64,000 bases of DNA. Origin: Rhodococcus sp. HM1. GTDB taxonomy: Bacteria; Actinomycetota; Actinomycetes; Mycobacteriales; Mycobacteriaceae. The stretch is from assembly GCF_023218075.1 (NCBI RefSeq), contig NZ_JALPTB010000036.1:1-64000 (forward strand), given 5' to 3'. Each line of letters begins with the position of its first letter. Positions within the stretch are counted from its first letter, which is position 1. Below, piece after piece: positions 1 to 64,000 of this stretch. The notes beneath the pieces were generated by a model, which was not told where the DNA came from, ran no database searches, and saw only the letters and a program-made list of their open reading frames with translations. A program made the position numbers and the translations under genes.

Positions 1-29
1 GGTGGGGAGGGAGTTTCTGTGCATGACGG

Positions 30-60
30 GATCGGCGGCAGCGCGAAGCTGCCGCCGATC
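30..60. terminator. Hairpin downstream of the acyl-CoA ligase
   Basis: Perfect 12-bp inverted repeat (GATCGGCGGCAG at 30-41 and its complement at 49-60, 7-nt loop) 13 bases beyond the stop codon of the minus-strand ligase. It fits an intrinsic terminator, although no T-run is visible on the minus-strand side. Confidence 0.6.
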
Positions 61-73
61 CGGTGGGGGCCGA

Positions 74-1606
74 TCAGGCCGGGGAAGGTGCGAAGCGATC
101 CCGTAGGTCGCGCTTGAGGATCTTGCCGGTCACGTTCTTGGGGAGTGTGTCGACGAACTCGACGCGGCGCGGCACCTGGAATCCGCCGAGATGCTCGCGG
201 CAGCTCGCGATGATGTCGTCGGCGCTCGCGTCGGCTCCTTCGCGGAGAACTACGACGGCACAGACGATTTCGCCCCAGGTTTCGTTCGGAACGCCGATCG
301 CGGCGGCTTCGGCGACGGCGGGGTGGCGGTAGAGGGCCTGCTCGACCGCGAGGGACGCCACGTTCTCGCCGCCGCTGATGATGAGGTCCTTCTTGCGGTC
401 GACGATGTACACGAAGCCTTCGGCGTCCTGCCGCACCAGATCACCGGTGTGGAACCAGCCGTCGGTGAAGGCGGCCTCGGTTGCCTCGGGATCGTTCCAG
501 TATCCCGACATGACCTGGTCCGCGCGCACGATCATCTCACCGATCTCGCCGCGGGGAACATCGTTCATCGCGTCGTCGACGATGCGGATGTCCGCCAGTC
601 GCATCGGTTTTCCTGCGGCCGCCAGCAGTTCGGGCTCGCCGTTCGCGGCCCGGCGATGCGACGCCTCGTCGAAATGGAGGACGTTGCCGGCCAGCTCGGT
701 CATGCCCATTCCCTGGTAGAAATCGCAGCCGAGCCGGTCCAGGCCTTCGCGGAGCACCGCTGCGGGGATGGCGGACGAGCCGTACCCGATCGCTTCGAGC
801 GTGCCGAGATCGTGCTCGTCGAGCGCGGGATCCTGCAGCAGGAAGTTGATCATGGTGGGAGCGAGTCCGGTCTGCGTGACCTTCCACTCCTCGACCGTCC
901 GGAGGAAGGTCGCGTTGTCGTAGGCACGCAGAATCCCGACCGTGTTGCCGTTCAGGTGGTTGAGCAGCGTCACGTAGCCGCCCACGTGACAGAGCGGGAA
1001 GCAGAACAGAAACACGGTACCCTCGGGCAGGTTCCAGTGGAGCGCCGACGACGTGATGCCGCTGAGCAGGTTCCGGTGGCTGATCGCCACGCCCTTGGGC
1101 ATTCCCGTGGTGCCGCTGGTGTAGACCAGCCACGCGATGTCGTCCGGGGACGGCCGGGTCACCGGCGGCTCCGTCGATGCGTTGCGGACGAACGACTCCC
1201 AGGAGGTGTCCTCGTCGGAACCGTCGATGACGACGATCGTGTGGACGGAGGGGACGCGCTCCCGGACCGTTGCGGCGACCTCGGCGAATTCCTCGGAGAC
1301 GACGAGCACCGACGCCCCGGAGTGCTCGACGAGCGCGACGATCTGTTCGGGATGGAGCCGGAAGTTGAGGATGGTCAGCGCCATTCCGGCCATCGGGACG
1401 CCGTAGTAGCAGTCGAAGTACTCGGTGCAGTTCGTCGAGAGGATCGCGACCCGGTCACCCGGATTCGCTACGGCAAGAAGCGCATTCGCGAGTCTCCGGG
1501 TTCGGTCGCGCAGTTCGCCGAAGTCGACCACGTCGTTCTCGAATCGGAGGGCGATCCGGTCGGGATGTTTGCGTGCGCCGTACTCGACGATGTCGCTGAG
1601 CAGCAT
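74..1606 (-). CDS. AMP-dependent acyl-CoA synthetase/ligase
   Basis: Predicted 510-residue ANL-superfamily enzyme that activates a carboxylic acid to its CoA thioester through an acyl-adenylate. The phosphate-binding loop YTSGTTGMPKG is at residues 162-172, followed by YQGMGMTE, DGWFHTGDL and the C-terminal lysine motif PKNVTGKILKR, so both domains are complete. The reading frame is open further upstream, but ATG at 1606 is preferred because GGAG lies about 10 bases before it and the family N-terminus starts there. It follows the cyclase-family gene by 49 bases and is probably co-transcribed. The acid substrate (fatty, aromatic or terpenoid) cannot be told from sequence. Confidence 0.9.
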   Translation of the reverse strand: MLLSDIVEYGARKHPDRIALRFENDVVDFGELRDRTRRLANALLAVANPGDRVAILSTNCTEYFDCYYGVPMAGMALTILNFRLHPEQIVALVEHSGASVLVVSEEFAEVAATVRERVPSVHTIVVIDGSDEDTSWESFVRNASTEPPVTRPSPDDIAWLVYTSGTTGMPKGVAISHRNLLSGITSSALHWNLPEGTVFLFCFPLCHVGGYVTLLNHLNGNTVGILRAYDNATFLRTVEEWKVTQTGLAPTMINFLLQDPALDEHDLGTLEAIGYGSSAIPAAVLREGLDRLGCDFYQGMGMTELAGNVLHFDEASHRRAANGEPELLAAAGKPMRLADIRIVDDAMNDVPRGEIGEMIVRADQVMSGYWNDPEATEAAFTDGWFHTGDLVRQDAEGFVYIVDRKKDLIISGGENVASLAVEQALYRHPAVAEAAAIGVPNETWGEIVCAVVVLREGADASADDIIASCREHLGGFQVPRRVEFVDTLPKNVTGKILKRDLRDRFAPSPA

Positions 1607-1655
1607 GTCGGGGGTTCTCCTGAGGTCGAGGGGATTGTGCGAGCGACCGTGGCGC

Positions 1656-2576
1656 TCAGCGGATGGCGAGCGGATTGATCGGCGACCCGACGCCACGGGT
1701 GAACTGCAGGGGCGGTCCCGCGTAGAAGAAGTCGTAGACACCGTCGGCCGCGCATGCCGCGGCGAGTTCCTCGAAGTTGAGCATTTCGGCGAGCGTCATG
1801 CCCATGTCGCGGATGAGCACCATGTGCAGTTCGAACAACGCACCCGGGTTCTCCCCCGGCATGACCTCGACGGCCCAGTTGTCCGCGCCGACCACGGCGA
1901 CGTCGCGGTCGCGGAGCCACTGCGCGCAGGCGAGCGACAGGCCGGGTTCCCCCGCCATGTACGACGCCGGGTCGCGCTCGGCGAGAAACTTTGCATGCCA
2001 ACCGGTTCGGATGAGCAGGATGTCGCCCGGCCCGACCTCCACCTGCTGGGATCGGGCGACCGCGTCGAGTTCGTCCGGTCCGATCGCGGTTCCCGCCTCC
2101 AGCCAGTCGACGCCGCGGTGGCGGGCGATGTCGAGGAGGACGCCGCGGCCGGCGATACCCTTGGACTGCGTATGGATGCCGCACTTGTCGGCGCCCTTGA
2201 CGGTGATGCCGGTGCCGGGATGACCGTTGTAGATCTGCTCGTCGTACTGGACGTGCGAGAGCGCGTCGTACTGCGATCCGGCCTGCAGCGGCATGAACAC
2301 GTAGTCGTCGGCCCACTTGAATCCGCCGGGCAGGACCTGCTCCTGGCCGTTCTCGGACATGAGGCGGATCGGGTTGATGCGGGCGCCGCCGGGCTGAGGC
2401 CCGTCGCCGTCGAGGGGGATCCCCAGCTCGAAGATCTCACCCGTGCGAATCAGCTTTGCCGCCGCGACCAGGCGTTCCGGGGTGATGAGGTTCGTCGTAC
2501 CGCGCTCGTCGTCGGAGCCCCACCGCCCCCAGTTGCGCACCTTCTCGCCGAGTTCACGCATCGCAGGAACGGGCAT
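1656..2576 (-). CDS. Cyclase family protein (kynurenine-formamidase fold)
   Basis: 306 residues, similar to the PF04199 cyclase family, metal-dependent hydrolases that include bacterial kynurenine formamidase and polyketide cyclases. The central region GSQYDALSHVQYD replaces the classical HxGTHxDxxxH signature: the Asp and second His remain, but the first His-Gly-Thr-His part is changed, as in the longer 300-residue actinobacterial subgroup. The start at 2576 is chosen because GGAGGAA precedes it by 5 bases; two upstream ATGs have no such site. It lies upstream of the acyl-CoA ligase in the same direction, which suggests ring opening or ester/amide hydrolysis before CoA activation. The substrate is unknown. 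Confidence 0.8.
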   Translation of the reverse strand: MPVPAMRELGEKVRNWGRWGSDDERGTTNLITPERLVAAAKLIRTGEIFELGIPLDGDGPQPGGARINPIRLMSENGQEQVLPGGFKWADDYVFMPLQAGSQYDALSHVQYDEQIYNGHPGTGITVKGADKCGIHTQSKGIAGRGVLLDIARHRGVDWLEAGTAIGPDELDAVARSQQVEVGPGDILLIRTGWHAKFLAERDPASYMAGEPGLSLACAQWLRDRDVAVVGADNWAVEVMPGENPGALFELHMVLIRDMGMTLAEMLNFEELAAACAADGVYDFFYAGPPLQFTRGVGSPINPLAIR

Positions 2577-2634
2577 GGTCTTCCTCCAGGGGTCTGTTCG
2601 TGACGTGACAGTCATGTCAACTTCATTGATTCCG

Positions 2635-2663
2635 ATTGTGAGCGACAACACTCGAAGTGTCAA
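2635..2663 (-). promoter_or_regulatory. Sigma70-type promoter for the cyclase/acyl-CoA ligase pair
   Basis: On the minus strand TTGACA (2658-2663) is followed after exactly 17 bases by CACAAT (2635-2640), about 60 bases before the cyclase start codon. This is the best -35/-10 pair I found in the window. The palindrome at 2606-2619 lies just downstream and is a plausible repressor site. Confidence 0.55.
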
Positions 2664-2815
2664 TAGGCCGCCGTTCCGGGAGTGCGCCCGGCGACCGCAT
2701 CCTCGGTAGTCCCCTGGTCGGGCGGCACGAATCCGACTGTTGTGCAGCAGATTCGGAAACCATCCGCTCGGGGTGGCGGGATCCCCTGCAAGACTGCTCG
2801 ACCCACCACACCGAA

Positions 2816-2852
2816 CCGGCCCCGCCCCGATCCATCTCGGGGGCGGGGCCGG
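2816..2852. terminator. GC-rich terminator hairpin after the tetR gene
   Basis: A 15-bp arm at 2816-2830 pairs with the complementary arm ending near 2852, with one extra G in the right arm and a 6-nt loop. It lies 36 bases past the tetR stop on the minus strand and separates tetR from the promoter of the cyclase gene. Confidence 0.65.
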
Positions 2853-2887
2853 CGACGGCGTTCCCGGCGGGGGCGGACGCGGTGTGA

Positions 2888-3571
2888 TCAGTCCGATGTC
2901 AGCAGCGCGGTAACCATCCGCGTCATCACCGACGTCGCCTCGTGAATCGACAGTCGCGACACGTCACGCAGCGACACCCAGGTCGGCCAGGTGACGGCGA
3001 TGCCCAGCGCCTGCAGCACCTCCCCGCGGCGGGGGACATCGCCTCCGGCGAGTTCACGGGCGAACAACGCCTCGATCTCCGAACTCACGCCACGCAGGTA
3101 CCGCACCCGGTTGCGCTGCAGTTCGCGGGAGAACGGCGCCCGGAGCTCCGACGACCGGGCGAAGGGGGCGACGAATTCCAGAACCCGGGCACGCTGCCGA
3201 CAATACGTCTCGATCCGTTCCTCCAGCGACAGGTCCGCGTCGATCGGCTCGATCATCGTGTTCTGGCGACGCAGCACCTCGGCTCCCGTCGCTGCGAACA
3301 GGGTCTCGAGGTCGTTGAAATTCCCCCACAGCGATCGCAGCGACACCCCGGCCCGGTCCGCGATCTGCGCCCCCGTCGGCGAGAGTTCACCCGCGCCGAT
3401 CAGGGAGATGTGCGCCTCGACGATCGCGCGGCGGGTCCGCTCGGCCCGTGCCTGGCGCCCGTCCACGGCGGGCGGCGCGTCGTCCTGCCTGGCGGCACCG
3501 TCGACCGGTGCTCCGATTTCGCGCGCCGGAATCACGCGCACGGGCGGCGTACTTCCACTGACAACCCCCAT
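2888..3571 (-). CDS. TetR family transcriptional regulator
   Basis: 227 residues. After a roughly 40-residue flexible N-terminus comes a TetR DNA-binding domain (RAERTRRAIVEAHI through ADRAGVSLRSLWGNFND, about residues 42-85) and an all-helical ligand domain. ATG at 3571 has a G-rich ribosome site (GGGGGGA). It lies 24 bases after the HSL-type hydrolase gene on the same strand, so it may be the last gene of the acyl-CoA dehydrogenase/hydrolase unit and its local regulator. The ligand is unknown; acyl-CoA esters are common for regulators in such settings, but that is inference. Confidence 0.85.
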   Translation of the reverse strand: MGVVSGSTPPVRVIPAREIGAPVDGAARQDDAPPAVDGRQARAERTRRAIVEAHISLIGAGELSPTGAQIADRAGVSLRSLWGNFNDLETLFAATGAEVLRRQNTMIEPIDADLSLEERIETYCRQRARVLEFVAPFARSSELRAPFSRELQRNRVRYLRGVSSEIEALFARELAGGDVPRRGEVLQALGIAVTWPTWVSLRDVSRLSIHEATSVMTRMVTALLTSD

Positions 3572-3595
3572 CGAATCCCCCCAAAAGTCTTCGTT

Positions 3596-4573
3596 CTAGC
3601 CGGTCTCGAGCACCGCAGTACGCGCAGTGGCGCGAATGATCGAATCACACAAGGACGCGGTTGCGCGACGGGTTACCGCTGCTCCGCGAACCAGAGAAAA
3701 TCCGTGGAAAGTGCCGGGCCAGAGGTGCAGTTCCACGCGCACGCCGGCCTGCAGAAGGCGCTGGGCGTATTCGAGCCCTTCGTCGCGCAGCGGATCGAGT
3801 TCGTTGACGGTGATGTAGGTGGCCGGCAGTCCCGACAGATCCTGTTGCCGCGCCGGCACCGCCTCCCCGGTCGGCGGCTGCTCGCCCAGATAGTGACGCC
3901 AGCTCAGCGCTGCCTTGGTGTTGTCCCACACGGGCGTGTCGGTGCCGCTGCGCATCGAGGCGGTCTGGAGCCGGTCGTCGAGTTCGGGCTCGAGCAGAAC
4001 CTGCAGCGCGATCGGCGGGCCGTCGAGGTCCCGGGCGCGCAGAGCGACGCTGGCGGCCAGGCCGGCGCCCGCGGAATCGCCGACCAGGACGATCCGGTCC
4101 GGGTCGATGTCGAGATGCGTTGCACTCGAAGCGATCCAGGTCAGGGCGGCGTAGCAGTCGTCGACCGCGGCCGGGTACGGATGCTCGGGGGCGAGCCGGT
4201 AGTCGACGGAGACGACGACTGCCCCGGTGCGCCGCGCGATCACCGAGTTCAGTGCGTCGCTCTGCGCGGCCGAGCCGAGCACGAAGCCGCCGCCGTGGAT
4301 TTCGAGCACGACCGCCCGGGATCCGAAGTTCCCGTCCGGACAGGCGTCCGGCACGAACAACCGGACCGGAATCTCCGGACCACCGGGCGCACCGGGGACC
4401 AGCCACTCCTCGACGGCGACGCCCGAGGTGTCCGCGGGACCGAGCCCGGACATCAACTCGTCGAAGGTGCGGCGAGCCTCCTCCAGATTCTCGAGGCGCA
4501 GGTCGGGTAGCTGCGCCAGGGCCGCGGCGAGATCGGGATCGACCGTCGCCGCGAACGGCATAATCTCACTCAT
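3596..4573 (-). CDS. Alpha/beta hydrolase, hormone-sensitive-lipase family esterase
   Basis: 325 residues. The oxyanion motif HGGGFVLG (from residue 93) and nucleophile motif GDSAGAGLA (Ser167) place it in the HSL family, also known as esterase family IV. The expected Asp (NELDPLRDEG) and His (FHGF) are present near the C-terminus. The longer open frame upstream of 4573 is a shadow of the neighbouring dehydrogenase gene; MSEIMPF begins at ATG 4573. It lies 56 bases after the acyl-CoA dehydrogenase and probably hydrolyses small acyl or carboxylic esters in the cytoplasm, feeding the same pathway. Confidence 0.88.
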   Translation of the reverse strand: MSEIMPFAATVDPDLAAALAQLPDLRLENLEEARRTFDELMSGLGPADTSGVAVEEWLVPGAPGGPEIPVRLFVPDACPDGNFGSRAVVLEIHGGGFVLGSAAQSDALNSVIARRTGAVVVSVDYRLAPEHPYPAAVDDCYAALTWIASSATHLDIDPDRIVLVGDSAGAGLAASVALRARDLDGPPIALQVLLEPELDDRLQTASMRSGTDTPVWDNTKAALSWRHYLGEQPPTGEAVPARQQDLSGLPATYITVNELDPLRDEGLEYAQRLLQAGVRVELHLWPGTFHGFSLVRGAAVTRRATASLCDSIIRATARTAVLETG

Positions 4574-4629
4574 GCCGGATGACACTAACCGATTCGGCAG
4601 TCGCAGTGCAGATTTTCTCCGGGGCAGAA

Positions 4630-5856
4630 CTATTCGGCGAGCAGGCCCTTCGCGATGTGGGTCACCTGGATCTCGTTGCTTCCCGCGTAGATCATCAACG
4701 ACTTGGCATCGCGCGCGAGCTGCTCGACGCGGTACTCGGCCATGTAGCCGTTGCCCCCGAACAACTGCACCGCTTCCATCGCCACCTCGGTCGCGGCACG
4801 CGAGGAGTACAGCTTCATCGCCGACGCCTCCGACAGGCTCACCGGCTTGCCGGCCGCGGCGCGTTCGATCGCGCTGAACACCATGTTCTGCACGTTGATG
4901 CGCGCGACCTCCATCTCGGCCAGCTTGAGCTGGATGAGCTGGAACTGCGCGATCTCCCTGCCCCACAGCTTCCGGGACTTGGCGTACGCGGTGCACAGCT
5001 TCAGGCACTGCTCGATGATGCCGAGCGAGAGATAGGCGATGCCGATCCGTTCGGCCGCGAACGATTCCTTCGCGCTGTCCTTGCCGTCGCTCTTGCCGCC
5101 CTCCTCGGTTTCGCCGAGCAGCCGGTCGCGGGTGATGCGGACGTTGTCGAAGAACAGTTCGCCGGTGGGCGAGGAGTTCATGCCCATCTTCTTGAACGGG
5201 GCGCTCTGCGTCAGCCCCTCCATGCCCTTGTCGAGCACGAACGCGAGGACCTTGCGATCCCGCCGATCGACGGTCGCGTCCCCCTCGTCGAGCTTCGCGT
5301 AGACGATGATGACGTCGGCGTAGGGGCCGTTGGTGATGAACGTCTTCTGGCCGTTGAGGATGTAGTCCTCGCCGTCGCGGCGCACGGTCGACTTCATCCC
5401 GCCGAATGCGTCGGAGCCGGAGTCCGGTTCGGTGATCGCCCACGCGCCGACCTTCTCCATGGTGACCAGTTCCGGCAGCCAGCGCTTCTTCTGGGCGAGG
5501 GTGCCGCGGCTGCGGATGGTGCCGGCGGTCAGGCCGAGGCTCACGCCCATCGACGCGACGAGACCGAGGCTGACACCGGCGATCTCGATGTTGAGCAGCG
5601 CCGCCATTCCGGGCGAGCCGCCCATCCCGCCGGACTTGGCGGGCGCGCTCTCCCCCGCTTCCTCGCGGGCCAGGGCTTTCGCCAGCGATTCCCGGGCCAT
5701 CTCGTCGATGCCGAACGCCGCGAACATCTTGCGGATGATGTCGTACGGCGGCAGCGCACCGCTCTCGAGTTCATCGACGTGGGGGCGGATTTCCTTCTCG
5801 ATGAAGCCGCGAAGAGCGTCGCGGAACATGAGGTCGGTGTCGGACCACTCGTACAT
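4630..5856 (-). CDS. Acyl-CoA dehydrogenase
   Basis: 408-residue FAD-dependent acyl-CoA dehydrogenase, catalysing alpha,beta-desaturation of an acyl-CoA with electron transfer to ETF. Family signatures are visible: ITEPDSGSDA, GQKTFITNGP, ERIGIAYLSLG, and near the C-terminus QLFGGNGYMAEYRVEQLARD followed by IYAGSNEIQ. An insertion rich in Gly/Met/Ala after residue 90 (SGGMGGSPGMAA) is somewhat unusual. ATG 5856 is preferred over upstream in-frame starts because the family N-terminus (YEWSDTDLMFRDALRGF) begins there. It is first in a unit with the HSL esterase and TetR, and divergent from the DUF5313 gene. Confidence 0.9.
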   Translation of the reverse strand: MYEWSDTDLMFRDALRGFIEKEIRPHVDELESGALPPYDIIRKMFAAFGIDEMARESLAKALAREEAGESAPAKSGGMGGSPGMAALLNIEIAGVSLGLVASMGVSLGLTAGTIRSRGTLAQKKRWLPELVTMEKVGAWAITEPDSGSDAFGGMKSTVRRDGEDYILNGQKTFITNGPYADVIIVYAKLDEGDATVDRRDRKVLAFVLDKGMEGLTQSAPFKKMGMNSSPTGELFFDNVRITRDRLLGETEEGGKSDGKDSAKESFAAERIGIAYLSLGIIEQCLKLCTAYAKSRKLWGREIAQFQLIQLKLAEMEVARINVQNMVFSAIERAAAGKPVSLSEASAMKLYSSRAATEVAMEAVQLFGGNGYMAEYRVEQLARDAKSLMIYAGSNEIQVTHIAKGLLAE

Positions 5857-5937
5857 GGTCGCAATATAGAACAGGTTCCTGGGGCCGTACAGGACTCGTC
5901 CCACTCCCGCCTTCCCCGCGATCGGAGAGATTTGGAC

Positions 5938-5956
5938 CGCACGATTAGTTAGTGCG
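5938..5956. promoter_or_regulatory. Possible operator between acyl-CoA dehydrogenase and DUF5313 gene
   Basis: Inverted repeat CGCAC-N9-GTGCG with an AT-rich centre in the only AT-rich stretch of the divergent intergenic region. It could bind the TetR protein encoded at 2888-3571. The arms are short, so this is tentative. Confidence 0.3.
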
Positions 5957-6020
5957 CTACTTATATGTGTACACTCGATCTCGACCGATCGTGACGACAC
6001 ACGAGGAAGCGAAACGGCAC

Positions 6021-6404
6021 ATGCGCACTCGCCCCGGCCCCGTCCAGTGGACCGCCTACGCCTTCGGACGCCCCCTACCCGCCTCGATGCGCGAATGGGT
6101 CCGCAACGACCTGGTCGGCGACCACGCCGTCCTCCGCCACATGATCCGCAGCCAGGTCCCGTTCCTCCCGGTCTACGCGGCCTTCCTACTGCTCCCCGGG
6201 CCGATCTGGCTCCGCCTGAGCACGGCGGGACTCGGCATGATGCTGTCGCTGTTCTTCTCCGTCGCCTACATGGCCCACAACCGCACGCGCCGGCTCGAGA
6301 AGAACGGACTGCCCGGCGACCTCGAGAACGACCGGGTCAAGCAGCGGCGCGCGGCCGAGCACGCCGCCTACGAGAAGTGGCGCAGCACTCTCACCCCGCA
6401 GTAG
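6021..6404 (+). CDS. DUF5313 family membrane protein
   Basis: 127 residues. The N-terminal PGPVQWTAYAFGRPLP and WVRNDLVGDHAVLRHM resemble the actinobacterial DUF5313 family, of unknown function. Two closely spaced hydrophobic segments (about residues 45-85, VPFLPVYAAFLLL and LGMMLSLFFSVAYMAH) indicate an inner-membrane protein with a basic cytoplasmic tail. ATG 6021 has GAGGAAG 11 bases upstream; the frame is open from 5952, but the family N-terminus fits 6021. Its 3' end overlaps the convergent tetR gene by 14 bases. Confidence 0.75.
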   Translation: MRTRPGPVQWTAYAFGRPLPASMREWVRNDLVGDHAVLRHMIRSQVPFLPVYAAFLLLPGPIWLRLSTAGLGMMLSLFFSVAYMAHNRTRRLEKNGLPGDLENDRVKQRRAAEHAAYEKWRSTLTPQ

Positions 6405-7020
6405 CGGGGGCGGCACCAGTAGCGGGGGCAGCACCGACCAACTCCGCGACCATCTCGCGCCCCAGTCGCAGCGGCGCGTCGCTGTGCTCGAGCTTCGACC
6501 CGGCGAGCGCGCCGTCGTAGATCAATCGGATCCGCAGGGCGAGGGCATCCGGTTCGGTGACGCCGGCCGCCGTGAGGAGTTCGACCAGCGTGCGCCGCAG
6601 CCACTCCCGGTGCGCGACCACCGGCGGAAACGATTCCTCCGGGAATTCCGTTGCGGCATTGGAGTATTGACATCCTCGAAAACCCTTCGAGGGCGCCGAC
6701 GCGAGTGCCAGGTCGAAGAAGGTGAGGATCTTGACGATCGGATCCTGCACACCGGCGACCGCACCTTCCCACCGGGCACGGTCCCGGCCGTCGAGCCGAT
6801 CCAGATAGGCGAGCACCAGCGCGTCCTTCGATCCGTAGGACGAGTACAGGCTGGCGCGTGCGACCCCCGATTCGGCGAGGATGCGGTCGATGCCGACGGC
6901 CCGGATGCCGTGTTCCGAGAAGAGCGCCGTCGCCGTCTCCAGGAGTCTTTCGGCAGGACCGGGCTTGCCGGTGCGGGTGTTCCGGCCGGTGTTCGACTCG
7001 GTGTGGGTGGAGACTGTCAC
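6391..7020 (-). CDS. TetR family regulator flanking the sulfur operon
   Basis: 209 residues from a GTG at 7020 (an alternative TTG at 7047 is less likely). The helix-turn-helix region spans ALFSEHGIRAVGIDRILAESGVARASLYSSYGSKDALV, followed by a TetR_C-type ligand domain. The C-terminus ends in a repeated GAAPAT. It is divergent from the leader peptide and sulfur-transport operon, and a 20-bp palindrome lies exactly between them (7048-7067), so it very likely represses both itself and that operon. The inducer is unknown. The 3' end overlaps the convergent DUF5313 gene. Confidence 0.85.
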   Translation of the reverse strand: MTVSTHTESNTGRNTRTGKPGPAERLLETATALFSEHGIRAVGIDRILAESGVARASLYSSYGSKDALVLAYLDRLDGRDRARWEGAVAGVQDPIVKILTFFDLALASAPSKGFRGCQYSNAATEFPEESFPPVVAHREWLRRTLVELLTAAGVTEPDALALRIRLIYDGALAGSKLEHSDAPLRLGREMVAELVGAAPATGAAPATAG

Positions 7021-7047
7021 GCCGTCGAGCCTAACCGACCCTCGCAA

Positions 7048-7067
7048 TAGACAGATCGGTCTGTCTA
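7048..7067. promoter_or_regulatory. TetR operator palindrome
   Basis: TAGACAGA-TCGG-TCTGTCTA: perfect 8-bp arms with a 4-bp centre, the shape of a TetR-family operator. It is 28 bases before the tetR GTG on one side and 9 bases before the first GTG of the leader peptide on the other. Binding here would block both divergent promoters. Confidence 0.75.
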
Positions 7068-7075
7068 CATGTACG

Positions 7076-7168
7076 GTGAGCTTCGTGACCCACCGCCAGC
7101 TGACCCGCCGCCTGCACGTGGACCTCGTGCGCGTGGCCGGCGCCGCGTGTTGTCACATTCACCGCTGA
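7076..7168 (+). CDS. Cysteine-responsive leader peptide (uORF)
   Basis: A tiny ORF of 30 residues from GTG 7076, or 27 residues from GTG 7085. It contains HRQLTRRLHVDLVRVAG and ends with Ala-Ala-Cys-Cys-His-Ile-His-Arg. The pattern LTRR-HVDL-RV followed by adjacent Cys codons (TGT TGT) closely resembles the small Cys-tract leader peptides known from mycobacteria and relatives upstream of sulfur-assimilation genes, where ribosome stalling at Cys codons under cysteine limitation raises downstream expression. The first GTG is so close to the operator that the transcript may be leaderless. The exact start is uncertain; the frame is supported by the motif. Confidence 0.75.
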   Translation: MSFVTHRQLTRRLHVDLVRVAGAACCHIHR

Positions 7169-7181
7169 CCGGCGAAGCCCC

Positions 7182-7221
7182 GCCCGTTCTCGGGCCCTGA
7201 CGCACGTCGACCGTGCCCGGG
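7182..7221 (+). promoter_or_regulatory. Possible attenuator: alternative hairpins after the leader peptide
   Basis: GCCCG (7182-7186) can pair with CGGGC (7191-7195), or CGGGC can instead pair with GCCCG (7215-7219). The two structures are mutually exclusive, as expected for an attenuator or translation switch positioned 14-53 bases after the leader stop codon and ahead of the DUF4242 gene. Drawn by eye, without folding energies. Confidence 0.4.
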
Positions 7222-7270
7222 TGCCGGCGCAGCGACACACCCCATCCCCGTTTCACCGGAAGGTGCCCTC

Positions 7271-7786
7271 ATGTCCCTGTACCTGTACGAACTCGTGCCC
7301 GCAGACGGCCAGGCCGACGCCGCGATCAAGGCGTTCGACGCCGAGGTCGCCGCGGCCGGCGGCGAACTCATCGAATCGCAGGTCACCACCGGTGGCGCCC
7401 GCGTCTTCGCGATCGCCGAGTTCGACGCCTGCCGCGCAGCCCAGCTCGAAGCCGCCCAGCTCGACGTCGCGGAGATCTTGGGCCCCAACGAAGTTCGTCT
7501 GGTCGGCGCGGATCTCGACGAAATCAAGGCAGCGCGTCCCGAGGCCGGCTATCTCGTCGAGTGGGACATCCCGGACACGATCGACATGGACACCTACCTG
7601 GCCCGCAAGAAGGCCAACTCCCCCAAGTACGCGAACGTTCCCGAGGTGAGCTTCCTGCGTACCTACGTCCGCGAGGACATGGACAAGTGCTTGTGCTTCT
7701 ACAACGCTCCGGACGAAGCCGCGGTCGTTCGCGCCCGCGAGGCCGTCAGCACTCCGATCGACCGCATCCACTCGCTCGAAGGGTAG
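7271..7786 (+). CDS. DUF4242 domain protein, first gene of the sulfur operon
   Basis: 171 residues, soluble. Two halves are visible: an N-terminal SLYLYELVPADGQ... ferredoxin-like segment and a C-terminal half with VSFLRTYVREDMDKCLCFYNAPDEAAVVRAREAVSTPIDRIHSLEG, which resembles DUF4242 small alpha/beta proteins. There are Cys residues at CLCF but no recognised catalytic site. GGAAGG lies 7 bases before ATG 7271. It directly follows the leader peptide/attenuator and precedes a flavoprotein and an ABC transporter, so a role in organosulfur use is inferred from context only. Confidence 0.7.
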   Translation: MSLYLYELVPADGQADAAIKAFDAEVAAAGGELIESQVTTGGARVFAIAEFDACRAAQLEAAQLDVAEILGPNEVRLVGADLDEIKAARPEAGYLVEWDIPDTIDMDTYLARKKANSPKYANVPEVSFLRTYVREDMDKCLCFYNAPDEAAVVRAREAVSTPIDRIHSLEG

Positions 7787-7793
7787 GAACCCG

Positions 7794-8843
7794 ATGACCG
7801 CGGCCATGGAACGAACCGACGAGCAACAGCGCCGGGCGATCGCAGAATTCGTGCGCGATCGCGCTGCCGCGCTGGATCGCGGGGAAACCGACACCCGGAT
7901 CGATCTCGCCCGGATCGGCGAATCAGGTCTTCTCACCGGCGGACTCGACGGCGGCGAACTACGGGACATGGTCGCGGTCATCGAGGACGTCGCAGCCGAA
8001 TCTCTCGCGGTCGGCTTCTCCCTGTGGGCACAGCGCATGGCCCTCGAGTACATCGACCGCGCGCCGGCGACGCTGCGCGGGAAGTTCCGCGACGACCTGG
8101 GCGCAGGCCGGCGGGTCGGCGTCACCGCCATGGCTGCGGCAATGAAACATCTTGCCGGCCTGGGTGATCTCACGCTCGCTGCGGAACGTACCGACGACGG
8201 TCTGGTGGTGTCCGGTCCGATCCACTGGGCATCCAACGTATTCGACGATGCACTCATCGTCTTCCCGGCGCGCACCGCCGACGGCAGCGGAGTCGTCGCC
8301 GCGGTCCGCGCGGACAGCCCCGGCATCCGCATCGATCCGCGGCCGGACCTGCTCGCCCTCGGCGCGACCGCATCGACCTCCCTGACGTTCGACCGGGTGC
8401 ACGTTCCGCACGACCAGATCGTCACCGACGAGCTCCGCTCGTTCTGCGGCGCCGTCCGCCCCACCTTCCTACTGTTGCAGACCTCCTTCTGCGTCGGGAT
8501 CTCTCGCACCGCGCTCGACGAATCCTGTTCTCGTACCACCGGACTCGGCGCACTGTTCGTCGACGAGTACCACGCGCTGCGGGACCGCTTCGACAACCTC
8601 CGCGACCGTCTCTACGAGTACGCCGGCGCTCCGGCGTCCGTGGCCCCGGCCGATCTGCTGCGGCTGCGCCTCGACGGTTCCTTCGTCGCGGTCGAGGCGA
8701 CGCGGCTCGAGTCGACGTTGCGCGGCGGCGCCGGCTACGCGTCCGCGAGCGCAACCAATCGCCGCTTCCGCGAAGCGGCCTTCCTGCCCATTCAATCGCC
8801 GTCGGAAGGACAGCTTCGGTGGGAACTCTCGCAGTACGAGTAG
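7794..8843 (+). CDS. Acyl-CoA dehydrogenase-fold flavoprotein (possible desulfurising monooxygenase)
   Basis: 349 residues with an acyl-CoA dehydrogenase-like fold: helical N-terminus, a middle domain with GRRVGVTAMAAAMKHL and VSGPIHWASNVFDDALIVF, and a helical C-terminus. The catalytic glutamate and the YxGTxEI motif of true dehydrogenases are missing. Within sulfur operons, enzymes of this fold (the SfnB/SfnC and DszC type) are flavin-dependent oxygenases acting on organosulfur compounds; that reading is inferred from the Cys leader and the SsuABC-like transporter. It starts 7 bases after the DUF4242 gene and its end overlaps the ATPase gene by 25 bases. Confidence 0.72.
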   Translation: MTAAMERTDEQQRRAIAEFVRDRAAALDRGETDTRIDLARIGESGLLTGGLDGGELRDMVAVIEDVAAESLAVGFSLWAQRMALEYIDRAPATLRGKFRDDLGAGRRVGVTAMAAAMKHLAGLGDLTLAAERTDDGLVVSGPIHWASNVFDDALIVFPARTADGSGVVAAVRADSPGIRIDPRPDLLALGATASTSLTFDRVHVPHDQIVTDELRSFCGAVRPTFLLLQTSFCVGISRTALDESCSRTTGLGALFVDEYHALRDRFDNLRDRLYEYAGAPASVAPADLLRLRLDGSFVAVEATRLESTLRGGAGYASASATNRRFREAAFLPIQSPSEGQLRWELSQYE

Positions 8844-9565
8844 TACAGGGCTACAAGAGTTTTCCCGGCCGGACCGAACCCGTTCTCGACGGGGTCGACC
8901 TCGACATCGACACCGGCGAGTTCCTGGTGGTGCTCGGCAGCAGCGGTAGCGGCAAGTCCACGTTGCTGCGCATCGTCGCCGGTCTCGACCGTCTCGACCG
9001 AGGCGCGGTCACCTGGCCCGAATCCGACGACGCGGCCCGCCCGCACACCGGTGTGGTGTTCCAGCAGCCGCTCCTGATGCCGTGGCTCACCGTTCGCGAG
9101 AACGTCGCATTCGGTGGACGTTTCGCCGCCCATCGCGACCGTTTCGACCCCGCGTACGCCGACGAACTGCTCGACACGTTCGGTCTCGCGGGTCTCGCCG
9201 GCTACTACCCGGACCAACTCTCCGGCGGTCAGGCACAACGGGTCGCGGTGGTCCGGGCCGTCGCGGTGCGGCCGCGGCTGCTGCTGCTCGACGAGCCGTT
9301 CAGCGCGCTCGACCCGGCGATCCGCGCGGATCTGCAGGACTGGCTGAGCGGGCTCGCCCGCGACCTGGGCTTCACCACGGTGCTGGTCACCCACGACATC
9401 GACGAGGCGCTGAGTCTCGCCGATCGCATCGCCCTGCTGGGGTCCGGCGGCCGGGTGCAACAGCAGTGGCACCTGGACCATGACGGAATCACCGAATCCG
9501 AACGGCAGCGGCTGCGCACCGAGATCCTCGCCCGCTACCGCGACACCGCACTCGAAATCGCATGA
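8819..9565 (+). CDS. ABC transporter ATP-binding protein (SsuB/TauB-like)
   Basis: 248 residues. Walker A GSSGSGKST at residues 40-48, Q-loop FQQPLLMPWLTV, signature LSGGQAQR, Walker B LLLLDEP and the switch His in VTHD are all present, so the ATPase should be active. The sequence around the Q-loop is typical of nitrate/sulfonate/taurine importers. Translation is taken from GTG 8819 with GGAAGGA upstream; it begins inside the previous gene. It energises import together with the next two genes. Confidence 0.88.
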   Translation: MGTLAVRVVQGYKSFPGRTEPVLDGVDLDIDTGEFLVVLGSSGSGKSTLLRIVAGLDRLDRGAVTWPESDDAARPHTGVVFQQPLLMPWLTVRENVAFGGRFAAHRDRFDPAYADELLDTFGLAGLAGYYPDQLSGGQAQRVAVVRAVAVRPRLLLLDEPFSALDPAIRADLQDWLSGLARDLGFTTVLVTHDIDEALSLADRIALLGSGGRVQQQWHLDHDGITESERQRLRTEILARYRDTALEIA

Positions 9566-10728
9566 GCACGAACATCGGCCGACGGACGCTGCTGCGCGGC
9601 GCCGTCGGTCTCGCCGCCGCGGGTGGCGTCGCAGGCCTTCTCGACCTGGGCCGGGCCGCGAGCACGGACCGTACGAACACCAGCGGCCGACTGCGCATCG
9701 GCTACCTGCCGATCACCGACGCCGCTCCCCTGCTCGTGGCACATCACGCCGGGCTGTTCGCCCCGGGCGTCGTCGACGACGTCCGCCCCGTGCTGTTCCG
9801 CAGCTGGGCCTCGCTCGCGGAAGCGTTCGTCACCCGCCAGGTCGACGTGGTCCATCTGCTCATGCCCATGGCGTTGCAGCTGCGGTATTCGCTGGGTAGC
9901 GCGGTGCGGGTCCTGGGCTGGAACCACACCAACGGGTCCGCGCTCACCGTCGCCCCGCACATCACCGAACTGGGGCAGCTCGCGGGCCGACAGGTGGCGA
10001 TCCCGTTCTGGTGGTCCATCCACAACATCACGGTCCAGCAGATGCTGCGCGCCCACGGCCTGCACCCGGTGATCCGGCAGTCCGCGTCGCGCTCGGCCGG
10101 CACCGTGGAGCTGGTGGTGATGAGCCCGTCCGACATGATTCCGGCGCTCGCGAACGGCTCGATCGCTGCGTTCACCGTCGCGGACCCGTTCAACGCCGCC
10201 GCCGACCTGCGCGGCATCGGCCGCATCCATCGGTTCCTCGGCGACGTGTGGCGCGAGCACGCGTGCTGCGCGCTGCTCGTGCACGAGGACCTCATCGAAC
10301 GCAATCCGACGGTGGTGCAGCAGGTCTCGGATTCCCTTGTGACCGCGCAGCTGCGGATCGGCACCGACCGCCGCGCCGCCGCGGAAGCCCTGACCGCCGG
10401 CTATCTGCCGCAGCCACTGCCCGCGGTGACCCGCGCGCTCACCTACCCCGAGCCGCCGGGAACCATCCGGCACCCCCAGTGGCATCCTCAGCGGATCGGC
10501 TATCAGCCGTTCCCGTTCCCGAGCTTCACCGAGGCGCTGGCGCTGGCCATGCACGACACGGTCGTCGACGGCGACACCCGTTTCCTGTCGCGTCTCGATC
10601 CCGCGACCGTGCACGCCGACCTGGTCGACGACCGCTTCGTGCGGACCTCCCTGGTCCGGGTGGACGGCACCGCCGCGTTCGGTCTGCCCGCAGATCTCAC
10701 CCGTATCGAGGAGGTCGATCCATCGTGA
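9562..10728 (+). CDS. ABC transporter substrate-binding protein (SsuA/NrtA-like)
   Basis: 388 residues. The N-terminus has a twin-arginine-like start (GRRTLLRGAVGLAAAGGVAGLL), suggesting Tat export; I see no lipobox cysteine. The mature part begins RLRIGYLPITDAAPLLVAHHAGLF, the standard opening of periplasmic sulfonate/nitrate-binding proteins, and later WWSIHNITVQQML and VADPFNAAADL. It overlaps the ATPase gene by 4 bases and the permease by 4 bases. Ligand inferred to be an organosulfur anion (sulfonate or sulfate ester) from the leader peptide. Confidence 0.85.
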   Translation: MSTNIGRRTLLRGAVGLAAAGGVAGLLDLGRAASTDRTNTSGRLRIGYLPITDAAPLLVAHHAGLFAPGVVDDVRPVLFRSWASLAEAFVTRQVDVVHLLMPMALQLRYSLGSAVRVLGWNHTNGSALTVAPHITELGQLAGRQVAIPFWWSIHNITVQQMLRAHGLHPVIRQSASRSAGTVELVVMSPSDMIPALANGSIAAFTVADPFNAAADLRGIGRIHRFLGDVWREHACCALLVHEDLIERNPTVVQQVSDSLVTAQLRIGTDRRAAAEALTAGYLPQPLPAVTRALTYPEPPGTIRHPQWHPQRIGYQPFPFPSFTEALALAMHDTVVDGDTRFLSRLDPATVHADLVDDRFVRTSLVRVDGTAAFGLPADLTRIEEVDPS

Positions 10729-11561
10729 GCACCACCGCGCTCGCTTCCCGTGCCCCCGTCCGTCCGCGCCAGGACGCGTGGTGGCCCCCGTTCGCCGCGA
10801 TCGCCGTCGCCGTGTTCGTGTGGTGGCTGCTCACCACCGTGGTCGCCGGATCCGATTCGCTGGTCCGGGAATTCGCACCGCAGCACGTGGTGCCCGCCCT
10901 CGGGGATCTGCTCTCCCGCGGAGTGCTGCTGCCGGATATCACGGCGAGCATGTGGCGGCTGCTGGTGGGGCTGCTGATCGCCGCGGTGGTCGGGATCCCG
11001 CTCGGGCTGCTCATCGGACTGAACCCGGTCGTCGAGCGGGCGTCGATGCCGGTGGTGCAGTTCCTGCGGATGATCTCACCGCTGTCGTGGGCTCCGATCG
11101 CGGTGGCGCTGTTCGGAATCGGACACCAACCGGTGTTCTTCCTGATCGCCGCTGCGGCGGTGTGGCCGATCGTCATCAATACCGCCGCCGGCGTCCACGG
11201 CATCGATCCGGGGCATCTGCTCGTCGCCCGGTCGTTCGGAGCCACCCGCCTCGAACAGCTGAGATCGGTGGTGCTGCCCGCGATCCGGGGACAGGTGCAG
11301 ACCGGTCTGCGCGTCGCCCTCGGCATCGCGTGGGTGGTGCTCGTGCCGGCCGAGATGCTCGGCGTCCGATCCGGACTCGGCTATCAGATCCTCAACGCCC
11401 GCGATCAGCTCGCCTACGACCAGGTGATGGCCGTGATCGTCGTGATCGGTGCGCTCGGCTTCTGCCTGGACTGGGCGGCCCGTCACGTGCTGCGCGAGCG
11501 CCGGCGGCCCGTGCGCGTCGAGGACGCCGACAACCCACGCACTCCTGCATCCCCCGAGTGA
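10725..11561 (+). CDS. ABC transporter permease (SsuC/TauC-like)
   Basis: 278 residues from GTG 10725, overlapping the binding-protein stop (GTGA). About six transmembrane helices are visible (from AAIAVAVFVWWLLTTVV to VIVVIGALGFCLDWAAR). The EAA-type cytoplasmic loop sits at VHGIDPGHLLVARSFGATRLEQLRSVVLPAI. The frame runs open far upstream, but that part is a shadow of the binding-protein gene. This is the last gene of the operon and converges on the mhpB-like gene 66 bases later. Confidence 0.87.
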   Translation: MSTTALASRAPVRPRQDAWWPPFAAIAVAVFVWWLLTTVVAGSDSLVREFAPQHVVPALGDLLSRGVLLPDITASMWRLLVGLLIAAVVGIPLGLLIGLNPVVERASMPVVQFLRMISPLSWAPIAVALFGIGHQPVFFLIAAAAVWPIVINTAAGVHGIDPGHLLVARSFGATRLEQLRSVVLPAIRGQVQTGLRVALGIAWVVLVPAEMLGVRSGLGYQILNARDQLAYDQVMAVIVVIGALGFCLDWAARHVLRERRRPVRVEDADNPRTPASPE

Positions 11562-11627
11562 TGGGATCCGTTGTTCGGTCCGGCCGGGTGAATGTTCCGG
11601 TCACCGGGAGGGGCGGAGGAGCGGGGG

Positions 11628-12578
11628 TCAGACCAATGCGGCGGTAGTGACCGCGAAACCGGCGATGTATTCCTTGATCGGCTGGTAGAACTCGTACGTC
11701 ACCTCGAAAGGCCCACAGGCCCGCAACGCCGAGTACGCCGCAACCCACGTGCGGACCTCGTGCGAGGAATGCCCGGCGACCGCGTCCATCTCGTCCGCGG
11801 TGTATCGATCGAAATCCTCCACCCGCCCCGACGCGCACACCTCGAGGAACCCGCGGTCCCACTCGGGATTGAGGTCCATGATGTCGGCTTCACCGGCTGC
11901 GAAACGCCGCGCAGTGTCGATGGTGCGGGCCTGCCGGGCGGCACGAGCCTCGGCGGTGGGATGGCGACCGGCAGTGAGGAATTCACGCTGCGCCCCGTCG
12001 GCGGTCGCGAACTGCGGAACCGGCGGATCGTGCGAGAGTCCCCCGGACCCGAGGAACAGCACCCGTTTGTCGACGCTCGCGAAGTACTCCCCGATCGCCT
12101 GCCCCAGTGCTCGCACCCGCGACATCGGAACAAACGGTCGCGCAACGGAGTTGACGAACACCGGCAGTACCGGCGTGGCAGCGGGATCACCGTCGTAGAG
12201 AATCTCCAGCGGCTGCACGGCGCCGTGGTCGAGTTCCATGCGCCGCGAGATCGCCAGATCGATGTTGCGGTCGATCACGAACTGCGCCAGCTCCTCGGCG
12301 ATCGGCGCGGGAACGTCGAGTGCGCCGTCGAACGAGTCGTAGTCCCCGGTGCCGTGCGCCGCGAAGCCGAGACAGAACGGCGGCATCAGATCGTAGAAGA
12401 ACCCGTTGAAATGATCCGGGCCGAAGTTCACGACGAGCTCGGGATCGAAGTCGCGGACGAACGCCCTGGCCTGCTCGAAGGAGGCGTCGACAGCAGCGCG
12501 GACCTCGGCGGGCGGGTCGACGTGGTCGAGCAGCGGACTGTGCGACATGCACAGCAGCGCCTGCCGCCGGGTGCTCAT
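11628..12578 (-). CDS. mhpB: MhpB-like extradiol dioxygenase (2,3-dihydroxyphenylpropionate 1,2-dioxygenase family)
   Basis: 316 residues, close throughout to E. coli MhpB (LCMSHSPLLDHVDPP, NFGPDHFNGFFYDLMPPFCLG, VLPVFVNSVA, RVLFLGSGGLSHDPPVP, SSHEVRTWVAAY). These class III extradiol enzymes use Fe(II) to cleave the catechol ring of 2,3-dihydroxyphenylpropionate-type substrates. His13, His56 and His118 (in ELDHGAVQPLE) are conserved; His118 and the His in GGLSH match the catalytic histidines. The start ATG 12578 overlaps the mhpC-like stop by 4 bases. The exact side chain of the natural substrate is not certain. Confidence 0.9.
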   Translation of the reverse strand: MSTRRQALLCMSHSPLLDHVDPPAEVRAAVDASFEQARAFVRDFDPELVVNFGPDHFNGFFYDLMPPFCLGFAAHGTGDYDSFDGALDVPAPIAEELAQFVIDRNIDLAISRRMELDHGAVQPLEILYDGDPAATPVLPVFVNSVARPFVPMSRVRALGQAIGEYFASVDKRVLFLGSGGLSHDPPVPQFATADGAQREFLTAGRHPTAEARAARQARTIDTARRFAAGEADIMDLNPEWDRGFLEVCASGRVEDFDRYTADEMDAVAGHSSHEVRTWVAAYSALRACGPFEVTYEFYQPIKEYIAGFAVTTAALV

Positions 12579-13447
12579 CGGCCCGCCCGCGTGGAGTGGT
12601 GGCGGGCCAGATAGTTGCCGACGACCTCGTTGAACTCCTCGGCCCGTTCGACCTGCGACCAGTGCCCGCACCGGCTGAAGATGTGCGCGTCGGCGCGCGG
12701 GATCACGTTCAGCAGCTCCCACGTGCGCGAGACCGGGATGACGACGTCCTGCGTGCCGTGGATGAGCAGAACCGGAATGTCGAGTTCGGCAAGTACGTCG
12801 AAATCGAGCGGCAGTTCGTAGCGGTCCCGGTCGCGTGCGGCGACAACCGCCGCGAGCCGGTCGGAAGCGGTGTCGTTGAGGGCCGCGCGGTACCGAAGTG
12901 ACACCAGTTCGTCGGTGATCAGGCTCTTGTCGACGACGAACATCTCGAGGGTCTTCCGGATTCCGTCCTCGGTGAGGGTCGGATTCGAGTGCGCGGCCAG
13001 GGCGCCGGTGAGCTTGGCACCCCCGGTGCCCATCGACACGATGCCCAGCAGTCGCTCGGGAAAGTCGATCGCGAACTGGAACGCCAGCCATCCGCCGAGC
13101 GAGTTTCCGACGATCCAGGTCTTGTCGATGCCGAGAGCGTCGAGGACCCGGACGGCGTGGCGGACCCATTCCCGGATGCCGTATTCGGTGCCGTCCGCGA
13201 CCACGCTCTGCCCGTAGCCGATGGAGTCGATGGCGATACACCGGCCGTGCCTGGCCAGCTCGGGAAGGTTCAGCCACCAGTTCGCGGCCGCGGTCACGCC
13301 CGTGCCGGATCCGTGCAGGAACAGGATCGGCGTGCCCTCGCCGAGCTCGTGGTAGTGCGTCAGCTCGCCGTCGGCGGTCTGCAGCCACCGGTCCTCGAGA
13401 CCGAAGAAGCCGTCGGTGGTGTAGTTCGGAATCATGCTGGTCGACAA
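12575..13447 (-). CDS. mhpC: MhpC-like meta-cleavage product hydrolase
   Basis: 290 residues, alpha/beta-hydrolase of the C-C bond hydrolase family that splits the ring-fission product made by MhpB. LFLHGSGTGVTAAANWWLNLPELA, nucleophile motif GNSLGG, HGTQDVVIP (Asp) and FSRCGHWSQVERAEEFN (His) complete the triad. The start is taken as TTG 13447 because GGAGGAA is 7 bases upstream; ATG 13435 would put that site 19 bases away. It is co-transcribed with the MFS gene upstream and mhpB downstream. Confidence 0.88.
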   Translation of the reverse strand: MSTSMIPNYTTDGFFGLEDRWLQTADGELTHYHELGEGTPILFLHGSGTGVTAAANWWLNLPELARHGRCIAIDSIGYGQSVVADGTEYGIREWVRHAVRVLDALGIDKTWIVGNSLGGWLAFQFAIDFPERLLGIVSMGTGGAKLTGALAAHSNPTLTEDGIRKTLEMFVVDKSLITDELVSLRYRAALNDTASDRLAAVVAARDRDRYELPLDFDVLAELDIPVLLIHGTQDVVIPVSRTWELLNVIPRADAHIFSRCGHWSQVERAEEFNEVVGNYLARHHSTRAGR

Positions 13448-13479
13448 GATCGTTCCTCCAGGAAGTCGGGTCCGGTGGG

Positions 13480-14835
13480 TCAGGCTGTTGCGGTGTCGTC
13501 GCCGAGGTCGCGGTCCTTGGTCTCCTTGCCGAACACGACCGCGACGATCGTGACGAGGCAGGCACCGATCAGGTAGACGGCCACCATCGAGTACTGCTGC
13601 CAGCCGGTGTCCGCGATGTGGTTCTGTCCGAGGCTCCACAGCGCCGCGGCGATGAACGGGGTGAAGCCACCGACGGTTGCTCCGAGCTGGTACGCGAGAC
13701 CGGCTCCGGTGTAGCGGGACGAGGTTCCGAACATTTCGGAGACGTACGCCGCGAGCGGTCCGTACATGGAGGCCTGCAGGATCGAGTTGCCGAGGACGAA
13801 GCCCGCGAACACCAGCGCGACGCTTCCGCTGCCGAGCAGCATCAACAACGGCAGGGTCAGCACGATCGAGACGACGGCCCCGTAGATCAGCACACGGCGC
13901 CGGCCGAGGCGGTCGGACAAGTGCGCGAAATAGCCGATCGTGAACACGTGGATCAGGGCGGCCCCGGCCTTGCACAGCAGCACTGCGGTGGCACCGACGC
14001 CGGTGTTGGTTGCCATCGAGATCGCGAAGGTCGCCATGAAGGTCTGGAAGGCCAGCGCCGCCACTGCCGCAGCCGACGCGAGCAGCAGCGGGGTGCGGTA
14101 CCTGGTGAAGACGGTGACGATCGCCACCTCCCGCTTCGTGCGCGTCGTGTCCGAGCGCCTCTGCGCCTCTACGAACAGCGGGGACTCGGAGATCTTCAAG
14201 CGGATGAACATGCCGACCAGCACGAGCGCAGCGGACAGCAGGAAGGGGATCCGCCAGCCCCAGTCGAGGAACTGTTCGCGCGGCAAGGTGCTGAAGGCTG
14301 CGAACACCAATGTTGCGATCAGGGCGCCGGCGGGCCCGCCCATGTTCGCGAACGAGGCAGAGAAGCCGCGCTTGTTCGACGGTGAATGCTCGAGCGCCAT
14401 CAGGGCCGCTCCGCCCCACTCGCCGCCGACCGCGAGCCCCTGCACGATTCTCAGGCACACCAGCAGGATCGGTGCGGCGGCGCCGATCTGCGCACTGGTC
14501 GGAAGTAATCCGATCGCGCAGGAGGCGGCGCCCATCATCAGCATCGTGGTGACCAAGGTGGCCTTGCGCCCGATCCGGTCACCGAGTTGGCCGAACACGA
14601 TGCCTCCGACCGGCCGTGCGAGATAGCCGACGGCGAACGTCGCGAACGAGGCGGCCAAGGCGACTGCGGGCCCCTGATTACTGAAGAACAACGGACCGAA
14701 GACGAGGCTGGCCGCCGTGCCGTACAAGAGAAAGTCGTAGTATTCGATGGCAGACCCGAGGAAGCTCGACGCGAGCACCCGCCGGTACTCACGTTCGCGG
14801 TCCAACGAAACATGTTGTGTCACTTCGGTGGTCAT
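13480..14835 (-). CDS. MFS transporter, metabolite:H+ symporter family
   Basis: 451 residues with 12 predicted membrane helices. The start ASSFLGSAIEYYDFLLYGTAASLVF, GQLGDRIGRKATL and RIVQGLAVGGEWGGAALMALEH are typical of the MHS subfamily (shikimate, alpha-ketoglutarate, proline and aromatic acid symporters). It is the first gene of a minus-strand unit with mhpC and mhpB and is divergent from a LysR regulator, so it probably imports the phenylpropanoid or other aromatic acid degraded by that unit. Confidence 0.88.
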   Translation of the reverse strand: MTTEVTQHVSLDREREYRRVLASSFLGSAIEYYDFLLYGTAASLVFGPLFFSNQGPAVALAASFATFAVGYLARPVGGIVFGQLGDRIGRKATLVTTMLMMGAASCAIGLLPTSAQIGAAAPILLVCLRIVQGLAVGGEWGGAALMALEHSPSNKRGFSASFANMGGPAGALIATLVFAAFSTLPREQFLDWGWRIPFLLSAALVLVGMFIRLKISESPLFVEAQRRSDTTRTKREVAIVTVFTRYRTPLLLASAAAVAALAFQTFMATFAISMATNTGVGATAVLLCKAGAALIHVFTIGYFAHLSDRLGRRRVLIYGAVVSIVLTLPLLMLLGSGSVALVFAGFVLGNSILQASMYGPLAAYVSEMFGTSSRYTGAGLAYQLGATVGGFTPFIAAALWSLGQNHIADTGWQQYSMVAVYLIGACLVTIVAVVFGKETKDRDLGDDTATA

Positions 14836-14909
14836 TGTGTTTCGATCCTTCGGCTGTGGCGAGCACGGACAGCTCGGGGGTTGGTTCGAGATAGAAGGCG
14901 GTGCGTGAC

Positions 14910-15902
14910 ATGGGGTCCGAACCCGGACGCAGGGAGGTCGACTCCAGACTGCTGCGCACGTTCGTGGTCGTGGCGCAGGAAGAGAGTTTCACCCGGGCGG
15001 CCGCGCGACTGCAGGTATCCCAGCAGGCGATCAGCGGACACATCAAGTCGCTCGAGAGCATCCTCGGGACGAGCCTGTTCTCGCGTCACAGCACGGGTGC
15101 GAGGCTCACCGCGGCGGGCAGCAGGGTCATCGCGTACGCCGAGCAGGCTCTTGCGGCCACCGATGCGCTGTTCGAAGCGGCGGCAGGTGTGGATCGGCCG
15201 ATCCGACTGGCCGAGATCCGGAATCGGAAGATAATGCAGGAGATCTGGCGGGAGCACCGTCGGCGCTCTCCCGGCGACAGTGTCAGCTTCACCGACCTGA
15301 CCGGTGACGAACAGATCAATGCGCTGACGAGCGGCCGCATCGACGTGGCGATGCACTCCGCCACACGCGTCGAAGCGGCGTTTACCCAGGCACTGTTGCG
15401 CCTCGATCCGGTCAAGTGTTTCCACATCCACGACCTCGGCGCGCCGCTGCTGCGTGGTCAGCGGATCGGGTACACGGGCGTGGAGTCCCGCTTCTCGAGC
15501 TGGCAGCGATTCTGCCTGCGGATGGCACCGGATGTCGGCGCGAAGCTCGAACTCGTTCCACACGACATCACGATGCTCGAGGCCATCGGGCAGCAGATGA
15601 TCCAAGGCGACGTGCCTCCCGTTCTGGTTCTCGAGGGCATGGAGCAGTACGCAGAGGCGGACCACTTCAATTTCCACTACTTTGCCGATATCCAGCCGTA
15701 CTACCCGTGGGCGATTTCGATCCGGCGGGACGAGCGGCGACCGGATGTGCTGGCCTTCTTCGAGACTGCGCTGGCGGTCCGGACCCAAAAGGGTTGGCTC
15801 AGGCCGATTCGCCCGGAGGTTCCACAATGGCTCCCGTCCGAATTGGTCGAGGATGCGTCGTTGCGTCACGAGTTCTCCGGCTTCGACATGTTCGGCGCGT
15901 AG
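14910..15902 (+). CDS. LysR family transcriptional regulator
   Basis: 330 residues from ATG 14910 (GTG 14901 is an alternative). The LysR helix-turn-helix is clear: VDSRLLRTFVVVAQEESFTRAAARLQVSQQAISGHIKSLESILGTSLFSR, followed by a PBP2-like effector domain. It is divergent from the MFS-mhpC-mhpB unit across a 74-base gap and is the likely activator of it; the effector may be the imported aromatic acid or a ring-fission product. The 3' end lies 9 bases from the convergent ferredoxin reductase gene. Confidence 0.88.
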   Translation: MGSEPGRREVDSRLLRTFVVVAQEESFTRAAARLQVSQQAISGHIKSLESILGTSLFSRHSTGARLTAAGSRVIAYAEQALAATDALFEAAAGVDRPIRLAEIRNRKIMQEIWREHRRRSPGDSVSFTDLTGDEQINALTSGRIDVAMHSATRVEAAFTQALLRLDPVKCFHIHDLGAPLLRGQRIGYTGVESRFSSWQRFCLRMAPDVGAKLELVPHDITMLEAIGQQMIQGDVPPVLVLEGMEQYAEADHFNFHYFADIQPYYPWAISIRRDERRPDVLAFFETALAVRTQKGWLRPIRPEVPQWLPSELVEDASLRHEFSGFDMFGA

Positions 15903-15911
15903 CGCGGCCCC

Positions 15912-17081
15912 TCAGGCCACCTTCGCGCGGCAGGTCGCGACCGACGCCCCGACGCTCACCAACTGCCGCATCCGGCCGAGGTGCCGCGGCTGATCGATCA
16001 GGAGAGCACCCGTGATCGCACTGTCGGTTCCGTACACACCGACGAAGCTCATCGATTCGAGCGAGCCGACGATCGGTGTCAGCGTGGCGTTCTCGCCGAC
16101 CCGGCCGAGCACCTGGACCTTGTGGGAGTACTGATCCGACCAGAAGTAGTCCGGCATCTCGATCGACGGCGACCTGCCGGATCGGCCGGCGATATCGGCG
16201 GCAACGGATTTCGCATCCGCGATCGCCGCTGCCCAGTGCCCTTTGGACGAACGCACGACATCACCGGCGGCCCACACCCGCTCCCCGGCGCGACCGGATC
16301 CGGTGACCCCGACGCCTCTCGGGTCGTAGAACGGAGTCCCGGCGAGCCACTGCACCGACGGCCGGACCCCGACCGCGACCAGCACCGCCTCCGCCGCGAC
16401 GACAGTGCCGTCGGCGAGGCGGACACCTTCGACAGCCTGGTCACCCAGCAGCGCCGCAACGTCACTGGAATGATGCACGGCCACACCGCGACCACGGTGT
16501 AGATCCGACACAGCCTGCGCGACCGCATCGCCCAGCGCGGGCGCAAGCGGCGCGGCCTCCCGCAGCACCATGGTGACGTCGATTCCCATCGACCGAGCGG
16601 TCGCGGCGACCTCGGTTCCGACGAATCCGCCGCCGACCACGACCAGAGAGTTCACCGCAGTCAGGGTGCTGCGCAGTGCTCGCGCATCGGCGAGCGTGCG
16701 GAGTTCGTGAACACCGGCGATCTCCCGATACCAGGGCGGGCGAATGCAGGCGGCACCGGTGGCGATCACCAGATTGTCGTAGCCGATCGTCTCTCCGTCG
16801 GCGAGACCGACGATCCGCCGGTCGACGTCGACGCCGACGGCACGCGCACCGAGGACGAGTTCCACAGCAGCGGAACCGATCTCGTCGTCCGAGCACAACG
16901 ACAGTTCCTGGGGTGCGACGGCGCCGGAGAGGAAGCCCTTCGACAGCGGCGGCCGATCGTAGGGCCGTTCCGGCTCCTCACCGACAAGGGTGATCGGCCC
17001 GTCGTAACCCTCGCGACGCAGATCCTGAGCGGTGCGGATCCCGGCCAGCGATGCCCCGACGATGACTGTCCCGCTAGCCAT
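15912..17081 (-). CDS. Ferredoxin reductase (FAD/NAD(P)H-dependent) of the dioxygenase system
   Basis: 389 residues. FAD-binding GASLAGIRTAQDLR at the N-terminus, NAD-binding VVGGGFVGTEVAA in the middle and the late FAD motif ERVWAAGDV define the ring-hydroxylating-dioxygenase/P450 ferredoxin reductase family (HcaD/BphA4-like). It passes electrons from NAD(P)H to the ferredoxin encoded just upstream. ATG 17081 has GGAGCAGGAA before it and overlaps the ferredoxin gene by 8 bases, so the two are translationally coupled. Confidence 0.9.
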   Translation of the reverse strand: MASGTVIVGASLAGIRTAQDLRREGYDGPITLVGEEPERPYDRPPLSKGFLSGAVAPQELSLCSDDEIGSAAVELVLGARAVGVDVDRRIVGLADGETIGYDNLVIATGAACIRPPWYREIAGVHELRTLADARALRSTLTAVNSLVVVGGGFVGTEVAATARSMGIDVTMVLREAAPLAPALGDAVAQAVSDLHRGRGVAVHHSSDVAALLGDQAVEGVRLADGTVVAAEAVLVAVGVRPSVQWLAGTPFYDPRGVGVTGSGRAGERVWAAGDVVRSSKGHWAAAIADAKSVAADIAGRSGRSPSIEMPDYFWSDQYSHKVQVLGRVGENATLTPIVGSLESMSFVGVYGTDSAITGALLIDQPRHLGRMRQLVSVGASVATCRAKVA

Positions 17082-17277
17082 TTCCTGCTCCCGCTGTCAT
17101 CTTGATCGCGAGTGCCGGACATGCGTCGGCAGCATCACGGATCTCGGTGGCCGATGCGTGGGCTGCCGTCGGCAGCACCACCGCCTTGCCCGCGTCGTCC
17201 ATCTCGAAGACGTCGGGAGCAAGGATGGTGCAGATGGCGTGACCGGCACACTTGCTGCGGTCGACGATAATTTCCAT
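17074..17277 (-). CDS. Single-cluster ferredoxin (3Fe-4S type)
   Basis: 67 residues. Cys10-Ala-Gly-His13-Ala-Ile-Cys16 and Cys53-Pro give three cysteine ligands, with His in the position of the fourth: the pattern of actinobacterial [3Fe-4S] ferredoxins that serve P450s and Rieske oxygenases. It lies between the alcohol dehydrogenase and the reductase, overlapping the latter by 8 bases, and should carry electrons to the dioxygenase at 18.6-20.4 kb. Note that classical HcaC/BphA3 partners are Rieske ferredoxins, so this is a different ferredoxin class in that role. Confidence 0.88.
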   Translation of the reverse strand: MEIIVDRSKCAGHAICTILAPDVFEMDDAGKAVVLPTAAHASATEIRDAADACPALAIKMTAGAGNG

Positions 17278-17290
17278 GCGAGTTCCAATC

Positions 17291-18376
17291 TCAATTCATC
17301 AGGACTGCGGTATGCAGGGGTGCCGGTGCGCTTCCCTCGCCGGCAGCATCGACGAAGGCATTGTCGAGTTCGTCGATGCGGTAGGTGCGTTCGCACAGCC
17401 GTCCCAGCGCAGGCTCGGAAGCCAGCCAGCGCAGTGCAGCGGTGATCGCCCAGCTCGGCCGCGCCCACAGGCCCCGGACGGTCAGCTCCTTCTGTGCGAC
17501 GAGGTCGGTGTCGATGAGCGGCCGGGACGCACCGCGCTTCATACCGCCCCACAGCACGCGTCCGCGCACCGCTGCGAGCCGGATACTCGCCTCGACGGGA
17601 TGCGCGACGGATGGCGTCATGTCCATCACGATGTCGGGGCTGCCGCCGAGCACTTCGACCACGGCCTCCTCGACGTCCTCGGCCGGAGCGACGACCACCT
17701 GGCTGCCGAGTTCGCGGGCCACCGCGAGCCGGTCGCCGTCGCGGTCGGTGCCGACGACGACGACCTCGGAGGCTCCCAGACGCAGGGCCGCGGCCGCGGA
17801 CGCAATGCCGTGCTGACCGGCGCCGAAGATCGCGACCCGTTCCCCGGGCCGGAGTTCGCCGCTGTCCCCCATCCACGCCAAACCGTTGGACAGCGGAATA
17901 TACAGGGTTGCAAGCTCGTCCGAGACACTGTCGGGGACGCGATGGAGCTGGGTCCGCGGGTGCAGATACATCAGCGGGGCGAATCCGCCCCACAGGCTCG
18001 GCGCCGTATCGGTCGACGTGTATCCGTACCGGATCCCCGAGCGTGTGCACAGCCGCTGATGGCCGGACCGGCACAAAGCACAGAACATGCAGGGGACGGC
18101 CTCTTCGATCGCGACCCGATCGCCCGGTCGCACGTCCCACAGCGCGGCGGCCGCGGGACCGAGATCGGCGATCCGACCGATCACCTCGTGCCCGAGAACC
18201 ACCGGCCCGTCGTGCTTCTTCTCACCGCGCCAGCTCGCCACATCGCTGCCGCACAATCCGCAGGCGAGAACCCCGAGCAGTCCGTCGTCCGCGCCGAGCA
18301 CGGGCCTGTCGAAGCGACGGGTCTCGAAACGGCGCGGTGCCGTCAGCACCCGTGCCGCGATGTCAGTGTCGGACAT
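17291..18376 (-). CDS. Zinc-dependent medium-chain dehydrogenase
   Basis: 361 residues. Catalytic-zinc motif CGLCGSD (Cys39-Cys42), GHE (His63), a structural-zinc lobe CMFCALCRSGHQRLC and a Rossmann motif GAGQHGIASAAA show an MDR of the alcohol/threonine-dehydrogenase type. ATG 18376 (GGAG upstream) overlaps the preceding 80-residue ORF by 14 bases. Embedded in the Rieske dioxygenase operon, it may oxidise the cis-dihydrodiol, a step usually done by an SDR not found here, or a side-chain alcohol. Confidence 0.85.
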   Translation of the reverse strand: MSDTDIAARVLTAPRRFETRRFDRPVLGADDGLLGVLACGLCGSDVASWRGEKKHDGPVVLGHEVIGRIADLGPAAAALWDVRPGDRVAIEEAVPCMFCALCRSGHQRLCTRSGIRYGYTSTDTAPSLWGGFAPLMYLHPRTQLHRVPDSVSDELATLYIPLSNGLAWMGDSGELRPGERVAIFGAGQHGIASAAAALRLGASEVVVVGTDRDGDRLAVARELGSQVVVAPAEDVEEAVVEVLGGSPDIVMDMTPSVAHPVEASIRLAAVRGRVLWGGMKRGASRPLIDTDLVAQKELTVRGLWARPSWAITAALRWLASEPALGRLCERTYRIDELDNAFVDAAGEGSAPAPLHTAVLMN

Positions 18377-18605
18377 CGATGCTCGCTCCATTCGTCTCGT
18401 CGTACTCGTAGATGCCCACGCGGATGAGTTCGGCACGCCGATCCTCGGGCCATGTGCACAGGCTGGCGAGTTCGATCGGATCCAGATAGGTGCGACCACC
18501 GGTCTCCCGGTCCTCGACGAGAAGCCGTGCACCGCACCGCGTGTGCTCGAGCGTGAGCCGGATGTTGGCGAACTCGTTGCGGAAGTCGATGTGGGGCTGT
18601 GTCAT
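18363..18605 (-). CDS. Small unknown protein of the dioxygenase operon
   Basis: 80 residues, acidic, no signal peptide or membrane segment. The sequence includes FANIRLTLEHTRCGARLLVEDRETGGRTYLDPIELASLCTW and YEYDETNGASI. I do not recognise a family. Its position between the dioxygenase beta gene and the dehydrogenase gene, the 14-base overlap with the latter and its normal codon usage support a real gene. It could be an accessory or stability factor for the dioxygenase, but the sequence gives no function. Confidence 0.65.
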   Translation of the reverse strand: MTQPHIDFRNEFANIRLTLEHTRCGARLLVEDRETGGRTYLDPIELASLCTWPEDRRAELIRVGIYEYDETNGASIDVRH

Positions 18606-18657
18606 CCCTGTCTCCTCGTACTCGGAACATCGGGGACGGTGGGCACGTCGGAGGGCA

Positions 18658-19134
18658 TCACAGCAGGAAGGTGACGTTCCCGAGGGGCCCCTCGGCGCCG
18701 AGGAGCTGCACCTTCTTCGCGGCGATCCGCAGGCCGTCGGCGGTCTCGGCGAGCCAGTAGGTGTACCGGCCGGTGTACTCGGTGGTGCGTTCGGCGCGGT
18801 ATTCGGCCAACTTGAACGGGGCGGTCACGACCTGGTCGAACGGCGCCGGCGGTTCCCAACCGCCGGGGATCGGTGCGCAGGCCTGGCCCAGCAACCGCAC
18901 GGTCTGCGACGCCGGGTCCTGCGAGTGCAGGTCGCCGCCGGTCAGGCGAGAGATCCGTTCCCGCAGACGCGGGAAATCGTCGTACAGCAGGTTCATCTCG
19001 TTCAGCGGTTCCGGCGCGTCCCACCGGTAGGGAGCCCAGTAGCGGGCATCCGGGGTGAACAGTTGGAGCCATTCGTCGTACCGGCGCTCGTCGAGCAGCA
19101 GGTTCTCGTGGTGGATCAGGTCCTGGGTGGTCAT
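18658..19134 (-). CDS. Ring-hydroxylating dioxygenase, small (beta) subunit
   Basis: 158 residues, SnoaL/NTF2-like fold. Typical beta-subunit sequence: LIHHENLLLDERRYDEWLQLFTPDARYWAPYR near the N-terminus and TYWLAETADGLRIAAKKVQLLG near the C-terminus. It is a structural partner of the alpha subunit. ATG 19134, preceded by GGAAA, is 11 bases after the alpha stop. The frame continues upstream as a shadow of alpha. Confidence 0.88.
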   Translation of the reverse strand: MTTQDLIHHENLLLDERRYDEWLQLFTPDARYWAPYRWDAPEPLNEMNLLYDDFPRLRERISRLTGGDLHSQDPASQTVRLLGQACAPIPGGWEPPAPFDQVVTAPFKLAEYRAERTTEYTGRYTYWLAETADGLRIAAKKVQLLGAEGPLGNVTFLL

Positions 19135-19145
19135 GGTGTTTCCGT

Positions 19146-20435
19146 TCACGACTCGACATCCATCAGCTCGGCCCAGCGCGCCCATTCGGCGCGCTGCGGC
19201 AGTTCGTCGGTGATCTGGGCGGACACGACACCGCCCTGTTCCTTCTCGCGGTGCTGCCCACGATTCAGCAGCAGCCACTCGGCGTCGGCGCCGACCCCCT
19301 GGGACACCCGGCGGAACATCTCCCCGTCGTCGGGCACTCCGAATCCTGCTGCAGAGTAGAACAACTCATGATTCCGCATGCGGAGCTGATTGATTCCGTC
19401 CGGCACTCCGTCGACAGCGAGCGGCGTGTAGTGAACGACCGTCTCGTTCACCGACACCGGCCGAATCTCGCGGATGTGCAGGCCGATCAGCTGTAGGTTC
19501 GGGAAGACGGTCAGGTTGAATCCGGGACTCGTCGACTGGGCGAGCAGCTCCGTGATCTCGTCCTCGGAAAGTTCCTCGCGCAGGCTCGCGACGATCGTGT
19601 CGACATCGGGCGACGCCTTGTACCGTTCGGCGTAGTGCTCGGTCGCCGTGTTCCGCTGGTCGAGCAGTGTGTGCCCGTTGCCGAGGCTGACCGACTCGGC
19701 GGCAGCCGAGCCGTCCATGTAGGAGCCGAGGCCTTCCTCACCGGTCCGCTCCGACATCACACGGAAGAACGAGCGGTGCGCGAAGTTCGGATGATATCCG
19801 TCGCAACCGTTTTCGAGCTGGTACTTCCAGTTTCCGCCGTACCGGATCTTCTGGGTTCCGTACGCGGCCTTGAGCGGGCGTCCGGCACCCTGTGCGACGA
19901 ACAGGTCGATGTACTTCGCCGCCTCACCGAGGTGGTCGAGGAGCGGTTCGACGTCGGGGTTCAGGGACGCGAACACGAAGTCCTGGTAGATCTCGACCCG
20001 GGGGATTTCCTGCAGGCCGAGCTGGGACTTGTCGAGCCCCTGGTACGCGTCGGCGTAGGTGACGCCCACCAGTTCCCCGCTGTTCTTGTAGGTCCAGCCG
20101 TGATACTCGCAGCGGAAGAACCGCGCGTTGCCCTTCGGGGCCTGGCACACGGTGGCGGCGCGATGGCGGCACCGGTTCTGCAGTGCTCGGATGGCACCGT
20201 CCGCACCGCGCACCACGATCACCGGACGGCCGGCGACCTCGGTCGTCTTGTAGTCGCCCGTCTCGGGGATCTCCGAGGCGTGCGCGACGTAGAGCCACGT
20301 ACGTTCGAAGATGCGCTGAATCTCGGCGGCGTAGACCTCCGGATCGTAGTACGCCGACTTCCGCACGAGGCCCTGGTCGAGGTCGACGAAATCCCCGACC
20401 GAAAAGTTTGCAGCATTCATCGGATGCCCACTCAT
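19146..20435 (-). CDS. Rieske ring-hydroxylating dioxygenase, large (alpha) subunit
   Basis: 429 residues from ATG 20435 (GGAGCAAAGGGA upstream; ATG 20420 is an alternative). Rieske ligands Cys89-x-His91 and Cys109-x2-His112; catalytic-domain bridge and iron ligands Asp212, His215 and His220 in CDGYHPNFAH. It would insert O2 into an aromatic ring to give a cis-dihydrodiol, using electrons from the ferredoxin and reductase encoded downstream. It leads a six-gene minus-strand operon (alpha, beta, 80-aa ORF, dehydrogenase, ferredoxin, reductase). The neighbouring MhpB/MhpC genes suggest a phenylpropanoid-like or benzoate-like substrate, not fixed by sequence. Confidence 0.9.
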   Translation of the reverse strand: MSGHPMNAANFSVGDFVDLDQGLVRKSAYYDPEVYAAEIQRIFERTWLYVAHASEIPETGDYKTTEVAGRPVIVVRGADGAIRALQNRCRHRAATVCQAPKGNARFFRCEYHGWTYKNSGELVGVTYADAYQGLDKSQLGLQEIPRVEIYQDFVFASLNPDVEPLLDHLGEAAKYIDLFVAQGAGRPLKAAYGTQKIRYGGNWKYQLENGCDGYHPNFAHRSFFRVMSERTGEEGLGSYMDGSAAAESVSLGNGHTLLDQRNTATEHYAERYKASPDVDTIVASLREELSEDEITELLAQSTSPGFNLTVFPNLQLIGLHIREIRPVSVNETVVHYTPLAVDGVPDGINQLRMRNHELFYSAAGFGVPDDGEMFRRVSQGVGADAEWLLLNRGQHREKEQGGVVSAQITDELPQRAEWARWAELMDVES

Positions 20436-20901
20436 TCCCTTTGCTCCGGCCCTTTGCTCCGGCTGACGTTGCCCATAAGCGCGGATCGAGGTTCGCCGTG
20501 ACGGGCGATTCGATCCGGTGCGCTGTGTGATCCAGTCAACAGTCATCGCCGGGCTTGCCGCCAACAACAGCCGGAGAGGGGGTACAACGAATCCTTGTGG
20601 GCGGATCCCGGGCGGAGGGATTCACCATTCGGCATGACCCGGTGATGGGTGCCCCTGTTGTCACCCAGCGAAGGGACGCTCTTCCACGAGCGAGAGCGGT
20701 GCCGCCGTTGTTCGTCGAGAATCGCCAGGACCATCACCGGCTCGTCGATGTCGACCGGTCGGCTATGGCCATATGCGGCGGCCACCTACGCTGCGGCAGG
20801 GGCGTCGATGGGCACACCCATCACAGGTCGACCCATTCAGCGGTGGGTGCTCAGCCGATACAAGTCGGAACATTCACCCCTGGGGGGCGTCGATACGGTG
20901 C
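20436..20901. other. 466-base non-coding region upstream of the dioxygenase operon
   Basis: No convincing gene on either strand; the 80-116 residue open frames here lack family signal and ribosome sites. The region should hold the dioxygenase promoter; a TTGACT hexamer (minus strand, 20534-20539) has no clear -10 partner. GTGATGGGTG (20642-20651) recurs inverted as CACCCATCAC at 20815-20824, 163 bases apart, which might be a pair of regulator sites. Confidence 0.55.
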
Positions 20902-21777
20902 CTAGCGCCGCCAGGCTGCGAGCACCGTGCGCACCGCCGTGACGACGGACAGCGGCTGGTCGAACATCGGATGGTGACCGGCCGCGGGCAGTACGGTCAT
21001 CACCGCGTCGGGGCCGAACAGCTCCCGCAACTGGGCGTACAGGGCGTCGTCGACGATGCCGTGCTCGCTGCGGAAGTACACGACCGGGCAACGCGGGGTC
21101 ATCTCCTCGAGACTGCTCCGCGTCTCCCGACCGATCCGCATGGCGTCGAATTTCCAGGTGTACCCGCCGTCGACGGGCTTCAGCGAGCCGCGGGCGATGT
21201 GATCGAACACGTACGGCTCGGCATGCTCCTGCGGCGGAACGAGACGGAAGCGCGCGACCGCATCCTCGACGGTCGGGTACACCTTCGGTGGACCCGCCGG
21301 CCGCGCCGCCTTCATGCGCATCTCGAGTTCCTCGGGCGTGAGATCGCGGATCGGCGAGTCGAGGATGACGACGCCGGCGAGACGCTCCCCCATCCGGTGC
21401 GACGCCGCGAACGACACGATGCCGCCCATGCTGTGCCCGACCAGGACGGGCGGTCCGACGATCCCGCCGGCTTCCGCGGCGGCGAGCACCTCGTCCGTCC
21501 AGGTTTCGAGACCGTAGTGGTCGCGGTGGTCGCTGTCGCCGTGTCCGCTCATGTCCAGCGCGACGACGCGCCGGGACTCGGCGAGCTGCGGTCCGATGTG
21601 GTCCCACCAGCCCGAATGGGCCATACCGCCGTGGACGAGGACGATCCCGGCCTGCCCCGGATCACCCCACGCTCGGTAGAAGATCGTCGCGCCCGACACC
21701 GTGCATTTGCCCGTTTCCACGGGAGCGGCGAGGGCGTCGACGAACCACTGGGGAGCAGCACCGTTCTCATTGCTCAT
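20902..21777 (-). CDS. Alpha/beta hydrolase
   Basis: 291 residues. HGGMAHSGWW (oxyanion region), GHSMGG (nucleophile Ser), and a C-terminal AAGHHPMFDQP (catalytic His) mark a complete alpha/beta-hydrolase. Start ATG 21777; a GTG immediately upstream is in frame. It is transcribed toward the dioxygenase operon, 53 bases after the tetR gene on the same strand, so it may belong with tetR. It could be a C-C hydrolase, epoxide hydrolase or esterase; the sequence does not decide. Confidence 0.82.
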   Translation of the reverse strand: MSNENGAAPQWFVDALAAPVETGKCTVSGATIFYRAWGDPGQAGIVLVHGGMAHSGWWDHIGPQLAESRRVVALDMSGHGDSDHRDHYGLETWTDEVLAAAEAGGIVGPPVLVGHSMGGIVSFAASHRMGERLAGVVILDSPIRDLTPEELEMRMKAARPAGPPKVYPTVEDAVARFRLVPPQEHAEPYVFDHIARGSLKPVDGGYTWKFDAMRIGRETRSSLEEMTPRCPVVYFRSEHGIVDDALYAQLRELFGPDAVMTVLPAAGHHPMFDQPLSVVTAVRTVLAAWRR

Positions 21778-21830
21778 CACTCGAACTTAAGCGAAGTGTG
21801 ACGTCCACCAACATCCGGGCCGCTTTCAAC

Positions 21831-22424
21831 TCACGCGTCAGCGGGAATTGCGCGCTCGACGGCGGTCCGCACCAGCTCGGCGGCGCGCTTCTCGTCGAAG
21901 ATTCCCGGAAGCGTGAGGCGCTCCAGGATCAGCCAGTTCAAGGCGAGGTACAGCAGCACGACGGCGTCCTCGCCTCCGGGCAATCCGGACTCCCGGTAGT
22001 TGGCCACGTTGAAGTCGAGATCGGCTCGCACCCGCTCGGTGAGCAGGGCCTGGAGTTCGGGTCGCCGTGTCGCCTCGAGCCGGAGTTCGAGGACGGCGAG
22101 ATATCCGCTTCGGAAGCCGCTGACCCGTTCGACCACTTCGGTCATCAAGTCGATCATGGACTCGCGGGTCTGTCTCTGCCGCGACTGCGCTACGACGTCC
22201 TCCCCGGGAATCAGCCGCTCGTAGTAGCGATGTCCCACCTGGACGAGCAACTCGTCGCGACTGGAGAAGTAGTTCGAGGCGGTTCCCGCCGGCACTCCCG
22301 CTTCCTTGTCCACCGCGCGGAACGTCAGCCCGCGTGCCCCGTCTCGGGCGAGCACCTCGATCGATGCGTCCAGCAGGGCCTGGCGACGTTCGGGATTCGC
22401 GCGAACCACTTGACACCACTCCAT
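21831..22424 (-). CDS. TetR family regulator with adjacent palindromic operators
   Basis: 197 residues. HTH region RRQALLDASIEVLARDGARGLTFRAVDKEAGVPAGTASNYFSSRDELL, then a helical effector domain. ATG 22424 abuts the palindrome CGTAGTACTACG (22426-22437), and a second copy lies 28 bases further, before the divergent RibD-like gene. The protein therefore probably represses itself and that neighbour. Confidence 0.87.
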   Translation of the reverse strand: MEWCQVVRANPERRQALLDASIEVLARDGARGLTFRAVDKEAGVPAGTASNYFSSRDELLVQVGHRYYERLIPGEDVVAQSRQRQTRESMIDLMTEVVERVSGFRSGYLAVLELRLEATRRPELQALLTERVRADLDFNVANYRESGLPGGEDAVVLLYLALNWLILERLTLPGIFDEKRAAELVRTAVERAIPADA

Positions 22425-22425
22425 C

Positions 22426-22465
22426 CGTAGTACTACGTTCAAACCACTTCAATCATAGTACTACG
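22426..22465. promoter_or_regulatory. Duplicated TetR operator
   Basis: CGTAGTACTACG (22426-22437) is a perfect 12-bp palindrome. A near copy, CATAGTACTACG (22454-22465; perfect core TAGTACTA), is centred 28 bases away. Both lie between the divergent tetR and RibD-like genes and overlap their probable promoters, the expected layout for an autoregulated TetR pair. Confidence 0.7.
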
Positions 22466-22480
22466 GACGAGGTGGTTTCT

Positions 22481-23056
22481 GTGCGAAAGCTCGTCTACTA
22501 CGTGGCCGTCTCCCTCGACGGCTACATTGCCGGCCCCGACGGCGAATTCGACTTCTATCCGATGTGCGACGACATGTCGTCCTGGATCGGCGAGACGTAT
22601 CCGGAATCCGTCCCGACCCACGTTCGCGAACTCGTGGGCATGCCGACCGATACACCGAACCGGACGTGGGACACCGTGGTGATGGGTCGCGGCGCCTACG
22701 AACCGGCACTCGCGGAGGGGGTGGTCAGCCCGTACGACCACCTGAAGCAGTACGTCTTCTCACGCACTCTCGCACCGGTGGACCATCCACGAGTCGACAT
22801 CGTCGACACCGATCCGGTGGAACTGATTCGGAATCTGAAAGCGCAAGAGGGCCTGGACATCTGGCTCTGCGGCGGCAGCAATCTCGCGGGGCAGCTCATC
22901 GGCGAGATCGATCGGCTGATATTCAAGAGCTATCCCGTCCTCGCGGGAGCCGGTCTGCCGGCACTGTCCGGGTCCTTTGCGCCGACGCAGTTCACGGCCA
23001 CCCGGCGCCGGGAGTTCGGCAACGGCGCGCAGGTGACGTGGTTCGACCGAGCCTGA
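22481..23056 (+). CDS. RibD C-terminal/dihydrofolate-reductase-like protein
   Basis: 191 residues. RKLVYYVAVSLDGYIAGPDGEFDF, WDTVVMGRGAYEPAL, VFSRTLAP and IWLCGGSNLAGQLI are typical of the RibD_C/DHFR-like family, NADPH-dependent reductases of mostly unknown substrate. GTG 22481 has AGGTGG upstream; GTG 22472 is an alternative. It is divergent from the TetR gene and very likely controlled by it through the double operator, which hints at a role in handling a toxic or signalling compound rather than riboflavin synthesis. Confidence 0.83.
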   Translation: MRKLVYYVAVSLDGYIAGPDGEFDFYPMCDDMSSWIGETYPESVPTHVRELVGMPTDTPNRTWDTVVMGRGAYEPALAEGVVSPYDHLKQYVFSRTLAPVDHPRVDIVDTDPVELIRNLKAQEGLDIWLCGGSNLAGQLIGEIDRLIFKSYPVLAGAGLPALSGSFAPTQFTATRRREFGNGAQVTWFDRA

Positions 23057-23096
23057 ATCAGGGCATTCCCAGGAGCACGAAACCTTTGAAACGCGG

Positions 23097-23741
23097 TCAG
23101 TTTCGTGATTCGTTCTCTACGTCCCGGCGCGACGCGCCTCCGGTCAGAGCGCGCGCGATCTGCTGGAGCCGCAGATCCTCCTGTTCCGGTTGCGGATGCA
23201 CGACTGCGGACATCGCCTCTCCGTCGAGCATGTGCACGATCGAGAACACGATCGTGGTGAACACCTGCGGGTCGAATCGGGCTGCAACCGGCAGCGCGGC
23301 AGCGAATTCCGCGATCTCGGCGTGGTAGCGCGCGGCCAGCGGTTCGAGCCGTTCGCGCAGCGCCGCATCGGTGCGGGCCGCGCCGAGCAGTTCGTACCAG
23401 GCCGCGTTGATCGGGGCACGGCACGCGGCACGCACCAATTGCAGGCTCGCGAGGACCGATTCGTAGCTCCGGTCGATCACGCCGAGCCGCGCGAGGCCCT
23501 CCCGGTACTTCTCGAACTGCCGTTTGCGCACCTCGTCGGCGGCCGCGACCATCAGGTCCAGCCGAGTCGGGAAGTGCCGGAAGACCCCACCGGAGGACAC
23601 CCCGGACCGGCTGCACACCTCGGCGATGGTGGTCGCGGTGTAGCCGACCTCCCCCAGCGCGGCGACCGTCGCATCGAGGATGCGCCCGATCGTCGCTTCC
23701 CGGCGTTCCTGCTGGGTGCGTGGACGGGAAATCGAGGTCAT
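23097..23741 (-). CDS. TetR family regulator
   Basis: 214 residues. HTH: IGRILDATVAALGEVGYTATTIAEVCSRSGVSSGGVFRHFPTRLDLMVAAADE, a clear TetR_N. Its ATG overlaps the stop of the amidohydrolase gene by 4 bases, so it is translated from the same message as the deacylase-like enzyme and is probably its feedback regulator. The stop is 40 bases from the convergent RibD-like gene. Confidence 0.85.
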   Translation of the reverse strand: MTSISRPRTQQERREATIGRILDATVAALGEVGYTATTIAEVCSRSGVSSGGVFRHFPTRLDLMVAAADEVRKRQFEKYREGLARLGVIDRSYESVLASLQLVRAACRAPINAAWYELLGAARTDAALRERLEPLAARYHAEIAEFAAALPVAARFDPQVFTTIVFSIVHMLDGEAMSAVVHPQPEQEDLRLQQIARALTGGASRRDVENESRN

Positions 23742-25546
23742 CCGACCTCGACGCGCTCGGGGACGTCCCCGCGCGCCGGGGCGGGCCCGCGTTCGGCGAC
23801 GCCGGCACGCAGGAAACGGCCGGTGCCGACGGTGGTGCCGTAGCCGGGAACGAACTCGCCGTCGCGGAAGACGACCCGTCCGGCGACGACCGTCGCGGTG
23901 ACGGCGGCGTCGTTACGGTTCACCATCCGGCGCAGGCCACCGAACTCGGGCATGGGTTCCTCGTGGTAGCGCTCGGTCGCCTCGTCGAGACCGGCGGGAT
24001 CGACGACGACGAGATCGGCGCGGTCGCCGACGCGCAGGTGCCCGGCGTCGATTCCGTAGAAGTCGCCGAGTTCCCCGGTGAGTTTGTGGACGGCCGTCTC
24101 GAGGGGCATCACCGGCTTGCCGCGTTCGGCGAAGTCGTGGATGCGGCGCAGCATGCGGATCCCGTAGTTGTAGAACGCCATGTTGCGCAGGTGCGCACCG
24201 GCGTCGGAGAACCCGACCGTGACGCCAGGGGTGTTGATCAGGCGGTTCAGCACCTCGGGCCGGTCGTTGGCAATGACGGTGTGCCAGCGGAATTCCCGGC
24301 CGTATTCGACGACGAGATCGAGGAACACGTCGACCGGATGCAGCTTGCGTTCGCGCGCGACGTCGCCGATCGAGCGGCCCACGAGGGACTCGTCGGGGCA
24401 GGCCACGATGTCGGTGTCGTCGAAGTCGCGGTGCCACACCCGCGGCGAGAACTTCTTCTCGAAGTCCTGCCGGAACCACCGGCGGTAGGCCTCGTCGCGC
24501 AGCAGGTCGTTGCGACCCATCTCCTCCTCGAGATGCAGTGCGGCGCGGCCGGATCCGAATTCCTCGAAGACGACGAGGTCGATTCCGTCCGAGTGCACCT
24601 CGAAGGTGGTGGGCAGGTGCTGCCAGCGGAATGCGCCGCGTCCGAACTTGTTGGCGGCCTTCGCGATCGGACCGAAGATGCGGTGCACCCACCGTTCTGC
24701 CTTGGTGTCCGCGGCTGCGAGGATCGAGGCCTTCATGGGGCGACGGCCGATGCCGGTGCTCGCGAGCGCGAAGAACGCCACGTCGTACTTGGTGTTGAGG
24801 TTGGGCACGGCCTGCAGCACCCGGCCACGACGGCGCAGGATCCGGTGCAGCCTGCGGAATTCCGACCACGAGGCGTGGGTGGACGGCAGTGTCCGGGACC
24901 GGTAGCGGTCTCCGTCGATCTTGTCCCACGGGTTCGTCATGGTGGAGACCCCGAGGAAACCCGCGTCGAGCGCTTTGCCGACGGCGGTGTCGATGGCGAC
25001 GAGTTCTTCGCGGGTGGGCTTGTTGACCGAGTCGGTGGAGCGGCCCAGTCCCATCACGGCGGCGCGCACGTCCGAATGGCCGATGAACGCGGCGACGTTC
25101 GGTCCGAGGGGCAGCGCGTCGATCGCCGCGATGTACTCCTTCGGCGACGTCCAATTCTTCGCGGTCTCGAGCGCGCTGAGCACGTGATCGCGGGGCAGCG
25201 CCTCGACGCGGCTGAACAGGTCGGCGGCGTCGACCGGCGGCACGAACACCGTCGACAGCGAGCAGTTGCCCATCAGGACGGTCGTGACGCCGTGCCGCAC
25301 CGATTCGGACAGGCCCGGCGCGACGAGCACCTCGGCGTCGTAGTGCGTGTGCGCGTCGACGAATCCGGGCATCACCCACCGGCCGCGCGCATCGACGACC
25401 TCGGTGTCCGGGCCGGCCGGCAGCGGCTCGACGCTCTCCGTCACCACGACTCCACCGCGGATGCCGAGGTCGCGGACGACGCCGGGAGCGCCGGTCCCGT
25501 CGAACCACAGGCCGCCGCGCACGATCACGTCGAACGGTTCACTCAT
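23738..25546 (-). CDS. Amidohydrolase, N-acyl-D-amino-acid deacylase type
   Basis: 602 residues. The amidohydrolase beta-sandwich/TIM-barrel layout is visible: DVIVRGGLWFDGTG, VMPGFVDAHTHYDAEVL (HxH metal motif), MGNCS (metal-bridging Cys of the D-aminoacylase group), FSDAGAH late in the barrel and GDRADLVVVDP at the end. Family members hydrolyse N-acyl-D-amino acids or related amides with zinc. It is co-transcribed with a downstream TetR gene and divergent from the nickel/cobalt importer. It is longer than the usual 480-550 residues, with an insertion in the middle. Confidence 0.85.
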   Translation of the reverse strand: MSEPFDVIVRGGLWFDGTGAPGVVRDLGIRGGVVVTESVEPLPAGPDTEVVDARGRWVMPGFVDAHTHYDAEVLVAPGLSESVRHGVTTVLMGNCSLSTVFVPPVDAADLFSRVEALPRDHVLSALETAKNWTSPKEYIAAIDALPLGPNVAAFIGHSDVRAAVMGLGRSTDSVNKPTREELVAIDTAVGKALDAGFLGVSTMTNPWDKIDGDRYRSRTLPSTHASWSEFRRLHRILRRRGRVLQAVPNLNTKYDVAFFALASTGIGRRPMKASILAAADTKAERWVHRIFGPIAKAANKFGRGAFRWQHLPTTFEVHSDGIDLVVFEEFGSGRAALHLEEEMGRNDLLRDEAYRRWFRQDFEKKFSPRVWHRDFDDTDIVACPDESLVGRSIGDVARERKLHPVDVFLDLVVEYGREFRWHTVIANDRPEVLNRLINTPGVTVGFSDAGAHLRNMAFYNYGIRMLRRIHDFAERGKPVMPLETAVHKLTGELGDFYGIDAGHLRVGDRADLVVVDPAGLDEATERYHEEPMPEFGGLRRMVNRNDAAVTATVVAGRVVFRDGEFVPGYGTTVGTGRFLRAGVAERGPAPARGDVPERVEVG

Positions 25547-25670
25547 GAGTCCCCTCCTCCTCGAGTTCGCTCACGATAGCCAGAAAAGAGGTCGCACACT
25601 CTCTAAATCCCGAAAACGGGATTCGACCGATGGAACCGTGCACCGACAGGTCACGCAGATACCTGAGCAC

Positions 25671-25693
25671 TTGTTCATATGAGAAGTTATGAT
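25671..25693 (+). promoter_or_regulatory. Candidate cbiM promoter with palindromic centre
   Basis: TATGAT at 25688-25693 is a good -10 hexamer. It is overlapped on the 5' side by TTGTTCATATGAGAA, whose core TCATATGA is a perfect palindrome and could be a metal-regulator site (ArsR/NmtR type). No clear -35 hexamer is visible. Confidence 0.4.
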
Positions 25694-25714
25694 TCGACGA
25701 TGGATGTCGTAGCA

Positions 25715-26407
25715 ATGCACATGAGCGACGGCCTCATCAACGCCCCGACGTCCCTCCTGTTCGGTGCCGTGGCAGTCGCCGGACTCGCGATCGCACTGTG
25801 GCGGGCACGGACCGAACTCGACGAGCGGACCGCTCCCATGGCGGGTTTGGTGGCCGCGTTCGTGTTCGCCCTGCAGATGGTGAACTTCCCGATCCTTCCC
25901 GGCGTGAGCGGACACGTCCTCGGTGGCGCGCTCGCCGCGATCCTCGTCGGCCCGTACACCGGCGCGCTGTGCCTCGCGATCGTGCTGATCGTCCAGGCCC
26001 TGTTGTTCGCGGACGGTGGCCTGAGCGCCCTCGGCGCGAACATCACCAACATGGCGCTGATCGGCGTCGCGACCGGCTACGGCATCGCGGTCGCGCTGCG
26101 GTCCCTCCTCCGCGGTCGCACCCGTGGTCGGGGCCTGGCGGTCGTGTCGTTCACGGCGGCACTGGCCGCCGTGGTCGCGGCGTCCGCCGGATTCCTGCTC
26201 GAGTACGCGATCGGCGGCGCCTCCACCACCTCGCTCGGGACCGTGGCCGCCTACCTGCTCGGCACCCACGTATTGATCGGCGCCGGGGAGGGAATCGTCA
26301 CCGCCGCGACGGTGGCCGCGGTCGCCAGGGCCCGGCCCGATCTGGTGTATCTCCTGCGCACCGCACCCCGACCCGCACCCGCACCCGCGTCGGACGTGAC
26401 GGCATGA
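25715..26407 (+). CDS. cbiM: CbiM/NikM-type energy-coupling-factor transporter S component (Ni2+/Co2+)
   Basis: 230 residues, about seven membrane helices. The protein must begin Met-His for metal binding in this family, so ATG 25715 (MHMSDGLINAPTS) is chosen although in-frame ATGs at 25679 and 25700 exist; a start at 25700 would be nearly leaderless from the -10 at 25688. Conserved GHVLGGALAAILVGPYTGAL and THVLIGAGEGIVTA follow. The gene opens a cbiMNQO operon convergent with the hydrogenase cluster, which makes nickel the likely substrate; cobalt for cobalamin cannot be excluded. Confidence 0.9.
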   Translation: MHMSDGLINAPTSLLFGAVAVAGLAIALWRARTELDERTAPMAGLVAAFVFALQMVNFPILPGVSGHVLGGALAAILVGPYTGALCLAIVLIVQALLFADGGLSALGANITNMALIGVATGYGIAVALRSLLRGRTRGRGLAVVSFTAALAAVVAASAGFLLEYAIGGASTTSLGTVAAYLLGTHVLIGAGEGIVTAATVAAVARARPDLVYLLRTAPRPAPAPASDVTA

Positions 26408-26754
26408 GCCGGCGCCGGGTACTGCTCACCCTCGCCGCGGTCACCCTGCTGATCGCCGGGGCGCTCTCCTACCTCGCCAGTTCCAGCCCCGACGGCCTCG
26501 ACTCGACGACCCTGCGCGGGTGCGAGGTCGTCGAGGTCGACGGGACCGAACGCGTGACCGGCGAGTGCATGGCAACCACCGCCACCGATCACAGGCTGTC
26601 CGGCAGCCCGCTGGCCGACTACGCGGTCGGCGGCCGGGAGTTCTCGACCGGGCTCGCGGGCATCGCCGGCGTGGTCGTCGTCGCGGTCGCCGCCGGCGGC
26701 CTGTTCCGATTCCTCGGTCGCCGCCGCGCACCCGGGGAATCGGCGAAACCGTGA
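26404..26754 (+). CDS. PDGLE-domain (CbiN/NikN-like) small membrane component
   Basis: 116 residues with an N-terminal and a C-terminal membrane helix flanking an extracytoplasmic loop. The loop starts SSSPDGLDS, the PDGLE signature of CbiN/NikN proteins that assist the S component in metal capture. It overlaps both cbiM and cbiQ by 4 bases, in the usual M-N-Q-O order. Confidence 0.85.
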   Translation: MSRRRVLLTLAAVTLLIAGALSYLASSSPDGLDSTTLRGCEVVEVDGTERVTGECMATTATDHRLSGSPLADYAVGGREFSTGLAGIAGVVVVAVAAGGLFRFLGRRRAPGESAKP

Positions 26755-27515
26755 GCGGCGAGACCGCGGCGACGCGGCTCCACCTGCCGGGCACCTCGCC
26801 GGTGCACCGGCTGCCCGCGGAGGTGAAGATCGTCGCGGCGGTGACGTTCGTGTTCGTCGTCGTCGCCACCCCACGCGAGGCGATGTGGGCGTTCGGTGCG
26901 TACCTGGCGGTGCTCGCCGCCGTGTGGACGGTCGCGGGGATCCGGCTCTCGTGGCTGGCTCCGCGGATGCTCATCGAACTTCCGTTCGTGGTGCTGGCGG
27001 TGCTGCTGCCGTTCGCCGAGGCCGGTGAACGTGTCGTGGTGGCCGGGGTTTCGCTGTCGGTTCCCGGCCTGTATGCCGCGTGGGGGATCCTCGCCAAGGG
27101 GACCCTCGGCGTGCTCGTGTCGCTGACCCTCGCCGCCACCACGGCGGTGCGGGAGCTACCGGGAGCCCTTGCACGCCTTCACGTACCGGGATCGATCACC
27201 ACCATCGTCGTGCTGATGATCCGGTACGCGGACCTGCTCGCCGACGAGGCGCACCGGATGCACATCGCACGGCTGTCCCGCGGCGACGACCCGCGCACGC
27301 TGCGTCGGATCGGTGCGACCGCGCGCGGGATCGGGGGCCTGTTCCTGCGCGCCTACGAGCGCGGCGAACGGGTGCACCTGGCCATGCTCTCGCGTGGATT
27401 CACGGGTACCGTCCCGGCTTTCGGTGAGCCCGCACGTCCCGCGGACTGGATCTCGGCACTGGCGCCGACCGCAGGTGCCGTGCTCGTGTGCGCGACGGCG
27501 TGGGTCACGACGTGA
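26751..27515 (+). CDS. cbiQ: CbiQ-type ECF transporter transmembrane (T) component
   Basis: 254 residues from GTG 26751. Four to six membrane helices and the coupling-helix motifs ADEAHRMHIARLSRG and AMLSRGF (two Ala-Arg/Ser-Arg-Gly type motifs that dock on the ATPase) identify CbiQ. It overlaps the PDGLE gene and the ATPase gene by 4 bases each. Confidence 0.9.
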   Translation: MSGETAATRLHLPGTSPVHRLPAEVKIVAAVTFVFVVVATPREAMWAFGAYLAVLAAVWTVAGIRLSWLAPRMLIELPFVVLAVLLPFAEAGERVVVAGVSLSVPGLYAAWGILAKGTLGVLVSLTLAATTAVRELPGALARLHVPGSITTIVVLMIRYADLLADEAHRMHIARLSRGDDPRTLRRIGATARGIGGLFLRAYERGERVHLAMLSRGFTGTVPAFGEPARPADWISALAPTAGAVLVCATAWVTT

Positions 27516-28261
27516 CCGGCACACCCGCGGTCCACCTGGCCGGCGTCGGCTACGCCTATCCCGACGGCCGGCGTGCCCTGCACGGCATCGACCTGACCGT
27601 CGCGGCGGGCGAGCGCGTCGCGGTGCTCGGCCCCAACGGGGCGGGCAAGACGACGCTCATGCTTCATCTCAACGGCGTGCTCACCCCCACCGAGGGAACG
27701 GTCGCGATCGGCGGGCGGACGATCGGCCGCGACACCCTCCGCGACGTGCGGCGCGCCGTCGGCCTGGTGTTCCAGGATCCCGACGACCAGCTGTTCATGC
27801 CCACCGTCGCCCAGGACGTCGCGTTCGGCCCGGCGAATTTCGGGGTCCGCCCGCCGGAGCTCGACGAGCGGGTCCGGGAGGCTCTCGCCGCGGTCGACAT
27901 GACCGAGCACGCGGACCGCGACACCGCGCACCTGTCGGGCGGGCAGCGGCGGCGTGTCGCCCTGGCGACCGTGCTGTCCTGCAGGCCCGAGGTTCTGGTG
28001 CTCGACGAACCGTCCGCAAATCTCGATCCGGTGGCCCGTCGCGAACTCGCGGAGGTCCTCACCCGGCTCGACGCGACGCTGCTGCTGGTCACGCACGACC
28101 TTCCGTATGCCGCGCAATTGTGTACCCGCGCGGTGATTCTGGACGGCGGCCGGCTCGTCGCGGACGGACCGATCGACGAGATCCTCACCGACGACACGCT
28201 GCTCGCGGCGCACCGGCTCGAACTGCCGTGGGGCTTCTCCGTGCCGCAGCGCCGCGGCTGA
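27512..28261 (+). CDS. cbiO: CbiO-type ECF transporter ATPase
   Basis: 249 residues from GTG 27512. Walker A GPNGAGKTT, the ECF Q-loop signature VFQDPDDQLFMPTVAQDVAFGP, LSGGQRRRVALA, Walker B VLVLDEPSANLDP and switch His in VTHDLP are intact. It powers nickel/cobalt uptake. The stop codon is 3 bases from the convergent DUF6390 gene, so there is almost no room for a terminator between the operons. Confidence 0.92.
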   Translation: MTGTPAVHLAGVGYAYPDGRRALHGIDLTVAAGERVAVLGPNGAGKTTLMLHLNGVLTPTEGTVAIGGRTIGRDTLRDVRRAVGLVFQDPDDQLFMPTVAQDVAFGPANFGVRPPELDERVREALAAVDMTEHADRDTAHLSGGQRRRVALATVLSCRPEVLVLDEPSANLDPVARRELAEVLTRLDATLLLVTHDLPYAAQLCTRAVILDGGRLVADGPIDEILTDDTLLAAHRLELPWGFSVPQRRG

Positions 28262-28264
28262 GCA

Positions 28265-29023
28265 TCATGCGGCGAGCCGGCGGTTGGTGTGCCCGAGCTG
28301 CCGGACGGTCCACGACTCCAGCCGGTCGGTCTCCTCCGCAGTGAGCCTGTCGCACACGAAATCCCAGTGCAGCGCCACCCGGTCCCCCACGCGCAGGTCG
28401 GGCACGAACACGCCGGAGTCGGTCCGCCGGCCGACGCGCCGAGCCGTCTCGGCTCCGAGAGTCAGCCGGCCACCGCCGAATTCGAGTCGCCGTACGTTCA
28501 CGAGGGCGTCGTCGTCGGACACCTCCAGCACGGTCCCCCACCCGATCCGGCACGAATCGAGGATCCGGAGCGGCTCGGGCATCCCGGTTCCCAGCAGCCG
28601 CGACCACGGATACACCCCGAACACGTGGAACGCGTGGGTCGCGGTCACCTCGGGCAGCAGGTCCTCCGTCAGGTGCGACCAGTAGTGACCGGCTCGCGCG
28701 CCGAACCGGCTCAGCAGTTCACCACCGAACCGCTCCGTGTCAATGCGATCGGTGAGGACGTTTCCGGTCCAATAGGACCGCACCACCCGCTCGTCGAGCG
28801 GATCGGCGATCCCGCACTGTTCGGCGATCAGTTGCTGATACGGCCAGGCCCCGCTGAACTGCCGGGCCGCGGCGGCCACCACCGCCGGATCCCCGCCACC
28901 GCAGGCAGCAGTCTCGAGCGCGGCGGCACTCGCCGGGCCGCAGTAACCGAGTTCGTTGGGCGCGTGCGCATACCGCGCGAACAACCGATATCCCTGGGCC
29001 ACCGCGCTTTCCGCCACGGTCAC
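28265..29023 (-). CDS. DUF6390-like hydrogenase-cluster protein
   Basis: 252 residues from GTG 29023, which overlaps the hypD stop (GTGA), so it is coupled to hypD. LFARYAHAPNELGYCGPASAAALE, WPYQQLIAEQCGIADPLDERVVRSYWTGN, HAFHVFGVYPWSRLLG and VALHWDFVCDRL are features of a conserved actinobacterial family found beside hydrogenase genes and annotated, I believe, as DUF6390. It looks soluble, with scattered Cys and His. The role is unknown; as the last gene of the maturation operon, an assembly role is likely. Confidence 0.72.
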   Translation of the reverse strand: MTVAESAVAQGYRLFARYAHAPNELGYCGPASAAALETAACGGGDPAVVAAAARQFSGAWPYQQLIAEQCGIADPLDERVVRSYWTGNVLTDRIDTERFGGELLSRFGARAGHYWSHLTEDLLPEVTATHAFHVFGVYPWSRLLGTGMPEPLRILDSCRIGWGTVLEVSDDDALVNVRRLEFGGGRLTLGAETARRVGRRTDSGVFVPDLRVGDRVALHWDFVCDRLTAEETDRLESWTVRQLGHTNRRLAA

Positions 29024-30153
29024 CCCTTCCCGCGCTGCCCCACCAGTGCCGCCGTCTCGCGATGGAGACGACCGAAGTTGTAGTAAGCGGCGCATGCCCC
29101 TTCGGGTGAGACCATGCAGGTGCCGATCGGCGTCTCGGGTGTGCATGCGGTCCCGAACACCTTGCACTCCCACGGTTTGATCACGCCTTTGAGCACCTCA
29201 CCGCACTGGCATGCCTTCGGATCTGCCACCCGCACACCCGGCATCGAGAAGCGCTGCTCGGCGTCGAACTCGGCGTAGTCGGGGTGAATTCCCAGTGCGC
29301 TCTGCGAGATGAATCCGAGCCCGCGCCACTCGAAGTGGGGTCGCAGCGCGAACGTCTGCGCGAGCAGCGCCAGGGCCTGCCCGTTTCCCTCGCTGCGCAC
29401 GACCCGGCTGTACTGGTTCTCCACCTCGCACCGCCCGTCCCGGATCTGCCGCAGCAGCATGTGCACCGACGCGAGAATGTCGAGGGGCTCGAAACCCGCC
29501 ACCACGATCGGTTTTCCGTACTTCTCCGGCACGAACCGGTACGGGCGCAGGCCCACCACGGTCGACACGTGGCCCGGCCCGAGGAACCCGGACAGGCGCA
29601 GATCCGGCGATTCGAGGATCGCCTTGATCGGGGGAACGATGGTGACGTGATTGCAGAACACCGAAAAGTTCGTCAGCCCCAGCTGTTTCGCACGCACGAG
29701 GGTCACCGCGGTGGACGGTGCCGTGGTCTCGAACCCGACCGCGAAGAACACCACCTGCTTGTCCGGGTCGTCGACCGCGATCTTGAGCGCGTCGAGCGGC
29801 GAATACACGAACCGCACATCGGCGCCGCGCGCCTTCGCTTCGAGCAGGTTGCCGCGCGATCCGGGCACCCGCATCATGTCCCCGAACGTCGTGAACACCA
29901 CGCCGTCCTGCTCGGCCAGCCACATCGCGTCGTCGATGCGGCCCATCGGGATGACACAGACGGGACAGCCCGGTCCGTGCACCAGCTCCACCGACGGCGG
30001 CAGCAGATGTTCGATGCCGTGCCGGTAGATGGTGTGGGTGTGCCCACCGCACACTTCCATGAACTTGAACTCGTCCTCGGCGGCGAGATCGGTGATCGCA
30101 GCGACCAGGGCCCGGGCCGCAGCCGGGTCCCGGAACTCGTCGACGAATTTCAT
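29020..30153 (-). CDS. hypD: Hydrogenase maturation factor HypD
   Basis: 377 residues, the [4Fe-4S] scaffold that with HypC carries the Fe(CN)2CO unit for the [NiFe] site. The thiol motifs are present: CGGHTHT (Cys35), GPGCPVC (Cys63, Cys66), FCNHVTIVPP, the C-terminal CQCGEVLKG and GTCMVSPEGACAAYY. ATG 30153 is 28 bases after the hypC gene. Its 3' end overlaps the DUF6390 gene by 4 bases. Confidence 0.95.
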   Translation of the reverse strand: MKFVDEFRDPAAARALVAAITDLAAEDEFKFMEVCGGHTHTIYRHGIEHLLPPSVELVHGPGCPVCVIPMGRIDDAMWLAEQDGVVFTTFGDMMRVPGSRGNLLEAKARGADVRFVYSPLDALKIAVDDPDKQVVFFAVGFETTAPSTAVTLVRAKQLGLTNFSVFCNHVTIVPPIKAILESPDLRLSGFLGPGHVSTVVGLRPYRFVPEKYGKPIVVAGFEPLDILASVHMLLRQIRDGRCEVENQYSRVVRSEGNGQALALLAQTFALRPHFEWRGLGFISQSALGIHPDYAEFDAEQRFSMPGVRVADPKACQCGEVLKGVIKPWECKVFGTACTPETPIGTCMVSPEGACAAYYNFGRLHRETAALVGQRGKG

Positions 30154-30181
30154 GGTGCCAACCCGCTTTCCCTCGTCGCCG

Positions 30182-30466
30182 TCATCTCGGCGTCGTGTCG
30201 ATCTCCGAATTGGTGAACGCCTCGATCTCGTTGACGTAGTCGGCCCCCATTCGGCGCACCTGGTCGAGCGTCATCCGTGCTTCCGCCTCGTCGATGCGGG
30301 ACATCGCGAATCCGACGTGCACCAGCACCCAGTCGCCGACCTGCAGGCCGGTGCCGGCGAGCAACCGGATGCTGATGGCCCGCTGCACCCCGTTGACGTC
30401 GACCTTCGCGAGATCCTGATCGGCGTCGAGGATGTCCACGATCCGTCCCGGAATTCCCAGACACAC
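30182..30466 (-). CDS. hypC: Hydrogenase assembly chaperone HypC (copy downstream of hypE)
   Basis: 94 residues from GTG 30466, giving MCLGIPGRIVDI; Cys2 must be near-terminal because it holds the iron intermediate, and GGAGAA lies 10 bases upstream, so the longer ORF start is rejected. The OB-fold core GDWVLVHVGFAMSRIDEAEA is typical. It has a 20-residue tail after the core. This is one of three HypC-like modules in the locus. Confidence 0.93.
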   Translation of the reverse strand: MCLGIPGRIVDILDADQDLAKVDVNGVQRAISIRLLAGTGLQVGDWVLVHVGFAMSRIDEAEARMTLDQVRRMGADYVNEIEAFTNSEIDTTPR

Positions 30467-30483
30467 AACAGTTCTCCTCACGG

Positions 30484-31569
30484 TCAACAGATGCGTGGCA
30501 GCGGATCACCGACGAGCATGTCGACGATCCGGCTGCCCCCGAATGCGGTGCGCAGCGCGACGATGCCCTCCGGTTCCGCGAGGATCTCGCCGACGACCGC
30601 CGCGGCTTCGCCCCCGGCCTGCCCGCGCAGCGCGGCGAGCGCCGCGTCGGTCTCGTCCTCGGCGACCACCGCCACGAACTTGCCCTCGTTCGCCACGTAC
30701 AGCGGGTCGATGCCGAGCAGGTCGCACGCACCGAGAACCTGCGGCCGGACCGGCAGTGCCTCCTCGTCGAGCACCACTGCGAATCCGGTGGCCTGCGCGA
30801 GTTCGTTGCACACGGTGCCGACGCCGCCGCGGGTCGCGTCGCGCATCCACCGGGTCGACGGGGCCGCCGCGAGCAGCGCCTCCACCATCCGGTGCACGGG
30901 AGCGGTGTCGGACGCGATGTCCGCCTCGAGCGCGAGTTCGCCGCGCGCGAGCAGCACCGCCATGCCGTGGTCGCCGATCGTGCCGGAGACGACGACCCGG
31001 TCGCCGGGCCGAACCAGGTCCGCACCCAGACGACGGCCGTCGGGCACCACGCCCACGCCCGCGGTGCTGATGTAGAGCCCGTCGGCGGAACCCTTGCCGA
31101 CGACCTTGGTGTCCCCGGTGACGATGTCGACTCCCGCGCCGGACGCCGCGGTCGCCATGTCGGCGACGATCTCCCGCAGCCGGGCGATCTCGAAGCCCTC
31201 CTCGATCACGAACGCCGCCGACAACCAGCGCGGCCGCGCGCCGGATACGGCGAGGTCGTTGACGGTGCCGTGCACCGCGAGGTGCCCGATCGATCCGCCC
31301 GGGAACTGCAGTGGCTTGACGACGTACGAATCGGTGGAGAACGCCAGGCGCTCCCCCACGCCGATCGACCCGACGGCAGCGTCGCCGAGCTGTTCGAGTT
31401 CGGCGTTGCGGAACGCATCCACGAACACCGCATCGACCAGCGCCGCGGACGCCTTGCCCCCGGCCCCGTGGGAGAGGGTGACGACCGTGTCGAGCAGACG
31501 CGGGCGGCGGCGCCGGAACGCCTCGATCCGTTCCAGTACCCGGTCCTCGCGATCCGCGTCGGTGCTCAC
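30484..31569 (-). CDS. hypE: Hydrogenase maturation factor HypE
   Basis: 361 residues from GTG 31569 (GGAGG upstream). HypE dehydrates the carbamoylated C-terminal Cys to make cyanide; the C-terminus here is exactly PRIC, as required. TLSHGAGGKASAALVD, AFSTDSYVVKPLQFPGGSIG, GDTKVVGKG and MRDATRGGVGTVCNELA are the PurM-like ATPase motifs. It overlaps the SIS gene by 4 bases and precedes hypC by 17 bases. Confidence 0.95.
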   Translation of the reverse strand: MSTDADREDRVLERIEAFRRRRPRLLDTVVTLSHGAGGKASAALVDAVFVDAFRNAELEQLGDAAVGSIGVGERLAFSTDSYVVKPLQFPGGSIGHLAVHGTVNDLAVSGARPRWLSAAFVIEEGFEIARLREIVADMATAASGAGVDIVTGDTKVVGKGSADGLYISTAGVGVVPDGRRLGADLVRPGDRVVVSGTIGDHGMAVLLARGELALEADIASDTAPVHRMVEALLAAAPSTRWMRDATRGGVGTVCNELAQATGFAVVLDEEALPVRPQVLGACDLLGIDPLYVANEGKFVAVVAEDETDAALAALRGQAGGEAAAVVGEILAEPEGIVALRTAFGGSRIVDMLVGDPLPRIC

Positions 31570-32243
31570 GTTCCGCCTCCGGCCGTCGACGTGTCGTGCG
31601 CGAGATGGTCCTGCGCGATCTCCCACAGGCGGTATCCGAGCAGCGCGTGGCTCTCCTGGATGCGGTGGATGCTCTGCGAGCGGATCGTGAAGCAGTAGTC
31701 GAGGTCGTCGGAGACGGCCATCCGCCCGCCGTCGTGGCCGGCGAATCCGATGGTGAGCAGGCCGCGGAATCGCGCCTCGGCGAGGGCCGTCATGAGATCG
31801 TCCGAGTTGCCGGACGTGGACAGCGCGATCGCGATGTCGATCGGCCGGGCGTGGGCGATGATCTGCCGCGAGAAGATCAGGTCGAAACCGACGTCGTTGC
31901 CGAGGGCGGTGACCACGGCCTGGTCCGCGGCCAGGGACCAGGCGGGCACCGGCCGTCCGCGGGCGGGCCGGCTGAACAGGGACGCGAGGGTCGCGGCGTC
32001 GGTGGAACTGCCGCCGTTGCCGAACGTGTAGAGCCGGCCGCCGCGTGCGAAGGACCGGGCCATCCGCTCCCCCGCGGATTCGAGTGCCGGTCCCCATTCG
32101 TCGATCGACGCCTGCTGCAACCGTGCGCTCTCCGCTGCCTTGCTGCGGGCGGACGCGGCGAGGTCGCGTAACAGCGGCGCGGCGTCGCGTTCGTCCGCCT
32201 CGATGAACGGATACAGGAAACTCGTCTGTTCCGGTTCGCTCAC
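31566..32243 (-). CDS. SIS-domain protein (GmhA-like) in the hydrogenase operon
   Basis: 225 residues from GTG 32243 (AGAGGTGA upstream). The sugar-isomerase fold is clear: GGRLYTFGNGGSSTDAATLASLFSRP, ALGNDVGFDLIFSRQI, IALSTSGNSDDLMTAL and IRSQSIHRIQESHALLGY resemble sedoheptulose-7-phosphate isomerase (GmhA). Being inside the hyp operon with 4-base couplings on both sides, it is more likely a hydrogenase-linked factor than a heptose enzyme. No known function ties a SIS protein to [NiFe] maturation as far as I know. Confidence 0.85.
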   Translation of the reverse strand: MSEPEQTSFLYPFIEADERDAAPLLRDLAASARSKAAESARLQQASIDEWGPALESAGERMARSFARGGRLYTFGNGGSSTDAATLASLFSRPARGRPVPAWSLAADQAVVTALGNDVGFDLIFSRQIIAHARPIDIAIALSTSGNSDDLMTALAEARFRGLLTIGFAGHDGGRMAVSDDLDYCFTIRSQSIHRIQESHALLGYRLWEIAQDHLAHDTSTAGGGT

Positions 32244-32247
32244 GGTG

Positions 32248-33003
32248 TCACCTCTCCCCCGGATCGGCAGTAGCGTCGAGCCGGGTTAGCGCCACGCCCC
32301 CGTGTACGACGAGAAGATCGTGCACGGCAACGGATTCCAGGATCGACACGTCGACGTGCTCCTCCCCGTCCGCGGTCCGCACGAGAGCGGTGGCGGTGTC
32401 GGCGCCGGGTGGGGCGACGACCTCCGCGAGCCTGCCCTCGTCGCTGCACGTCACGCACACCGCGTCGGTGTGGTCTTCTTCGAGCAGTCCGGGATGCTCG
32501 AAGACGACGTGGGTCAATTCCCACAGCAGGTGGTACATCAGCACGAATCGGCCGGTGGCCCACACCATCGGATCGTTCGAATCCACCCACAGCACGTGCG
32601 TGGCGGCCCCGGCGGGCGGGCGCGGTCCGGCACCGATCCAGATGGTGTCGGCTCCCCACGCCGCGGCGCGACGCACGATGTCGAGGACGTCGGGTTCGTC
32701 CGCGGACACGACGGCGAGGATCACGTCGCCCGGCCGCACCGCGACCCGGCACTGGGCCACCGGGTCCGGCTCGACCAGCGACACCGCCGGCAGCGCCCGC
32801 TTGCCCATGATCACCGGATGCACGAATTCCACGGCCACGTGGTGGGCGTGCGGTTCCCATTGCGGCGAGACCACCCACAGGGTCGCGCCCGCGTGGAATC
32901 GTCGCGCCAGCCCGAGCGCCGCGGTCGCCAGGTCCGCGGCGAGGTCCTCCCCGATCGGGTTCTCACCGATCGGCGGGTTCGATTGCTGTTTCGTCGATGT
33001 CAT
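32248..33003 (-). CDS. SIS-like/HypC fusion protein
   Basis: 251 residues. Residues about 20-175 look like a divergent SIS-type Rossmann domain (GDVILAVVSADEPDVLDIVRRAAAWGADTIWIG, HVLWVDSNDP), and residues 182-245 form a HypC-like OB domain (CVTCSDEGRLAEVV... VDVSILESVAVHDLLVVHGGVAL). The HypC part has Cys183 and Cys186 instead of an N-terminal Cys2. ATG 33003 overlaps the hypF stop by 4 bases. An upstream open frame of about 700 codons is a shadow of hypF. Probably a maturation chaperone, but the biochemical role is open. Confidence 0.78.
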   Translation of the reverse strand: MTSTKQQSNPPIGENPIGEDLAADLATAALGLARRFHAGATLWVVSPQWEPHAHHVAVEFVHPVIMGKRALPAVSLVEPDPVAQCRVAVRPGDVILAVVSADEPDVLDIVRRAAAWGADTIWIGAGPRPPAGAATHVLWVDSNDPMVWATGRFVLMYHLLWELTHVVFEHPGLLEEDHTDAVCVTCSDEGRLAEVVAPPGADTATALVRTADGEEHVDVSILESVAVHDLLVVHGGVALTRLDATADPGER

Positions 33004-35477
33004 CGCCCACGTCCCGTCTGCGCCGGATCCGCTTCCCGCCGTATCGAATCGGCGGCTCGCCGCTGCTCCGAACCGGCGGCCCGCCGCTGCTCCGAACCGG
33101 CGGCCCGCCGCTGCTCCGAAGTGGCGGCCCGCCGCCGTGCAGAACTCGCGGCTCGCCGCCGTGCCAGGGTGGCGCCGATCGCGGCCTGTCCCAGCGACAG
33201 CCCACCGTCGTTCGACGGCACCCGACTGTGCGTCAGGACATCGAACCCACTGTCTTGCAGGATAGTTCGAACACCTTCGGTGAGCAGTCGATTCTGGAAG
33301 ACACCTCCGGTCAACCCGATCGTCGTGATTCCGGCGTCGGTGGCGATCCGCGCGGCGAGCCGAGCGGTCGCGACCGCGAGCGCCTGGTGGAATCCCAGCG
33401 CCAGATCCGCGGCCGGAACCCCGAGCCGCAGTCCCCCGACCAGGCAGCGCAGCGTCCCGGTCCAGTCCAGTTCGGTGCCGTGCACCGTCATCCGCACCGG
33501 CGCCGGCTCGGCGGCGGTACGCGCGAGCGCCTCGAGTTCCACGGCCGCCTGCCCCTCGTACGTGATGCGATGACGCACCCCGAGCAGGGACGCCACTCCG
33601 TCGTACAGCCGCCCGACGCTCGTGGTGCATACGCAGCCGATGCCGGACGTCAGCTGGCCGGACACCAGGTCCCGTTCCACGTCGGTCAGGGCCCCGGCGC
33701 ACGGCAGGTCGTCCAGGTGCGGTGACGTGGGATCGCCGAGACCGGCGTCGCGCAGCAACACCAGCGCGACCCGCGCCGGGGTCCGCACGGCGACGTCGCC
33801 GCCGGGCAGCAGGAAGGACCGCAGGTGCCCGGCCCGGCGCATGTCCAGCAGGTCCGGTCCGACGAGCAGCAGTTCCCCACCCCACACCGTGCGGTCGCAG
33901 CCGTAGCCGGTGCCGTCGAACGCGATGCCGAGTGCCGGCGAACCGATCCTGCCGTGTTCGGTGAGCAGCGACGCGACGTGGGCGTGATGGTGCTGGACGG
34001 TGTGCAGCGCGATGTCGTGCTCCTCGGCGTAGCGCTCGGCCCATTGCCGCGTCGCGTATCCGGGGTGGGCGTCGGCCACCACGAGTTCCGGGGTGACCCG
34101 GTGCAGCGCGGTCAGCCGCTCCACGGACGTTTCGAACGCCCGCCTGCTTTCCAGCGACCCCATGTCCCCGAGGTGTGCCGAACAGAATGCGTACTCCTGC
34201 CGGGTCAGGCAGAAGGTGTTCTTCAGTTCCGCGCCGACCGCCAGGACCGGCGGCGACGGCCGGTCGAGCAGGACCGGCATCGGCGCGTAGCCGCGCGAGC
34301 GCCGGATCGGCGACTCCCGGTCGCCGTGGACGACCGCGACCACCGAATCCTCGCAAGGCACCGCGATCGGCCGGTCGTGCACGAGAAACAGGTCGGCGAT
34401 GCCGCCGAGCCGGGTGCGGGCGTCGTCGTCGTCGGTGCACAGCGGTTCGCCCGAGACGTTCCCGGAGGTCATCACGAGCAGGCGCGGCACCGGATTCGGG
34501 TGCCCGGGCACCGGCATGAACAGCAGGTGGTGCAACGGGGTGTACGCGAGCATCACCCCGAGCTCGCCGAGGCCCGGCGCGACCTCGTCCGCCACCGCGG
34601 TATCGGCCCGCTTCTCCAGCAGCACGATCGGGCGCGCCGGCCGGGTCAGTGCCTCGATCTCCTGCCGGAACAGGACACACTGCGATGCGACCGTCGCGAC
34701 GTCCGGTGCCATCACCGCGAACGGCTTGTCCGGTCGCCGCTTGCGTTCGCGCAACCGCCGGACCGCGTCGGGGTCGGTGGCGTCGCACATCAGGTGGTAG
34801 CCGCCGAGCCCCTTGACGGCCACGAGCTGCCCGGCCGCGAGGGCACGCTGCACCGCTGCCAGCACCGCGTCGTCCCCGTCGATGCGGTCGCCGCCGCGTT
34901 CGGTGTGGATCCGCGGTCCGCAGTCCGGGCAGCAGATCGGCTGGGCGTGGTACCGCCGGTCGGCCGGATCTGCGTATTCGCGGGCGCAGCGCGGGCACAT
35001 CGGGAACGCCGCCATCGTCGTGGCGGGGCGGTCGTAGGGCAGGTCGGTGATCACCGTGTACCGGGGGCCGCAGTGGGTGCAGTTGACGAACGGATGCCGG
35101 TACCGGCGGTCGGCGGGATCGTTCAGTTCCCGCAGACAGTCCTCGCACGTGGCGACGTCGGGCGGGATCAGCGTGCGCAGTCCCGGTGTGCGGCGGCTGT
35201 CCACGATGCGGAAGTCGCGGTCGCCCCGGGGCGTGCGCGGGACCGACGTCAGATCGAGAACGTCGGCGAGCGGTGGGGCTTCGGCCCGCAGCCGTCGCTC
35301 GAACTCGTCGAGTGTGCTTGTGACCCCTTCGATCTCGACGAACACGCCGGTGTCGTCGTTCCCGCAGTGCCCGGCGAGGCGTAGTTCGGCGGCCAGGCCC
35401 GCCACGAACGGCCGGAACCCGACTCCCTGCACCACCCCCCGGACGGTCACGCGGCGGCGCTCGACGGCGCTCGTCAC
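33000..35477 (-). CDS. hypF: Carbamoyltransferase HypF
   Basis: 825 residues, makes the carbamoyl adenylate used for cyanide ligand synthesis and transfers it to HypE. Order: acylphosphatase domain (about 1-95, VQGVGFRPFVAGLA), two zinc motifs (CEDC/CTHC and CPRC/CPDC), YrdC-like domain (KGLGGYHLMCDAT, KRRPDKPFAVM), Kae1-like domain with HHHAHVAS and DGTGYGCDRTVWGGE. The last 45 residues are an Arg/Ala/Ser-rich tail encoded by 24-bp tandem repeats (33050-33169) and are not part of the conserved fold. Both ends overlap neighbours by 4 bases. Confidence 0.95.
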   Translation of the reverse strand: MTSAVERRRVTVRGVVQGVGFRPFVAGLAAELRLAGHCGNDDTGVFVEIEGVTSTLDEFERRLRAEAPPLADVLDLTSVPRTPRGDRDFRIVDSRRTPGLRTLIPPDVATCEDCLRELNDPADRRYRHPFVNCTHCGPRYTVITDLPYDRPATTMAAFPMCPRCAREYADPADRRYHAQPICCPDCGPRIHTERGGDRIDGDDAVLAAVQRALAAGQLVAVKGLGGYHLMCDATDPDAVRRLRERKRRPDKPFAVMAPDVATVASQCVLFRQEIEALTRPARPIVLLEKRADTAVADEVAPGLGELGVMLAYTPLHHLLFMPVPGHPNPVPRLLVMTSGNVSGEPLCTDDDDARTRLGGIADLFLVHDRPIAVPCEDSVVAVVHGDRESPIRRSRGYAPMPVLLDRPSPPVLAVGAELKNTFCLTRQEYAFCSAHLGDMGSLESRRAFETSVERLTALHRVTPELVVADAHPGYATRQWAERYAEEHDIALHTVQHHHAHVASLLTEHGRIGSPALGIAFDGTGYGCDRTVWGGELLLVGPDLLDMRRAGHLRSFLLPGGDVAVRTPARVALVLLRDAGLGDPTSPHLDDLPCAGALTDVERDLVSGQLTSGIGCVCTTSVGRLYDGVASLLGVRHRITYEGQAAVELEALARTAAEPAPVRMTVHGTELDWTGTLRCLVGGLRLGVPAADLALGFHQALAVATARLAARIATDAGITTIGLTGGVFQNRLLTEGVRTILQDSGFDVLTHSRVPSNDGGLSLGQAAIGATLARRRAASSARRRAATSEQRRAAGSEQRRAAGSEQRRAADSIRREADPAQTGRGR
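33050..33169. repeat. 24-bp tandem repeat in the 3' end of hypF
   Basis: About five head-to-tail copies of a 24-bp unit (first three copies at 33050-33073, 33074-33097 and 33098-33121 nearly identical; the next two diverged). The unit length keeps the frame and encodes repeated Arg-Arg-Ala-Ala-x-Ser-Glu-Gln. Likely expanded by slippage; copy number may differ between strains. Confidence 0.85.
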
Positions 35478-35728
35478 GGTGGATCCTCCCGGTCCGGGCC
35501 CCGGCCCATCAGTTCCAGTCCGGCCAGGGCACGTTCGGCGCCGGCTTCGTCGACCCGTTCCATCGCGAAACCCATGTGGATGATCACCCAGTCGCCGGGT
35601 TCGACGCCTGCGTCGTCGAGCAACCCGATGTTGATTCGCCGGCTCTCACCCACGACGTCGACGAGCGCCAGCTGGCCGCCGTAGCCCTCGAGCAGCCGGA
35701 TCACCCGGCCGGGAATTCCCAGGCACAT
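35474..35728 (-). CDS. hypC: Hydrogenase assembly chaperone HypC (copy upstream of hypF)
   Basis: 84 residues starting MCLGIPGRVIRLLEGYGG with the required Cys2 and core GDWVIIHMGFAMERVDEAGAERAL. It differs from the copy at 30182-30466 in most positions outside the motif, so the two are old paralogues, perhaps one for the hydrogenase large subunit and one for HypD. It lies 3 bases after the protease gene and overlaps hypF by 4 bases. Confidence 0.93.
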   Translation of the reverse strand: MCLGIPGRVIRLLEGYGGQLALVDVVGESRRINIGLLDDAGVEPGDWVIIHMGFAMERVDEAGAERALAGLELMGRGPDREDPP

Positions 35729-35731
35729 ACG

Positions 35732-36223
35732 TCACCCTCCGGGCCTCGGCCGGGCGGCCCGATCGGGTCGCCGGAGATTCTGCACGGCTCGGCGCACCGC
35801 CGCGGCGGCCGGTTCGACCGCGGCCGCGACGGCGGGTGAGAGCCCGATGCCCTCGTCGACGCACTGCGCCTGACATCCCACCACGATCGTGCGGGGCCGG
35901 CTCCCGCCCAGCGCCGCGAGGGTCGCGAACACCGAGGCCGGGTCCATGCCGTGCGCATCGACCCCGACCGTGGTGGGTGCGGTGTCGCCGGCTTCGAAGA
36001 CCCGCACCGCCCCGGGCTCCCCGGCGTCGGGAACCGCGTCGACCAGGACCAGGCCGTCCCACCCGTCGAGCAGGTCGTATGCCAGGTGCATGCCGCGGAT
36101 CCCGTAGTCCACCACCCGGACTCCTTCCGGTTTCGGGCTCCGGGCAAGGTAGCGCACGACCTCGGGTCCGAACCCGTCGTCCCCGAGGAAGATGTTGCCT
36201 ACGCCCGCGACCAGAATCCGCAC
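35732..36223 (-). CDS. Hydrogenase maturation protease (HyaD/HycI family)
   Basis: 163 residues from GTG 36223 (AGGAG upstream). VRILVAGVGNIFLGDDGFGPEVVRYL carries the conserved Asp/Glu nickel ligand region, and VVDYGIRGMHLAYDLLDGWDGLVLVDAV and VGVDAHGMDPASVF follow the family. It removes the C-terminal extension of the large subunit after nickel insertion; HhyL here has a 22-residue extension after its final His, which is the expected substrate. Confidence 0.92.
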   Translation of the reverse strand: MRILVAGVGNIFLGDDGFGPEVVRYLARSPKPEGVRVVDYGIRGMHLAYDLLDGWDGLVLVDAVPDAGEPGAVRVFEAGDTAPTTVGVDAHGMDPASVFATLAALGGSRPRTIVVGCQAQCVDEGIGLSPAVAAAVEPAAAAVRRAVQNLRRPDRAARPRPGG

Positions 36224-36231
36224 CCCACTCC

Positions 36232-36351
36232 TCACATGTTCCGGATTCGGAAGTAGCGCTTGAGATCCGGCAACGACTTCACTGCGACCAATGCTGCACC
36301 GACCGCGACGGCGGCGGCGACCGCCGTGGTCAGCATTCCGACGATTCTCAT
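36232..36351 (-). CDS. 39-residue membrane peptide (DUF6893-like)
   Basis: MRIVGMLTTAVAAAVAVGAA opens a single-helix peptide that continues LVAVKSLPDLKRYFRIRNM. One membrane helix (residues 5-25) is followed by a basic tail with PDLKRYFRIR. It resembles the small actinobacterial family annotated DUF6893. ATG 36351 overlaps the preceding stop by 4 bases, and the stop is 8 bases before the protease GTG, so it sits tightly inside the operon. It could anchor or modulate the hydrogenase or its electron acceptor at the membrane. The longer frame upstream is a shadow. Confidence 0.72.
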   Translation of the reverse strand: MRIVGMLTTAVAAAVAVGAALVAVKSLPDLKRYFRIRNM

Positions 36352-37766
36352 GACTCCTCGTTCCTCGACGGTTGCACCGGGACGTCCGGCACCGGTTCGA
36401 TCTCGTCCGGCGCGAAATAGAGGTAGCGGCCGAACCATTCGTGGAGGTCGGCGGCGGGGTCGTCGGTGAGGACGACCCCGACGTGGGTCCCGCCGTCCAC
36501 ATCGGCGTGGACCGTCGCGACGCGCGCGAGCCGGTCGCGGAAGAACAGGTCCTGCGCGTCGGCCCGCCGGGACGGGTGCAGCCGGACCAGGCTTCCCTGT
36601 CCCACGGGCATCCCCTGCACGAGCACGGTGTCGAGTTCCGGTCGCACGCTGGTGTCCGCTTCCTCGGTCCACCAGTCGACACCGTCGGGCACCTCGGGTA
36701 TCGGACCGGCGCCCATCGGATCGGCGCCGCGGCCGGGGTCGCGCAGGACCCCGTGCAGTGCCTGGAGCTCCTCGGGGGTCATCGCCTCGCAGCGGTCCAC
36801 GATCTCCGCGGCCCGCGCGTCGGTGGCGCGGGCCTGCGCCTTCTCCTCGTCCGTGAGGGTCAGTACCCGCAGGGTGAGGATCTCGTCGATCTCCGTGGCG
36901 TCGAACAGGTCTCCGCCGCTCTGCTCGGCGACGCGCGGGTGGTCGTAGAGGATGATCGGCGACACCAGCACGACGGGTGCTTCCCCCGGCACGGCCGGGT
37001 CCGGGTCCCCGGCGAGCACCGGGAAACAACGCTCGTGGGTGCAGGTGCCGACCAGTGCGGCCGCGTCGGCGGGCGGTTCGAGGAGCGATACGAAACGCGC
37101 CTCGGTGGCAGCGAGGATCAGGTGCGCTCCGATCAGCGACCGCCCGATCGCGTCGTCCGCGTCGACGGGCGCGTCACCGGTGTTCGTGACGGTGGCGGAC
37201 ACGCGGACGAGATCGCCGTCGATCGGTCCGGCCTCGACGGTCACGGTCGCGTGCACGGCGCGCCGGGTGCGCAGCAGACGTCCGGCGACCGTGCCGTCCG
37301 GTTCGGTCAACAGTTCGGTGTCCTCCCCCGCGGGCACCGCGACCTCCGTCGCCCCGTGCGCGTTTTCGGTAGCCACCGCTACCGAAAACGCGCACGAGCA
37401 CTCGACGGCCTCGTCCCACCCGACCCACGACTGTCCGACGACGACCAGCTCGGGCACGATCTCGAACCCCTCGCCGGTGCGGCGCTGCACCGTACGACGC
37501 TGAAGCTGGAGAAACCGCAGGGTCACCTCGATCACCGGCTCGGTTCCCAGCGTGCGCAGCACGGTCTGTGCCGCCAGTCCCGGCGGCTCGCCGAGCCCGG
37601 ACGCGGCGGCTCCGGGCGGCCCGAGAACTCCGAACTGCCAGCGCGAGTGGTTCTTCCGGGCGTTCGCGCGGTACGGGTACAGCAGGTAGCCCTCGTACAG
37701 GATCGTGTCGGCGACCGCACGCACCCGGTCCGTGTCGTCGTGTTGCTTCTGCCGTTCCACCGTCAC
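36348..37766 (-). CDS. Hydrogenase-cluster protein of unknown function (472 aa)
   Basis: Soluble, acidic, mostly beta-strand-like sequence. It opens DTILYEGYLLYPYRANARKNHSRWQFGVLGPPG and contains TLRTLGTEPVIEVTLRFLQLQRR, VVLVSPIILYDHPRVAEQSGGDLFDATEIDEILTLRVLTLTDEEK and a C-terminal LVRLHPSRRADAQDLFFRDRLARVATVH. I do not recognise a named domain, though such proteins accompany actinobacterial group 1h hydrogenases. It overlaps the DUF6084 gene and the 39-residue ORF by 4 bases. An 18-bp perfect hairpin lies inside its coding sequence (37356-37395). Confidence 0.75.
   Translation of the reverse strand: MTVERQKQHDDTDRVRAVADTILYEGYLLYPYRANARKNHSRWQFGVLGPPGAAASGLGEPPGLAAQTVLRTLGTEPVIEVTLRFLQLQRRTVQRRTGEGFEIVPELVVVGQSWVGWDEAVECSCAFSVAVATENAHGATEVAVPAGEDTELLTEPDGTVAGRLLRTRRAVHATVTVEAGPIDGDLVRVSATVTNTGDAPVDADDAIGRSLIGAHLILAATEARFVSLLEPPADAAALVGTCTHERCFPVLAGDPDPAVPGEAPVVLVSPIILYDHPRVAEQSGGDLFDATEIDEILTLRVLTLTDEEKAQARATDARAAEIVDRCEAMTPEELQALHGVLRDPGRGADPMGAGPIPEVPDGVDWWTEEADTSVRPELDTVLVQGMPVGQGSLVRLHPSRRADAQDLFFRDRLARVATVHADVDGGTHVGVVLTDDPAADLHEWFGRYLYFAPDEIEPVPDVPVQPSRNEES
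37356..37395. repeat. Perfect 18-bp inverted repeat inside a coding region
   Basis: The left arm 37356-37373 is exactly complementary to the right arm 37378-37395, with a 4-nt loop CACC. On the coding strand it encodes Cys-Ala-Phe-Ser-Val-Ala-Val-Ala-Thr-Glu-Asn-Ala-His in frame. Such a strong hairpin is unusual within a gene. Confidence 0.9.
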
Positions 37767-38416
37767 GACGCCTCCGCATCCGTTCCCGCACCGGCTGCGT
37801 CGAGCAGTGCGGTGATCGTGGCGTCCAGATCGGTCAGTCCCCGTTCGGCCTTGAACCGTGCCAGTGCGGCCAGCGTCGCGTGGGTGAGGCGCGCGTATCC
37901 GCTGTCGGGGAAGTGCGCCCGCATCAGGTCACGCCATACCTGTACCGGAAGGTCGTATCGGGCCTCGCGGTCCCACGGCACCTGCTCGACCGCGAATCCC
38001 GTGGTGCCGCGGGTGAAGACGGTACCGCTGAACAGGGCCAGCAACGGCACCGCACCGCCGCAGAGCGCGTGCAGGTAGCGCGAGGCCGCGACCTCGAAGT
38101 CGTACGTGCAGGCCAGTGGCAGCGTGGTCTCGCACGCGCCCTCGAATCCCGGCACCACCGTCGACGCGTGCAGCCACGGGAAGGGCGCAAGGGTCGTGCC
38201 CCATCGGTCGCGCGTGCCGAACAGGTCCGTCAGCGCGGCTTCCTCGTCGGGGCCGTAGTTCCGGCGGCGCGGTTCGATGCGGAGCTGGCACCGCAGTGCC
38301 AGTGCGTGCACGGTCGCGCCCGTGTCTTCCCGTATCCGGAGTTTCGCCAGCAGGGTCGGCGCGGCCGCGTACGGTTCGGGCGCGATGTCGACGATGCCGA
38401 ACTCGAGCGCGGTCAC
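37763..38416 (-). CDS. DUF6084-like hydrogenase-cluster protein
   Basis: 217 residues from GTG 38416, which overlaps the DUF5947 stop (GTGA). LEFGIVDIAPEPYAAAPTLLAKLRI, LALRCQLRIEPRRRNYGPDEEAALTDLFG, WLHASTVVPGFEGACETTLPLACTYDFEVAASRYLHAL and RTTGFAVEQVPWDREARYDLPVQVW match a conserved actinobacterial family annotated, to my knowledge, as DUF6084 and found with [NiFe] hydrogenases. Its beta-rich look suggests a structural or binding role. No catalytic motif seen. Confidence 0.75.
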   Translation of the reverse strand: MTALEFGIVDIAPEPYAAAPTLLAKLRIREDTGATVHALALRCQLRIEPRRRNYGPDEEAALTDLFGTRDRWGTTLAPFPWLHASTVVPGFEGACETTLPLACTYDFEVAASRYLHALCGGAVPLLALFSGTVFTRGTTGFAVEQVPWDREARYDLPVQVWRDLMRAHFPDSGYARLTHATLAALARFKAERGLTDLDATITALLDAAGAGTDAEAS

Positions 38417-39045
38417 GACGGTGCCCCCGCGTCGACCGGTCGGCTCCGCCGGGCGAGTGTGTCGAAGAATCCGTCGAGTGCGGCATGCGCATCCTGTCCG
38501 CCGTCGAAGCCCCGCCACACCCGCCGCAGCCTGCCCACCAGTTCGTAACACGCGTCGATCGGCACGAGGTGGCACGTGGGTTCACCGCGGTCCGGTACCC
38601 GTACGATCAGCGCCTCCACGTCGGGCAGCGGTGTGGTCAGCGCCGGGTTATCGGCGAGGACCGCGTCCCACATGCCCAGCGGCAGCTCCGATTCCGTGGC
38701 ACCGGCAGGTCCCGGATAGAACGCGACGGTGCGGCCGAGCGTCGAATTGTGGAAGAAGAACGCCAGCGCCACCGGGATCTCGAGGTCCTCCCACCGGCCC
38801 GGCGCGAGCGTGAAGGACGGGAACGACAGGTACCGGTCGGGAACGGAGCGGAACCGAAGGTCCGCGCCCTGATCGGTGAAAAGGAGGTAGCAGGGCCGGC
38901 ATACGCACATCAGACGCCGGGATTCGAGATCGACGACGTGCCGGTGCGCCTCGTCGAGTCCGATCGCACACATCTGGCACCGCTCCGCCGCGGGAACCGG
39001 TGTCGCGGCGGCGATGCGGCCGAGAACCTCGGAGACGGTGGCCAT
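38413..39045 (-). CDS. DUF5947 family Cys-rich protein
   Basis: 210 residues. Cys23-x2-Cys26 and Cys47-x-Cys49-x2-Cys52, with His34/His36 between, could bind zinc or an Fe-S cluster. LSFPSFTLAPGRWEDLEIPVALAFFFHNSTLGRTVAFYPGPAGATES is characteristic of the family annotated DUF5947. Start ATG 39045 shares one base with the stop of the NifU-like gene. Conserved next to group 1h hydrogenases; perhaps an electron-transfer or Fe-S delivery factor. Confidence 0.77.
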   Translation of the reverse strand: MATVSEVLGRIAAATPVPAAERCQMCAIGLDEAHRHVVDLESRRLMCVCRPCYLLFTDQGADLRFRSVPDRYLSFPSFTLAPGRWEDLEIPVALAFFFHNSTLGRTVAFYPGPAGATESELPLGMWDAVLADNPALTTPLPDVEALIVRVPDRGEPTCHLVPIDACYELVGRLRRVWRGFDGGQDAHAALDGFFDTLARRSRPVDAGAPS

Positions 39046-39926
39046 CACGCCACCTCGGTAGGACGCGCATCGGGCACGGCGAGCGACAGGATTCCGTCGC
39101 GAACCAGCACCGGCAGGGGCTCGAGATGTTCGGCGGCACCGTCGTCCACCCGGGCTCCGGCCCTGCGGACGTCGAAGTGTGCTCGGCATCCCGGGCAGCG
39201 CAGTACCGCCCCCGCGTCACCTCCCGCTCGTCGGTGCAGCACCGCACCGGCGAACGATCCACCGCACGCGGGGCAGTGGTCGCGGTAAGCGAGATATCGG
39301 CCGTCGAGGCGGCATGCCAGCACCGGCACCTCGGCAATCGTGAACCCGCCGAGCTCCCCTTCCCCGAGTCCTTCGAACTCCGTTACCGCACACCAGGTCC
39401 CGCTCACATCGGAACGGACGTGCGCGAACAGGGTTTCCGGACGGATGAGGCCGTGATCGTCGGGTTCGGTTTCCACGTCGAGCTCGGTGATCTCCGGCGC
39501 CGCCGCCCGCACGGCGTCGCGCACTGTCAGTTCGAGCGTGGCCGCCGACGACGGGCATCCCCGGCAGTTGCCGAGCAGCCGCAGGCGCACCACCGATCCG
39601 TGGATGTCGAGCAGGTCGACGTCGCCGCCGTGCGACTCCAGGTACGGGCGGACCGAGTCGAGCGCGGTGCGCACCCGCGTCGTCACGTCGTGCGGGTGGA
39701 GGCCGTGGACGAGCAGCAGGCTCGCGACCAGGTCGTCGCGTGCGACCGCGTCCACGGCTCCGGGATGCACGGCGATCGCGTCGAGGATCCGGGTCAGGCC
39801 GGCCCCGTACAGATCCAGTACCTCGCGCACGAGGTCCTCCGCGCGGTCGCGGGCTGCCGGCCCGGCTACGGAACAGGCATCGAGCAGCGCTTCGATACGG
39901 TCACCGGATTCTCGCCACCGCTCCAT
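39045..39926 (-). CDS. NifU-domain plus Rieske-like Fe-S protein
   Basis: 293 residues. A NifU C-terminal domain (LESHGGDVDLLDIHGSVVRLRLLGNCRGCPSSAATLE; Cys121-x2-Cys124) is followed by a Rieske-fold segment with Cys218-Pro-Ala-Cys221 and Cys244-Pro-Gly-Cys247. In true Rieske proteins the second ligand of each pair is His; here all four are Cys. The gene lies 3 bases after hhyL and is probably needed to load or pass electrons from the hydrogenase. Confidence 0.85.
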   Translation of the reverse strand: MERWRESGDRIEALLDACSVAGPAARDRAEDLVREVLDLYGAGLTRILDAIAVHPGAVDAVARDDLVASLLLVHGLHPHDVTTRVRTALDSVRPYLESHGGDVDLLDIHGSVVRLRLLGNCRGCPSSAATLELTVRDAVRAAAPEITELDVETEPDDHGLIRPETLFAHVRSDVSGTWCAVTEFEGLGEGELGGFTIAEVPVLACRLDGRYLAYRDHCPACGGSFAGAVLHRRAGGDAGAVLRCPGCRAHFDVRRAGARVDDGAAEHLEPLPVLVRDGILSLAVPDARPTEVA

Positions 39927-39929
39927 CCG

Positions 39930-41714
39930 TCACTCTCCGGTGACCGACTGGGTCGGCGAATGCACCTTCTCGAGCGTCTTCCCATCGCCCAGGTACATGT
40001 GCACGCCGCACGGTAGGCACGGATCGAAACTGCGCACGGTGCGCATGATGTCGATGCCCTTGAAATGCTCGCGGTCGTTCTCCTCGAAGATCGGCTGACC
40101 CTGCACCGCGTCCTCGTAGGGCCCGGGTGTCCCGTAGCTGTCGCGGGGGCTGGCATTCCACGGCGTCGGCGGATACGGGTGGTAGTTGGCGATCTTGCCG
40201 TCCCGGATCACCAGGTGATGGGAGAGCACGCCGCGCACCGCCTCGGTGAATCCGCAGCCGATGCCCTCGTCCGGCACCTCGAACGTCTCCCACGTCTTGG
40301 TGCGGCCGGCACGGATCTCCTCGAGCGCCTTCTCCGCGAAGTGGAGCGCGCACGCCGCCGCGTAGGCCTGGAAATAGGTGCGGGCGCGGTTGCGTTCGAG
40401 GGTGTTGCTGCCGTGCTTCGGAATCTTCCACTCGAGCGTCACCGGCGGCTTCAACGCGGTCTTCGGCAGGTTGATCTTGACACTCGACCCGGTCGACTCG
40501 ACGTAGCCGATGTTCACGAGACCGGCCAGCGCGGTCGACCACAGCCGGGCCAGCGGTCCGCCGCCGGTGTCGAGGGCCAGGTGATCGGTGCCGTCGAACC
40601 AGCGCGGCGACATCACCCAGCTGTACTTGTCCTCGAGGTCGCGCTTCTGCGGGTGCGGATTGGTGTGCTGGTTCCACGGGTGGCGGCGGTCGACCGGATT
40701 GCCCAGCGGGTCCGTCTTGACGAACATCTCCTGGTCGGTCCAGTCCTCGTAGTACGACGAGCCGAGCAGGATCCGCAGACCCAGGTTGATGTCGACGAGC
40801 GAGGTCGTCACGAGTTTGCCGTCGACGACCACCCCCGGCGTGACGAACATCTTCCGGCCCCAGTTCTCCATGTCCCGGTAGGAGAAGTTGCAGACCTCCG
40901 GATCCTGGAACGCGCCCCAGCACCCCAGCAGGGTGCGCCGCAGGCCGACCTTCTCGTAACCCGGCAGCGCTTCGTAGAAGAAGTCGAACAGGTCGTCGTG
41001 CATCGGCACGACCTTCTTCATGAATTCGACGTAGCGCATGAGCCGGCTCATGTAGTCGGTCATCAACTGCACCGTGGCCACGGTGCCCACGCCGCCGGGG
41101 TAGAGCGTCGAGGGATGTACGTGACGGCCTTCCATGAGACAGAACATCTCTCGGGTGGACCGGCTGACGTGCAGTGCCTCTCGGTAGAACTCGCCGCTGA
41201 ACGGATTCAGGGACCGCATGATGTCGGCGATGGTGCGGTAGCCGTGCTGGTCCTCGTGCGGTGCGCGGGTCTTCTCGGCCCGTGCCAGGACGGACGGGTT
41301 CGTCTCGGAGACCATCTTCTCGCAGTAGTCGACGCCGACGAGGTTCTCCTGGAAGATGTTGTGGTCGAACATGTATTCGGCCGCTTCGCCGAGATTGACG
41401 ATCCACTCCCCGAGATGCGGTGGCTGCACGCCGTACGCCATGTTCTGCGCGTAGCACGAGCAGGTGGCGTGGTTGTCGCCGCAGATCCCGCAGATGCGGC
41501 TGGTGATGAAGTGCGCGTCGCGCGGGTCCTTGCCCTTCATGAACAGGGAGTACCCGCGGAAGATCGACGAGGTGCTGTGGCATTCGGCGACAGTGTTGTT
41601 CGCGAAGTCGATCTTCGTGTAGATGCCCAGGCTACCGACGATTCGGGTGATGGGATCCCAGGCCATCTCGACGAGCGAGTTCGTGGAGCTGGAATCGGGA
41701 GTGGTGGCTGTCAT
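39930..41714 (-). CDS. hhyL: [NiFe] hydrogenase large subunit, group 1h (Hhy)
   Basis: 594 residues. Nickel-iron site ligands: RICGICGDNH (Cys75, Cys78) and DPCLPCGVH (Cys566, Cys569), with a 22-residue C-terminal extension after His572 for removal by the maturation protease. Overall sequence (EMAWDPITRIVGSLGIYTKID, SIFRGYSLFMKGKDPRDAHFITSRICGICG) matches the high-affinity actinobacterial hydrogenases that oxidise atmospheric H2 in persistence. ATG 41714 follows GAGAGG. It is 34 bases after hhyS. Confidence 0.95.
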   Translation of the reverse strand: MTATTPDSSSTNSLVEMAWDPITRIVGSLGIYTKIDFANNTVAECHSTSSIFRGYSLFMKGKDPRDAHFITSRICGICGDNHATCSCYAQNMAYGVQPPHLGEWIVNLGEAAEYMFDHNIFQENLVGVDYCEKMVSETNPSVLARAEKTRAPHEDQHGYRTIADIMRSLNPFSGEFYREALHVSRSTREMFCLMEGRHVHPSTLYPGGVGTVATVQLMTDYMSRLMRYVEFMKKVVPMHDDLFDFFYEALPGYEKVGLRRTLLGCWGAFQDPEVCNFSYRDMENWGRKMFVTPGVVVDGKLVTTSLVDINLGLRILLGSSYYEDWTDQEMFVKTDPLGNPVDRRHPWNQHTNPHPQKRDLEDKYSWVMSPRWFDGTDHLALDTGGGPLARLWSTALAGLVNIGYVESTGSSVKINLPKTALKPPVTLEWKIPKHGSNTLERNRARTYFQAYAAACALHFAEKALEEIRAGRTKTWETFEVPDEGIGCGFTEAVRGVLSHHLVIRDGKIANYHPYPPTPWNASPRDSYGTPGPYEDAVQGQPIFEENDREHFKGIDIMRTVRSFDPCLPCGVHMYLGDGKTLEKVHSPTQSVTGE

Positions 41715-41748
41715 CGAGCTGGCCTCTCTCGGAACGTCGGCTGCACAC

Positions 41749-42804
41749 CTACCAGGTGCGGGTGGCTCCGGTCGTCAACTTCGTGCCGGGTGTGCGCCAC
41801 GACGGCTCGTGGTCCAGGGTTCGTCTCGTGATCTTGCGCAGGTTCCGGATGACGGAGCCGTACATGCCGATTGCGGTGCTCGACACCAGACCACCCGGAG
41901 GTTCGTCCATGAACGGCATGAACTTGTCGGGGAATCCCGGCATCGTGCATCCGATGCAGATACCGCCGACGTTGGGGCAGCCGCCGATACCGTTGATCCA
42001 ACCGCGTTTGGGGACATTGCATCTGACGACCGGACCCCAGCAGCCCAGCTTGACGATGCACTCCGGCGAGCCGTATTCGGTCGCGAAATCACCCTGCTCG
42101 TAGTATCCGCCGCGGTCGCAGCCCTCGTGGACGGTCTTTCCGAACAACCACTGGGGACGCAGCGCCTCGTCCAGCGGGATCATCGGCGCCTGATCCGTCG
42201 CCATGTACAGCAGGTAGGTGAGCGTCTCGGACAGATTGTCCGGCTGGATCGGGCATCCGGGCACACAGACGATCGGGATGCCCGCCTTGGACTTCCAGTC
42301 CCAGCCCAGATAGTCGGGGACCCCCATCGCGCCGGTGGGGTTGCCCGCCATCGCGTGGATGCCACCGTATGTCGCGCAGGTCCCGGCGGCGACGATCGCC
42401 GTGGCCTTGGGGGCCAGCCGGTCGAGCCACTCGCTGGTGGTGATCGGCTGCCCGGTCTCCTCGTTGTTGCCGAAGCCGCACCAGTAGCCGTCGTCGTGGA
42501 GTTTCTCGTTGGGAATCGACCCCTCGACGACCAGCACGAACGGTTCGAGTTCGCCGCGGTCGGCCTTGCGGAACCATTCGAGGAAGTCGTCGGCGCCACC
42601 CTCGGGTCCGCACTCGAAGTCGATCAGCGGCCAGTGCACCGCGACCTTCGGCAGACCCGGCAGCGCTCCGAGCGCGATCTCCTCGATGGTGGGTTGCGTC
42701 GCAGCGGTGAGCGCAACCGAATCGCCGTCGCAGCTGAGACCGGCATTGATCCACAGGACGTGGATCAATGTGTCCTCGGCCGCCTGCGCTTGTGGTGTAG
42801 GCAT
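41749..42804 (-). CDS. hhyS: [NiFe] hydrogenase small subunit, group 1h (Hhy)
   Basis: 351 residues from ATG 42804 (GGAAGG about 10 bases upstream), which leaves no Tat signal, consistent with cytoplasmic-side group 1h enzymes. The N-terminal cluster motif reads GLSCDGDS: Cys25 is followed by Asp28 where most hydrogenases have Cys, the 3Cys-1Asp proximal cluster known from the R. eutropha actinobacterial-type hydrogenase. Other ligands: GTCATYGG (Cys143), VPGCPIQPDN (Cys184) and the C-terminal HEGCDRGG, CIVKLGCWGPVVRCNVPKRGW and GCPNVGGICIGCTMPGFPD for the medial and distal clusters. Confidence 0.95.
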   Translation of the reverse strand: MPTPQAQAAEDTLIHVLWINAGLSCDGDSVALTAATQPTIEEIALGALPGLPKVAVHWPLIDFECGPEGGADDFLEWFRKADRGELEPFVLVVEGSIPNEKLHDDGYWCGFGNNEETGQPITTSEWLDRLAPKATAIVAAGTCATYGGIHAMAGNPTGAMGVPDYLGWDWKSKAGIPIVCVPGCPIQPDNLSETLTYLLYMATDQAPMIPLDEALRPQWLFGKTVHEGCDRGGYYEQGDFATEYGSPECIVKLGCWGPVVRCNVPKRGWINGIGGCPNVGGICIGCTMPGFPDKFMPFMDEPPGGLVSSTAIGMYGSVIRNLRKITRRTLDHEPSWRTPGTKLTTGATRTW

Positions 42805-42882
42805 GCTGAGCCACCTTCCGGAGTGCCGGTTCACCCCTGCGCTGCCGGAGTCGACCGTCGGCCCACTTGCACAGCGCTTCTC

Positions 42883-42914
42883 CTATTAGGGACCCGATCG
42901 CGACGGATTGTCAA
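42883..42914 (-). promoter_or_regulatory. Candidate promoter for hhyS-hhyL
   Basis: Minus strand TTGACA (42909-42914) is followed by TAATAG (42883-42888) with a 20-base spacer (CCTAAT would give 18). It lies in the 122-base gap between hypB and hhyS, the largest gap in the operon. An internal promoter for the structural genes is plausible. Confidence 0.4.
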
Positions 42915-42926
42915 CGAAGGTCCGGT

Positions 42927-43727
42927 TTACGATCTCGAATAACGTTCGGGCCGACGATGATCGGCGATCCAGTCGTACCACGCGGCGAGGTTCTCCCCCG
43001 TCGTCGCGGACACCGCGATCGCCTCGATTCCGGGGTTGATCGATTTCGCATGCCGCACACAGGTTTCGATGTCGAAGTCGACGTAGGGCAGCAGATCGAT
43101 CTTGTTGACCAGAACCAGGTCTGCGACGGCGAAGATGTGCGGATATTTGAGCGGTTTGTCGGTTCCTTCGGGGGTGGAGATGAGGACCACCCGGCCCTGC
43201 TCTCCGAGGTCGAACAGGGCCGGGCACACCAGATTCCCGACGTTCTCGACGAACAGCAGGGTCCCCGCCTCGGGGTCGAGTGCCGTGAGCGCGTCGTGCA
43301 TCATCTGCGCGTCCAGGTGGCAGCCCGCCCCGGTATTGACCTGCACCGCAGAGCAACCCGTCCGGCGGATCCGTTCCGCGTCGAGCAGGGTCTCCTGATC
43401 GCCTTCGATCACCGCGATCGGACCGGATCCGGAGAGGTCCCTGATCGTCCGTTCGAGCAACGTGGTCTTTCCGGCACCGGGCGAACTCATCACGTTGAAC
43501 GCGGTGACGCCACGACCGGCGAGCCAACCCCGATTGCGTTCGGCCAGAACGTCGTTCTTCGCCAGTACCCGTTGCTCGAGCGTGACGGTTTCGGTGGAGC
43601 CGGACCCGGCGGTGTCCTCGCCGTGTCCGTGTCCGTGTCCGTGACCGTGTCCGTGCTCGTGCTCGTGCTCGTGGGGCACCGTGATACGCGGGCCGGCATC
43701 GTCACCGCATCCACACGTGGCGCACAT
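42927..43727 (-). CDS. hypB: Hydrogenase nickel incorporation GTPase HypB
   Basis: 266 residues. N-terminal MCATCGCG nickel site (Cys2, Cys5, Cys7), a His-rich stretch at residues 19-36 (repeated His-Glu then His-Gly) for nickel storage, P-loop SSPGAGKTT (81-89), GDQETLLDAERI, GCHLDAQMM, and NKID for guanine. It inserts nickel with HypA. ATG 43727 is 4 bases after hypA. The His-rich codons form a 6-bp DNA repeat. Confidence 0.95.
   Translation of the reverse strand: MCATCGCGDDAGPRITVPHEHEHEHGHGHGHGHGHGEDTAGSGSTETVTLEQRVLAKNDVLAERNRGWLAGRGVTAFNVMSSPGAGKTTLLERTIRDLSGSGPIAVIEGDQETLLDAERIRRTGCSAVQVNTGAGCHLDAQMMHDALTALDPEAGTLLFVENVGNLVCPALFDLGEQGRVVLISTPEGTDKPLKYPHIFAVADLVLVNKIDLLPYVDFDIETCVRHAKSINPGIEAIAVSATTGENLAAWYDWIADHRRPERYSRS
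43621..43673. repeat. Hexanucleotide repeat encoding the HypB His-rich tract
   Basis: Nine or so imperfect copies of a 6-bp unit (CCGTGT/GCTCGT on the plus strand) encode alternating His-Glu and His-Gly. It can change length by slippage without breaking the frame and so tune nickel storage. Confidence 0.8.
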
Positions 43728-43731
43728 GCGA

Positions 43732-44061
43732 TCAGCTCACTTCCATCGACACGATCGTCAACTCCCGACCCGAACGGACCTCGACGTCCGCACTTCCGCA
43801 CGGACACAACAGGATCGGGTCCGTCAATGCAAAATCCGCATCGCACTCCCGGCAGTGTCCGACGCCGTCCGGCGTCTCCAGATCCAGCCGCGCGCCCTCC
43901 GCGGCGGTGCCGGTCGCCGCCAATTCGAAGCAGAAGTACATCGAGTCCGGAACCACCGCACACAAAGCCCCGACGACCATGCGCACGCTACGGACGCGCC
44001 GCCCGCCGGCGCGTTCGCACACCGTCTCGACCACATCCTGCGCGATCGACAGTTCGTGCAT
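43732..44061 (-). CDS. hypA: Hydrogenase nickel metallochaperone HypA
   Basis: 109 residues starting MHELSIAQDVVETVCE; His2 is the nickel ligand. The zinc knuckle is at HCRECDADF and CPCGSAD; the middle carries RMVVGALCAVVPDSMYFCFELAATGTAAEGARL. It delivers nickel with HypB. ATG 44061 lies 71 bases after the arsR gene on the same strand. Confidence 0.95.
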   Translation of the reverse strand: MHELSIAQDVVETVCERAGGRRVRSVRMVVGALCAVVPDSMYFCFELAATGTAAEGARLDLETPDGVGHCRECDADFALTDPILLCPCGSADVEVRSGRELTIVSMEVS

Positions 44062-44132
44062 ACGACCTCGCTCCGCCTGCTTCACAGGCTCGTATCCACG
44101 ATAAGCCGCGCTCGCCGACCCCGATGGCGGAA

Positions 44133-44495
44133 TCAGTCGTTCTCGTGGGAGTGCGCGGCGTGCTGGTGCGTCGCACCGATCGAATGCAGCATCTCGTGCA
44201 CCGTGTCGTCGACGAGCCGATACCGCACGGCCCGGCCGTCCCGTGTCGCCGAGACCCATCCGCGGTCGCGCAGCAACCGCAGCGCGTGCGAGACGGCGGT
44301 GCCGGTCATACCGAGCGCAGTCGCGAGATCGGTGACGCGGATACCGGGCGCGTGGTGCAGGCACAGCAGCATCCGCAGACGATTGACGTCGGAGAGCAGT
44401 TCGAACCGTTGCGCCCACCGCTCGATGTCCGGGGTCCGCAGTGCCGCTTCCGCACGTCGGACGTCATCGGGATCGAACACGGGCCGGCTTTCCAC
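44133..44495 (-). CDS. ArsR/SmtB-type metal-sensing repressor
   Basis: 120 residues from GTG 44495 (GTG 44480 and ATG 44519 are alternatives). Winged helix: RFELLSDVNRLRMLLCLHHAPGIRVTDLATALGMTGTAVSHALRLLRDRGWVSATRDGRAVRYRL. The C-terminus VDDTVHEMLHSIGATHQHAAHSHEND has an alpha-5-like Asp/His set and a His-rich tail, as in nickel/cobalt sensors of the NmtR/KmtR type. As first gene before hypA it probably controls nickel-dependent expression of the hydrogenase and perhaps the cbiMNQO importer. Its start nearly abuts the divergent D-threonine-aldolase-like gene. Confidence 0.85.
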   Translation of the reverse strand: MESRPVFDPDDVRRAEAALRTPDIERWAQRFELLSDVNRLRMLLCLHHAPGIRVTDLATALGMTGTAVSHALRLLRDRGWVSATRDGRAVRYRLVDDTVHEMLHSIGATHQHAAHSHEND

Positions 44496-44517
44496 GGGCC
44501 GAGTGTACGGTGCGCGC

Positions 44518-45591
44518 ATGACCTTGTTCGATGCCGTCACCGCCACCCCGGCGCTCCTCGTCGACCGCGACGTACTCGACCGCAACATCGAACGGATGGC
44601 CGAATCCGCACGGACCCGGGGCGTGACGCTGCGCCCGCACGCGAAGACCCACAAGAGCCCCGACATCGCGCGACTCCAGATCGCCGCCGGCGCGGCCGGA
44701 TTGACGGTCGCGACGGTGTCCGAGGCGGAGGTGTTCGCCGATCACGGCTTCGGCGACCTGTTCGTTGCGTATCCGCTGTGGGTCGATGCCGCCCGCGGCG
44801 CGCGGCTCGCGGCGCTCGCGGACCGTACGCGTGTCACGGTCGGAGTCGATTCGGTGGAGGGGGCGCGGGCGCTCGCCACGCACGCGGGCACCGCGATCGA
44901 GGTTCTCGTGGAGGTCGACAGCGGCCACCACCGCACCGGCGTGGCACCCGGGCACGCCGGTGCGGTGGCGGCCGCGGCGACCGCGGCGGGACTGACCGTC
45001 GCCGGGGTCTTCACCTTCCCCGGTCACTCGTACGGACCGGGCCGACCCGGCGCCGCAGCGGCCGAGGAATCCGAGGCACTGCGAACAGCCGCAGACTCGC
45101 TGCGCGGCGCCGGGATCGAACCGGGAATCGTCAGCGGCGGCTCGACTCCCACCGCCTACCTGGACACGGCCGCAACCGAACTGCGGCCCGGCGTGTACGT
45201 CTTCGGCGACGCCCAGCAGCTCGAGCTCGGCACGGTCACCGAGGAAGAGGTTGCGCTCACCGTCCTCGCGACCGTCGTCTCCGCCCGTGACGGTGTCGTC
45301 GTGCTCGACGCGGGGAGCAAGTCGCTCGGCGCAGATCGGGCGCCGTGGGCCACCGGGTACGGCCGGATCCTCGGGGTTCCGGACGCACGGATCACCGCCC
45401 TGTCGGAACACCATGCGACGGTCGAGTGGCCGGCCGGCCCCGATGTGCCGCGCCCCGATCTCGGGGCGCGGCTGCGGGTGATCCCGAATCACGTGTGCAA
45501 CGCCGTGAACCTGGCGGACGAGCTCGTCGTCACCCGCGGCCGCGAGGTCGTCGACCGCTGGCCGGTCAGCGCCCGCGGCTGCACCGTCTGA
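44518..45591 (+). CDS. D-threonine aldolase/D-serine dehydratase-like PLP enzyme
   Basis: 357 residues. Alanine-racemase-type N-terminal barrel with PLP lysine in RPHAKTHK (Lys43), VLVEVDSGHHRTGV, FTFPGHSY, SGGSTPTAY, and a C-terminal metal site PNHVCN (His and Cys) as in DSD1-type D-serine dehydratases and D-threonine aldolases. It acts on beta-hydroxy D-amino acids. ATG 44518 is 22 bases from the divergent arsR start, so both may be leaderless. No functional link to the hydrogenase is apparent. Confidence 0.88.
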   Translation: MTLFDAVTATPALLVDRDVLDRNIERMAESARTRGVTLRPHAKTHKSPDIARLQIAAGAAGLTVATVSEAEVFADHGFGDLFVAYPLWVDAARGARLAALADRTRVTVGVDSVEGARALATHAGTAIEVLVEVDSGHHRTGVAPGHAGAVAAAATAAGLTVAGVFTFPGHSYGPGRPGAAAAEESEALRTAADSLRGAGIEPGIVSGGSTPTAYLDTAATELRPGVYVFGDAQQLELGTVTEEEVALTVLATVVSARDGVVVLDAGSKSLGADRAPWATGYGRILGVPDARITALSEHHATVEWPAGPDVPRPDLGARLRVIPNHVCNAVNLADELVVTRGREVVDRWPVSARGCTV

Positions 45592-45597
45592 TCGGGC

Positions 45598-46050
45598 TCA
45601 CTCGACGAGAACGGCGACCGTCTCGGCGATCAGCGCCGGCTTGTCGCCACCCTCGACCTCGACGGTGTAGGACAAGACCAGGTTCGCGCCCTTGGGGGTG
45701 CGGTCGACGGACTTGACCGTGGCACCGGCGCGGACCTTCGAGCCCACCGGCACCGGCGCGGGGAAGCGCACCTTGTTGGACCCGTAGTTGACACGCATCT
45801 TCAGGCCTTCGACGGTGAAGATCTGCGAGCCGAGGACCGGCAGAAGCGACAGCGTGAGGTAGCCGTGGGCGATCGTCGTCCCGTACGGGCCGGACGCGGC
45901 ACGCTCGGGATCGACGTGGATCCACTGGTGGTCGCCGGTGGCGTCGGCGAACGTGTTCACGCGCTCCTGCGTGATCTCGAGCCAATCACTGTAGCCGAGG
46001 TGCTCGCCGACAGCGGCTTCGATCTCGGCGATGCCCTGGAATACGCGCAT
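45598..46050 (-). CDS. MaoC-like (R)-enoyl-CoA hydratase
   Basis: 150 residues, single hotdog domain. The hydratase-2 motif ADATGDHQWIHVDPERA gives Asp40 and His45, and GTTIAHGYLTLSLLP follows. It hydrates 2-enoyl-CoA to (R)-3-hydroxyacyl-CoA; closest to the mycobacterial HtdZ-like group. It is convergent with the previous gene (6-base gap) and follows the GntR gene by 35 bases on the same strand. Confidence 0.9.
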   Translation of the reverse strand: MRVFQGIAEIEAAVGEHLGYSDWLEITQERVNTFADATGDHQWIHVDPERAASGPYGTTIAHGYLTLSLLPVLGSQIFTVEGLKMRVNYGSNKVRFPAPVPVGSKVRAGATVKSVDRTPKGANLVLSYTVEVEGGDKPALIAETVAVLVE

Positions 46051-46085
46051 GTTCTGGACTCCTGTGTGGTCGGGGCCGGCGGTCG

Positions 46086-46832
46086 TCAGTGCTCGGCTCG
46101 TGTGAGGGTGACTCGATAGGTGTAGTGCTCGGGCAGAAAGTAGCTGACCGACAGTTCGGTCGGCGTGCCCTCCGTGTCGGAGTAGAGGCGATCCACCCGC
46201 AACATCGGATGGCCCACCTCGCAGCCCAGCTCCGAAGCGACCTCGGCGGTCGCCGGGGCCACGGTGATCGACTGTGCGGCCCGGACGATCGGATGCGGCA
46301 GGTGCGGCTCGAGCAGACCGATGAGTGTGACCTTGCTCGACGCACCCGCCGCCAGTTCCGGCGCGTCCTGCACGTACGCGGCGATCGGACCCGGCAGCCA
46401 GATGGTGGTGTGGACGAACGGCACGCCGTCGTGCAGACGGCGGAACGTCACCGAATGGAGCAGGTCCGTGTCGAGGCGCAACCGGCTGGCCGCCTCGATG
46501 TCGACCTTGCGGTGCAGCGGGGTGACGATCTCCATCGTCGTGTCCGCGGACAGCGCGAGCAGGTCCTCGATCGAACCGTGCGGACGCCCGTACCGGCGCC
46601 CGGGTTCGTTGGCGAACGTGCCGCGTCCGGGAACCCGGTACACGACGCCGTCGGCCACGAGGTCCTGGAAGGCCCGGCGCACCGTCTGCCGGCTCACGCC
46701 GTGCTGCTGCGCGAGTTCGGCCTCTGTGGGCAGCCGGACCCCGTCCCGGTACCGACCGGACTCGACGGCCTCGCGCAACTGCCGTGACAGCTGCGCGTAC
46801 GCCGGCTCCGATTCTCGTTCCCTACCGCTCAT
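46086..46832 (-). CDS. GntR family regulator, HutC subfamily
   Basis: 248 residues: winged helix RLPTEAELAQQHGVSRQTVRRAFQDLVADGVVYRVPGRGTFAN (about 33-75) and a UTRA ligand domain (SVTFRRLHDGVPFVHTTIWLP ... VDRLYSDTEGTPTELSVSYFLPEHYTYRVTL). It lies between the MaoC gene and the acyl-CoA dehydrogenase, all on the minus strand. It is one candidate for the protein that recognises the TGTACGGCCA motif upstream of the dehydrogenase, though this is only proximity. Confidence 0.88.
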   Translation of the reverse strand: MSGRERESEPAYAQLSRQLREAVESGRYRDGVRLPTEAELAQQHGVSRQTVRRAFQDLVADGVVYRVPGRGTFANEPGRRYGRPHGSIEDLLALSADTTMEIVTPLHRKVDIEAASRLRLDTDLLHSVTFRRLHDGVPFVHTTIWLPGPIAAYVQDAPELAAGASSKVTLIGLLEPHLPHPIVRAAQSITVAPATAEVASELGCEVGHPMLRVDRLYSDTEGTPTELSVSYFLPEHYTYRVTLTRAEH

Positions 46833-46863
46833 GACGCGGGGATCCTACCGATCCGGGATCGTG

Positions 46864-48018
46864 TCAGATTCCGCCGCGGGCCACGAGCTGGCTCGCGATG
46901 ACGTTGCGCTGGATCTCGTTGGTGCCTTCACCGACGATCATCAGCGGCGCGTCGCGGAAGTAGCGTTCGACGTCGTACTCGGTGGAGTAGCCGTAGCCGC
47001 CGTGGATGCGGACCGCGTTCAGGGCGATCTCCATGGCGACCTCCGAGCAGTACAGCTTCGCCATACCCGCTTCCATGTCGCACCGCTCGCCGCTGTCGTA
47101 CCGCTCGGCGGCGTAGCGGGCCAGCTGCCGCGCGGCGGTGAGCTTGGTGGCCATCTCGGCGAGGTAGTTGCCGATGGACTGGTGCTTCCAGATGGGCTGG
47201 CCGAAGCTCTCGCGCTGCTGCGCGTACGCCAGCGAATCCTCGAGCGCCGCGGTCGCGACACCGAGGGCGCGCGACGCGACCTGCAGGCGACCGGTCTCGA
47301 GGCCCTTCATCATGTGCGCGAAGCCCTTGCCGGGCTCGCCGCCGAGGATGGCGTCGGCGGAGATGCGGTAGTTGTCGAAGCTCAGTTCGCAGCTCTCGAC
47401 ACCCTTGTAGCCGAGCTTGGGCAGGTCGCGCGAGACGGTCAGGCCCGGGCCGTGCTCGACGAGCACCACGGAGATGCCCTTGTGACGCGGCGTGGCCGTC
47501 GGGTCGGTCTTGCACAGCAGCGCGATCAGGCCGGAGCGGCGGGCGTTGGTGATCCACGTCTTCGCGCCGTTGATGACCAGGTCGTCGCCGTCGCGCTTGG
47601 CGGTGGTGGTCATGGCCTGCAGGTCGGAACCACCGCCGGGCTCGGTCAGCGCCATCGTCGCCCGGATCTCACCGGTGGCCAGCTTCGGCAGGTACTTGCG
47701 CTTCTGCTCCTCGGTGCCGAACAGGGTCAGCAGCTTGGCGACGACCGTGTGGCCGCCCATGGCACCCGACAGGGACATCCAGCCGCGGGCGAGTTCCTCG
47801 GTGACCTGCACGTAGCAGGGCATCGACACCGGCGAGCCGCCGTATTCCTCCGGGACCGCCAGACCGTAGATCCCGATCTGCTTCATCTGCTCGATCCACT
47901 TCTCGGGGTACTCGTTGGCGTGCTCGACCTCCTGCACCGTCGGCTTGACCTCGCGGTCGATGAAGTCGCGGACGGTCTTGACCAGGAATGCTTCTTCGTC
48001 GTTCAGGTTGTAGCTCAC
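46864..48018 (-). CDS. Acyl-CoA dehydrogenase
   Basis: 384 residues from GTG 48018 (GAAGGGT upstream). MALTEPGGGSDLQAM, INGAKTWITNA, IHGGYGYSTEYDVERYFRDAPLMIVGEGTNEIQ are canonical; the last block carries the catalytic Glu of the short-chain/isovaleryl-like dehydrogenases in YGEGT-type position. Electron acceptor ETF. It is divergent from the CitE-like gene, with a TGTACGGCCA box at 48066-48075 about 48 bases before its start. Probably desaturates a branched or dicarboxylic acyl-CoA in the same pathway as the lyase. Confidence 0.9.
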   Translation of the reverse strand: MSYNLNDEEAFLVKTVRDFIDREVKPTVQEVEHANEYPEKWIEQMKQIGIYGLAVPEEYGGSPVSMPCYVQVTEELARGWMSLSGAMGGHTVVAKLLTLFGTEEQKRKYLPKLATGEIRATMALTEPGGGSDLQAMTTTAKRDGDDLVINGAKTWITNARRSGLIALLCKTDPTATPRHKGISVVLVEHGPGLTVSRDLPKLGYKGVESCELSFDNYRISADAILGGEPGKGFAHMMKGLETGRLQVASRALGVATAALEDSLAYAQQRESFGQPIWKHQSIGNYLAEMATKLTAARQLARYAAERYDSGERCDMEAGMAKLYCSEVAMEIALNAVRIHGGYGYSTEYDVERYFRDAPLMIVGEGTNEIQRNVIASQLVARGGI

Positions 48019-48065
48019 GCAAGTGACCCTTCGGTTTCGGAGCGGGCCACGCGGACCCGAAACTT

Positions 48066-48075
48066 TGTACGGCCA
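48066..48075. promoter_or_regulatory. TGTACGGCCA box in front of the acyl-CoA dehydrogenase
   Basis: TTTGTACGGCCATTTT context, 48 bases before the GTG start. A second GTAC occurs 18 bases on (48085-48088) within GTACGGCA. The same 10-mer recurs at 48196-48205 (inverted), 61154-61163 and 61273-61282 (inverted). Confidence 0.6.
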
Positions 48076-48195
48076 TTTTGTGTAGTACGGCATGCCATTG
48101 TCAATGGAGGCTTCGACGAGCACCCCCTTTGTTTCGAGAGTTTTCGGTGATAGAACCCGCTGCGCCTACCTATGGGGTGGCGCAACCCCACACAA

Positions 48196-48205
48196 TGGCC
48201 GTACA
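48196..48205. promoter_or_regulatory. Inverted TGTACGGCCA box in front of the CitE-like gene
   Basis: TGGCCGTACA, the exact reverse complement of the box at 48066-48075, 43 bases before the GTG start of the CitE-like lyase. The mirror placement relative to both divergent genes supports a shared regulator. Confidence 0.6.
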
Positions 48206-48248
48206 TTTAGCGCCGTTCCTGCCGCTCCGACTCTCCATGAGGTTCTCT

Positions 48249-49097
48249 GTGACTCCCGAGCAACACGTCCGCAGGCGAGCGGTGCTCGTCGCCCCCGGCT
48301 CCGACGAACGCAAGGCGTCCAAGGCTCTCGCCTCCGCCGCCGACGAAGTCGTCCTCGACCTCGAGGACGCCGTCACCCCCGCGCAGAAGGACGCCGCCCG
48401 CGACCTCGTCGCCCCCCTGGTCCGCGAGCACGGCAGCCGGCGCACGGTGTCGGTGCGCATCAACGGACGCGGCACCCCCTGGTTCGAGGACGACCTGCGG
48501 GCCTGCGCCGAACTCGGCGATGCCCTCGCCTCGATCGTGATCCCCAAAGTGGAGAGCGCGGCGGACCTCGCCGAGGCCGATCGCATCCTCGGCTCGTCGA
48601 ACGCCGTCGTCCAGGCGCTCATCGAGACACCCGCGGGCGTGCAGCGCATCGACGAGATCGTCGGTGGTGCCCGCGTGGCGGGTGTCATCATCGGATACGC
48701 CGATCTCGGTGCCGCCCTGGGCCGTTCCCGCACCGCCGCCCCCGAGCACTGGATCTACGTGCAGGATCGGGTGCTGCACGCCGCCCGCGCCGCGGGTGTG
48801 CAGGCCGTCGACGGACCGTTCCTCGGCATCGCCGACGACGACGCCTTCCGTCACGCGGCACGCTGGGTCGCCGATCTCGGTTTCGACGGCAAGTGGGTCA
48901 TCCATCCGGCCCAGATCGATTCCGCTGCAGCAGCATTCACCCCCACCGACGACCAGGTCGAGGCGGCCCGCAAGGTCCTGGCCGCACTGGAGGAGGCCGA
49001 GGCGCGCGGCGCCGGAGCCGCCCAGCTCGACGGACAGATGCTCGACGAAGCCGTCGCCGTCGCCGCCCGCCGCACCCTGACGAAGATCGGAGCCTGA
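48249..49097 (+). CDS. CitE-like HpcH/HpaI aldolase (malyl/citramalyl-CoA lyase family)
   Basis: 282 residues from GTG 48249 with GAGG 6 bases upstream; ATG 48237 in frame is an alternative. CitE features: RRAVLVAPGSDERKASKALASAADEVVLDLEDAV (metal-binding Glu-Asp), VSVRINGRGTPW, ALIETPAGVQRIDEIV, and FDGKWVIHPAQID. Members cleave 3-hydroxy-acyl-CoA such as (S)-citramalyl-CoA or malyl-CoA. One base separates it from the double-hotdog hydratase gene, a pair that recalls itaconyl/mesaconyl-CoA hydratase with citramalyl-CoA lyase. Confidence 0.85.
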   Translation: MTPEQHVRRRAVLVAPGSDERKASKALASAADEVVLDLEDAVTPAQKDAARDLVAPLVREHGSRRTVSVRINGRGTPWFEDDLRACAELGDALASIVIPKVESAADLAEADRILGSSNAVVQALIETPAGVQRIDEIVGGARVAGVIIGYADLGAALGRSRTAAPEHWIYVQDRVLHAARAAGVQAVDGPFLGIADDDAFRHAARWVADLGFDGKWVIHPAQIDSAAAAFTPTDDQVEAARKVLAALEEAEARGAGAAQLDGQMLDEAVAVAARRTLTKIGA

Positions 49098-49098
49098 G

Positions 49099-50133
49099 AT
49101 GGCCACTCCCGCAACCGAAGCCACCCACGTCGGCGGACCCTACTTCGACGACCTGACGGTCGGCCAGGTGTTCGACACCGCCCCCGCCGTCACCATCACC
49201 GACGGCCTCGCCGCGACCCACCAGGCGATCCTCGGCGACCGCCTGCGCCTGGCGCTCGACACGCACCTGTCGACCGCGGTCGCCGCGGGCCCGATCGCGC
49301 ACGCCGGCCTGGTCACCGATCTCGCGATCGGCCAGTCCACGCTCGCCACCCACCACGTCAAGGCCAACCTGTTCTACCGGGGCCTGCGCTTCCACCGGTT
49401 CCCGCGCATCGGCGACACCCTGTACACGACGACCGAGGTCGTCGGTCTCAAGAGCAATTCGGTCAAGCCGGGACGCGCCGCGACCGGGTTGGCGGCGCTG
49501 CGGATGAACACCGTGGACCAGCAGGGCCGCACCGTGCTCGACTTCTACCGCTGCGCGATGCTGCCGCTGAACCCGGCGACCGACCCGGCGACCGCGACCC
49601 GCACCGACGACCTGTCGTCGATCGGCCCGCAGGACGAACCCGAGTGGGCCGCACCGGCCGACTGGAACCTCGCCGAGTACCGCAATCGCGTTCCCGGAAC
49701 GCATTTCGACCCGTCGCTCGCCGGCGCGGTCCTGCGGTCGAGCGGCGACGTGGTTTCCAGCGCACCGGAACTCGCGCGGCTGACGCTCAACATCGCCGCG
49801 ACCCATCACGACGAGCGAGTCGGCGCCGCCGGCCGCCTCGTGTACGGCGGGCACACGATCGGTCTCGCGCTCTCGCAGGCCACCCGCGCGCTGCCGAATC
49901 TCGTGACGGTGCTCGGCTGGCAGTCCTGCGACCACACCGGTCCCGTGCACGAGGGCGACACGCTCACCAGCGACCTGCACGTCGAGTCCGCGACTCCCCT
50001 GCCCGGCGGCGGCGGTGTGCTGAAGCTGCGTTCGCTGGTGTTCGCGCACCGCGGCGGTGCCGCGAATGGGAACAGCGGCGAAGCGGACCCGGCGCCGGTG
50101 CTGGACTGGAAGTTCACCGCCCTGATGGCCTGA
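49099..50133 (+). CDS. Double-hotdog MaoC-family hydratase (mesaconyl-CoA hydratase-like)
   Basis: 344 residues, about twice a single MaoC domain. The N-terminal half has PYFDDLTVGQVFDTAPAVTITDGLAATHQAILGDRL; the C-terminal half has HHDERVGAAGRLVYGGHTIGLALSQATRALPNL. This size and order fit mesaconyl-CoA/itaconyl-CoA hydratase-type proteins (Mch/Ich). It directly follows the CitE-like lyase. The natural acyl-CoA is inferred to be a short dicarboxylic or branched C4-C6 unit, not proven. Confidence 0.8.
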   Translation: MATPATEATHVGGPYFDDLTVGQVFDTAPAVTITDGLAATHQAILGDRLRLALDTHLSTAVAAGPIAHAGLVTDLAIGQSTLATHHVKANLFYRGLRFHRFPRIGDTLYTTTEVVGLKSNSVKPGRAATGLAALRMNTVDQQGRTVLDFYRCAMLPLNPATDPATATRTDDLSSIGPQDEPEWAAPADWNLAEYRNRVPGTHFDPSLAGAVLRSSGDVVSSAPELARLTLNIAATHHDERVGAAGRLVYGGHTIGLALSQATRALPNLVTVLGWQSCDHTGPVHEGDTLTSDLHVESATPLPGGGGVLKLRSLVFAHRGGAANGNSGEADPAPVLDWKFTALMA

Positions 50134-50152
50134 GTGCTGTTTCCGTTCAATC

Positions 50153-50206
50153 GAAACCGGCGTTGTGCGCGATTCTCACGTGAGCTTCGCACACGACGCC
50201 GGTTTC
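50153..50206. terminator. Bidirectional terminator between convergent genes
   Basis: Left arm 50153-50169 pairs with 50188-50206 (17 pairs, 2-nt bulge), 20 bases after the hydratase stop and 6 bases before the crotonase stop on the other strand; GTTTCG follows. A good rho-independent candidate for both directions. Confidence 0.7.
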
Positions 50207-50211
50207 GTTTA

Positions 50212-51300
50212 CTATCCGCCCGCGATCTCGTCGATCAATCCCCACGACAACGCCCGCTCAGCACCGAGCGCGACGGCGGTGACGAACAGGTGCAAGGCGC
50301 GCCAGCGACCGATCCGCCGCGGCACGCTCACGGTCCCGCCCGCCCCCGGGATCAGACCCATCGAGACCTCGGGCAACCGGAACACCGTGTCGGGCGCGGC
50401 GACGATGTGACCGGCGAACGCCGGAATCTCGATGCCCGCGCCGACGCAGTGACCGTGCACCCGTACCTCGGTGAGGTCCCGCAGGCGCGCGACCAGGCGA
50501 CCGGCACCGCCGCGGGTGCGGATCAGGTGCGCGACGGCGGTGTCCGGGGTGCGGCCGAATTCGTCGAGGTCACCACCCGCGCAGAACGACGGTCCGGCAC
50601 CGTCGAGGACGACCCGGCCGATGCTGTCGTCGAGCAACGCGACGCCCAGCGCCTCGACGAGGGCATCCCGCAACTGCGTGCCGTAGGCATTGCGGCGTTC
50701 GGGACGGTTCAGGGTGATGTGCAGCGTGTCGTCGTCGCGGGCGATCAGCACCGGTTCCTGCGGGGCCGGTGGCGGCAGCGGACGCGGGCCGCGCTCGTCG
50801 AGCCACCGGTGGAACTCGGGGCCGCCCTGCAGTGTCGAATAGCCGAGCGACTCGACGTCGATCGCGGCGGGCACCGGAAGCGTCTCGGCGGCACGCAACA
50901 CCTGACCGGCCGTCAGCGCGGCATAGGGGTTCCAGGTGACGGCCGCGACGAACCCGGCGATCGCGTCGTCGAGGTCGCCGGACCCCACCACCGTCCGCTC
51001 GCGCGGGTCGGGACCCGCGACGTAGGTGAGGTCGAGGGCATCGAGCAGCAGGCCCAGTTCCGGAGCGTCCTCGATGTCGCCTCCCCCGAACCGGCCGACG
51101 AGCAGGCGGTCGCAGTCGCGGGCACGGTCGGCGGCGACGGGAAGCAGGTCGTCGGGCGCACCGTCCAGATCGACGACCAGCACGGGTGCGTCGAGCACCC
51201 CGCCGCCGGTGAGCAGAGGTGTGTGGGCCGCGCCGGCGGCGAGATCCGCCACCCCGATCGTGCGCACCTCGGTCTTGCCCAGTGACGCGTCGACGTTCAT
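50212..51300 (-). CDS. Crotonase-family protein with a 180-residue N-terminal extension
   Basis: 362 residues. The C-terminal half (about 182-362) is an enoyl-CoA hydratase/isomerase domain: LIARDDDTLHITLNRPERRNAYGTQLRDALVEAL, GAGPSFCAGGDLDEFG, and VHGHCVGAGIEIPAFAGHIVA. The first 180 residues (GVADLAAGAAHTPLLTGGGVLDAPVLVVDLDGAP ... LTYVAGPDPRERTVVG) look like a second, degenerate crotonase-like fold lacking the active-site motifs. Divergent from the CoA-transferase gene across 87 bases. The substrate is unknown. Confidence 0.8.
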   Translation of the reverse strand: MNVDASLGKTEVRTIGVADLAAGAAHTPLLTGGGVLDAPVLVVDLDGAPDDLLPVAADRARDCDRLLVGRFGGGDIEDAPELGLLLDALDLTYVAGPDPRERTVVGSGDLDDAIAGFVAAVTWNPYAALTAGQVLRAAETLPVPAAIDVESLGYSTLQGGPEFHRWLDERGPRPLPPPAPQEPVLIARDDDTLHITLNRPERRNAYGTQLRDALVEALGVALLDDSIGRVVLDGAGPSFCAGGDLDEFGRTPDTAVAHLIRTRGGAGRLVARLRDLTEVRVHGHCVGAGIEIPAFAGHIVAAPDTVFRLPEVSMGLIPGAGGTVSVPRRIGRWRALHLFVTAVALGAERALSWGLIDEIAGG

Positions 51301-51387
51301 CCGTTCACCATTCGTTCCGCCTCGAGGTCGTCACCGCCCGAAGGCGGTCCCATCGGCCCCATCCCGGGGCAATGTAACATCGGCCAC

Positions 51388-52611
51388 GTGTCGACCGGTC
51401 CGAGCCTTGATCCCGTCGAGGACTGGGCCGAGAGCGGAATCGCCGCCCTGACCGGTTTTCTCGACGGTCCCCCGCTGATCCCACCCGGGCGTGCCGCGAC
51501 CCGGGCACGGGAACTGTCCGACTTCGTCGCGGCCGCGTCCTCCGGGGCGGTCCGGCTCGACGGCGCCCGATTGCTCTCCGAGCGCGCCGCGCTCACCGGT
51601 CACCGCAGGTCCGGGGCGGTGTCCGCGGGCGGATCGTGCCGGCTGCTGCCGACCGCCGACGGGTGGGCGGCTGTCTCGTGCGCCCGCCCCGACGATCCGA
51701 TACTCCTCGGCGCGCTGGTGTGCGCCGAGATCGACGACGATCCGTGGCCGGTCGTCGGCCGGTGGTTGCGCGAGCACACCGGCGCCGAACTGGCCGAACG
51801 CGCCGAACTGCTGGGCGTCGCCGCCGCGCCCGTCGCCGCGCCGGTCGCGGTTCCGCCGGTGCCGGCCGCGCCGCGATCGGTCGAGGGCCTGCTCGTCGTC
51901 GACTTCAGTGCGCTGTGGGCCGGACCGCTGTGCGCTCATCTGCTGGGGCTCGCCGGCGCCCGCGTGGTGAAGGTGGAGACACCGTGGCGGCCCGACGGTG
52001 CGCGGCGCGGCAATCCCGACTTCTACCGGTTGCTGCACGCCGGCCACGAGTCGGTGGTGCTCGATCCGAACGTGCCCGCCGAACGCGACGCGCTGCACGG
52101 CCTGGTCGCGGCGGCGGACATCGTGATCGAAGCGTCCCGGCCGCGCGCGCTCGCCGGATTCGGCCTCGACGCGGACGCATTCGTCGCCGACGGGGGAACC
52201 TGGATGTCGATCACCGCACACGGCCGCGGCAGCAACCGCGTCGGTTTCGGTGACGACGTCGCCGCGTCCGCAGGCCTGGTCGGATACGACCGTGACACAC
52301 CGGTGTTCGTCGGCGACGCGATCGCCGATCCCCTGACCGGACTGACCGCGGCGGCGCTCGCGATGTCGGCACCGAACGGGGATCGCGGGCACCTGTGGAA
52401 CGTTGCGATGTCCGCGGTCGTCGCCGCCACGCTCACCGACTCCGAATCCGTTGTACCGCAGACATATCGGTCCGGAGATCGGTGGTGGGTGGACACCACG
52501 AACGGCGCCGTCGCGGTCGCCGAACCGGCCCTGCGCGAACCGTCGGGCCTCGCGCCGGCATCGGGCCGCGACACCGACAAGGTGCTGTCCGAGTTGAAGA
52601 TCCGGCGATGA
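51388..52611 (+). CDS. Class III CoA-transferase with rearranged domain order
   Basis: 407 residues from GTG 51388. Residues 165-407 carry the normal CaiB/BaiF start (VVDFSALWAGPLCAHLLGLAGARVVKVE), SITAHGRGSN and the catalytic Asp in GDAIADPLTGL (Asp314). Residues 10-150 instead resemble the middle-to-end portion of such enzymes (ESGIAALTGFLDGPPL, LLSERAALTGHRRSGAVSAGGSCRLLPTADGWAAVS, LGVAAAPV), placed in front. It overlaps the amidohydrolase gene by 4 bases. Probably still an acyl-CoA:carboxylate CoA-transferase. Confidence 0.82.
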   Translation: MSTGPSLDPVEDWAESGIAALTGFLDGPPLIPPGRAATRARELSDFVAAASSGAVRLDGARLLSERAALTGHRRSGAVSAGGSCRLLPTADGWAAVSCARPDDPILLGALVCAEIDDDPWPVVGRWLREHTGAELAERAELLGVAAAPVAAPVAVPPVPAAPRSVEGLLVVDFSALWAGPLCAHLLGLAGARVVKVETPWRPDGARRGNPDFYRLLHAGHESVVLDPNVPAERDALHGLVAAADIVIEASRPRALAGFGLDADAFVADGGTWMSITAHGRGSNRVGFGDDVAASAGLVGYDRDTPVFVGDAIADPLTGLTAAALAMSAPNGDRGHLWNVAMSAVVAATLTDSESVVPQTYRSGDRWWVDTTNGAVAVAEPALREPSGLAPASGRDTDKVLSELKIRR

Positions 52612-54002
52612 ACACGCTGCTGGTCCGCGACGTCGAGGTCGCGGGACGGCCCGGCGTCGACGTGCTGATCCGGGCCGGGGTGATCGTCGCGATCGGTTCC
52701 GGGCTCGACGTGCCGGGTACTGCCGAGGTGCTCGACGGTCGCGGCGGGGCCCTGATTCCCGGCCTGCACGACCACCACCTGCACCTGCACGCCGCTGCCG
52801 CACAACGAATGTCGGTGCAGTGCGGTCCGCCGCACGTGCGCTCGGCCGACGACCTCACCGATGCTCTCGCCGCCGCGCCGGGCGACGACTGGATCCGCGG
52901 CGTCGGCTACATCGAGTCGGTGGCGGGACTGCTGGACTCGGCGGGCTTGGACCGGATCCACGCCACCCGGCCGGTGCGGATCCAGCACCGCAGCGGCGCG
53001 ATGTGGGTGCTGAACACGGCCGCCGCCGCGCGGGTCCGGCTCGACAATGCGGATCATCCGGGGGTGGAACGCGACGAACGGGGGCGGCCCACCGGCCGGG
53101 TGTGGCGCGCGGACGACTGGCTGCGCGACCGACTGCCCGCGACCGCGCCGCCAGCCTTGGACGCCGTCGGCGCCGACCTGACGAGATTCGGGATCACGGG
53201 GATCACCGACGCCACCCCGGATCTGTCGGAGAGTTCGCTGGACGCATTGGTCGACGCCCACCTCCGCGGGATCGTGCCCCAGCGGATGCGCCTGCTCGGA
53301 GTACCGCTCCACCACGAATCATCCTGGTGCACATACTCCCTGAGCTCCGGTCCCTACAAGATCGTGCTCGCGGACTCGGGGCTACCCGAACTCGACGACC
53401 TGGTCGCGACGATCCGCCGCGTGCACGAGGCCGGACGGGCGATCGCCGCGCACTGCGTCACCCGCGAGGCCCTGCTCATCCTGCTCGTCGCGCTCGACGA
53501 GGCCGGCACCCGCCCCGGCGACCGCATCGAGCACGGTGCGTTGATCCCGGCCGAGACGATCGAGCAGCTCCGCCGGCGGGGCCTGACCGTCGTCACCCAG
53601 CCGGGTTTCCTGGCGCACCGCGGCGACGACTATCTGCACGACGTCGAACCGCGCGACCTACCGGACCTGTATCGGTGCCGGAGCCTCATCGACGGGCACG
53701 TCCCCACGGCGTTGTCCAGCGACGCCCCGTACGGCCCGCTCGACCCGTGGGAGGTGATCGCCGCCGCCGTCGACCGGCGCTGTCCCACCGGCGAGATCGT
53801 CGGGCCCGCAGAACGTATCGATTCGAGCGAGGCACTCGACCGGTACCTGGCACCGCTCGACGACCCCGGCGGCCCCGCACGCACGATCCGCGTAGGCGCC
53901 GAAGCCGACCTGGTGCTGCTCGATCGCTCTCTCACCGAGGTGTTGGCGTCACCGCAGGCGGACCGCGTGCGCGCCACCGTGATCCGCGGCGAAGTGCGCT
54001 GA
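52608..54002 (+). CDS. Amidohydrolase (YtcJ-like, metal-dependent)
   Basis: 464 residues. LIPGLHDHHLHLHAAAAQ (HxHxH metal site), IRGVGYIES, AAHCVTREALLILLVALDEAG, GDRIEHGALIPAETIEQL, VVTQPGFLAHRG and ALSSDAPYGPLDPWEVI follow the amidohydrolase-3 (YtcJ) family; GAEADLVLLD closes the beta-sandwich. ATG 52608 overlaps the CoA-transferase stop, so the two are coupled. It may hydrolyse an amide or lactone precursor whose acid is then activated by the CoA-transferase. Confidence 0.85.
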   Translation: MNTLLVRDVEVAGRPGVDVLIRAGVIVAIGSGLDVPGTAEVLDGRGGALIPGLHDHHLHLHAAAAQRMSVQCGPPHVRSADDLTDALAAAPGDDWIRGVGYIESVAGLLDSAGLDRIHATRPVRIQHRSGAMWVLNTAAAARVRLDNADHPGVERDERGRPTGRVWRADDWLRDRLPATAPPALDAVGADLTRFGITGITDATPDLSESSLDALVDAHLRGIVPQRMRLLGVPLHHESSWCTYSLSSGPYKIVLADSGLPELDDLVATIRRVHEAGRAIAAHCVTREALLILLVALDEAGTRPGDRIEHGALIPAETIEQLRRRGLTVVTQPGFLAHRGDDYLHDVEPRDLPDLYRCRSLIDGHVPTALSSDAPYGPLDPWEVIAAAVDRRCPTGEIVGPAERIDSSEALDRYLAPLDDPGGPARTIRVGAEADLVLLDRSLTEVLASPQADRVRATVIRGEVR

Positions 54003-54008
54003 CGCGCC

Positions 54009-54050
54009 GGTGTGCCTTTGTGGCGCCCCCAGCCGCCACAAAGGCACACC
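54009..54050. terminator. Bidirectional terminator between amidohydrolase and korB
   Basis: Perfect 16-bp inverted repeat (54009-54024 and 54035-54050, 10-nt loop) occupying the whole gap between two convergent stop codons, 7 and 3 bases away. Confidence 0.75.
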
Positions 54051-54052
54051 GC

Positions 54053-55128
54053 TCACACGCTCCAGGTATTGGAACCGTTGAGCAGCGCCTGTAGATCCGC
54101 AGGCTTCTCCTGCCGCGCCTGTGCGATCTGTGCGCGCACCCCGTCGTCGTACGTGTCCCGCGCGACCGCGCGGAGAACCCCGGTGACGGTGTAGGTCAGA
54201 TCGTGCGTCGACAGTCGCGTCAGCGCGTAGGCGTACTCGGGGTCGTCGGTGTGCGCGTCGTGGACGACGATGTCCTCGGGTGCGGTCTCCGCGGTCGGCA
54301 CCACCCGCAGCCCGAATCCGCTTCGCACCACACACCATTGGTCGTCGACACCGAAGACGATGGGCTTGCCGTGCACGACGGGGACGAGCCGGTGCTCCGC
54401 GCCGTCCTTGCGCAGGGCGTCGAACGAGCCGTCGTTGAAGATCGGGCAGTCCTGGAGGATCTGGACGAACGCGGCGCCTCGGTGCTGCGCCGCGGCCAGC
54501 AGCACCTCGGTCAGACCCGCGCGGTCTGAATCGAGGGCGCGCGCAACGAACGTGCCCTCCGCGCCGACGGCCAGCGACAGCGGATTGAACGGCGCGTCGA
54601 GCGATCCCATCGGCGTCGACTTGGTGACCTTCCCCGTCTCGGAGGTCGGCGAGTACTGCCCCTTCGTCAGACCGTAGATTCTGTTGTCGAACATGAGAAT
54701 TCGCATGTTCACGTTGCGGCGCAGCGCGTGGATGAGATGGTTGCCGCCGATCGACAGGCTGTCGCCGTCGCCGGTGACGACCCACACCGACAGGTCCGGC
54801 CGGCTCACCGCCAGGCCGGTCGCCAGGGTCGGGGCGCGCCCGTGGATCGAGTGCACACCGTACGTGTCGAGGTAGTACGGGAAGCGCGAGGAGCAGCCGA
54901 TACCGGAGACGAAGACGACGTTCTCCCGCTTGATGCCGAGCTGCGGCAACACCGACCGGACAGTCGCGAGGATGACGTAGTCACCACACCCCGGGCACCA
55001 GCGCACCTCCTGCGAAGACGTGTAGTCCTTGGGCTTCTGCGGTTCGTCGGTGTGCGGCACGTGCGCGTGCGCCGTCAACCCCGTGTGCGCCGTCAACCCG
55101 AGGTCGGCACCGACTCGCATCCCACCGG

Positions 55129-55132
<4 letters not shown>
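54053..55132 (-). CDS. korB: 2-oxoacid:ferredoxin oxidoreductase, beta subunit (KorB)
   Basis: 359 residues. The 4Fe-4S cysteines are in RWCPGCGDY (Cys46, Cys49) and GIGCSS (Cys80); the TPP motif begins GDGDSLSIGGNH (from 121). With KorA it decarboxylates 2-oxoglutarate to succinyl-CoA and reduces ferredoxin, the anaplerotic/anaerobic-type KGD bypass of mycobacteria. The N-terminus has a short duplicated GLTAH segment and ATG 55132 overlaps korA by 4 bases. Confidence 0.93.
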
Positions 55133-57090
<1,958 letters not shown>

Positions 57091-57150
57091 AGGCGAGTCT
57101 CACTTCCTTGTGTGACCGAACCCTGCCGTGCGCACTCTCCATCGTCGTCC

Positions 57151-57894
57151 TCAGCCGGACGGACGCAACCTGCCCCGGTCGTCGCCCGTCGTCGTCGCGG
57201 CCGCGAACTCGAGAACCTGCGGCCAGGACACCGCATACGCTGCGGCGTTGACCGGGTTCGTGTGCCGGGCACGCACGCTGAAACCGTGCTCGGCACCCGG
57301 ATAAACGTGCATTACGGTCGCGCCCGACTCCCGGTTCTGCAAGGTCGTCTGCAACCGGGTGAACGTGTCCGGCGACATGATGGTGTCGGCGCCCGCGTGC
57401 AGCACCATCACCGGCGCGGCGATCCGCCCGGCGCTGTCGACGGCATCGACGGTCTGGTTCGGGGGCCTCTCGTCGTGGATCGACGGGTGGTAGGCGACGA
57501 CGTTCGCCAGCCGGTCGTCGCGGCTGCCGAGGATCAGGGCGAGGCGTCCACCGAGGCACCAGCCGATCACACCGACCGACTCGAGTTCCAGTTCGCCGAA
57601 CATGTGGTCGAGCAACGTGCGCATCTCGGCGACGCATGCCTCGTCGTCGAGGCCGTTCATCAGTTCGACGAGGCGTTCGCGCGGGGCGTCGTCGTCGCTG
57701 ACCCCGTGGAACGGGTCCCACACGAGCGCGGTCAGTCCTGCTCCGGCGATGTCCTCGGCGTATTCGCGGACCTGCGCGCCGATGCCGGTGATCATGGGGA
57801 GAAGCAGCATCCCGCCGCGGCTGCGTCCGAGCGGGCGCGCGAAGAACGCCGACAATCCGCCGACAGTGATGCGTTCGGCCTCGATATCCTTCAT
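57151..57894 (-). CDS. Dienelactone hydrolase family protein
   Basis: 247 residues. Nucleophile motif GWCLGG (Cys113) as in dienelactone hydrolases, with an Asp in HAGADTIMS and a His in GAEHGFSV completing the triad. ATG 57894 is divergent from the SDR gene. In this setting it may hydrolyse a lactone or thioester; a carboxymethylenebutenolide role is not indicated because no chlorocatechol genes are nearby. Confidence 0.88.
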   Translation of the reverse strand: MKDIEAERITVGGLSAFFARPLGRSRGGMLLLPMITGIGAQVREYAEDIAGAGLTALVWDPFHGVSDDDAPRERLVELMNGLDDEACVAEMRTLLDHMFGELELESVGVIGWCLGGRLALILGSRDDRLANVVAYHPSIHDERPPNQTVDAVDSAGRIAAPVMVLHAGADTIMSPDTFTRLQTTLQNRESGATVMHVYPGAEHGFSVRARHTNPVNAAAYAVSWPQVLEFAAATTTGDDRGRLRPSG

Positions 57895-58019
57895 GACCTC
57901 GAACGTACGTCACAGGTGCGCCCGTTGTGGGCATCTACACGCACAGCTGGGGCACTGCACTGCCCACCTGCCGGAACCCGCCGCGCGACTGTGACTTGCC
58001 ATGCCCTAATCTGCCGACT

Positions 58020-58709
58020 ATGACACGCACCACACTCATCACCGGTGGCACCGGCGGCCTGGGCTCCGCCGTGACCGCGCATCTGCTGGCGGCGGGCTGG
58101 CGGGTCGTCGTGCCGTGGCTCGTCAAGGAGGAGCTCGACCGCGTCCCCGAACACCCGAACCTGCACCTCATCGAGGCCGACCTGTCCGACGAGGCGCAGC
58201 TCGAAGCAGCCGTCGACCTCGCCGCCGATCCCGATGCCCCGCTGTTCGGTGTGGTCAACCTGGTCGGCGGCTTCGTGTCCGGTCAGCGTGTCCACGAGGC
58301 TCCGGTCGAGGTGCTCGACTCCCAGATCGACCTCAATCTGCGCACCACCTACGCGGTGACGCAGGCGGCGCTGCCGCATCTGATCCGCGGTGGCGGCGGC
58401 TCCGTGGTGTGCATCTCGGCGGCCACGACCAACAATCCGTTCACCGGCGCAGCCGCCTACATCGCGTCGAAGGCAGCGGTCGCGTCGCTCGTGCAGTCCC
58501 TCGCCGTCGAGTACCGGCCCGACCGAATCCGCGTCAATGCGCTGTTGCCCGGGGTCATCGACACCCCCGGCAACCGGGCCGCGATGCCCGACGCGGACAC
58601 GACGCACTGGTCGAAGCCGGAGGACATCGCGAAGGTCATTTCGTTCCTGTTGTCCGACGAGAGCTCGGCGATCACGCGCGGACTGATCCCGGTGACCAGC
58701 CTCGGCTGA
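58020..58709 (+). CDS. Short-chain dehydrogenase/reductase
   Basis: 229 residues. Cofactor motif TGGTGGLG (8-15), NLVGG in place of NNAG, catalytic Ser133, Tyr147 and Lys151 (YIASK), and PGVIDTPGNRAAMPDADTTHWSKPEDIA. Complete classical SDR; substrate unknown. Its stop is 2 bases from the convergent IclR gene. Confidence 0.88.
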   Translation: MTRTTLITGGTGGLGSAVTAHLLAAGWRVVVPWLVKEELDRVPEHPNLHLIEADLSDEAQLEAAVDLAADPDAPLFGVVNLVGGFVSGQRVHEAPVEVLDSQIDLNLRTTYAVTQAALPHLIRGGGGSVVCISAATTNNPFTGAAAYIASKAAVASLVQSLAVEYRPDRIRVNALLPGVIDTPGNRAAMPDADTTHWSKPEDIAKVISFLLSDESSAITRGLIPVTSLG

Positions 58710-58711
58710 GC

Positions 58712-59539
58712 TCAGTCGGGCTGTTCGGACAGATGGGCGCGCCGCGCGAGGGTCGCACCGATACCGGCCGCGGCCGCGCGTACCGACGCGGCGTGCTGCT
58801 GCGGCCGGAACCCGGTCACCGGGCCGGTGACACTGATCGCGGCGACGGCACGTCCCTCCGATTCGAAGATCGGGGCGCCGACGCACACGATGCCCGGCGC
58901 GGACTCCTCGAACTCGTAGGACACGCCCTCGGCGATCACCCGGTCGAGCAGCTGCCGCAGCATGCCGGGGGTCGCGACGGTGCGCGGAGTGCGGCGCGGC
59001 AGCGGGCCGGTGAGCACCTGCGTCACCACCTCGGGTTCCGCCCACGCCAGCAGGGCACGCCCGATTGCGGTGCAGTACAAAGGCATCCGGCCGCCGACCC
59101 GAGACGGTGCGCCGACCTGCCGGTGGCCGCCGATCTTGGTCAGGTAGATGACCTCCATGCCGTCACGGATCCCGAAATGCACCGTCTCGTGGGTGCGTTC
59201 GTACAGGTCCTCCATGAACGGGATCGCGACCTCGACGAGACTGCGCTCCACCGAGGCGCGCATCCCCAGTTCGAAGAGGTGGCGGCCGAGCCGGTACCCG
59301 GCCGGGGTGCGTTCGAGCAGCCGCACCCCGACGAGATCGGTGGCGATACGGTGCAGCGAAGCCTTCGGGATGCCGGTGCGGCGGGCGAGTTCGGCCAGGC
59401 TGACGCCGTGGTCGTCGATCGTGAAGGCGTGCAGCACGATCATGACCTTGCCGAGCACCGTGTTCCGGTCGAGGGCACCGTGCGCGCCGCCGGCACCGAC
59501 CTCGTCCGTCCCGTTCTCAGCCACCCGCGTGCCTTCCAC
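58712..59539 (-). CDS. IclR family transcriptional regulator
   Basis: 275 residues from GTG 59539 (GGAGAGA upstream; the frame is open to 59638). HTH: VLGKVMIVLHAFTIDDHGVSLAELARRTGIPKASLHRIATDLVGVRLLERTPAGYRLG, then an IclR effector domain ending GPVTGFRPQQHAASVRAAAAGIGATLA. A 17-bp inverted repeat lies 38-88 bases upstream of the start (59577-59627), so autoregulation is likely. It may control the thiolase/CoA-transferase or the SDR; ligand unknown. Confidence 0.88.
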   Translation of the reverse strand: MEGTRVAENGTDEVGAGGAHGALDRNTVLGKVMIVLHAFTIDDHGVSLAELARRTGIPKASLHRIATDLVGVRLLERTPAGYRLGRHLFELGMRASVERSLVEVAIPFMEDLYERTHETVHFGIRDGMEVIYLTKIGGHRQVGAPSRVGGRMPLYCTAIGRALLAWAEPEVVTQVLTGPLPRRTPRTVATPGMLRQLLDRVIAEGVSYEFEESAPGIVCVGAPIFESEGRAVAAISVTGPVTGFRPQQHAASVRAAAAGIGATLARRAHLSEQPD

Positions 59540-59576
59540 ACTCTCTCCGCGCTCGCCTGCACTCGTCGCGTTTTTC

Positions 59577-59627
59577 GAGCGAACGTACCGTTCCGTCGGT
59601 CGAAGGAGCCGAACGGTACGTTCGCTC
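59577..59627. promoter_or_regulatory. IclR operator: 17-bp inverted repeat
   Basis: Left arm GAGCGAACGTACCGTTC (59577-59593) and its exact complement at 59611-59627, separated by 17 bases. Each arm also contains a small palindrome (GAACG-TAC-CGTTC). This fits a dimer-of-dimers IclR site upstream of its own gene, in the gap to whiB. Confidence 0.7.
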
Positions 59628-59653
59628 CGGTAACCCACAGTAACGGCGAGCGG

Positions 59654-59920
59654 TCACGCGGACAGTACGCGACCCAGCTTCCGCGCGCGGGCGTATGCGC
59701 GGCGCTCCGCGTACGTCATGCCGCCCCAGATGCCGTGCGTCTCGTCCGCCTGCAGCGCCGTCTCGCGGCATTCGGCGACCACCGCGCACGATCGGCAGAT
59801 CGATTTGGCCGCGGCTTCGGCGCGCGCCGCCGCGAGCCGGCCGTCCTCCTTCTGCGGGAAGAACGTCGTGGTGTCCATGCCCCGGCAGCGTGCCCACAGG
59901 GTCCAGTCGCGGTCCGTCAT
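59654..59920 (-). CDS. WhiB-family iron-sulfur regulator
   Basis: 88 residues. Four cluster cysteines Cys12, Cys42, Cys45 and Cys51, the turn motif GIWGG (63-67) and a basic C-terminal ERRAYARARKLGR. WhiB proteins bind [4Fe-4S] and sense redox or NO while binding sigma factor. ATG 59920 follows the thiolase stop by 8 bases with AGGACAC as ribosome site, so it is probably co-transcribed with the thiolase. Which WhiB subclass it belongs to is not certain. Confidence 0.9.
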   Translation of the reverse strand: MTDRDWTLWARCRGMDTTTFFPQKEDGRLAAARAEAAAKSICRSCAVVAECRETALQADETHGIWGGMTYAERRAYARARKLGRVLSA

Positions 59921-59928
59921 CTCGTGTC

Positions 59929-61125
59929 CTATGCGGTGGTGATCGAGGCGGCCATGCCCTGGCCGCCGCCGATGCACATGGTCACCAGTGCTCGGCCGCC
60001 GCCACGGCGCTTCAGTTCGTGCAGGGCGGTCGCCGTCATGCGCACACCGGTCGCGCCGATCGGGTGGCCCAGCGAGATACCGGATCCGTTGACGTTGAGG
60101 CGGTCCCGGTCGTCCCAGCCCCATTCCTTCAGCACACCGAGAACCTGACAGGCGAACGCCTCGTTGAGTTCGACGAGATCGAAGTCGTCGAATCCGAGTC
60201 CGGTGCGGTCGAACAGCTTCCGGGTCGCCGCGACCGGGCCGAGACCCATGGTCGCGGGATCGCAGCCCGCGGCGGTCCAGCCCTCCAGGAATCCGATCGG
60301 CTCGAGCCCGTACTCGTCGAGCTTGTCCTCGGCGACGACGAGAAGAGCTGCGGCAGCGTCGTTCTGCTGGCTTGCGTTGCCGGCGGTGACGACGCCGTGC
60401 GGCGTCACGGTACGGAGCTTGGCGAGCGATTCGACGGTGCTGTCGGGCCGGATGCCCTCGTCGCGGGAGACGACTGTGGTGTTCCCCTTGCGGTCGACGA
60501 TCTCGACCGGCACGACCTCGTCATCGAAACGCCCTGTCTCCCAGGCTTCGTGGGCGCGGCGGTGACTTTCCGCTGCGAGCGCGTCGGAGTCCTCACGCGT
60601 GATACCGCACTGCTTGGCGACGTTCTCCGCGGTCTCGATCATTCCGCTGATCTTGCCGAAACGCCATTCCGGCTGCGACCGCTCGCGACCGCGGTCGAGG
60701 CGGTCGTAGAGGTTCAGGCTGCCGGCGCGGGTGCCCCAGCGGGCACCGGTCGTGTAGTGCTCGATGTTGCTCATCGACTCGACGCCACCGGCGACGACGA
60801 CGTTCGCGGCGCCGGTCTGCACCATCATCGCGGCGGTGACCAGCGCCTGCAGGCCGGTGCCGCAGCGGCGGTCGGTCTGGATTCCGGCGACCGAGATCGG
60901 CAGGCCCGCGTCGAGGGCGGCCCAACGACCGATGCACGGCGCCTCGGAGCTCGCGTAGGACTGCCCGAACGCGACCTCCTCGATCAGTTCCGGGTCGACG
61001 CCGGAGCGCGCGACGGTCTCCTTGACGACGGTGGTCGCGAGGGAGACGGCGGACACGTCCCGGAGTGCACCACCGAATCGGCCGACGGGCGTGCGGACGG
61101 GGGCGACGAGGGCCGCTCGGGTCAT
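59929..61125 (-). CDS. Acetyl-CoA acyltransferase (thiolase)
   Basis: 398 residues. Catalytic Cys88 in DRRCGTGLQA, His354 in GHPIGATG and Cys384 in CIGGGQG. It cleaves 3-oxoacyl-CoA or condenses acetyl-CoA. Downstream whiB is 8 bases away; a TGTACGGCCA box lies 29 bases upstream of its start, the same box found at the acyl-CoA dehydrogenase/CitE locus, which links the thiolase to that pathway. Confidence 0.92.
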   Translation of the reverse strand: MTRAALVAPVRTPVGRFGGALRDVSAVSLATTVVKETVARSGVDPELIEEVAFGQSYASSEAPCIGRWAALDAGLPISVAGIQTDRRCGTGLQALVTAAMMVQTGAANVVVAGGVESMSNIEHYTTGARWGTRAGSLNLYDRLDRGRERSQPEWRFGKISGMIETAENVAKQCGITREDSDALAAESHRRAHEAWETGRFDDEVVPVEIVDRKGNTTVVSRDEGIRPDSTVESLAKLRTVTPHGVVTAGNASQQNDAAAALLVVAEDKLDEYGLEPIGFLEGWTAAGCDPATMGLGPVAATRKLFDRTGLGFDDFDLVELNEAFACQVLGVLKEWGWDDRDRLNVNGSGISLGHPIGATGVRMTATALHELKRRGGGRALVTMCIGGGQGMAASITTA

Positions 61126-61153
61126 GGATTAACTCCTCAACGGGAACAAGATT

Positions 61154-61163
61154 TGTACGGCCA
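61154..61163. promoter_or_regulatory. TGTACGGCCA box upstream of the thiolase
   Basis: TTTGTACGGCCATTTT context identical to that at 48066 over 16 bases. A second GTAC follows at 61171-61174. Position 29 bases before the ATG would overlap the promoter. Confidence 0.6.
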
Positions 61164-61223
61164 TTTTTCGGTACGCGACCGCCCACGTCAACAGGGCACG
61201 CCCCGGAATCTCCCCGAACACGC

Positions 61224-61273
61224 AATCGGGGCCGGATTCGCGACCGACAAACGGTGCAAATCCGGCCCCGATT
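61224..61273. terminator. Terminator after the second CoA-transferase
   Basis: Perfect 15-bp inverted repeat (61224-61238 and 61259-61273, 20-nt loop) 13 bases past the CoA-transferase stop on the minus strand. A further TGGCCGTACA box (61273-61282) overlaps its edge. Confidence 0.65.
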
Positions 61274-61282
61274 GGCCGTACA
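61273..61282. promoter_or_regulatory. Inverted TGTACGGCCA box between CoA-transferase and thiolase
   Basis: Fourth copy of the 10-mer, in the opposite orientation to the one at 61154, about 110 bases away. Together the two could allow looping control of the thiolase promoter. Confidence 0.5.
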
Positions 61283-61286
61283 TTCT

Positions 61287-62498
61287 CTAGCCGACGATGC
61301 CGGCGGCCCGCAGCCCCGCGATCTGCTCGTCGGTCAGCCCGAGCTCGGCCATCAACGCGTCGGTCTGCTCGCCGAGCGCGGGCACCGCCCCCATCGGCAG
61401 TTCGACGTCCCGGAAGTTCATCGGCGGACGAACCGCCCGAATGGGACCGGCCGGGGTCTCGACCTCGCGCCACCGGTCGCGGGTGTCGAGCTGCGGATGC
61501 TCGATGAGCCCGCGCAGATCACGCAACTGCGCGGCGGGCACGCCCGCGGCGGCCAGCTTCTCGTCGAGCACGGCGCTCGCGAACTGCTTCGTCGCCGCCC
61601 CGACGAGCGCGTCGACCTCCTCGCGGCGCCGTACCCGCTCGACGTTCGTCGCATAGCGCGGGTCGTCCGCCAGTTCCGGCAGCCCCAGCACATCGGTCAG
61701 GGTGCGCCAGCCGCGATCGTTCTGGACGCCGATGAGGATCTCGCCGTCGGCGGTCGGGTACTTGTCGTACGGCGCGATCGACGTGTGCGCCAGTCCCATT
61801 CGCGGAACCTGTCGATCTTGATACATCTGCAGGTACATCGGGTAGCCGAGCCATTCGGCGGTCGCGTCGAACATCGAGACGTCGATCGTCGCGCCCACAC
61901 CGGTGCGGCAACGACGCAGCAGCGCGGCCTGGATCGAGGTCAGCGCGTACATACCGGCGGCGATGTCCGCGGTGGGGATGCCGGTCTTCACGGCCGTCTC
62001 GGGAGTCCCGGTGATCGAGCACAGCCCGGTCTCCGACTGCACCAGCAGGTCGTACGCCTTCCGGTCGCGCATCGGGCCGTCCGTGCCGTAACCGGACATG
62101 TTCACGACGATCAGTTCGGGATGGTCGGCGCGCAGGTCGTCGGCGCCGAGCCCAAGTCGTTCGGCCGCGCCGGGCGCCAGGTTCTGCAGGAACACGTCGG
62201 CACCGGCGATCAGGGATTTCACGGCGGTGATCCCGTCGCCGGCCTTCAGATCGACGGCGAACGACTCCTTGCCCCGGTTGAGCCACACGAAGTGGGCGGC
62301 CTGCCCCAGCACGGCACTGTCGTAGGCGCGGGCGAAATCGCCGTCGCCGACCCGTTCCACCTTGATCACCCGGGCACCCAGGTCCGCGAGGTGCCGGGTC
62401 GCGAGCGGCGCCGCGACCGCCTGTTCGAGGCTCACCACGGTGAAACCGGCCAAGGGGAGGTCCGACGACCCGCTGTCGTTCGCGCTGCGTTCGGTCAT
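61287..62498 (-). CDS. Class III (CaiB/BaiF) CoA-transferase
   Basis: 403 residues, normal domain order: LAGFTVVSLEQAVAAPLATRHLADLGARVIKVERVGDGDFARAYD, VNMSGYGTDGPMRDRKAYDLLVQSETGLCSITG, catalytic Asp in IPTADIAAGMYAL, and TIDVSMFDATAEWLGYP. It moves CoA from succinyl-CoA or acetyl-CoA to an organic acid; close in look to itaconate/mesaconate and mycobacterial dicarboxylate enzymes. ATG 62498 has GGAAG upstream. Divergent from the MFS gene, which may import the acid. Confidence 0.88.
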   Translation of the reverse strand: MTERSANDSGSSDLPLAGFTVVSLEQAVAAPLATRHLADLGARVIKVERVGDGDFARAYDSAVLGQAAHFVWLNRGKESFAVDLKAGDGITAVKSLIAGADVFLQNLAPGAAERLGLGADDLRADHPELIVVNMSGYGTDGPMRDRKAYDLLVQSETGLCSITGTPETAVKTGIPTADIAAGMYALTSIQAALLRRCRTGVGATIDVSMFDATAEWLGYPMYLQMYQDRQVPRMGLAHTSIAPYDKYPTADGEILIGVQNDRGWRTLTDVLGLPELADDPRYATNVERVRRREEVDALVGAATKQFASAVLDEKLAAAGVPAAQLRDLRGLIEHPQLDTRDRWREVETPAGPIRAVRPPMNFRDVELPMGAVPALGEQTDALMAELGLTDEQIAGLRAAGIVG

Positions 62499-62711
62499 GT
62501 CTTCCAGCAGTACCAGACGCGTCCGCACCCGTGTCGACCGCATTCTGTGCAGGCCACCCGGCCAGCACCGCAGATTGATACGCATTCACTAACAATCCCG
62601 GCGGCATCAAGTATTGGACAGCCACAGTTTGCGCTGGAATTCTTTGTGATGCGGAGCACACAGCTTGCTCGGCATTCGAGAACCCCATCCCCAGAGAAGA
62701 GAGGACGAGGT

Positions 62712-64000
62712 ATGAGTGCGTCCCCCACCGACCGGGAAGCGACGAAGAAGGCCCGCAAAGCCGGAATCGCCTCCTTCGTCGGCACCACCATCGAGTGGTA
62801 CGACTTCTACATCTACGGCACGGCGGCAGCGCTCGTCTTCGGCAAGATCTTCTTCTCCGACGACCTTCCGGCCGGGGTCGCGACACTGCTGGCGTTCGTG
62901 ACGCTGTGGGCCGGCTTCCTCGCCCGCCCCATCGGCGGCATCATCTTCGGTCACCTCGGCGACCGCATCGGCCGCAAGAACACCCTGGTGATCACACTGA
63001 TCATGATGGGTATCTCGACGGTCGGCGTGGGCCTGTTGCCCACCCACGCGCAGATCGGAATGTGGGCACCGATCCTGCTGGTCCTCCTGAGAGTTCTGCA
63101 GGGCGTTGCGGTCGGCGGCGAATGGGGCGGCGCCGTCCTGATCGCCAGCGAGAACGCGCCCAAGGGCAAGGGCATCCTGTACTCCGCGTTCGCGCAGCAG
63201 GGCTCACCCGCGGGCAACCTGCTGGCGACCATGGCGTTCTTCCTGCTCTCGTCGATGCCGACGCCCGAATTCCTCCTCTACGGATGGCGCATCCCGTTCC
63301 TCTTCTCGGGCCTGCTCGTGATCGTCGGCATGGTCATCCGGCTCAAGCTCGAAGAGTCCGACGCGATGAAGGCGGTGCTCGCCAAGAAGAAGGTCGTCAA
63401 GCTGCCGATCGCCGAGGTGCTGCGCAAGCACTGGGTGCTCGTGCTGCTCGGCGCCGGCGCCCTGCCGCTCGCCCAGGTCACCTACTTCAAGAACACGTTC
63501 GCATTGTCCTGGGCGACAAGCGAACTCGGATACGAGCGCGGCACGTTCCTCGGCATCATCGCGATCGCACTCGTCGTCCAGTTCATCGTGCAGCCGTTCG
63601 GTGCTGTGCTCGTGTCGAAGATCGACATGCGCGTGGCGATGTGCCTGATGATCGTCCCCGAGCTGTTCCTGATGCCGGCCATGTTCTACGCCATCCGCAC
63701 CGAGACATTCGCGATCGCGGCGATCGGCATGTGCCTCGCGACGATTCCGCACTCGATGTTCTACGGGGCGATCGGCGGAATCCTCGCCCGTGCCTTCCCC
63801 GCGAAGATCCGCTACTCGGGCCTGTCCACGGCCTACCAGCTGTGCTCGCTCGTCGTCGGCGGCGGCACCCCGGTCCTCGCACAGTGGCTGCTCAACCGCT
63901 CCGGCAGCGTCACCGGCGTCGCGATCGCCGCCGGAACGTACGCCGCGGTGTCGCTGGTGTGCACCTTGCTTCTGCTCAAGCGCACCGGTTACAACCCGAA
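62712..64000 (+). CDS. MFS transporter, metabolite:H+ symporter family (cut by window end)
   Basis: 429 residues visible, open at the 3' edge. ASFVGTTIEWYDFYIYGTAAALVFGKIFF, GHLGDRIGRKNTL and RVLQGVAVGGEWGGAVLIASE define the MHS subfamily, as for the transporter at 13480-14835 but only moderately similar to it. ATG 62712 is preceded by GAGGACGAGG. It is divergent from the class III CoA-transferase, and may import the carboxylic acid that enzyme activates. Confidence 0.9.
   Translation, partial: MSASPTDREATKKARKAGIASFVGTTIEWYDFYIYGTAAALVFGKIFFSDDLPAGVATLLAFVTLWAGFLARPIGGIIFGHLGDRIGRKNTLVITLIMMGISTVGVGLLPTHAQIGMWAPILLVLLRVLQGVAVGGEWGGAVLIASENAPKGKGILYSAFAQQGSPAGNLLATMAFFLLSSMPTPEFLLYGWRIPFLFSGLLVIVGMVIRLKLEESDAMKAVLAKKKVVKLPIAEVLRKHWVLVLLGAGALPLAQVTYFKNTFALSWATSELGYERGTFLGIIAIALVVQFIVQPFGAVLVSKIDMRVAMCLMIVPELFLMPAMFYAIRTETFAIAAIGMCLATIPHSMFYGAIGGILARAFPAKIRYSGLSTAYQLCSLVVGGGTPVLAQWLLNRSGSVTGVAIAAGTYAAVSLVCTLLLLKRTGYNP

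Follow-up and report, generated by a model that had tools for sequence, protein, structure and literature searches.

The window analysed here, a stretch of 64,000 nucleotides at the start of a contig from Rhodococcus sp. HM1 with a G+C content of 69%, contains a five-gene operon that opens with a gene for a DUF4242 protein, a divergent gene for a TetR-type repressor and, between the two, a short open reading frame with two adjacent cysteine codons near its end. The features of the locus are listed in Table 1. The DUF4242 gene is followed by genes for a flavoprotein and for the ATPase, substrate-binding protein and permease of an ABC transporter, and these four were all present in 67 of the 71 operon loci compared. 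No Pfam match was found for the flavoprotein at E 0.001, and its relatives in the PDB were acyl-CoA dehydrogenases and, weakly, DszC. The PDB relatives of the substrate-binding protein were nitrate, bicarbonate and taurine binders. The sequence KCLCFY in the DUF4242 protein was invariant (20 of 20 aligned sequences); a PDB profile search using the DUF4242 alignment gave 0 matches, and a literature search on DUF4242 with sulfonates found no mention of DUF4242 among 15 listed papers out of 23,811. Converging on the operon, the minus-strand genes at 11628-18532 resemble genes of aromatic degradation and include a LigB-type ring-opening dioxygenase, an alpha/beta hydrolase, an MFS transporter, a ferredoxin reductase and a zinc alcohol dehydrogenase.

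Table 1. Genes and regulatory features of the DUF4242 locus in the window
Feature	Coordinates	Strand	Evidence or remark
Divergent gene for a TetR-type repressor, start codon uncertain	6391..7047	-	Pfam TetR_N 48.3 bits
Palindrome TAGACAGATCGGTCTGTCTA, probable TetR operator over the promoter	7048..7067	.	Conservation in operon loci
-10 box TACGGT	7072..7077	+	7 nt before GTG 7085
Leader ORF, 27 codons, MTHRQLTRRLHVDLVRVAGAACCHIHR, probably leaderless	7085..7168	+	NF042934 match; pN/pS
Conserved motif VDLVR codons (offsets 0 to +4)	7118..7132	+	
TGT, Cys codon at offset +10, proposed sensing codon	7148..7150	+	Codon conservation in leaders
Second TGT, not generally kept	7151..7153	+	No second Cys after the motif in 27/42 orthologous leaders
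C-rich spacer from leader stop to ribosome-binding site, candidate Rho-loading region	7169..7257	+	
GGAAGG, Shine-Dalgarno sequence of the DUF4242 gene	7258..7263	+	Invariant in 11 aligned Rhodococcus-type sequences
DUF4242 / SCO4226-like protein, 171 aa	7271..7786	+	Pfam PF14026 79.5 bits
Flavoprotein, acyl-CoA dehydrogenase type, distantly SfnB-like	7794..8843	+	TIGR04022 SfnB 34.5 bits (cut-off 430.9)
ABC transporter ATPase, true start perhaps near 8840	8819..9565	+	ABC_tran 102.5 bits
Substrate-binding protein, SsuA/NMT1-like	9562..10728	+	NMT1_2 133.5 bits; SsuA family 72.5 bits (cut-off 163.5)
ABC permease, start uncertain, inside ORF 10011-11561	10725..11561	+	BPD_transp_1 90.1 bits

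The sequence-only reading had described a GTG-started ORF of 27-30 codons whose product ends in AACCHIHR before the stop, and had taken it for a cysteine leader peptide of a pattern known from actinobacteria. The ORF was present as described, with 30 codons (7076-7168) or 27 codons (7085-7168), and the assignment was borne out by a match to the NCBIfam model NF042934 (cis_reg_atten, "putative leader peptide") with 36.7 bits against a cut-off of 27 (E 2.2e-9). The alignment covered model positions 3-19 of 19, and its last aligned residue was a Cys. In the 6.9 Mb genome the leader was the top NF042934 match (35.3 bits in the genome scan) among 15 matches at E <= 10, 4 of which passed the cut-off. 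The same model gave weak matches in 10 of 14 control genomes and matches above the cut-off in 0; together with the score, this indicates that the leader ORF is more than a chance occurrence. The model of the Cys-rich leader Ms5788A (NF042933) scored 22.1 bits on the window leader, under its cut-off of 45. When the frame was compared among 21 leaders, pN/pS was 0.30, and 0.17 over codons 6-18, whereas the shifted frames gave 1.35 and 3.13. Judged by this substitution pattern, the reading frame is under purifying selection. The leader peptide is real and belongs to the known actinobacterial kind of cysteine leader.

Two surveys were used to follow the leader through relatives of the operon. In the family survey the DUF4242 protein was found in 35 of 201 genomes; 30 loci of these 35 were analysed, and the leader stood ahead of the operon in 21 of them. 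In the survey of named records 80 loci were kept of 234 relatives, the closest at the locus being Rhodococcus phenolicus and R. zopfii, with DUF4242 proteins 95% identical to that of the window. Thirty-four of the 80 loci fitted the motif pattern, and removal of two of these without a Cys after the motif (L137 and L140) left 32 of 80 with a leader. Nine of the 80 loci (seven Actinomyces, two Kocuria) carry DUF4242 without the rest of the operon; their exclusion gave the 71 operon loci. The leader was present in Rhodococcus, Prescottella, Nocardia, one of two Gordonia, Tomitella, Pseudonocardia, Saccharopolyspora and one Streptomyces, and it was absent from the Mycolicibacterium, Mycolicibacter, Mycobacterium, Mycobacteroides and Dietzia loci among the 80. 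On a midpoint-rooted tree of 70 loci, leader presence changed 4 times and was placed at the root, compared with a minimum of 18 changes in 200 label shuffles.

From both surveys, orthologous leaders were gathered via the downstream gene, the sole requirement concerning cysteine being some Cys after the motif; 11 duplicates were collapsed, reducing 53 sequences to 42 distinct ones. The earlier reading had put the start at 7076 first. At the position of GTG 7085, 11 codons before the V of the motif, a start codon was found in 42 of the 42 leaders (39 GTG, 3 ATG), compared with 12 of 42 at the position 9 nt further upstream, which is 7076 in the window and where the GTG overlaps the -10 box. The start at 7076 was rejected on this count, and GTG 7085 is, from the alignment, most likely the start of the leader. 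A TANNNT box lay 5-9 nt ahead of the leader start in 39 of the 42 leaders (exceptions L046, L054 and L090), against 243 of 72000 arbitrary positions. Among leaders drawn with NF042934, whose starts are less certain, a -10 box was found 5-9 nt ahead of the start codon in 30 of 56. A generic sigma-70 scan found nothing. The box 7 nt before GTG 7085 and its presence in nearly all orthologs amount to the geometry of a leaderless mRNA, and the leader mRNA is probably leaderless, with its 5' end predicted at or beside GTG 7085.

Upstream of the -10 box, the 20-bp palindrome was recovered with at least 14 of 20 bases in 67 of the 71 operon loci, comprising all 32 that have the leader and 35 of the 39 that lack it, compared with 1 of 40 shuffled upstream regions. 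A relative of the TetR gene was present in 58 of the 71 loci and missing from 11 Dietzia-type loci, L124 and L139. From its position and conservation the palindrome is a probable TetR operator. Palindrome and gene were a median of 205 nt apart where the leader is present and 45 nt apart where it is absent. Since promoter region and operon also occur without it, the leader appears as a module of about 160 nt placed between the two, and it must be dispensable, having been lost in the mycobacterial and Dietzia loci where operon and operator remain. The sequence-only reading had given the cysteine leader and the operon without the divergent TetR gene and its probable operator, the probable leaderless start at 7085, the position-locked UGU described next and the permease gene.

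Offsets within the leader were counted from the V of VDLxR as 0. In all 42 distinct orthologous leaders the first Cys after the motif stood at +10, and its codon was TGT in every one, compared with TGT at 25 of the 166 Cys codons in 34 window genes. The earlier proposal that the Cys-Cys pair is the sensing signal had to be given up, as 27 of the 42 leaders have a single Cys after the motif. In the comparison of relatives the first Cys codon was kept, and neither the second Cys nor the pairing segments discussed below were.

Codon choice was also determined in leaders of other operons. The best-scoring 60 NF042934 loci gave 56 distinct leaders (L153-L155 were not scored), including two DUF4242 leaders; without L152, which has no Cys, 55 were counted. 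At +10 TGT was used in 51 of 55 and TGC in 4 of 55, whereas at +3 there were 3 TGT and 30 TGC (Fisher p 7e-16, a value that, like the other p-value in this work, is too small because the leader sequences share ancestry). The longest ORFs downstream of these leaders had TGT at 20 of 127 Cys codons. In such draws the position of the Cys is not independent, since the model ends on that Cys, but the identity of the codon is. TGT was also favoured at +8 (16 of 20) and +11 (8 of 8). Among these leaders the third base of the codon was A or T with a frequency of 0.93 at +10 and 0.07 at +9; for the DUF4242 set the figures were 1.00 at +10 and 0.71 at +8 and +11. Fresh leaders from the family of G303 had TGT at +10 in 28 of 28 and TGC at +3 in 14 of 15. 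Those from the order of G260 (6 of 29 loci not scored) had TGT in 20 of 21, with no Cys at +10 in 2 of 23. Third-position A/T at +10 was 1.00 and 0.95 in these two groups and at most 0.38 at any other listed offset. The two leaders with no Cys at +10 (L241 and L251, with the endings SST and SSALPPRR) have possibly decayed or are tuned to another residue.

As judged from these alignments, the conserved feature of the leader is one position-locked UGU, ten codons after the V. A search with a tRNA-Cys pattern, which could miss a gene unlike the pattern, gave one match in the genome, with anticodon GCA according to ARAGORN. Both UGU and UGC appear to be read by this one tRNA-Cys, in which case the choice between the two synonyms would tune the sensitivity by way of the weaker G-U wobble pair, and UGU may be the more sensitive codon through slower reading. 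We tentatively propose, at a little under even odds, that actinobacterial cysteine leaders are single-codon sensors and not counters of Cys runs, the nascent chain RRxHVDLxRxxxA serving to position an obligatory UGU at +10. A statement of the +10 UGU rule was not found in the literature searched, a provisional result in that the main leader study of 2020 lies outside that search.

Two other explanations of the conserved leader are affected by these data. If TetR control of the promoter were the whole of the regulation and the leader a relic without effect, retention of the operator in 67 of 71 loci, including those without a leader, would follow naturally; purifying selection on the frame and an unvarying UGU at +10 would not, and we regard this as very unlikely. 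The peptide might instead act in trans as a small protein, its effect on the operon being secondary, as conservation of the amino acids well past the Cys codon could suggest. Such a protein would give no reason for UGU over UGC at +10 (third-position A/T 0.93 to 1.00), and every leader sits before its own operon, so that we give this explanation hardly any weight.

A third explanation places the function mainly in an RNA hairpin inside the leader (GCACG..CGUGC; window 7118-7130), with the reading frame as a by-product. The core of the leaders in the DUF4242 set folded better than synonymous controls (mean z -1.26; percentile under 0.1 in 10 of 25), and in variants with L in place of V (L048-L052, L056 and L058) the stem persists as GCACC..GGUGC, which hints at a hairpin within the reading frame for this branch. 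For leaders of other operons, however, the effect was small (mean z -0.32; 9 of 51), and a hairpin leaves unexplained both the UGU, which is outside the stem, and the pN/pS of codons 6-18, making this a very improbable account of the leader. A family-wide hairpin was likewise rejected, being clear in the DUF4242 set only. No Rfam family was found for the leader region at gathering thresholds. The only Rfam match of the window lies elsewhere, at 42808-42878 on the minus strand (RF02992, hya RNA, a cis-regulatory family, 69.2 bits).

The sequence-only reading had further proposed that three GC segments in the spacer pair in two mutually exclusive ways, which corresponds to a trp-type transcription attenuator in which the position of the ribosome decides whether the segments fold into a terminator or an antiterminator. 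The segments GCCCG (7182-7186), CGGGC (7191-7195) and GCCCG (7215-7219) are indeed present in the window, and triples of 5 bp occurred in 10 of the 42 orthologous spacers against 3.8 expected from shuffles, at differing places. Folding of the 42 spacers was also slightly stronger than that of shuffles, with a mean z of -1.00 and 8 of 42 spacers below -2. Among 11 aligned sequences, however, the two closest relatives, R. phenolicus and R. zopfii, lacked the first segment at the corresponding position, and the second and third segments aligned in those two only. Dinucleotide shuffling of the window's own spacer produced such a triple in 116 of 2000 cases (75 if all-GC), and the window RNA folded no better than shuffles (z -0.04 for 7085-7290 and +0.46 for 7169-7275). 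No intrinsic terminator, that is, no hairpin with a T run, was found in 6950-7900, where 0.4 was expected in shuffles. RNAalifold on the 11 relatives gave a covariation term of just -0.44 and left the spacer without a paired hairpin. The three segments were therefore rejected as a conserved switch, and a trp-type attenuator at this locus is very unlikely.

All 42 orthologous spacers had more C than G (0.07 to 0.32), as did 53 of 56 spacers of the NF042934-drawn leaders and 28 of 28 and 23 of 23 spacers of the fresh groups. For 26 upstream regions of window genes the corresponding range was -0.18 to 0.16, which overlaps that of the spacers (Mann-Whitney p 3e-9). C-rich spacers of this kind are candidate Rho-loading sites, and Rho-dependent termination as the step in the spacer has, in our estimate, not quite an even chance; a ribosome waiting at 7148 would expose most of the spacer, which counts against it. 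Masking of the ribosome-binding site as the final step is somewhat less probable. In models of 21 loci the unpaired fraction of that site was 0.26 in the free RNA, 0.21 with a stalled ribosome and 0.27 with the ribosome at the stop. Simple masking relieved by stalling found no support in this result, as the modelled stall does not free the site. Direct pairing between leader and ribosome-binding site found none either, being weaker than in random synonymous leaders (mean z +0.75, 21 loci).

Taken together, we consider the segment 7048-7270 to be a two-input switch, a cysteine attenuator of a known kind on a TetR-controlled promoter that senses cysteine through one position-locked UGU, and we assign this reading a probability of roughly 0.7. 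The parts of it that can be read from the DNA are the leader with its selected frame, the arrangement typical of a leaderless mRNA, the fixed position of the codon and its being UGU, the operator and the operon. The TetR-type repressor would govern the promoter of the five-gene operon, the transcript would begin at or next to GTG 7085, and a ribosome would start at once on the 27-codon leader. After making RRLHVDLVRVAGAA it would meet UGU at 7148, ten codons past the V of VDL. With ample charged Cys-tRNA the ribosome would pass the UGU, stop and leave, and the C-rich spacer would keep operon expression low. With scarce Cys-tRNA it would wait at the UGU and the operon would be expressed. By analogy with experiments of others on relatives, the operon is thus expected to respond to cysteine and to be on when cysteine is scarce, as the sequence-only reading had also supposed. 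The nascent chain may contribute to the stall.

Leaderless polycysteine short ORFs of mycobacteria were reportedly described by Canestrari et al. in 2020. Leaderless Cys-rich short ORFs in mycobacteria are treated in PMC4633059, and cysteine-dependent translation attenuation in M. smegmatis is described by the citing papers PMC9031893 and PMC13236596. The window leader resembles the polycysteine ORFs as a probably leaderless short ORF with Cys codons that heads a probably sulfur-related operon. It differs from them in that a run of Cys is not needed, two being present in the window and one in most orthologs. Masking of the ribosome site has been described for M. smegmatis, whereas modelling of leaders of the window type gives it no support.

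In arrest peptides of the TnaC type with a Rho read-out, conserved nascent residues stand at a fixed distance from a stall site near the end of the ORF. The window leader is similar in that its selected residues lie at a fixed distance from the proposed stall codon. It differs in its signal, which would be a lack of charged tRNA and not a bound ligand, and arrest by the peptide is putative. A comparison of cys leaders with tna was also drawn in PMC1262725, which describes Cys leaders without terminators ahead of Mycobacterium cys operons and suggests Rho, in a prediction that its authors call weak. Those leaders share with the window leader the Cys codons near the stop, the lack of a terminator hairpin and a pyrimidine-rich spacer, while the window has a different operon and a TetR-controlled promoter. 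The alphaproteobacterial uORFC-8-2 before cysS (PMC8632094) is a short ORF with Cys codons taken as a ribosome-mediated attenuator; it differs by its tandem Cys codons, the dominance of UGC and an intrinsic terminator. NF042934 itself is a protein profile and silent on the codon, and no source found for it names the DUF4242/flavoprotein/ABC operon as a target. The kind of leader is known, and this target operon was not found described.

Seven further Cys leaders were identified in the genome, 3 above the NF042934 cut-off and 4 accepted by eye, and all seven have a Cys at +10 encoded by TGT. They precede a rhodanese/mercaptopyruvate sulfurtransferase with DUF4395 (L021), an alkanesulfonate monooxygenase (L026), a reductase of the NIR/SIR family (L027), a cystine-type ABC transporter (L024), a flavin reductase (L023), a small protein resembling the end of NtaA-family monooxygenases (L022) and a pyridine nucleotide oxidoreductase (L025), which we take to be FprA-like. 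The downstream genes are plainly sulfur-related at 4 of the seven and compatible redox genes at 3. Two of these leaders, L022 and L023, face each other about 1.9 kb apart (G000:C235, 4213 on the minus and 2287 on the plus strand), and genomes G316, G332 and G343 each have a pair of leaders on opposite strands, separated by about 0.5 kb. The genes of the DUF4242 operon are themselves only weakly named, and its probable place in sulfur metabolism is read from the company that the leader keeps elsewhere in the genome, which agrees with the earlier view of the operon as sulfur-related. The five-gene operon probably serves to import an organosulfur compound and to oxidise it.

A conserved and uncharacterised DUF4242/flavoprotein/ABC operon is in this way placed under probable cysteine control, which points to an organosulfur substrate. 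Changing TGT to TGC, a single synonymous base, should weaken the regulatory response and leave the proteins unchanged, and the mycobacterial and Dietzia loci, which share operator and operon but have no leader, constitute a natural control. If the proposed rule is true, a single-UGU rule holds for leaders of many different operons across several families of actinobacteria, and the TetR-controlled DUF4242 operon would join the cysteine regulon.
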